Of a stretch of DNA of 22,111 bases, positions 1 to 22,111 are shown one piece after another. The position numbers and the translations under genes were made by a program. Positions within the stretch are counted from its first letter, which is position 1, and each line of letters begins with the position of its first letter. The stretch is taken from positions 1 through 22,111 of the IMG/VR virus record IMGVR_UViG_3300034418_004256; one strand, written 5' to 3'. The stretch is from a virus. The notes beneath the pieces were generated by a model. The model saw only the letters and a program-made list of their open reading frames with translations, was not told the origin of the DNA and searched no databases.

Positions 1-1097
1 TTGCCCTGACCAACCTTTGTTGGTGGGTTGCCGTCTTCGGCATCAACCATACCTCTTTCTGCCATGGTCATTTCGTTAAGAGTGGCGCTCACTGGTGGTT
101 TGAGTTTAGTAGCACCGACGATAACTTCATCACCTGCCTTACCAAAGACGGGTTTGTCGGCATCTGAGTCAAGAACGAGGACGAAACCTTCTTCACCTGT
201 TATAAGCGTAGTTGGTTCAATAATCTTCCCTGTTGCTCCGCGAAGACCGCCATCGACCACTCTAACTTGGTCGCCAACTTTGAAGCCTCGCATTTCGTTG
301 AGTTTTTGCTTTTGGTGGCGTGCTACCTCTTCGGCAAGAATTTGGCGCAAGCGTCCTTTGGTGATTTTTAACTTATTCATTTTGTTTTCCTCTAAGTTTT
401 TTTCTGGCTTTGCGCCAAGTGGTAGTGAGTAGCCCTGAACTGAGCCACCTGCCATTGTTGATATTTCTGATAGTTCTTCTGTAGCCTCGATAGCGTCTGC
501 CAAGTCAGCGGCATCAGCGAGTTCTGCGCCCAAACCAAGTGCTTGGGCAATCTCGCCAAAAGTCTGGCTCAAGAATACACCAAGCTCGCCAGATTTAATG
601 GCTGAGAGAAGACCCTCAAGGATTGACACAACGGTGTTATGTTTTTGTAGAGCTTTGAAGAAAGCCTTGCCTGACGCAATAAGCAAGCCTGCTACAATAG
701 CGTGAAAAATAATAACTGCTAAACGGTGGGCTTGTTTTTTGTCTTTAATGCGAAACACAAACTGCAAAACTTTTTCTATGCCGCCAATAAGAAGGTGGTG
801 TAGTTTGTCTGCCACTTTAATAATAGTGTTTGTTTCTACCTTTTCACCTTTTAGTCTGCTTTGGACTTTTGCCACAGCTTTACCGATAAGTTTTAGTAGG
901 GCTGGCATAGAAACAATAGAACCTGCAATGGCAAAACCAACTGCTTCGTTTTGCATCTCTGGCGCAAGCTTATCTTTATTTGCTTTGAGGTCTGCTTCCA
1001 GTTCGTCAAAAGCGTCGTCAAGTGCAGCAGCAACCAACTTTTCTTCTTCGGTTGCTTCCTTGAGTAGTGTTTCAATAATTAATTGTCTTGCTCTCAT
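1..1097 (-). CDS. Long head-module protein with C-terminal KOW domain (partial, runs off left edge)
   Basis: Function unknown; probably a virion or prohead protein. The frame stays open from an ATG at 1097 to the window edge (365 full codons, no stop), so the C-terminus is missing. The first ~160 residues are helical, with two hydrophobic stretches near residues 52-75 and 120-142, then an Ala/Glu-rich linker. From about residue 268 there is a KOW-like segment (GFKVGDQVRVV...GATGKII), a small beta fold that usually binds nucleic acid or protein partners. The start overlaps the upstream stop as TAATG. Residue 240 is an internal ATG with its own Shine-Dalgarno, so a shorter second product is likely (separate entry). 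The N-terminus contains LKE at residues 12-14, resembling a T4-type prohead-protease site. Being an ORF is certain; the role is inferred from context. Confidence 0.75.
   Translation of the reverse strand, partial: MRARQLIIETLLKEATEEEKLVAAALDDAFDELEADLKANKDKLAPEMQNEAVGFAIAGSIVSMPALLKLIGKAVAKVQSRLKGEKVETNTIIKVADKLHHLLIGGIEKVLQFVFRIKDKKQAHRLAVIIFHAIVAGLLIASGKAFFKALQKHNTVVSILEGLLSAIKSGELGVFLSQTFGEIAQALGLGAELADAADLADAIEATEELSEISTMAGGSVQGYSLPLGAKPEKNLEENKMNKLKITKGRLRQILAEEVARHQKQKLNEMRGFKVGDQVRVVDGGLRGATGKIIEPTTLITGEEGFVLVLDSDADKPVFGKAGDEVIVGATKLKPPVSATLNEMTMAERGMVDAEDGNPPTKVGQG
378..393 (-). promoter_or_regulatory. Internal ribosome binding site and in-frame ATG inside the KOW-domain gene
   Basis: On the minus strand AGAGGA (393-388) lies 7 nt before an ATG (380-378) in the same frame as the surrounding ORF, at residue 240. 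Initiation here would give a separate protein starting MNKLKITKGRLRQILAEE followed by the KOW domain. That peptide has the form of an independent N-terminus, matching the short basic/amphipathic starts of neighbouring head-module proteins. Nested in-frame starts are known in phage head genes; here it is a prediction. Confidence 0.5.
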
Positions 1098-1372
1098 TAA
1101 AGTATTCTCTCGATTTTTACTTTTAAGTTGCCAGTTCCTTTTAGAACTCTGTGCCACTCACCTTTTCTTACTAAATAGGTTTTATTTTCTTGTAAAGGCA
1201 TAGGAAGCTCGTTGTCGTATTGAATAAACCAACCGCCAGCTTCCAGCACTTCTATTACTCTTGTTTCGTCGTCTTGATGCCACTTTAAGTCTTCTGGGTC
1301 TACCAGTTGTGAAAAAACTCTAACAGAAGTCTTGTCTGCTATGTATTGTTCTTCAAACGGCAGTTCTTCCAT
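1097..1372 (-). CDS. Small cupin-like protein
   Basis: A 91-aa protein of unknown biochemical role. Two short motifs suggest a single small cupin barrel: WHQDDETR near residue 31 resembles cupin motif 1 and KGEWHRVLKGTGN near residue 71 resembles motif 2, with glycine- and aromatic-rich strands between. Similar small cupin-like proteins, as I recall, occur beside structural genes of marine T4-like phages. ATG at 1372 is chosen because it overlaps the upstream TGA as TGATG; in-frame TTG and GTG codons directly upstream are weaker choices. The stop overlaps the next gene as TAATG, so it is translationally coupled on both sides. Whether it binds metal or a sugar cannot be told. Confidence 0.65.
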   Translation of the reverse strand: MEELPFEEQYIADKTSVRVFSQLVDPEDLKWHQDDETRVIEVLEAGGWFIQYDNELPMPLQENKTYLVRKGEWHRVLKGTGNLKVKIERIL

Positions 1373-2556
1373 CACCAAAACCTGTATGACATTTTCTTCA
1401 TTCCCAGTTTTTCTGAGAAGCGTGGGATACGGCAGGACCAGTAGCCAGCAGATGTTTTAGGCTTGTCTTCCTCGCACTTGTGGCGAGCAACAAAAGACTT
1501 GCGTGCGCCGGGGTCATCAATGTTTGTTTTGAGACCGCCCTTTGCGTCACCAAAATTAACCTGTACTACGTTTCCTTTTTCGTTCTTAACATAAACTTTG
1601 TATTTCTTTGGACCAGATGAGCGAGTGGGCGAGTTTAGTTCTACGTCTCTTCCCCTGTACTCGGCTTCTTCCAACTCGTCTTCCATTATTGGCATAGGCA
1701 TGTCGAGTGGAACTTTCTCACCTTCGTAGTCTGCAAACTCACCAAGGTCAGAGCGAAGAATCTCTTCGTCCATGTCGGTGAATTCTAGCTTGCCTTCACG
1801 CCACATTGAGCGTTGGTCTCTTACATACTCATAATATTTGTCGGAAAAAGGACGGTAAGGGTTATCGGATAGGTCTGCTTTCTTGACATATGGAGCACTG
1901 TGAGAGCTATCGAGAGCTTCACGGAGTCTTTGTAGGATTTCATTTTTTGCTGCCTTTTTGCCCCAGCTTTCGCCGCGACCCTTTTCTTTGCAAGCGCCGG
2001 GGGTGGGACGACAAGATGGATACTTTGAACGCTTTTCACCTTCTTCTCTACCGCAGGGCTTGCACTTTGTACGACCTGTTTTCTTGTCTTTGCGACAAGT
2101 GTTACAGTCTACCCAACCACCTGTTTTACCGGGAGCACCTTTTCGACCAAACCAATCACGGAGAGAAGATTCTTTTGAGGACTCTGTGCCTGCTTTTTTC
2201 TTTTCTTCGTCGAGTTCTTCTTCTTTGAGGTCTTTCCAAATCTTTCCTTGGCGGCACTTTACAATGGCACCAGAGGCGTAAGCTGATGGAAACACATCGT
2301 ACTTGCGCTTTGCAATCTTGTAGCAACGGTCTTTCTTTGTTTCTTCCTCAGAAAGAAAAGCCATAACCTCTTCACGGATTATTTCTTTAATGTAGCCACC
2401 TTCGGCGGCGTAGAGCGCTTTTTTGTATTGCTCTGGGTCTTTGGTGCAGCCAACTTTCTCACCCTGTGAACCGTCACGTTTCTTTTTGTAGATAACGTGT
2501 GTTCCAGCGTCTCCGTCAGCCTGCTCGCACTTTTGTTTTCTTATTAGGTATGGCAT
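1372..2556 (-). CDS. Four-module Cys-rich basic head-module protein
   Basis: A 394-aa protein assembled from short modules that I recognise as recurring separately in marine phage proteins, though without an assigned function. Residues 1-53 are a basic module with two Cys. Residues 55-72 form an amphipathic helix ending FLSEEE. Residues 78-101 hold the CYK...KYDVFPSAYASGAIVKC motif. Residues 131-202 hold a DWFGRKG start, CxxC at 151/154, CKPC at 165/168 and SCRPTP near 181. Residues 318-375 hold KVYVKNEKGNV, VNFGD, RHKC and YWSC. A long acidic linker (260-300) separates the last two. The ATG at 2556 is preferred to one 24 codons upstream because it falls 4 nt after the preceding gene's stop. 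The paired cysteines suggest zinc or disulfide modules. A prohead or virion role is inferred from its neighbours. Confidence 0.7.
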   Translation of the reverse strand: MPYLIRKQKCEQADGDAGTHVIYKKKRDGSQGEKVGCTKDPEQYKKALYAAEGGYIKEIIREEVMAFLSEEETKKDRCYKIAKRKYDVFPSAYASGAIVKCRQGKIWKDLKEEELDEEKKKAGTESSKESSLRDWFGRKGAPGKTGGWVDCNTCRKDKKTGRTKCKPCGREEGEKRSKYPSCRPTPGACKEKGRGESWGKKAAKNEILQRLREALDSSHSAPYVKKADLSDNPYRPFSDKYYEYVRDQRSMWREGKLEFTDMDEEILRSDLGEFADYEGEKVPLDMPMPIMEDELEEAEYRGRDVELNSPTRSSGPKKYKVYVKNEKGNVVQVNFGDAKGGLKTNIDDPGARKSFVARHKCEEDKPKTSAGYWSCRIPRFSEKLGMKKMSYRFW

Positions 2557-2560
2557 TTTA

Positions 2561-3040
2561 TTATCTCGTGAATTTTTCTTCTTGACCTTTGAGAGTAACA
2601 TCGTAGGTCTTTTGTCTGCCACCACCAAACGAGTCTGTGCGGAAGTCGTCCTTACGCATCATGGTGATAATGACTAGACGGTCTGGACCCTTTCTCATAT
2701 CCAACTTTGCTACTAAGTTGAGCGCAGGTTGGTTGCCCTGTTCGGCACGGACGTGAAAGGCTTCGTCATTAGATAACTCGCCATTTGCAAAGTCGTCCAG
2801 TATTTGTGGTAAGGCGCGGTCAAGTGCTTTGATAACAGAGTCTCGGCTGATTCTGCCAAGGCGTTGTCCACCTGAGCCACGGGCTCCAACATGTCGTCTC
2901 GACCTTTCCTCAGCGTGTTTAGAGGCAATAATTTTTAAGTTATCGAGGTCAACGGTATAAACGTCGCCCTCAAATGAATCATATTGCGTTTCTTCTGCTA
3001 GGAAATGTTGGAAACGAGAAAGTATATCCTTGTACTGCAT
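2561..3040 (-). CDS. Hypothetical head-module protein with putative capsid-targeting N-terminus
   Basis: A 159-aa protein of no recognised family. The N-terminus MQYKDILSRFQHFLAEE has the form of a T4 capsid-targeting peptide, with an LAE site at residues 14-16. The rest is an alpha/beta domain: SKHAEERSRRH (near residue 39), a helix with ISRDSVIKALDRALPQI, then strands NLVAKLDM and DRLVIITMMRKDDF. The helix-then-strand order with an early His/Arg pair recalls RelE/BrnT-like small folds, but too weakly to assign. There is no clear Shine-Dalgarno before the ATG. The 5 nt immediately upstream belong to a CACTA-TT-TAGTG inverted repeat. No other Met is available to replace this start. It ends 4 nt before the next gene. 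Confidence 0.65.
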   Translation of the reverse strand: MQYKDILSRFQHFLAEETQYDSFEGDVYTVDLDNLKIIASKHAEERSRRHVGARGSGGQRLGRISRDSVIKALDRALPQILDDFANGELSNDEAFHVRAEQGNQPALNLVAKLDMRKGPDRLVIITMMRKDDFRTDSFGGGRQKTYDVTLKGQEEKFTR

Positions 3041-3053
3041 ACACTAAATAGTG

Positions 3054-3338
3054 CTAAAAGTTAGCAATGTCTTTGCCGTTGTAACCTTTTACAACGAGGT
3101 CTTCTGGAAAGTTTTTCACGAATTTACGGGCTGCGTCGCGGTCTTTAAAAAACTGTGAGAACACAAGGATGGTGTGGTTTTTGTGAAAGCCCTCGGCAAT
3201 AATGCTCCAATCTTTGAGCAGGGTTGTGATGCGTCGTTTGCTTTGTGGTGTTAGACCGTCTGCTTGCAGATGAAAACGAAGTGTTTTGTCATCGTGCGGA
3301 ACTTGCCAAAAGGTCATCTTTGCTTTCTTCTTTGCCAT
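3054..3338 (-). CDS. Hypothetical small basic protein
   Basis: A 94-aa protein I do not recognise. It begins with a Lys-rich MAKKKAK, followed by a compact alpha/beta pattern: FWQVP, LRFHLQADGLTPQSKRRI, a helix, IIAEGFHKNHTILVFSQF, then a helix DRDAARKFVKNF and LVVKGYNG. The repeated alternation suggests a small ferredoxin-like or swapped-strand fold, with no catalytic signature. A GGAG lies 7 nt before the ATG. Its first 50 nt overlap the end of the upstream gene in another frame, an unusually long overlap for this window. Both frames are open, and the strong ribosome binding site supports this start. Confidence 0.55.
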   Translation of the reverse strand: MAKKKAKMTFWQVPHDDKTLRFHLQADGLTPQSKRRITTLLKDWSIIAEGFHKNHTILVFSQFFKDRDAARKFVKNFPEDLVVKGYNGKDIANF

Positions 3339-3570
3339 TGTTGAACTCCACTGTTAGTTTTCCGTCTTGGAAGTGAATATTAACCTCATTTTTAACATAT
3401 TTGTTCACTAATGTCAAGAGTTTTACGATACTTTCTTCGGGAAGGTCTTTTTCCTGAATGGTGTTCATTACTCTGTTGACGACAAAAGCCTTTTCTGCGA
3501 ATACAACATTGTCTTCTGCGTGAAGAGAGTTTGTCTCACACAGGAAGTTCATAAGTGATTGTTTTTTCAT
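3289..3570 (-). CDS. Hypothetical small protein coupled to the membrane HExxH gene
   Basis: A 93-aa protein of unknown function, mostly helical in its first 60 residues, then a hairpin-like VNIHFQDGKLTVEFNNG and an acidic/serine tail. Its ATG overlaps the upstream TGA as ATGA, the usual sign of translational coupling to the membrane metallopeptidase-like gene, so the two may act together. The last 50 nt overlap the following gene. I see no transmembrane segment, motif or signal peptide. Confidence 0.55.
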   Translation of the reverse strand: MKKQSLMNFLCETNSLHAEDNVVFAEKAFVVNRVMNTIQEKDLPEESIVKLLTLVNKYVKNEVNIHFQDGKLTVEFNNGKEESKDDLLASSAR

Positions 3571-4196
3571 ATTTTAAGTGCGCTTTTAATTTCTTTTTCG
3601 TAGTCTTTGAGATCGTCTTCTTTAATACGTTGTAGTTCTTCTGTAAACTTTCTTTTAAGAAACTTCTCGGCTGGAAGCATCCAGTAGTAGCTGGAAGATG
3701 TGAATTGCTTTGTGAGCCAATCAGGGTTGGGCTCTTGTTGTAACAACCACCAGCGGACTGCTATGCTTACTGTGTATGCTCTGAACTCAAACCAAGCTCG
3801 GAATGGTGCGGGGATAGGAGCAGCGCATAGAATAAAAAATACCATCCACCACTTCCAAAAAGCGAGAAGGGCAAGTGGTGCTAGTATCTGTGGGAATAAG
3901 TATAAAAACTTAAAAAGTGGTCCAAAAGTTTTGCCGTCCTTCATATGAACCCACTCGTGTGCCATCACCTCGCAAGCTGTATAAGGTGCGTTTGGCTTCC
4001 ATGGTATTTGAGGAACATAAACTTTTGCGCCGATAACTGTGATGTATCGGGTCGTAAACTCTTTGTTGAAAAACAAGAGTTTGGAGAGGCATTTCATCAA
4101 GAAGGAGTTGCGCTTATCGATATACTCAAAAGTAGGGAACTCTTCTTTAATGTGCCTCTCCAAACCCATGCGTTTGAGAGTCAATATTTCTTTCAT
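3567..4196 (-). CDS. Membrane-associated HExxH metallopeptidase-like protein
   Basis: A 209-aa protein with HEWVH at residues 80-84, the HExxH zinc signature in which Glu81 would be catalytic. A candidate third ligand is Glu137 in FEFRAY, about 53 residues later, as in gluzincin-type peptidases. Between them, residues ~94-127 are strongly hydrophobic (one long or two short membrane segments) with Trp clusters. The first 60 residues are soluble and basic. The C-terminal 40 are charged and helical. It sits between a prohead-core-like gene and small head-module genes, and follows the upstream stop by 4 nt without a strong Shine-Dalgarno, so it may depend on coupling. Possible roles include peptidase action at the membrane, cell-wall processing, or a non-catalytic scaffold. 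The motif is clear; the substrate is unknown. Confidence 0.6.
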   Translation of the reverse strand: MKEILTLKRMGLERHIKEEFPTFEYIDKRNSFLMKCLSKLLFFNKEFTTRYITVIGAKVYVPQIPWKPNAPYTACEVMAHEWVHMKDGKTFGPLFKFLYLFPQILAPLALLAFWKWWMVFFILCAAPIPAPFRAWFEFRAYTVSIAVRWWLLQQEPNPDWLTKQFTSSSYYWMLPAEKFLKRKFTEELQRIKEDDLKDYEKEIKSALKI

Positions 4197-4200
4197 TGGT

Positions 4201-4767
4201 TTAGCGAAGCTTGCTTGCTAGTCTGCGCTTGAGGCTTTCCTTTACGAGTCTCTTTTGAACTCTCTTTGTTACCTCGTTGACAATCTCTTCAAGGGCTGCT
4301 TCTTCCATCATGTCGTCAACCATGTCTTCTTCGGCGTCAGCCATGTCGTCAGCGGCTGCTTCCATGTCGCCCTCTTCGGCGTCCATTTCGGCGTCAGCCA
4401 TTTCTTCACCGGCTTCTTCTTCAGCCTCTACTTCGACAGCAACACCTGTCTCTTCTTCGATGGCAGCAGCGATGGCGTCAACAAGGGCTTCTACCTTGTC
4501 TTCCATGGCAGCTTCTGGCTCTTCAGCGGCTTCTTCCATGTGCTCACCTTCTTCCATCTTGTCGCCATGCTCGGCTTCTGTCATGGTGTCTGCATCGGCA
4601 CCGGCTTCACCAGCGTCGTCATGCATTTCTTCTTCTAGTTTCTCGCCGCGCTCTTCGTCCATCTTCTCGCCACGCTTCTCACCTTCGGTGAGGACTTCGG
4701 CATCAGTGGAAACGTAGCCACGCCAGGATTCAAGAAGAACCTTCATGTCTTTGTTATCTCTTTTCAT
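4201..4767 (-). CDS. Acidic prohead-core / scaffold-like protein
   Basis: A 188-aa, extremely acidic low-complexity protein (Glu/Asp/Ala/Met-rich from ~35 to ~160) with a basic helical C-terminus (VTKRVQKRLVKESLKRR). This matches what is known of small T4-like prohead-core proteins such as gp67: acidic, removed by protease during head maturation, with poor sequence conservation. The N-terminus has MKVLLESWRGYV, containing LLE at 11-13 as a possible prohead-protease site. A repeated EKRGEKMDEERGEK-type pattern occurs near residues 30-45. AAGGAGAG precedes the first ATG. An ACTATTTAT motif lies 33 nt upstream, so it probably heads the leftmost virion transcript. Function is inferred from composition, not homology. 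Confidence 0.6.
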   Translation of the reverse strand: MKRDNKDMKVLLESWRGYVSTDAEVLTEGEKRGEKMDEERGEKLEEEMHDDAGEAGADADTMTEAEHGDKMEEGEHMEEAAEEPEAAMEDKVEALVDAIAAAIEEETGVAVEVEAEEEAGEEMADAEMDAEEGDMEAAADDMADAEEDMVDDMMEEAALEEIVNEVTKRVQKRLVKESLKRRLASKLR

Positions 4768-4800
4768 AATATTAACTCTCCTTATGGGAAAATAACCAAA

Positions 4801-4809
4801 ATAAATAGT
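4801..4809 (-). promoter_or_regulatory. Putative late-type promoter motif ACTATTTAT
   Basis: ACTATTTAT on the minus strand, 33 nt upstream of the acidic core gene's ATG. The same 9-mer occurs ahead of two other virion genes (17132-17140, 18729-18737). Its complement contains ATAAATA, the core of T4-type late promoters, but in the orientation opposite to the genes. It is therefore either a different motif or a bidirectional one. Confidence 0.4.
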
Positions 4810-4812
4810 TTT

Positions 4813-4980
4813 CTAAAAATCTAAATCCTCTTCTATCAGTGAAAACTCAACGTCAGCCACGTTCTCAAGCTTGCGGAGCACATCAAGCCACCGCACTAAC
4901 TCTTCTTGGTCGTCAACTGAGACCTGAACATTGTGCTGGTCTTCACTGTTTTCTACTTTATATTGAACGTTGTATCGCAT
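4813..4980 (-). CDS. Hypothetical 55-aa acidic protein
   Basis: A short ORF with a perfect GGAGGT six nt before the ATG at 4980, which is the main reason to accept it. The product starts MRYNVQYKVENSEDQHNVQV and continues with a helix around RWLDVLRKLENV and an acidic C-terminus. The predicted beta-beta-alpha-beta pattern is reasonable for a folded small domain. Function is unknown. It is the last gene of the long metabolic/regulatory operon, 18 nt after the sigma-region-4-like gene, and the ACTATTTAT motif begins within its last codons' neighbourhood. It could be a small host-takeover or regulatory protein, but nothing in the sequence proves this. Confidence 0.6.
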   Translation of the reverse strand: MRYNVQYKVENSEDQHNVQVSVDDQEELVRWLDVLRKLENVADVEFSLIEEDLDF

Positions 4981-4998
4981 TTCCACCTCCAGTAATAA

Positions 4999-5223
4999 CT
5001 ATGAAGAAAGGAGCTTTTTTTCTAGTTTTTTAATAGCTTTGTCCTCTATCTGCTTCACTCTGACATAAGAAACGCCCAATCTTTTGGCACATTCTCTCAG
5101 CGTCATTTTGCCGTTCTTCTTTACAGCAACAAGCACACAGTTGTCGTCTTCTGAATAATCTATCCATTGACGGCACTCTTTGTTTTGGCATATCTCGCCT
5201 ATTTTGTCTTTGCATCTACTCAT
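4999..5223 (-). CDS. Small sigma-70 region-4-like transcription factor
   Basis: A 74-aa protein. Residues 40-66 (TLRECAKRLGVSYVRVKQIEDKAI) closely resemble sigma region 4.2, the helix-turn-helix that reads -35 elements and touches the RNA polymerase beta flap. Four cysteines (C4, C12, C17, C29) precede it and could form a zinc site. There are no sigma regions 2 or 3, so it cannot melt promoters alone. By analogy with T4 gp55-type short sigma factors or phage sigma-appropriating proteins, it may redirect host polymerase to virion promoters. Its ATG overlaps the upstream stop as ATGA, coupling it to a ribbon-helix-helix gene. It could instead be a plain HTH regulator. Confidence 0.7.
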   Translation of the reverse strand: MSRCKDKIGEICQNKECRQWIDYSEDDNCVLVAVKKNGKMTLRECAKRLGVSYVRVKQIEDKAIKKLEKKLLSS

Positions 5224-5534
5224 AAGTCTGGGTTTGCCTCCTCGATTCTATCAAAAATGTTTTCAATATCATCTTCATCTAGGTCGTAAAAATCTTTGTA
5301 GTCTTCTTTCTGTAAGTTTTTTATTCTTTGCTTCGCGTCATTCTTTGCTGTGCCTCTCAACTCTTCAACAAGTCGAATAGCCCATTTATTTTTCTCCACA
5401 TAAGCTTTCACCATGTGGCGAACGAAAGCTGCTTGGCTAACACTATCTTCCCCACAAGCTACGCGAAAAGCTTCGTGAAGTTCTTTCTCTAAAAAGAAAG
5501 TTAGTCTAGTCTCTCCCGGTTTTCCTTTTGCCAT
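5220..5534 (-). CDS. Ribbon-helix-helix (CopG/Arc-like) DNA-binding protein
   Basis: A 104-aa protein. Residues ~9-50 (TRLTFFLEKELHEAF, then SQAAFVRHMVKAYV) fit a ribbon-helix-helix: one strand that would pair in a dimer, then two helices. The C-terminal half is acidic and helical (YDLDEDDIENIFDRIEE), a common place for partner binding. No antitoxin-partner toxin is adjacent. The next gene is a sigma-4-like factor with a 4-nt overlap, so a joint role in transcription control is plausible. The ribosome binding site AAGGAAG lies inside the last codons of the upstream IMPDH-like gene. Fold assignment is by pattern only. Confidence 0.6.
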   Translation of the reverse strand: MAKGKPGETRLTFFLEKELHEAFRVACGEDSVSQAAFVRHMVKAYVEKNKWAIRLVEELRGTAKNDAKQRIKNLQKEDYKDFYDLDEDDIENIFDRIEEANPDL

Positions 5535-5535
5535 T

Positions 5536-6555
5536 TTACTTCCTTAAAATGTGGGCTGTGCTTTCTACTTGGCTTGCACCAGTTTGCTTTACCCACTGTG
5601 CCTTTGCTTGTAGTTCTCCAAGGTTTCTACAACCTGAGTATGATAACCCAGAACGCATACCTTTGTCAAGGTTATGGAGCACATTCCATAGCGCACCCTT
5701 GTATGGCACAGAAGAAGAAATACCTTCCAAGGAACTTACTTTGCCACGCCAAGCGTTTTGTGCTGCGGCAGAAGCCATACCACGGTATTCTTTTCTTAGT
5801 TGCCCATCAGGTGCGCTAAATACTCGACCAGGGGCTTCGTCTGTTCCTGCAAGGAGTGACCCCAACATAACAGCATCAGCGCCAGCAGCAAGAGCCTTAA
5901 CAATATCACCCGAAGTTTTAATGCCGCCGTCTGCAATGATTTTTGCATCTCGGTCTGATTTGGCGCATTGGAGTATTGTTTCAAGCCCTGGAAGACCGTG
6001 CCCCGTTTGTACTCTTGTAGTACAAATGCTGCCACCTCCAATATTACATCTAATACTATTAGCGCCCCAATCAGCCAAATCATTGAAGCCCTCCAAGGTT
6101 GCCACGTTGCCAGCCATAATATGGAAGTCGTCTGGCAAGTTGTTGCGTAAAGTTTCCAAGGCTTCCTTCATAAGAATGCTATGACCGTGGGCAACATCAA
6201 CACAAATAAAATCTACACCGACACCAAAGAGGGACTGTGCTCTCTCCAAAAAGTCTCCGGTGACGCCCACTGCTGCGCCGACTACTGTATCATCGTCAGA
6301 AGTAATCAATGACTCTACAATAGCTACCTGCTCTTCAACAGAGTTATAACGGTGAATAACCGCTGTGCCACCAAACGAAGACATAACTGCTGCTGTATCT
6401 GCCTCAGTAACTGTGTCCATCGGTGAAGCAATAACTGGAAAGTCTAAGCTTAGTTTATTTCCCAAGTCTGTGTGAAGTGATACCTCCGCACGACTGCGAA
6501 TGTCGGAGTATTGTGGAACCAATAAAACATCATCATAAGTTAAAACTTCTTTCAT
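5536..6555 (-). CDS. IMP dehydrogenase / GMP reductase family enzyme without CBS domains
   Basis: A 339-aa NAD(P)-dependent purine oxidoreductase with a single TIM barrel. Residues 7-16 (TYDDVLLVPQ) are the family start. The catalytic loop GGGSICTT places the nucleophile at Cys178. ADGGI (209-212) and VMLGSLLAG (229-237) bind phosphate. VPYKG (283-287) and RSGLSYSG (301-308) are the C-terminal markers. The CBS pair found in most bacterial IMPDHs is absent, and so is the Arg-Tyr dyad of the IMPDH flap. The flap is short, with Glu277 in the position of the GMP-reductase catalytic Glu, so GMP reductase (GMP to IMP) is somewhat favoured over IMPDH (IMP to XMP). It has a strong AGGAGA ribosome site and follows thioredoxin by 8 nt. 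Likely role: purine salvage for phage DNA synthesis. Confidence 0.85.
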   Translation of the reverse strand: MKEVLTYDDVLLVPQYSDIRSRAEVSLHTDLGNKLSLDFPVIASPMDTVTEADTAAVMSSFGGTAVIHRYNSVEEQVAIVESLITSDDDTVVGAAVGVTGDFLERAQSLFGVGVDFICVDVAHGHSILMKEALETLRNNLPDDFHIMAGNVATLEGFNDLADWGANSIRCNIGGGSICTTRVQTGHGLPGLETILQCAKSDRDAKIIADGGIKTSGDIVKALAAGADAVMLGSLLAGTDEAPGRVFSAPDGQLRKEYRGMASAAAQNAWRGKVSSLEGISSSVPYKGALWNVLHNLDKGMRSGLSYSGCRNLGELQAKAQWVKQTGASQVESTAHILRK

Positions 6556-6563
6556 TTATTCTC

Positions 6564-6890
6564 CTAAAAGTTTTTTATTGCCTCGGCAAGATATTCTGTT
6601 GTGTACCAAGTTGTTTGATGTGGTTCGGCTGGTTCTTCTAGAATGCTGAACTTGCCTTCGCTAACCAAAGCAATGCTTGGAACACCATCAACATAGTCCT
6701 CAAAAACGCTAGAGTCGTCAGTTTGTGTGTCGATGTATCGCATATCCAAGTCTTTATTTATTCTTTGCAGGTACTCCAACACAGGCTCAAGGGCTTGGCA
6801 ATAGTGGCAGTAAGGGCTCTTGAATACTACAAAAATCTTTTTGCCTTCCTCCATGTCCTCGATAACTTCAAGGGCTGTCGTTTGTTTCAT
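6564..6890 (-). CDS. Thioredoxin-like protein
   Basis: A 108-aa thioredoxin-fold protein with the redox pair Cys28-His-Tyr-Cys31 after strand IFVVFKSPY, and a cis-proline at GVPS (Pro71). Thioredoxin itself has CGPC, so this variant may differ in redox potential; CHYC is closer to glutaredoxin or DsbA-like motifs. It is a plausible electron donor to the class II ribonucleotide reductase, whose C-terminal CxxxxC pair needs external reduction. The ATG at 6890 is chosen because AGGAGA precedes it; an upstream in-frame start ten codons earlier lacks support and would lengthen the overlap. It overlaps the zinc-knuckle gene by 23 nt. Confidence 0.8.
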   Translation of the reverse strand: MKQTTALEVIEDMEEGKKIFVVFKSPYCHYCQALEPVLEYLQRINKDLDMRYIDTQTDDSSVFEDYVDGVPSIALVSEGKFSILEEPAEPHQTTWYTTEYLAEAIKNF

Positions 6891-7128
6891 TTTCTTTCTC
6901 CTGACAGTCTGGACAAACAAGTGCTACCTTACGGTGTTCCTCATTGACAGCAACTCGCCACGTCATGTGGTCTTCCCTGCTTGTTTTGTCAAAAGGTTTG
7001 TCGCAGACATTACACTCTGTTGGCAGAAGTTTGAATAGACCAACTTGCTTGACCATATCCTTCTTCATCTTTTTAATGTTTTTGTTTGCCTTCTTTCTTT
7101 TTACTTTTCTGGATAAGTTATTACTCAT
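6868..7128 (-). CDS. Small zinc-knuckle (CxxC...CxxC) basic protein
   Basis: An 86-aa protein with a Lys/Arg-rich first 28 residues and two cysteine pairs, C39/C42 (CNVC) and C72/C75 (CPDC), separated by ~30 residues, the layout of a treble-clef or zinc-ribbon. Between them is HMTWRVAV, an HNH-like His without the rest of the nuclease motif. As I recall, proteins of this form are common in T4-like marine phages with no proven function; nucleic-acid binding is the natural inference. The ATG overlaps the DNA polymerase stop as ATGA, so it is translated with the polymerase and may assist replication. Confidence 0.65.
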   Translation of the reverse strand: MSNNLSRKVKRKKANKNIKKMKKDMVKQVGLFKLLPTECNVCDKPFDKTSREDHMTWRVAVNEEHRKVALVCPDCQEKENETNDSP

Positions 7129-10100
7129 GCAATCATCTTCCAGCCGTACTTCATAGAACGGGTTGAAAAGCCCCACTGCTCGGAATAGTCGAGCTTTGCC
7201 ATGTAGGGTCGGTTGACGTGGATAATATCTGTCTTGGGGTCAACACCCCAGACCTTAATGGTAGAAGACTTGGAAGTATCGTCAATGGCACGAACAATAT
7301 AAAAGTCTTTACCTCTCCGAGTCTTCTTCTTGATAACCTCACGCGGGATGAACCATGCTGCGCCCAAGTCCCTATCGAACTCGCCTAGTGGCGGGATACA
7401 ATAGTGTGCGAGTTGGTCTGTAACCTGCTGAGACATAACTAGGTGGAACGGGAAGATGCCTGCCAACTCGACGAGGTAGGCAATCTTCTCGGTCTTTGAG
7501 AAGTCTCCCTCTGGCTCGTAGGTCTCGATGTTCTCCAAGAACTTCTTTTTATTCTTTGGTCTATCGACTGCAACCGCAGACCAGAAGTGTTTGAGCCCTG
7601 AGAAGCGCTCGTCCATTAGAGAGTTCAGAGCCTGTGTGCGGCAAAGAACATCGAGAGCCTTTTTGTTGAGCTTGGAATAAACAATGTCCTCGTTGAACAA
7701 AAGCTCTTCGGGAGTGTGAAACGGACGGTGCGCCATAATCTGGTCAACCGCTTTGTCGCCTAGACCCTTGATAGAAGTGAGAGGCTGAATGAGGCTCTTG
7801 CCATCTTCGCCTATCTCCCAGACTCGACCCGATAGGTTAATGTCGGGGTTCTCTACTCCAAGTCCAAGGCTTCGCACAATGTTGATAGCCCGTTCCTTTC
7901 GTCCTTCTGGCTCTTTGTCGAGGAAGGCAGCAGCCCACTCAACAGGGTAGTAGTTAAGAAGATGGGCGCACTGATAACTAAGAATGCTGTAGCTAACAGC
8001 GTGGGACTTATTAAAACCATACCCTGAGAAGTATTCAAAGGTTTGCCAAAGTTCTCTAGCGCTTGCTTCTGCGATGCCTTTCTCAGTGCATCCTGCAATG
8101 AACTTCTTGTGGATGGCGTCTTTCTTTTCATGTCCTTTGCCTGTTCCTTTCTTAGTTAGTAGCTTGCGAAGCATGTTGCCTTCGTCAAGTGATAGGTCTT
8201 TGCCTAGCTTGTGTGCGAGCAAAGCAATCTGCTCTTGGAAGATAAGGAAACCATAAGTTTCTTTTGTTACTTCCTCGACAAGTGGGTGAAGATACTTGAT
8301 GTTGTGCGGGTTCTCTTTCGCGTCAACGTATTGTTCATGGACGTTAGCCGAGAGAGGACCGGGACGATAGATAGAAGTAATAGCCGAAATATCAATGATA
8401 GACCTTGGTTTTGCACGCTTGCAGAAGTTCTGTGCGCCCTTCTCTGTGAACTGGAACACACCAGCCCACTTGCCCTCGTGAAAAATGTTTTCGTAAATGG
8501 CTTGGTCGTTCAAGTCCATTTTGTCTGGGCTTAGGTGTTCGTCATACCACTTCTTAACGTCAGCAAACGAAGGTTCCTTAATCCCATGGTGCCTGCGAAG
8601 AATATGACTGATAGCACCCTCAACCATACGGAGGCTTGCGAGTCCAAGGATATCAAATTTAATAAAGCCAAGAGGCTCAAGGTGTCTAACATTTTGTCCC
8701 TCGCTCCATGGTGTTTGCTGCACACCACCGCTGTTGATAAGCGGCATATGCTTGTCTAGGTTGTCGGCAATCACAACGCCACCAGCATGGCGAGAGATAG
8801 AGCGCAACTGTCCGGTAAGGGTTTTGACGTGCGTCTCGACGTGCGGATACTTCTTCAAAAACTTTTTAAGAGAGTCCGAGAACTCCATTAACTCTTCAAA
8901 AGTAGGGGCATAAACACCCGCTGTGATGCCGTGTCGTGCCTTAGCGGGAGGCGTAGCCTCCAAAACCATGACGCTTGTGACCTTATTGACCTCTGTGAAG
9001 TCGATGCCATAGAACTTTGCAATATCTTTAATAAGAGAACGCAACTGCAAAGTGTTGTAGTTGGAGATAGGAACAACAGTATCCTTGCCCCACTTCTCCA
9101 TTAGCTCTTCTTTCAAAGCCATAGGGTCGGCAACGTCGTAGTCAATGTCAGGATAATCGACAGCATCTCGTCGCAGAAATCGACTAAAGAGGAGATTGTA
9201 TTCAATGGGATCAATACCAGTAATACCAAGTACATAAGCAACAAGAGAGCCAGCAGCGCTACCGCGCCCAGCACCCACCAGTTGAGTTTTTGTTGCTTCA
9301 TCTGCGACCGCCTTCATAGTTAAAAAATACTTTGAGAAGCCACGGTCATCAATAACTTTGATTTCTTCTTTTAGCCTCTCGACGTATTCTGGTTTAGTAT
9401 GTAGGTTTAAACTCTTCAAACCTTCGATACAAAGGCGAGTCATTTCTTCCGTTGCGGTTGTGCCTTCGGGAACAACGAAGTCTGGCAGGCGAACCGTAGC
9501 CTCTGGGAAGAAAGTGTCGATACGCTCGTGAGCGATGTGATAGGTATTTTGTAGCGACTGACGAACTAGGTTGTCGTCGTACTCAAAGCCAAGCTCTTCG
9601 GCAGAAGACTTGTAAGCCTCCCACATTTGGTCACCGTTCTTTGGGTAAAGCTCGCACTTTAGATCCTCACGGGTCTCAGGCAAAGTTGAGTCAGCGTAGT
9701 CAGGCTTTGCTTTGCCAAGCCAACCAAGTTGCTTGTAGAGTTCGCGGTCCTTGAACATCTCGGGGCGAGGGTAGTGAGCGTCCGCAGTAGAAACCAAGTC
9801 TGTGTTTGTCTCTGCTGCTGCTTTGATAATGTGTTGGTTCACCTCGTGCTGCTCTGGGATGCGGTTCCATTGTAGCTCGCAGTAAAACCTGTCGCCAAAA
9901 ATGTCTTTAAACTGGTTGATAGTCTCAACCATCGAGTTGTGAACTGCGTCAGCACTTTCCTCACGGTTGTTCCAGTAGCACTTGGAAAGCGGACCACCGA
10001 GACAAGCAGAGGAAACAATGATGCCTTCGTTGTGCTCGCGCAGCATTTTGTAATCAACGCGAGGAAAACGATAGAAGTTCTCACCCTCGTAAGACTTTGA

Positions 10101-10550
10101 TACGAGTGAGAAGAGGTTGTTTAGACCTGTTTGGTTCTGGGCGAGAAGAACAAGGTGTGCTCGTCGGTTGAGAATGTTTCGACCGGCACGCTTGCTCTCA
10201 GCCTCGTCTTCAACAACCGGACCAGAAGAGTCGTCCTTCTTTTTATTTTTTTGGTTGGCTAGATGCTCTTCCTTCTCGACCTTCCACTTATCAAGGTCGT
10301 CGATAAAGTAAGCCTCGATGCCAAAGATGGGCTTGAAGTTCTTGCCCTCAGCTTGCATCTTCTTGGCGTTGAGCACCTGATAAGAAAGACCAGACATATT
10401 GCCGTGGTCTGTTAGGGCTAAGGCATCCATTCCGTTTTCCCAAGCAAACTCTTGGTGGTCCTGTGGATACCCCATGCCATCAAAAATTGAGAAAACGCTG
10501 TGTGAGTGAAGCCCAACAAAGGGGATGCTGGGTTGTGCTCGTTCGGTCAT
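7125..10550 (-). CDS. dnaE: DNA polymerase III alpha subunit (C-family replicase)
   Basis: A 1141-aa replicative polymerase that would copy the phage genome. An N-terminal PHP domain (1-~290) keeps candidate ligands at all nine metal positions: H15, H17, D24, H49, E79, H132, C183, D257, H259. A charged ~50-residue stretch (84-131) lies within it. The palm follows with GRGSAAGS (428-435) and the catalytic acidic motif PDIDYD (467-472: D468, D470); KFDILGL farther on holds the third Asp. A helix-hairpin-helix (IKGLGDKAV) and an OB fold with TRRGKDFYIV lie near the C-terminus. The protein ends after the OB fold, so a tau-binding tail looks reduced or absent. AGGAGA precedes the ATG, and a strong sigma70-type promoter lies ~90 nt upstream. 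T4-like phages normally use a B-family enzyme, so this marks a different lineage or a replacement. Confidence 0.93.
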   Translation of the reverse strand: MTERAQPSIPFVGLHSHSVFSIFDGMGYPQDHQEFAWENGMDALALTDHGNMSGLSYQVLNAKKMQAEGKNFKPIFGIEAYFIDDLDKWKVEKEEHLANQKNKKKDDSSGPVVEDEAESKRAGRNILNRRAHLVLLAQNQTGLNNLFSLVSKSYEGENFYRFPRVDYKMLREHNEGIIVSSACLGGPLSKCYWNNREESADAVHNSMVETINQFKDIFGDRFYCELQWNRIPEQHEVNQHIIKAAAETNTDLVSTADAHYPRPEMFKDRELYKQLGWLGKAKPDYADSTLPETREDLKCELYPKNGDQMWEAYKSSAEELGFEYDDNLVRQSLQNTYHIAHERIDTFFPEATVRLPDFVVPEGTTATEEMTRLCIEGLKSLNLHTKPEYVERLKEEIKVIDDRGFSKYFLTMKAVADEATKTQLVGAGRGSAAGSLVAYVLGITGIDPIEYNLLFSRFLRRDAVDYPDIDYDVADPMALKEELMEKWGKDTVVPISNYNTLQLRSLIKDIAKFYGIDFTEVNKVTSVMVLEATPPAKARHGITAGVYAPTFEELMEFSDSLKKFLKKYPHVETHVKTLTGQLRSISRHAGGVVIADNLDKHMPLINSGGVQQTPWSEGQNVRHLEPLGFIKFDILGLASLRMVEGAISHILRRHHGIKEPSFADVKKWYDEHLSPDKMDLNDQAIYENIFHEGKWAGVFQFTEKGAQNFCKRAKPRSIIDISAITSIYRPGPLSANVHEQYVDAKENPHNIKYLHPLVEEVTKETYGFLIFQEQIALLAHKLGKDLSLDEGNMLRKLLTKKGTGKGHEKKDAIHKKFIAGCTEKGIAEASARELWQTFEYFSGYGFNKSHAVSYSILSYQCAHLLNYYPVEWAAAFLDKEPEGRKERAINIVRSLGLGVENPDINLSGRVWEIGEDGKSLIQPLTSIKGLGDKAVDQIMAHRPFHTPEELLFNEDIVYSKLNKKALDVLCRTQALNSLMDERFSGLKHFWSAVAVDRPKNKKKFLENIETYEPEGDFSKTEKIAYLVELAGIFPFHLVMSQQVTDQLAHYCIPPLGEFDRDLGAAWFIPREVIKKKTRRGKDFYIVRAIDDTSKSSTIKVWGVDPKTDIIHVNRPYMAKLDYSEQWGFSTRSMKYGWKMIA

Positions 10551-10558
10551 ACTATCTC

Positions 10559-10783
10559 CTAGTCGTCAAAGGTTGCTTCTGCTGTTGCTAAGTCTAGTTG
10601 TCGTTCTAGTTTTTCTACTTCTTCTTCTAAACCTTGTATAGTATCGCTCATTTCGACCATTGTGTCAAGGAAATAATCAACAAAGTTTTGTTGTTCGTAA
10701 GAAAGTTGTATGTAGCTTAGGGGTAAGCCCATTTCCTCCAAGTATCTAAATGGAATTTTCTCGTATTCCTCAGCGTGACTCAT
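10559..10783 (-). CDS. Hypothetical coiled-coil protein
   Basis: A 74-aa acidic protein. Residues ~40-68 (SDTIQGLEEEVEKLERQLDLA) follow a heptad pattern and should form a coiled coil. The first half (IPFRYLEEMGLPLSYIQLS) is amphipathic. GGAGA lies 8 nt before the ATG, and its first 14 nt overlap the upstream gene. Its stop codon TAG begins the ribosome binding site of the polymerase gene. The tight arrangement hints at co-expression with the polymerase, perhaps as an oligomerising partner, but nothing identifies a function. The gene body also contains a near-consensus promoter. Confidence 0.6.
   Translation of the reverse strand: MSHAEEYEKIPFRYLEEMGLPLSYIQLSYEQQNFVDYFLDTMVEMSDTIQGLEEEVEKLERQLDLATAEATFDD
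10640..10668 (-). promoter_or_regulatory. sigma70-type promoter upstream of DNA polymerase
   Basis: TTGACA (10668-10663), a 17-nt spacer, then GATACT (10645-10640), followed by ATACAAGG. It lies inside the coiled-coil gene, about 90 nt before the polymerase ATG. It would give the replicase its own transcript. It belongs to a set of four similar elements (12026, 14651, 15233). Confidence 0.6.
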
Positions 10784-11684
10784 CGTAGTATTCTCCTATT
10801 CTTTCTAGTTCTCGTGTATGGGCTGGTGGTTTTAGTATTGGTCTCTTTGGTCTTTCGTATTTTAACTTTGAGACTGCCTCTTGATAACCTTCCCATGTAG
10901 AAGCATTATAGTATTCTTCTATCTTTGCTTCTTTGTATGTAGAGTTATCAACGGGCAAGAGTAGCTTTTCTATTGGAAAAGTCCTTCCTGAGTATTGTTC
11001 TTCGGGTGGTAGCCTTTCCAGCCACTTGCCATCTCGTTTGAAGTCGGAAATACTTTTGTAAAGAATTGTGTTGACTTTTAAAAAGTTTTTTCTTATTTCT
11101 CGCAGGGAAGACTGTGTGATGGAGAAGGGCAAGAACTCACCGTCCCAGGCTGTCTTGCCGTTGTGCGAAAGATAAAACTCTTTTGCCATAGCAAGTTGTT
11201 GACGGTATTGTTTTATTTCCCAGAAGTCGAAAGCAGCCCAGGGGAAAGTAATAAAAAACTTTTCTGGCATAGTCCAGCGTGAAACGTGTCGCGCAGTTCT
11301 GTTCGCTATCTCTGCTCCCTGAATAATAGCCCAGGTGTATGAACCACGCTGTCGCTTGTCCTTTTCGGTCATGCGGATATAATAAATGGGAATCTGGATA
11401 CGATAGCCTGTTGGGTATTTGTAGTGCTTCCAATAGTGCGAAGGGTCTTCTACCCATTCACCGATGTGCCGTTTTAGCATTCGTGCAGAGCGCTCTTCGC
11501 AAACAATAAAAATTTGTTTGCAACCAAAAAAGGCACATTGTAAAACAGCATTCTCAACAAGCGTGAGGTCTTTGACTATTGGTTTGAGCCAAGGTGAGTA
11601 CGGAAACTGTTCGTCATTTCCGTATCCGTCCAGCGGAATGACTCCGACCATTTTTGCCAAATGGTTCTTGTCTGTTCGTTCCAT
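10770..11684 (-). CDS. Nucleotidyltransferase-like (GT-A fold) protein
   Basis: A 304-aa protein. The first ~60 residues follow a sugar-nucleotidyltransferase pattern: a strand VGVIPLDGYG, a loop with a Pro-rich stretch ending WLKPI, then LTLVENAVLQCAFFGCKQIFIVC, like the IPAAG...KPI...IE.A......I.IV pattern of that superfamily. The canonical GxGxR nucleotide loop is degenerate, so activity is uncertain. The rest is rich in Trp, Tyr and Arg, with a Pro-rich tail (RPKRPILKPPAHT). The gene overlaps the flavoprotein-like gene upstream by 109 nt (at least 76 nt even from the next Met), so the pair is tightly linked. ATG at 11684 is preferred because of an upstream GAGAAC. A role in sugar or base modification is possible but unproven. 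Confidence 0.5.
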   Translation of the reverse strand: MERTDKNHLAKMVGVIPLDGYGNDEQFPYSPWLKPIVKDLTLVENAVLQCAFFGCKQIFIVCEERSARMLKRHIGEWVEDPSHYWKHYKYPTGYRIQIPIYYIRMTEKDKRQRGSYTWAIIQGAEIANRTARHVSRWTMPEKFFITFPWAAFDFWEIKQYRQQLAMAKEFYLSHNGKTAWDGEFLPFSITQSSLREIRKNFLKVNTILYKSISDFKRDGKWLERLPPEEQYSGRTFPIEKLLLPVDNSTYKEAKIEEYYNASTWEGYQEAVSKLKYERPKRPILKPPAHTRELERIGEYYDESR

Positions 11685-12415
11685 AGTTCGTTCTCATTTA
11701 CGGTGATAAACTTTATTTTATCTTCGTCGTAATAAATGTGGTTCTCTGTGGGTCTTACCAAGCGTTTTTTGTAATCGAAGCGGAGTGGATAAGTTCTTGT
11801 TCCCCCGCCTTTCATTCCTTTTAGACCAAGGTCTCTGGCTATGTCGAGAAGAGTATAACGCATAGGAACCCAACTGTGTTCAAAAATGTCGAGTTCAGAC
11901 TCTCGTAAATAGGAAATAACTTCCAAAGTTTTTCTTTTACCGTGCAACCAAAAGTGTATCTCATTTACAAAGTCCTGACCGTGGTAATAATAAGTGTGGT
12001 CGTGAGGCTGTGCGCTCATTCTTACAGTATCTACCACAAACATTTTTCTGTCAAGGGCTTTTTTTATTCTTCCTCCCTCAAACATTTCAGGGTTTGTGAT
12101 AACCAGTTGGTCAAACTTGTAGTTGAGCAGTGAGCCGTTCTTTGTTATTATTTTAAGAATGTCTCCGTCTGCTCGGATACTTTGGTTTGGGGTGACACCC
12201 AATATTTTTCCACGGTAGTTGAGTTGTAAGGCAAGGAACTCCCATAGGGCTTGTGTTGGGTCTCCGGTGTTTAATCTTTCAAATGGGAGCGGTTTGCGGG
12301 GCTCTGTGAAGGCTATCCAGTAGTCTTCTTTGAGTGCCCATAATAAAGAAGCAACATCGCCACCTACGACGATGTTGTTTGCGTGGGTGAAGATGTGCTT
12401 CTTTAACTTTCTCAC
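11576..12415 (-). CDS. Flavoprotein-like (divergent FAD/NAD-binding) protein
   Basis: A 279-aa protein. Residues 13-32 (NNIVVGGDVASLLWALKE) resemble the first strand-loop-helix of a Rossmann dinucleotide fold, but GGD replaces the usual GxGxxG. Near residues 85-115, ILKIITKNGSLLNYKFDQLVIT matches the strand-turn-strand plus VIT that precedes the second dinucleotide contact in FAD enzymes such as UDP-galactopyranose mutase. I therefore call it flavoprotein-like with low certainty. The start is GTG at 12415, overlapping the upstream TGA as GTGA. Its 3' end is double-coding with the nucleotidyltransferase-like gene. Together they could form a sugar-nucleotide or DNA-modification pair; this is inference only. 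Confidence 0.45.
   Translation of the reverse strand: MRKLKKHIFTHANNIVVGGDVASLLWALKEDYWIAFTEPRKPLPFERLNTGDPTQALWEFLALQLNYRGKILGVTPNQSIRADGDILKIITKNGSLLNYKFDQLVITNPEMFEGGRIKKALDRKMFVVDTVRMSAQPHDHTYYYHGQDFVNEIHFWLHGKRKTLEVISYLRESELDIFEHSWVPMRYTLLDIARDLGLKGMKGGGTRTYPLRFDYKKRLVRPTENHIYYDEDKIKFITVNENELWNEQTRTIWQKWSESFRWTDTEMTNSFRTHLGSNQ
12026..12054 (-). promoter_or_regulatory. Internal sigma70-type promoter
   Basis: TTGACA (12054-12049), a 17-nt spacer, GATACT (12031-12026), followed by GTAAG. It lies in the middle of the flavoprotein-like gene, about 340 nt before the nucleotidyltransferase-like start. The match is near consensus and shares its -10 form with three other elements. Its distance from the next gene makes its purpose less obvious. 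Confidence 0.45.
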
Positions 12416-12873
12416 TTTGCTTTTCTTTTAAACTTCTTTGCGATTCGCAGAACTTTCTTTGCGTAACGAACACCGTGTCGGTTGGGGTTCTTTCCTTTGC
12501 AACGAAAGCCAGCGTTGTAACCACAGAGCCCTACTGAAATGTTGCCTTTGGCGTATTTATAAATCCAATAATGAAGTTTCTTTGCTCCTTCCTTCATTCC
12601 TATCTTTGGGTCTTTTAGTTGCTTGCAAGTGTATTTGCTCCACTGTGGCATGACCTGTGCGATACCGCAAGCACCCGCAGAAGAAGTTAGGTGTGGTTTC
12701 CAGTTGGACTCGACATGGAGCATGGATGCAAAAATAAACGGGTCTATTTTATTTTTGGTTGCTTCTTTTACAATAGTATCGCTATAACTACAAGCGCGAG
12801 CCGCGCTAGAAGCACCATAGAGTGCTGAGTTAGCCATGATAGCAAGACAGAGAGTTTTTGCAGTAACGACCAT
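12412..12873 (-). CDS. Secreted lytic transglycosylase (SLT family) endolysin
   Basis: A 153-aa peptidoglycan lyase. Residues 1-27 form a signal-like segment (short basic n-region, hydrophobic core, Ala-rich end with A-R-A before Cys28), so export by host Sec or a SAR-type anchor is likely. The SLT domain follows: catalytic Glu55 in HVESNW, SSAGACGIAQVMP (64-76) and CGYNAG (117-122). Five cysteines lie after the signal, consistent with disulfides in the periplasm. The C-terminus is basic. It cleaves between MurNAc and GlcNAc, giving 1,6-anhydro ends. AGGAG precedes the ATG, which lies directly after the thyX stop; its own stop overlaps the next gene as GTGA. It is either the lysis enzyme or a virion-independent wall-opening enzyme. 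Confidence 0.88.
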   Translation of the reverse strand: MVVTAKTLCLAIMANSALYGASSAARACSYSDTIVKEATKNKIDPFIFASMLHVESNWKPHLTSSAGACGIAQVMPQWSKYTCKQLKDPKIGMKEGAKKLHYWIYKYAKGNISVGLCGYNAGFRCKGKNPNRHGVRYAKKVLRIAKKFKRKAK

Positions 12874-13572
12874 TCATTGACTCCTGATTTCACGGTAAGC
12901 TCCCACTGTAACTGGATACAGTTTTGTAATAATTTCAAGCATTCCCTTCGCCATTTCTTGGATTTCCCATTGTGCTCCTTCGTGTGTGCGAAGGTCAATG
13001 AACTTCAGGATGTTGTTTAGATTTGCCGAACAATAATATTCCGTCAGCATGTTTTGTGGTAAAACACCACGGGCTTGCTCTCGGCAAACACCAGCTTCAA
13101 TAAGCTCCTCAAATAGCTTGAGGCTTACGCTGTGATGATACTTCACTGCCGCTGAGGCAGTAGAACCACGGAACTGCAAAGTGGGGTTGTTTAGGTCATC
13201 GGCATTGCTTGCTTGTCGGTTTGATTCGTGTTGTGTTCTAAAAGCTTCTGGCTCGTAGAACTGAATATCGAAGTCTGTGTATCGTCTGCTAATCTCGTTG
13301 TAAGACCATGTACGGTGACGGTGATGCTGTGAGCGGACAAACAGCGGAACCTTAACACGGAAGGTTACATAGCAATGTTCCAAGGTGGAGGTATGTTTAT
13401 GTTTAATAAGATACTTGATAAGTTTTTTATCTTTCTCGTCAAGTTCTGTTTTGTGTTTACCAAAGGAAACACGAGCGGAGTTTACAACTGAAAGGTCTGA
13501 ACCCACAGCATCAACTAACTCTACGAAACACTTGCCGTCTCCGTAGAGCGGCATGTTCATTTTTAGCATCAT
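12874..13572 (-). CDS. thyX: Flavin-dependent thymidylate synthase
   Basis: A 232-aa enzyme that methylates dUMP to dTMP using FAD, NADPH and methylenetetrahydrofolate. The diagnostic ThyX signature is intact: RHR at 85-87, then seven residues, then Ser95, followed by RRY (96-98), which bind FAD and dUMP. Upstream HKHTSTLEHCYVTFRVKVP (58-76) is the usual helix-strand before the motif. QARGVLPQNM (~163-172) carries the catalytic-loop Arg, and LRTHEGAQWEIQ the C-terminal folate/dUMP contacts. The first ATG directly follows the thioesterase stop; nearby Met2 and Met5 are alternatives. It supplies dTTP alongside the ribonucleotide reductase. Confidence 0.95.
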   Translation of the reverse strand: MMLKMNMPLYGDGKCFVELVDAVGSDLSVVNSARVSFGKHKTELDEKDKKLIKYLIKHKHTSTLEHCYVTFRVKVPLFVRSQHHRHRTWSYNEISRRYTDFDIQFYEPEAFRTQHESNRQASNADDLNNPTLQFRGSTASAAVKYHHSVSLKLFEELIEAGVCREQARGVLPQNMLTEYYCSANLNNILKFIDLRTHEGAQWEIQEMAKGMLEIITKLYPVTVGAYREIRSQ

Positions 13573-13974
13573 TTATTTCTCGATTGGTGGAAAGCCGTAT
13601 TTAATGCGAACACGGTCTGAAATGGGAATAGCGTCACCATCTCCGTCAATACGAACAAACTTCATAACTGTGGAGCAGGCGAGCTTTTGTGTGCCGTTAT
13701 AAACTGAATGGCGACGTGCTTCCAGCTTTAAATCCACACTTGTTGTGCCGATTCTCACAACCTCTCCATAGATTTTAATAAGCTGGGCTGGTCTAACCGG
13801 ACAGTGGAATGTTACCTCGTCAATCTTTTTCGTAACCATTCTGGGGGTATCAGCCACTTGGCAAGCAAAAGAAGCCGCAGCCTCGTCCAACCAAGCAAGC
13901 ATAATACCCCCAAAAAGGTTACCGTGATATCCCACATCGCCTTGTTTTACCAAATGCGTGGAAATGAGTTCCAT
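13573..13974 (-). CDS. Hotdog-fold acyl-CoA thioesterase (YciA-like)
   Basis: A 133-aa single-hotdog protein. Residues 19-34 (NLFGGIMLAWLDEAAA) match the YciA/BFIT acyl-CoA hydrolase motif, with Asn19 and the catalytic Asp30 in place. Later strands DEVTFHCPVRPAQLI and TSVDLKLEARR follow the same family, which hydrolyses acyl-CoA thioesters. It is unusual among phage genes. It is coupled to the GroES-like gene upstream (TAATG) and thyX downstream (zero spacing), so it is a stable member of this operon rather than a late insertion. A role in altering host lipid or CoA metabolism, perhaps membrane composition before lysis, is inference. Confidence 0.85.
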   Translation of the reverse strand: MELISTHLVKQGDVGYHGNLFGGIMLAWLDEAAASFACQVADTPRMVTKKIDEVTFHCPVRPAQLIKIYGEVVRIGTTSVDLKLEARRHSVYNGTQKLACSTVMKFVRIDGDGDAIPISDRVRIKYGFPPIEK

Positions 13975-14249
13975 TAGTTTAGAACTCCATAAACATGGTT
14001 TTGCAAAACGATGTGGAACTCTTGACCCTCAAAGCTGACTGTTTGAACCTGCGAGCGTTCTACAACAACGTGGTCGTCGGTATCTACCTCAAGAGTGCAG
14101 TCAATAGCTTTTGACAAAACCTTTACCACCTCGTAGGGGTCAGTGGGCTTTTGATAGTCGTCAGGTAGAACAAAAGTGTTATCATTTTTTTCTTCTACTT
14201 CTTTGCGACTTACCAAAAGGTGTCGGTTTAGCGGGTCAAACTTTTTCAC
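13974..14249 (-). CDS. GroES-like co-chaperonin
   Basis: A 91-aa protein of GroES length that aligns along the whole chain: FDPLNRHLLVSR (PLGDRVLVKR in GroES), EVEEKNDNTFVLPD (the mobile-loop region with FVL where GroES has IVL), YEVVKVL (GEVVAVG), DTDDHVVVER and FEGQEFHIVLQNHVYGVL (the C-terminal beta pattern). It would cap host GroEL for folding of phage proteins, as T4 gp31 does for the major capsid protein. The start is GTG at 14249, six nt after GGAGG, overlapping the upstream stop as GTGA. The mobile loop looks altered compared with host GroES. Confidence 0.8.
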   Translation of the reverse strand: MKKFDPLNRHLLVSRKEVEEKNDNTFVLPDDYQKPTDPYEVVKVLSKAIDCTLEVDTDDHVVVERSQVQTVSFEGQEFHIVLQNHVYGVLN

Positions 14250-14527
14250 TGGTTGCCTCCGGTCTCATGTGGGTTGGAACCAGCGAGAGTATAGACCAAG
14301 TTCTCATAGATTTCAGCAAGGTCTTCAAAGTGAATCTGCTTCTCCAACATGCGGTAAGCTTGCATAGCCAGTGAAATCTGGTCCTTGTCTAGCCAACCAT
14401 TCTCGATGTAGTTCTTGCGTAGCTCCTTGCGTTGCTCACGATAAGGGCGCATACAATCCTCGATAGCCGCGATGGCTTGAATGTACTCGGCAATGTGCTG
14501 ATGAATGTCATTCTTAACGTCTTCCAT
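14246..14527 (-). CDS. Hypothetical helical protein
   Basis: A 93-aa, almost entirely helical protein: IAEYIQAIAAIEDCMRPYREQRKELRKNY, then WLDKDQISLAMQAYRMLEKQ. The basic central stretch followed by a second helix distantly recalls GapR/DUF2312-type nucleoid proteins, but I would not assign it. GGAGA precedes the ATG. It overlaps glutaredoxin as TAATG and the GroES-like gene as GTGA, so it is expressed with both. No motif or membrane segment is visible. Confidence 0.6.
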   Translation of the reverse strand: MEDVKNDIHQHIAEYIQAIAAIEDCMRPYREQRKELRKNYIENGWLDKDQISLAMQAYRMLEKQIHFEDLAEIYENLVYTLAGSNPHETGGNQ

Positions 14528-14769
14528 TAGATTCTCCTTAACTTTGCATTTAGCTCACTAAAACCACCGATAAAAGTCTCCGAACCTTTATCGTCCACTT
14601 CAAACACCAAAGGTACGGTAGACCACTTGGTGTAATCTTTTAACTCTTGTAGTATATCACTTGCTGGCTCTACTGTCAAGTATTCATACTCTAAGTTTTT
14701 ACGTTCCAGTAAATTTTTTGCCAGCGAGCAATAGGGACAGCGGTCTGTACCATAAACTTTATACTTCAC
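14527..14769 (-). CDS. Glutaredoxin
   Basis: An 80-aa single-domain glutaredoxin. The redox site is CPYC (Cys11, Cys14) after VYGTDR; TVP near residue 52 holds the cis-proline; GGFSEL near 69 is the glutathione-contact turn. It would pass electrons from glutathione to ribonucleotide reductase. A GTG at 14769, eight nt after AGGAG, is chosen because the resulting protein has exactly family length; the upstream in-frame ATG would add 23 unrelated residues. It overlaps the upstream gene by 11 nt. A strong internal promoter (14651-14679) lies within it. Confidence 0.88.
   Translation of the reverse strand: MKYKVYGTDRCPYCSLAKNLLERKNLEYEYLTVEPASDILQELKDYTKWSTVPLVFEVDDKGSETFIGGFSELNAKLRRI
14651..14679 (-). 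promoter_or_regulatory. Internal sigma70-type promoter
   Basis: TTGACA (14679-14674), an exact 17-nt spacer, TATACT (14656-14651), then ACAAG. The 15 nt around the -10 (GTG-A-TATACTACAAG) match the promoter at 15233 at 14 of 15 positions. It lies in the glutaredoxin gene and would drive the 93-aa, GroES-like, thioesterase and thyX genes. Confidence 0.65.
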
Positions 14770-15214
14770 TTTTCTTACTCCTGTTTTTACGTCCGTCTGG
14801 TCGCATAGAACCTTGTTTTGTTGCGCCATCTGGGTCAAAAAGTTTTTTATTTTTTGCTTTGCTAGAATACAACATAAGCTCGATGTATTTAAGCCCTTCT
14901 TTTTCTCGGTAATAATGTTTGATAAGTTCTAGCTTGCCATACTTCGGTGGCTTACGCTTTGGTCTGCGACCTCTACCGCTGTATGGTGGAGGTGGTGGTG
15001 GTTTGTTGAGAATAGAAACAACTTCGTTAAGATAAGTTTCCTCGCCCAAAGTTTCTAAAAGAGGGGCGTTGTATTTTATTTTAATCATTATTGGAAACTT
15101 TGTGACGAACTCGTCTTTTTTGTGGAAACGGCAAGAAGTATAAATGCCGTCGTACTCTTTGTCGTCGCGCCAGAACCAAGCTGGCTTAATAGGAATGATT
15201 TCTACTTTGTCCAT
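14759..15214 (-). CDS. Hypothetical proline-rich basic protein
   Basis: A 151-aa protein of unknown function and first gene of the long operon. The N-terminal ~75 residues look folded (VEIIPIKPAWFWRDD, then FPIMIKIKYNAPLLETL). Residues ~81-100 are a proline/basic linker with six consecutive prolines followed by SGRGRRPKRKPPKYGK. The C-terminus is helical and very basic (KNRSKKSEV). Six prolines in a row should need EF-P during translation. The ATG at 15214 has a perfect AGGAGGT five nt before it; an upstream in-frame Met would overlap the promoter. Nucleic-acid binding is a reasonable guess from charge only. Confidence 0.65.
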   Translation of the reverse strand: MDKVEIIPIKPAWFWRDDKEYDGIYTSCRFHKKDEFVTKFPIMIKIKYNAPLLETLGEETYLNEVVSILNKPPPPPPYSGRGRRPKRKPPKYGKLELIKHYYREKEGLKYIELMLYSSKAKNKKLFDPDGATKQGSMRPDGRKNRSKKSEV

Positions 15215-15232
15215 TTTGACCTCCTGACTTGT

Positions 15233-15260
15233 AGTATAACACAATGGAAGTGGAAGTCAA
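15233..15260 (-). promoter_or_regulatory. Main promoter of the metabolic/replication operon
   Basis: TTGACT (15260-15255), a 16-nt spacer, TATACT (15238-15233), then ACAAGTC and the AGGAGGT ribosome site. It lies in the 51-nt gap between the 79-aa virion gene and the proline-rich gene, the only gap in this part of the window. The expected transcript would have a leader of only about a dozen nt. Confidence 0.75.
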
Positions 15261-15265
15261 GGGTT

Positions 15266-15505
15266 TTATGGCAATGCAGGGTCTGGTGGTGGTGGAATGG
15301 TGTAGCCTAAACCAATTACCCATTCATCAACATCAAAACCGTGCCACTCTGCTTGTATTGTTTCAACAGAGGGCGGTGGTGTAACATGACCCCAAATACC
15401 AATAACTCTATATTTTGTGAAACCTTTTTTTATCAGTGTGCCAACCTGACCGGCGACTGATTCAGTTTGAATGTAATACGTTACTGGTTGTGGAGAAAAT
15501 GACAT
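15266..15505 (-). CDS. Hypothetical small virion-module protein
   Basis: A 79-aa protein with a beta-rich pattern (TYYIQTESVAGQVGTLI, FTKYRVIGIWGHV, DEWVIGLGYTI) and two proline runs, TPPP and IPPPPDPALP, the latter at the C-terminus. Not recognised. It follows the LamG-like gene by 9 nt and is the last gene of the right-hand virion module, so it is probably a small accessory of the appendage protein. A weak ribosome site (AGGAACA) precedes the ATG. Confidence 0.55.
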   Translation of the reverse strand: MSFSPQPVTYYIQTESVAGQVGTLIKKGFTKYRVIGIWGHVTPPPSVETIQAEWHGFDVDEWVIGLGYTIPPPPDPALP

Positions 15506-15514
15506 TCTATGTTC

Positions 15515-16408
15515 CTACTTGATAGGTGCTGTTGTTCCCAAGTTATGTTTTCTTAAAATTGCTCTCGATAATGTTTCCATCTCAGCATTTGTAAGAACTC
15601 TTGTAATGGCAACTATAGTTCCAATTGAGCCATTGTAGTAAAGGCTAGCGCCGCGTTGACCCAAATAGAAATGCATTTTTTCAGCAGGATCAGGCGGGTT
15701 TATCTGAGACCATGGAGCGTCAATGTTAAATGTGTCGGTGCCTTGGTATACATCACCGTCTGAAAAGGACACTCCATTGATGTAAGGTTTTGTAGTTGTG
15801 TTTGGACCGCCACCTGCACCATTGCGGTTAAAAACAATGCCGCGAACTAATGGCAGATCAACATCAACATTTGCGGGAACAGGGGCTCCGGTATTTATTT
15901 GACTAATGTTATTTGCTTGGGCAAAGTAGCCAGCAAAATCTGATGAAGCTCTGTTCTCAGAGATAGTAAAAGCACCGTGGCGATACCATAAGTCAGAAAA
16001 CTCTAATATTGCTTGTAAGCCGCTTCCAGCATTTGTTTTTGTGAAAATTAATAAAGAAAGCGCTCTTTTTCCGAGTAGTTGCGTATCTTCTGCTACTGTT
16101 CTAAGTCCGGTACCCGAGCCGTCAAAATTTAGAACTGGCTTGTTGTTGTAGAGACCAAGGGAGGGGTCGGTGGTGCCTATTGTTGCAAAGTTGGTATCGT
16201 ATGCGCCGAGCGAATCAGACCATGCATCTACTGCTCCACCAACGTCAACACCGCTAATTGATGAAGGGTCGAAACAGAAAAGTAAGTCACTTCCTGCAAC
16301 TGACCTCACAATGTTTAAAAAACCGCCAGACTTATCTTCTGTGGTGATAACCCCAGTAGAACGGCTTGATATAGAGCCACCTTTTCCACCAAAGCCCGAA
16401 CGCATCAT
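15515..16408 (-). CDS. LamG/concanavalin-like virion appendage protein
   Basis: A 297-aa protein. After a Gly/Ser-rich N-terminus (~25 residues), the rest follows a jelly-roll lectin pattern: FCFDPSS and AVDAWSDSLG near the start, KPVLNFDGSGTGL (~90-102), and the family's C-terminal signature IGTIVAITRVLTNAEMETLSR followed by ILRKHNL. LamG/concanavalin-like domains bind carbohydrate, so a role in host recognition or as a capsid or tail decoration is likely. The start overlaps the upstream stop as TAATG. No transmembrane or coiled coil. Which virion part it belongs to cannot be told. Confidence 0.7.
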   Translation of the reverse strand: MMRSGFGGKGGSISSRSTGVITTEDKSGGFLNIVRSVAGSDLLFCFDPSSISGVDVGGAVDAWSDSLGAYDTNFATIGTTDPSLGLYNNKPVLNFDGSGTGLRTVAEDTQLLGKRALSLLIFTKTNAGSGLQAILEFSDLWYRHGAFTISENRASSDFAGYFAQANNISQINTGAPVPANVDVDLPLVRGIVFNRNGAGGGPNTTTKPYINGVSFSDGDVYQGTDTFNIDAPWSQINPPDPAEKMHFYLGQRGASLYYNGSIGTIVAITRVLTNAEMETLSRAILRKHNLGTTAPIK

Positions 16409-16812
16409 TAACCAATTCCTGCTGAACCTGAGTAGTTTGGACCTTGTGCTCCTGAGAGTTCGCTGTCGATGCCTGTGAGACCTGCAATAATAGAACCTGT
16501 TGTTGGGGCACCATCACCGGCAAGATAAACATAGCGAACTCTAAAATCGCCTGTGTAGCTTTCACCATTGTCAAGAACAATTTTGTAGCCATCGTCGCCA
16601 GAGACGCCGTTAGCGGAGAAGCCGACTAAGAGCGGCACGTTTGAACCAGCGTGTGTGTTTTGAATTGTCAAAAAAGAAGTAACAGCAGGAAACTTAATTT
16701 CTGTTACTGAGGTGTTTGACACAACGATGCTTGATGATAGAAATGGTTTTGCGCTCATTTGGTATTGACCAACTGAGCCTACTCCCGGTCTGTATTGATT
16801 TGGTCCAGCCAT
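16408..16812 (-). CDS. Small beta-rich virion protein
   Basis: A 134-aa protein beginning MAGPNQYRPGVGSVGQYQMS, an N-terminal pattern I recall from conserved small proteins of marine phage structural clusters. The remainder alternates short strands (TSFLTIQNTHAG, VPLLVGFSANG, YKIVLDNGESYTGDF, RVRYVYLAG) in a small beta-sandwich pattern and ends Gly/Ser-rich. Composition and context suggest a virion decoration or connector. It has a clear GGAG ribosome site and overlaps the LamG-like gene by one nt. Confidence 0.6.
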   Translation of the reverse strand: MAGPNQYRPGVGSVGQYQMSAKPFLSSSIVVSNTSVTEIKFPAVTSFLTIQNTHAGSNVPLLVGFSANGVSGDDGYKIVLDNGESYTGDFRVRYVYLAGDGAPTTGSIIAGLTGIDSELSGAQGPNYSGSAGIG

Positions 16813-16821
16813 TTTTTACTC

Positions 16822-17106
16822 CTAAGTGTTCTTTAAAACTTCCCAAATGGCGATGCCTATTGAGCCGATGACTCCGGTTGCGCCAATCCAAAGAACCTTA
16901 CTCATGTTTGCTTTCCAGGCTTCTAGCTCTTTTAGACGAGAATAAATACCCTGGTCAGGGTTGTAAATGGCTTCTTTAATCTTGGTGATATCACCAGCCA
17001 TTTCTTCGTTCTTTTCTTTGATGGTCATTATAACTTCTTCGATTCTTTTCAACGAGCCTTTTAGTTCTGCGAACTCGACTGCGTTGCTTATTCTTTCGTC
17101 TGGCAT
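16822..17106 (-). CDS. Coiled-coil protein with C-terminal transmembrane helix (XhlA/holin-like)
   Basis: A 94-aa protein. Residues ~8-68 are a long helix with heptads (LKGSLKRIEEVIMTIKEKNE) interrupted by YNPDQGIY. Residues ~71-90 (VLWIGATGVIGSIGIAIWEVL) are one transmembrane helix with a short tail. This is the form of haemolysin XhlA/holin-associated phage proteins, which work with an endolysin in lysis. ATG at 17106 is chosen because GAGGG lies 6-7 nt before it; an upstream TTG in frame would overlap the 512-aa gene. An ACTATTTAT motif lies 25 nt upstream. Holin or tail-membrane roles are both possible. Confidence 0.6.
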   Translation of the reverse strand: MPDERISNAVEFAELKGSLKRIEEVIMTIKEKNEEMAGDITKIKEAIYNPDQGIYSRLKELEAWKANMSKVLWIGATGVIGSIGIAIWEVLKNT

Positions 17107-17131
17107 ACCTGTACCCTCATAAGGTTCAACA

Positions 17132-17140
17132 ATAAATAGT
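17132..17140 (-). promoter_or_regulatory. Putative late-type promoter motif ACTATTTAT
   Basis: Minus-strand AACTATTTATT in the 52-nt gap before the XhlA-like gene, 25 nt from its ATG. It matches the 4801 copy at 11 of 11 positions. It may separately drive the XhlA-like, small virion and LamG-like genes. Confidence 0.4.
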
Positions 17141-17158
17141 TTCCCAAAAAGTAAAGGC

Positions 17159-18697
17159 TTATTGTTGCTCAAACCAGTTCACACTCACAGTGTTGTCGGT
17201 AACAGCATCATCAGCCCTGAAACCGATAACAAGGACTTCACCAGCGGTGGTAACAATTTCTAAGTTCGCCAAATCGATTGTGTTTGATCCACCGCCATTA
17301 ACACCAAAAGTGAATATTGGTTCATTTTGAGAAATAGCCAAACCAGTACCGCCAGCAGTTCCTAAATCAGCATAGGAAACTGTGCTTGAACCACCATTGA
17401 CCTCAATAAAGTTTACATCGCCAGTTATTTCAACACCAGTGAAAATGCCGATAGTGAATGGTTTTGGTGTTGTTGAACCAGCAGCATTAGTAGCACTAAT
17501 ACTTAAAAGGTCCAACTCACCAAAACATGCTTGATTATGGAAAACACGATTTACTTTTAGAGCAATAAGACCTTTGAAAACACCAGAAGTGTTCGCAGAA
17601 TCAAAAGTTCTTACATGAGCAAACTTTGGATCTAATGTTACGAACTCGCCTTCTGTAAAAGTCGCCAATGAAGCACAACGAACTGCAACACTTGTTGTAG
17701 CAGTTGTGTTGGTAGAGGCAACAAGACCTGCAATATTGGGGTTTCTCAAAACTGGTGTAGTTCTATTGTTTGCATTTTTGATTTGATGAACTGGGGTAAA
17801 TCCGCCTTTATTGGGATCTTCAATAGAAAAGAAGGCATTACCTTGTCCCAAGTATTGGAAAGAAATTTGAAAAACATTACCTTTTTGTGGGTTTAAAGTC
17901 ATGCCGCTTGGACCTGTGCCGTCCATCTTATCGTAATTCCATGCAGATTGAAGATAAACATCTGATGAGGGTGCAACACCTTCGGAAACCTGTGTAAAGT
18001 TACCAAGAGATACGGGACCAGCCTTAGTGGCAGAATAAGAACCGCTGTAAGGACCAGCACGGGCAGAAAGGAAAAACACATCAGAACCAACAACATCAAC
18101 TTGCCATCCGTCGCCTACTTGTGTGTAATCAGCAAGGGAAAGTTGGTAAGCAGTTTGAGTTGTGTCGCTTCCACCAGTTACAGGAACATCAATAGAGTCG
18201 CCGTCAAGAGTTACAGTAACATCTTCTGTGCCTGCTGGTGTTGAAACAGTTAATTTTCTAATCTCTCTTTTGGAAGTTGCTTGGTGTAGAATAGCAAAGT
18301 TTTGGTTGAGATAACCAAAGAAGTAACCGCACTCACCATTACCAAGACCGATAATTTGAATGTTGCCGTCTACTGGTGTGTCAAAAAGAGCAGTTCCTCT
18401 AAATAAAGAACCTTGACCGGCTGAGTATTTTAGACCTCTGCGGATTTGAACACCACCAGAGCCACTTGGACTTACTGAACTTGTAACAACAGCATAGCCA
18501 TCTTCTTGATAAGCACCGCCGCCAGCATACCTAATTGGTGTGACTACCTTCTCGTTGATTGTGTAAACAAAATCCGCTTGACCAGATGGAGTTAGGGATT
18601 CAACTCTGACTTCGCCAAAAGAAGTTTGTTGTGCCGTCCCTGGTTCGCCAATAGTTATATTTTTTAGTGGTTTGTAAAAAAATCCCGATCTAGACAT
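17159..18697 (-). CDS. Large virion structural protein (fibre or head-appendage type)
   Basis: A 512-aa protein with virion composition: many Gly, Ser, Thr, Asn and beta-strand repeats, few charged residues and no catalytic motif. The N-terminus (SRSGFFYKPLKNITIGEPG) is a likely attachment segment. The middle contains TVTLDGDSIDVPVTGG and QTAYQLSLADYTQVGDGWQVDVVG, typical of phage fibre or baseplate-associated sheets; the C-terminal third has several NxxxTxxVxxxD-type strands. Family not recognised. It has a GAGGAT ribosome site, heads the right-hand virion module and lies behind an ACTATTTAT motif and terminator. Confidence 0.65.
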   Translation of the reverse strand: MSRSGFFYKPLKNITIGEPGTAQQTSFGEVRVESLTPSGQADFVYTINEKVVTPIRYAGGGAYQEDGYAVVTSSVSPSGSGGVQIRRGLKYSAGQGSLFRGTALFDTPVDGNIQIIGLGNGECGYFFGYLNQNFAILHQATSKREIRKLTVSTPAGTEDVTVTLDGDSIDVPVTGGSDTTQTAYQLSLADYTQVGDGWQVDVVGSDVFFLSARAGPYSGSYSATKAGPVSLGNFTQVSEGVAPSSDVYLQSAWNYDKMDGTGPSGMTLNPQKGNVFQISFQYLGQGNAFFSIEDPNKGGFTPVHQIKNANNRTTPVLRNPNIAGLVASTNTTATTSVAVRCASLATFTEGEFVTLDPKFAHVRTFDSANTSGVFKGLIALKVNRVFHNQACFGELDLLSISATNAAGSTTPKPFTIGIFTGVEITGDVNFIEVNGGSSTVSYADLGTAGGTGLAISQNEPIFTFGVNGGGSNTIDLANLEIVTTAGEVLVIGFRADDAVTDNTVSVNWFEQQ

Positions 18698-18728
18698 TTT
18701 GTTGTTATCCTCAAAAAGTAGCCTTCTT

Positions 18729-18737
18729 ATAAATAGT
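18729..18737 (-). promoter_or_regulatory. Putative late-type promoter motif ACTATTTAT
   Basis: ACTATTTAT followed by AAG, 31 nt upstream of the 512-aa virion gene's ATG, and immediately after the terminator hairpin of the ribonucleotide reductase gene. Placement right after a terminator and before a new functional module is what a promoter would show. Confidence 0.45.
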
Positions 18738-18740
18738 AAA

Positions 18741-18763
18741 GGCAGGAAGATAAACTCCCTGCC
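18741..18763 (-). terminator. Rho-independent terminator after ribonucleotide reductase
   Basis: Minus-strand GGCAGGGAG-TTTAT-CTTCCTGCC forms a 9-bp stem (one G-U pair) with a 5-nt loop, followed by TTTACTATTT. It lies 29 nt after the reductase stop and separates the replication genes from the virion module. Confidence 0.7.
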
Positions 18764-18791
18764 CTACATACCGAGGATAATAGCTATAAAA

Positions 18792-20651
18792 CTATACTAC
18801 TTCACAAGCACCGCCAGCACAAGCGGCTTGGTCTGTGAGGTTTGTATTGTCATCAGCCTCATAAACATTTGTGAGGTCAATGTCGGTTAGAGACTTGAGC
18901 ATAGCCTCGTAAGTCTCTTTTGAACAGTCCTCAAAAGGTGCTTGGTCATAGTTGCCACCATCGTAGGGAAGAACTGAAAGACCGTTGTATACATCACGGT
19001 TCTCCCACATCCATTCACCAACATCAGCCCACTCTGACTCACGGATGCTTACCGTGGCTGAGACATTGTGGGTATTTTGTCCCTTGCGGTGTCCCTTCCT
19101 GACCCACTCCTTTGAAACCTGCGCCACTCGCTTGAGCATGGACATGGCAGACTCTGTTCGATAGATTGCTCCTTCTGGTGCTTTCTGTGGAACAGAAATA
19201 ACAGCAGTGTCGTGCGGACGGAAGAACTCGTCTTCTATTAGTTCCTCATGGGCGAGTGAAAGATAGTTGTAAATGGCTTCATTCTTTCCTACACGAATAC
19301 GACGAATGTAATAGTCATTGTGCCAAGCGTGAATACCGCTGGAAGTTCCAAGAGTGAGAGAGGTTGTGCCTGCTGGCTTTACGCAAGTGGTTCTTGCTGC
19401 GGGTCTTACACCGATAAGTTCAGCAACTCTTTCATTTTCTTTTTTTACTTCCTCGGCTGCTTTTGACATGTCGAGGTTGAGAACAGCACCAGAAGCGATG
19501 CCGGTCATTGATACACCGATAAGAGCGTCCTTCTCTGTGTTTCTGCGCCATACGTCGCGGAGATAGTGGAAGTCTGTGTAGCCTGCTTGGAGTGTGCCGA
19601 TAAAAGCAGCAGCCTTGACACGGGCTTCGTATTCTTCTTGACCATCAAGGTCAGAGGCATTTACTTCTGTTAGGTTGCAGAACTGGTAAGGTCGTAGTGC
19701 AATTTCGCAGCAAGGGTTTGTGCCCCAATCTTTGTCGTTAGAAAGATAAATACCGGGCTCACCTGAACCTGACTTTTTAATTCTGTCCCAAAGTTTTAGG
19801 AAGTATTCTTTATCAACCTTGTGGCGAAGAATAACTGCTGAGTTATTTGCTCTGCCGCGCTGTGGGTTTGCTTCCCACCAACTTCCCGACTTGGAAGCAA
19901 TCATTTCATCGTCGTCTGCTGAGAAGAGTGAAATAAGTGCTGCTCTGCGAATACCACCGGCTAGAACTGCGTCAGCGATGTGGCATATCATGTCATGGAC
20001 TTCAATAGGTTGAAGTTTTTCTCCGTCTTGCTTCTCGCTGAGAATGCCTTCTACTTTTACAAGACACTCGCGAAGAGGCTGTGGTCCAGGGGCTTTGCCG
20101 CCAGAAGTGACGAGTCGTGCGCCCTTTGGACGAATGTCAGAGAAGTCGAAGCGAAGCTTTGATGTGCCCTTGAAGTAAGAATAGACAAGAGCCTTTACTG
20201 CGTCAGCCCAGCCTTCAATGTTGTCGCTTACTAGGAAACGACGTGTGCGCTTTGGGTTTGGCTTGCGAATCTCTGGTAGTCTTTCGACGTGGTGGGCTTG
20301 TACAGAGAAGCCTACGCCTGTGCCACCTAGAAGTAGGAACATGCACTCGCCAAATGAGTCAGCGTGGTCAATAGGCATGTAAGCGCAGTTGTAAATGCGG
20401 TTTGGGGCAACCTCAATAGACTTGCCGCCGAACTGCATAGAGCGCATGGATGGTAAAACTTTTTTTGTGAAAACAAAGTCCTTGTAAACTTTTTCTATTT
20501 CCTCAGCAAGTTCGGGATATTTTTTCATATGCATTTGCATATTTCTGTCGCAGAGTTCTTCCCAAGTCTCTCTGCGCTCTTTTTCTGGTAAATACTTTGC
20601 GTATTTCATGTGGACGGTAATGTCCGAAAGTATTTGTGTAGCTAGTTCCAT
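18792..20651 (-). CDS. Class II (adenosylcobalamin-dependent) ribonucleoside-triphosphate reductase
   Basis: A 619-aa monomeric reductase of the Lactobacillus leichmannii type, converting NTPs to dNTPs. Key residues are in order: active-site disulfide Cys89 (YNCAY) and Cys325 (FCNLTE); the radical Cys314 with Asn312 and Glu316 in NPCCE; a phosphate-binding KPAGTTS segment; and the C-terminal redox pair Cys611/Cys616 (CAGGAC) that shuttles electrons in from thioredoxin. There is no ATP cone and no intein. Dependence on B12 means the host must supply it. The start lies directly after the helicase stop, with GGAGGA inside the helicase's final codons. Likely partners here are the phage thioredoxin-like protein and glutaredoxin. 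Confidence 0.93.
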   Translation of the reverse strand: MELATQILSDITVHMKYAKYLPEKERRETWEELCDRNMQMHMKKYPELAEEIEKVYKDFVFTKKVLPSMRSMQFGGKSIEVAPNRIYNCAYMPIDHADSFGECMFLLLGGTGVGFSVQAHHVERLPEIRKPNPKRTRRFLVSDNIEGWADAVKALVYSYFKGTSKLRFDFSDIRPKGARLVTSGGKAPGPQPLRECLVKVEGILSEKQDGEKLQPIEVHDMICHIADAVLAGGIRRAALISLFSADDDEMIASKSGSWWEANPQRGRANNSAVILRHKVDKEYFLKLWDRIKKSGSGEPGIYLSNDKDWGTNPCCEIALRPYQFCNLTEVNASDLDGQEEYEARVKAAAFIGTLQAGYTDFHYLRDVWRRNTEKDALIGVSMTGIASGAVLNLDMSKAAEEVKKENERVAELIGVRPAARTTCVKPAGTTSLTLGTSSGIHAWHNDYYIRRIRVGKNEAIYNYLSLAHEELIEDEFFRPHDTAVISVPQKAPEGAIYRTESAMSMLKRVAQVSKEWVRKGHRKGQNTHNVSATVSIRESEWADVGEWMWENRDVYNGLSVLPYDGGNYDQAPFEDCSKETYEAMLKSLTDIDLTNVYEADDNTNLTDQAACAGGACEVV

Positions 20652-22028
20652 TTAACTTTGTCCTCCGTTTCTGAACTTCTTGTACTTTTCTTGTAATGAC
20701 TCTTGTTGTTTCTTCGCAGCGTTGTCATTAATTTCTTCTGCGGTTTCACCTGTCGAGGGTAGAACATCAATCTTAATATTGCTCGTATCCATGAAAATAG
20801 GGTAAACGATACCATCAGGTCCGTTCCTGTTTTTTGCCACAAAGATACGTCCTGTGTTGTTATTCTTGTCTGTAATGGTTCTGGATAGAGTAAAGATGAG
20901 GTCCGCTACGAAACACTTATTGAATGCTTCGCTAATTGATTCCATTGTAACCACTTCTGCGTTTAGTCCGCTGCGGTTAGTTTGGCTTGCTGTCCATACG
21001 GGACACTCAAACTCCTGCGCCATTCCCCGAAGGTCTTCATAAATAGTCTCTAATTCGATGCGTTTCTCCTTGTAAGAAGAAATAGGTTGCAAAAGATCAC
21101 CATAATCGACGCAAATTAGGTCAGGTTCAAAACCAGAGCGTCTTAATTTTTCTAGGTGTTGTTTAAGTTTATTTACACTAGCAGACTTTGTTGGGTATTC
21201 TTTTACAATAAGTTTTCCTTCAAGTTCTTTTACTTGGTCATAAATTAAATCTTTGAAAGAATGTAAGTCTTGAAGTTTTACTCCTGTGATGCAAGAGTCG
21301 AAACGGTTTGCTACAACTGTGTCAAGAAGTTCTAATGTGTAATAAACAACATTTTTTCCTTCCTTGACCGCTTGTGCGCCAAGATGGACGAGTGCCATAG
21401 ACTTTCCTGCACCCGTTGGAGCAATAACAACTCCCAACTCTCCACGACCTAAACCACCCTTTGTAATGTCATCGACAATCTTCCATCCTGTGGTCATAGG
21501 GTTGCGTGAGCGTTTTAAGAAGCGTTCCTCAAAGTCCGCAAGATAGTCATAACCGTGGTCATTGTCCAGACCAAGCTTCATGGCTTGGTTGATAACTTCT
21601 GATATTTGGTCGAACGAAGAAGTTTTTAGAAGACCAACGGACTTCATAATAGCTTCTTTTAGTTTTTGTTTCTTGCAAAAGTCAAGAGCAGTGACTTTTA
21701 CATACTCTTCGTCTTCAACTTGGCTTGTTGTAACAATACGAGCAAAGTAGTCTTTTACTTGTTTTTGCAACACCTCTGACTGTTCTTCCATTTCTGTTTT
21801 AATAATGGAAGCCATTATTTCAGTGGAAGGGTGCTTCTCAAACTTTTGTCGATAGTCGGCTAAACGCTCGTAGAATAGCCGAAGGTATTTTACTTCCAAG
21901 AAGTAAGGGTCAAACACGTCTGACATTTGATCGAAGAACGACCTGTCATAAAACATACTTTGGACCAACTTCTCTTGGAAACTTTTACCGAACTTAGAAA
22001 AAGTTTCGGTTTCGTAGTCGAGTTTCAT
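20652..22028 (-). CDS. DnaB/gp41-type replicative DNA helicase
   Basis: A 458-aa hexameric-type helicase. The N-terminal ~165 residues are helical, as in DnaB and T4 gp41. The RecA-like core follows: Walker A APTGAGKS (203-210), Walker B LICVDYGDLL (304-313) and the WTASQTNRSG segment (~340-350) that matches the DnaB sensor motif. The C-terminal ~40 residues are charged and likely bind primase or polymerase. It unwinds the fork ahead of the phage polymerase. CGGAGA precedes the ATG. The primase is not in the window. Confidence 0.9.
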   Translation of the reverse strand: MKLDYETETFSKFGKSFQEKLVQSMFYDRSFFDQMSDVFDPYFLEVKYLRLFYERLADYRQKFEKHPSTEIMASIIKTEMEEQSEVLQKQVKDYFARIVTTSQVEDEEYVKVTALDFCKKQKLKEAIMKSVGLLKTSSFDQISEVINQAMKLGLDNDHGYDYLADFEERFLKRSRNPMTTGWKIVDDITKGGLGRGELGVVIAPTGAGKSMALVHLGAQAVKEGKNVVYYTLELLDTVVANRFDSCITGVKLQDLHSFKDLIYDQVKELEGKLIVKEYPTKSASVNKLKQHLEKLRRSGFEPDLICVDYGDLLQPISSYKEKRIELETIYEDLRGMAQEFECPVWTASQTNRSGLNAEVVTMESISEAFNKCFVADLIFTLSRTITDKNNNTGRIFVAKNRNGPDGIVYPIFMDTSNIKIDVLPSTGETAEEINDNAAKKQQESLQEKYKKFRNGGQS

Positions 22029-22111
22029 TTAGTTCTCCGTTAGTCCTTGTTCAAGGAAATGTTTCGCATGGTGCCCCAGAGTTGGGTAAAGTTGTAGTTT
22101 CCAAACCCGTC
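22029..22111 (-). CDS. 3' end of an upstream gene (partial, frame unresolved)
   Basis: The last 83 nt are open in two minus-strand frames. One ends at TAA 22042-22040, with the tail FTQLWGTMRNISLNKD; the other ends at TAA 22031-22029, directly before the helicase ATG, with the tail TLGHHAKHFLEQGLTEN. The second fits the window's habit of zero spacing; the first leaves an 11-nt gap holding the ribosome site. I recognise neither tail. The fragment only shows that the helicase is not the first gene of its transcript. Confidence 0.5.
   Translation of the reverse strand, partial: RVWKLQLYPTLGHHAKHFLEQGLTEN

What the first reader, a model, noticed from the sequence alone, without database searches (positions are those of the whole stretch)
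1..4767. A family of putative capsid-targeting N-termini on head-module proteins
Several proteins in this module carry a short basic/amphipathic leader ending in an (L/I)xE site, as in T4 internal head proteins cut by gp21: LKE (365-aa ORF, residues 12-14), LAE (nested start, 15-17), LAE (159 aa, 14-16), LLE (acidic core, 11-13) and LSE (394 aa, 68-70, internal). This would mean these otherwise unknown proteins are packaged inside the prohead and matured by protease.
Basis: partly seen in the sequence, partly recalled or inferred. Interest (0 to 1): 0.63.

Follow-up and report, generated by a model that had tools for sequence, protein, structure and literature searches.

The report
Capsid-import leaders on phage cargo proteins
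Several proteins in this marine phage fragment belong to a large family of otherwise unrelated phage proteins that share short, swappable front-end tags, which most likely pull them into the virus head and are then cut off so that the proteins can be injected into the host cell; this would let one predict a phage's injected cargo from sequence alone.

Summary
Comparison with relatives supports the idea far better. The 159-aa and acidic 188-aa proteins carry a leader of the type MK-L-L-E-N-W-x-x-F-L-x-E. It heads about 200 distinct ORFs in phage contigs, with 109 mutually unrelated downstream parts, 0 hits in shuffled N-termini and 2 internal hits. The internal LSE of the 394-aa protein ends a second leader type, which is N-terminal in the homologous protein of Flavobacterium phage immuto. 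The lineage is T4-like: gp23 capsid protein in relative G003, and a gp21-type prohead protease in 17 of 20 records sharing it. Downstream domains include ADP-ribosyltransferase, SAM lyase, NUDIX and kinases. Two of the five sites sit mid-leader, and the 365-aa N-terminus is the weakest case. Most likely these are T4-style capsid-targeting leaders, removed by the prohead protease, on injected cargo. Packaging and cleavage are inferred, not shown.

The parts
2561..3040 (-). 159-aa cargo protein with a class-A-type leader
   Evidence: six orthologs; only a sub-threshold Pfam Hcp hit; AF2 mean pLDDT 62 and no significant PDB fold
2993..3040 (-). leader MQYKDILSRFQHFLAE of the 159-aa protein (LAE 14-16 at its end)
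   Evidence: I6 L7 S8 R9 F10 F13 L14 E16 invariant in six orthologs; regex [IL]L..F..FL.E at no internal position of 552,433; helix 3-15 in the AF2 model, low confidence; poor class-A HMM score
4201..4767 (-). acidic 188-aa protein (net charge -44), candidate prohead-core component
   Evidence: orthologs in L001, L002, L006, L007, L008 with variable acidic repeats; charge
   Evidence: class-A HMM i-E 0.017; L006 ortholog MKVLLESWRGYVNEA
1372..2556 (-). 394-aa mosaic protein: short N-terminal domain, internal class-B leader, gp084-like domain, gp099-like C-terminal part
   Evidence: PHROG hits 727 and 7595; immuto gp084 covers 55-200 (E 2e-43); immuto gp099 covers 229-394 (E 2e-48)
2347..2394 (-). 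internal class-B leader YIKEIIREEVMAFLSE (residues 55-70; LSE 68-70 at its end)
   Evidence: class-B HMM i-E 0.019; N-terminal in immuto gp084; same junction behind a different N-terminal domain in L008
3..1097 (-). 365-aa ORF, 5' part of what is a 593-aa ORF in L001; hydrophobic stretches, then a KOW-like region
   Evidence: KOW hit below cut-off; homolog directly 3' of the capsid gene in Microcystis phage Mel-JY01 (E 2e-17)
1056..1097 (-). putative leader MRARQLIIETLLKE of the 365-aa ORF (LKE 12-14 at its end)
   Evidence: IIE(T/S)LLKEA conserved in four orthologs; no HMM support; immuto homolog gp095 starts with the class-B-like MKKSELVKLIKEEL
   Evidence: class-B HMM i-E 0.6, not significant; AGAGGA upstream of the nested ATG

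Best explanation
These are cargo and core proteins of a T4-like phage lineage. Short N-terminal amphipathic leaders of at least two types (A: MK-L-L-E-N-W-x-x-F-L-x-E; B: MKxTKxxLKxIIKEELxxxLxE) bring them into the prohead with the scaffold core. The gp21-type protease then cuts after the terminal L-x-E. The freed proteins stay in the mature head and enter the host with the DNA, where many would act as early effectors. In the 394-aa protein a class-B leader sits at a domain border inside a fused protein and would be an internal processing site. Shown: the leaders, their N-terminal placement, the diversity of the attached parts, their occurrence in phages with gp23 and the protease. Inferred: packaging, cutting, injection, effector function.
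For: Lineage: gp23 capsid protein in relative G003 (PF07068 E 4e-75); Peptidase_S77 in 17 of 20 records sharing it. Class A: 207 N-terminal hits in 2754 unique ORFs, 0 in shuffled N-termini, 2 internal, 109 unrelated cargo clusters; class B: 70 hits, 0 shuffled, 5 internal, 59 clusters; both types in 30 loci. 82 of 84 matches of a pattern that demands no start codon have a start codon within 8 codons upstream. 10 of 11 records of 112 kb or more fetched by that pattern carry both gp23 and the protease, with the matched leader on the same strand. In the 181-kb record G028 nearly all leader genes lie at 3.7-18.8 kb. In L021 five class-B ORFs lie around the protease, upstream of scaffold and capsid genes. 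The capsid prodomain ends MARLLENQAKELLRE followed by A or S, resembling a class-A leader. At the terminal site P2 varies while P1 is mostly E, also in leaders free of the fetching pattern (44 of 62). T4 ipII and ipIII start MKTYQEFIAE, fetched here; gp21 cuts after L/I-X-E (PMC9026906). Cargo includes ART-PolyVal, SAM lyase, NUDIX, Zeta-type kinase, HAD and SET domains, in line with effectors packaged and injected by phages (PMC5512222; PMC7824862). The same domain sits behind a class-A leader in L185 and a class-B leader in the window and immuto.
Against: No proteomics or cleavage data for this lineage. The window and its closest relatives are fragments in which no protease was found. Residues after the site are often E or D, unlike A or S in the capsid protein. 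Neither HMM matches T4 leaders significantly. Most class-A hits come from loci fetched by a class-A pattern: 14 of 207 are pattern-independent, and 72 of the other 193 do not match the pattern. The final class-A profile does not recognise the window's 159-aa leader. The acidic protein's terminal site is degenerate in the window. There was no random set of large contigs as a control for the leader-protease association.
Confidence: 0.7

Rival explanations
1. Targeting without trimming: the leaders dock proteins onto the core or scaffold, but removal is partial or absent, and the terminal LxE is part of the docking helix. The acidic protein would simply be a core component that is degraded or expelled during maturation.
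For: The acidic protein has YVST (window) or YIAD (L007) at the terminal position. In T4 IPIII an Asp at position 10 blocks processing but still allows targeting (PMC9026906). E or D often follows the site.
Against: E dominates the terminal position while P2 is free; L-x-E ends both leader types; a gp21-type protease is present in the lineage.
Confidence: 0.15
2. The leader is a sorting or docking tag for something other than the capsid, for example another virion part such as the baseplate, or a replication compartment, shared by late proteins.
For: Nothing measured excludes another address; in G028 and G036 the leader genes form an island away from the capsid genes.
Against: Class-B ORFs lie beside the protease in L021; the capsid prodomain resembles a class-A leader; L-x-E endings match the gp21 cleavage rule; the 365-aa homolog is next to the capsid gene in Mel-JY01.
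Confidence: 0.1
3. The (L/I)xE sites are chance matches in charged amphipathic helices and the window's proteins are unrelated to head targeting.
For: The bare motif is at background frequency; no HMM support for the 365-aa N-terminus or the nested segment; the 159-aa leader is not recognised by the class-A profile.
Against: Leader families with no hits in shuffled controls; invariance of the 159-aa leader in its orthologs; the internal 394-aa segment is an N-terminal leader in immuto.
Confidence: 0.05

Closest known systems
T4 capsid-targeting sequences (ipI, ipII, ipIII, alt) cut by gp21
   Same: Short N-terminal leader, near-identical on different proteins (ipII and ipIII both MKTYQEFIAE), ending in L/I-x-E; gp21-type protease and gp23-type capsid protein in the lineage.
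   Different: Different consensus and length with no significant HMM match; two leader types; well over a hundred cargo clusters instead of a few; leader-gene islands in large records; one leader inside a fused protein; processing untested.
Inner-head propeptides of giant phages (SPN3US gp53/gp54, phiKZ inner-body proteins)
   Same: Ejected head proteins with N-terminal propeptides cut after Glu; identical N-termini on otherwise diverged paralogs (PMC5694885).
   Different: There the motif is A-x-E or S-x-E and most propeptides are long; here L-x-E and about 14-22 residues, in phages with gp23 and Peptidase_S77.
Polyvalent proteins of phages and conjugative elements (PMC5512222)
   Same: Overlapping domain set (ART, GNAT, NUDIX) and the proposed role as co-delivered effectors.
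   Different: There many domains in one long polypeptide; here mostly one domain per gene behind a shared leader, with fusions such as the 394-aa protein and the NUDIX-kinase.

Membership tests
T4-type capsid-targeting sequence | shared N-terminal leader on otherwise unrelated proteins | tested here: met
   for the family; in the window: 188 aa by HMM, 159 aa by regex and ortholog conservation, 394 aa internally
T4-type capsid-targeting sequence | leader ends in a gp21-type L/I-x-E site | tested here: met
   P1 is E in 142 of 158 distinct class-A leaders and in 44 of 62 free of the fetching pattern; in the window met for 159 aa, 394 aa internal and 365 aa, degenerate in 188 aa
T4-type capsid-targeting sequence | prohead protease of the gp21 family in the same phage | tested here: inconclusive
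   present in 17 of 20 lineage records and 10 of 11 large leader-bearing records; not found in the window or its closest relatives, which are fragments
T4-type capsid-targeting sequence | sequence homology to the T4 leaders | tested here: not met
   no significant match of either HMM to T4 N-termini; sequences this short may not show it
T4-type capsid-targeting sequence | leader-dependent incorporation into the prohead and proteolytic removal | not testable with these tools
   needs virion proteomics or reporter fusions
Polyvalent proteins | long proteins with several effector domains | tested here: not met
   the L009 cargoes are mostly single-domain or without known domain; fusions exist (394 aa; NUDIX-kinase)

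The most novel reading that the evidence does not exclude
Marine T4-like phages use a standardised, exchangeable capsid-import code (at least two leader types) to load a large, fast-changing set of injected effectors, including a SAM lyase and an ADP-ribosyltransferase, encoded in dedicated cargo islands; some leaders also act as internal processing sites in fused cargo.
Probability: 0.55. Interest if true: 0.78.

Novelty: new variant of a known kind. Interest (0 to 1): 0.66.

Why it matters
If right, the leader is a sequence-readable label for 'packaged in the head and injected'. It would turn a large pool of hypothetical phage proteins into testable early effectors and anti-defence candidates, and make part of the content of virions predictable from metagenomes. 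That T4-like phages may use such leaders to package varied proteins has been suggested before (PMC9026906). A search of the held open-access papers for leader strings found no description of these leaders, and a 20-residue class-A query found no convincing hit in cultured phage records, although so short a query is near the limit of that search.

Tried and rejected
Bare (L/I)xE as evidence: rejected, chance level. Domain identification of the 159-aa protein by Pfam, PHROGs and PDB fold: only sub-threshold hits and no significant fold; an RNase-like idea from its KHAEER pattern is recollection only and was not confirmed. Final class-A HMM on the window's 159-aa leader: poor score, so regex and ortholog conservation are used instead. 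HMM link to T4 leaders: none. Hydrophobic moment as a discriminator: class A is higher on average, but the window's four N-termini are not extreme (19th to 86th percentile of controls). Relatives of the 188-aa protein in bacterial and archaeal genomes: none confirmed. Papers on virion proteomics of immuto or Mel-JY01: none found. Counting class-A hits without regard to how loci were fetched: corrected.

Full report
Observation. The window is a whole 22,111-base virus record, classed as a linear fragment. The bare [LI]xE motif is uninformative: it occurs in 22.7% of internal 20-mers of the window's proteins and in the first 20 residues of 9 of 32 picked ORFs.

Lineage. Relatives of the window's proteins were found in seven contigs. 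One of them, G003, carries a gp23-type capsid protein (E 4e-75), tail sheath, tail tube and baseplate proteins. Of 20 records sharing that capsid protein, 17 carry a T4 gp21-type protease. In L021, the third-best capsid match, five small ORFs with near-identical starts (class B, e.g. MKKEQLKQIIKEELQAMLNE) lie around the protease, upstream of scaffold and capsid genes.

Leader A. Relative G001 holds a run of about nine different genes starting MKxLLENWKxFLNE or a variant of it. An HMM from eight of these found 16 N-termini among 1576 ORFs (8 of them the seeds) and none in shuffled, reversed or internal sequence. Iteration over 2754 unique ORFs gave 207 N-terminal hits, 0 in shuffled and 2 in internal sequence, with 109 unrelated cargo clusters. 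Most of those loci were fetched by the pattern itself: 14 hits are in other loci, and 72 of the remaining 193 do not match the pattern. An alignment of 105 cargo representatives keeps only leader columns.

Leader B. The class-B HMM gave 70 N-terminal hits in 59 cargo clusters and recognises the internal junction of the 394-aa protein (i-E 0.019). Thirty loci hold both types.

The window's proteins. 159 aa: leader residues I6, L7, S8, R9, F10, F13, L14 and E16 are invariant in six orthologs; the specific regex never occurs internally, but the class-A profile scores this leader poorly, F standing in place of W. 188 aa: leader MKVLLESW, HMM i-E 0.017; the terminal site is degenerate here but reads YVNE in L006. 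394 aa: a mosaic; the internal leader is N-terminal in immuto gp084, the C-terminal part is a separate gene there, gp099, and L185 has the same middle domain behind a class-A leader. 365 aa: weakest by sequence, but its homolog lies directly 3' of the capsid gene in Mel-JY01, and its immuto homolog gp095 starts with a class-B-like MKKSELVKLIKEEL.

Processing. Capsid proteins of the lineage end their prodomain in LLENQAKELLRE followed mostly by S or A (54 distinct sequences); this lies near the T4 gp23 cut in the alignment, though the alignment does not fix the exact residue. In class-A leaders free of the fetching pattern, P1 is E in 44 of 62 while P2 varies. T4 ipII and ipIII, fetched here, start MKTYQEFIAE; gp21 is reported to cut after L/I-X-E, with targeting and processing residues separable (PMC9026906).

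Cargo and arrangement. Pfam finds ART-PolyVal, SAM lyase, NUDIX, Zeta-type kinase, HAD, SET and cytidylyltransferase-like domains; most cargoes have no hit. In the 181-kb record G028 nearly all leader genes lie between 3.7 and 18.8 kb, away from the protease (103.8 kb) and capsid (115 kb) genes. Ten of eleven class-A records of 112 kb or more have both gp23 and the protease. No random set of large contigs was available as a control for that association.

Conclusion. The idea of capsid-targeting leaders is probably right for the 159-aa, 188-aa and 394-aa proteins and plausible for the 365-aa protein, but for better reasons than the tripeptide. Incorporation, cutting, injection and effector function remain to be shown.

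Noticed in passing
L113:11675-12139 (+), L111:25061-25456 (+); scaffold C-termini, e.g. L018:3612-4676 (-), L021:3578-4627 (+): Seventy-three motif matches lie at protein C-termini of the form RMxxLAGI/L, those inspected mostly at the scaffold position; two immuto proteins carry the same string in an N-terminal leader (MKKQILSEQFRRMQKLAGIITES), a possible third targeting code that copies the scaffold C-terminus.
   Followed up: partly
L111:1803-2318, L113:3806-4354, L113:17631-18632, L113:18632-18931 (all +): Immuto has another repeated N-terminus, MENFDLKKFLVENKLTxNSKLL and close variants, on four different proteins.
   Followed up: no
window 3567-4196 (-): 209-aa protein with hydrophobic segments and a HEWVH motif, possibly a membrane metalloprotease; no Pfam or PHROG hit.
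   Followed up: no
L009:8823-9377 (-): S-adenosylmethionine lyase domain (PF23780, 1.3e-9) behind a class-A leader: a candidate injected anti-restriction protein.
   Followed up: partly
L001:13400-14971 (+), L008:14598-16172 (+): GroEL-like chaperonin gene close to the 593-aa/504-aa orthologs of the window's 365-aa ORF, identified by eye from the translation.
   Followed up: no
L008:10485-11783 (+): The 394-aa ortholog in L008 has a different N-terminal domain before the same junction leader, a domain swap at the leader.
   Followed up: partly
L009:2367-3482 (-): NUDIX domain fused to a Zeta-toxin-like kinase behind a short class-A-like start MKKWKQFLKEA.
   Followed up: no
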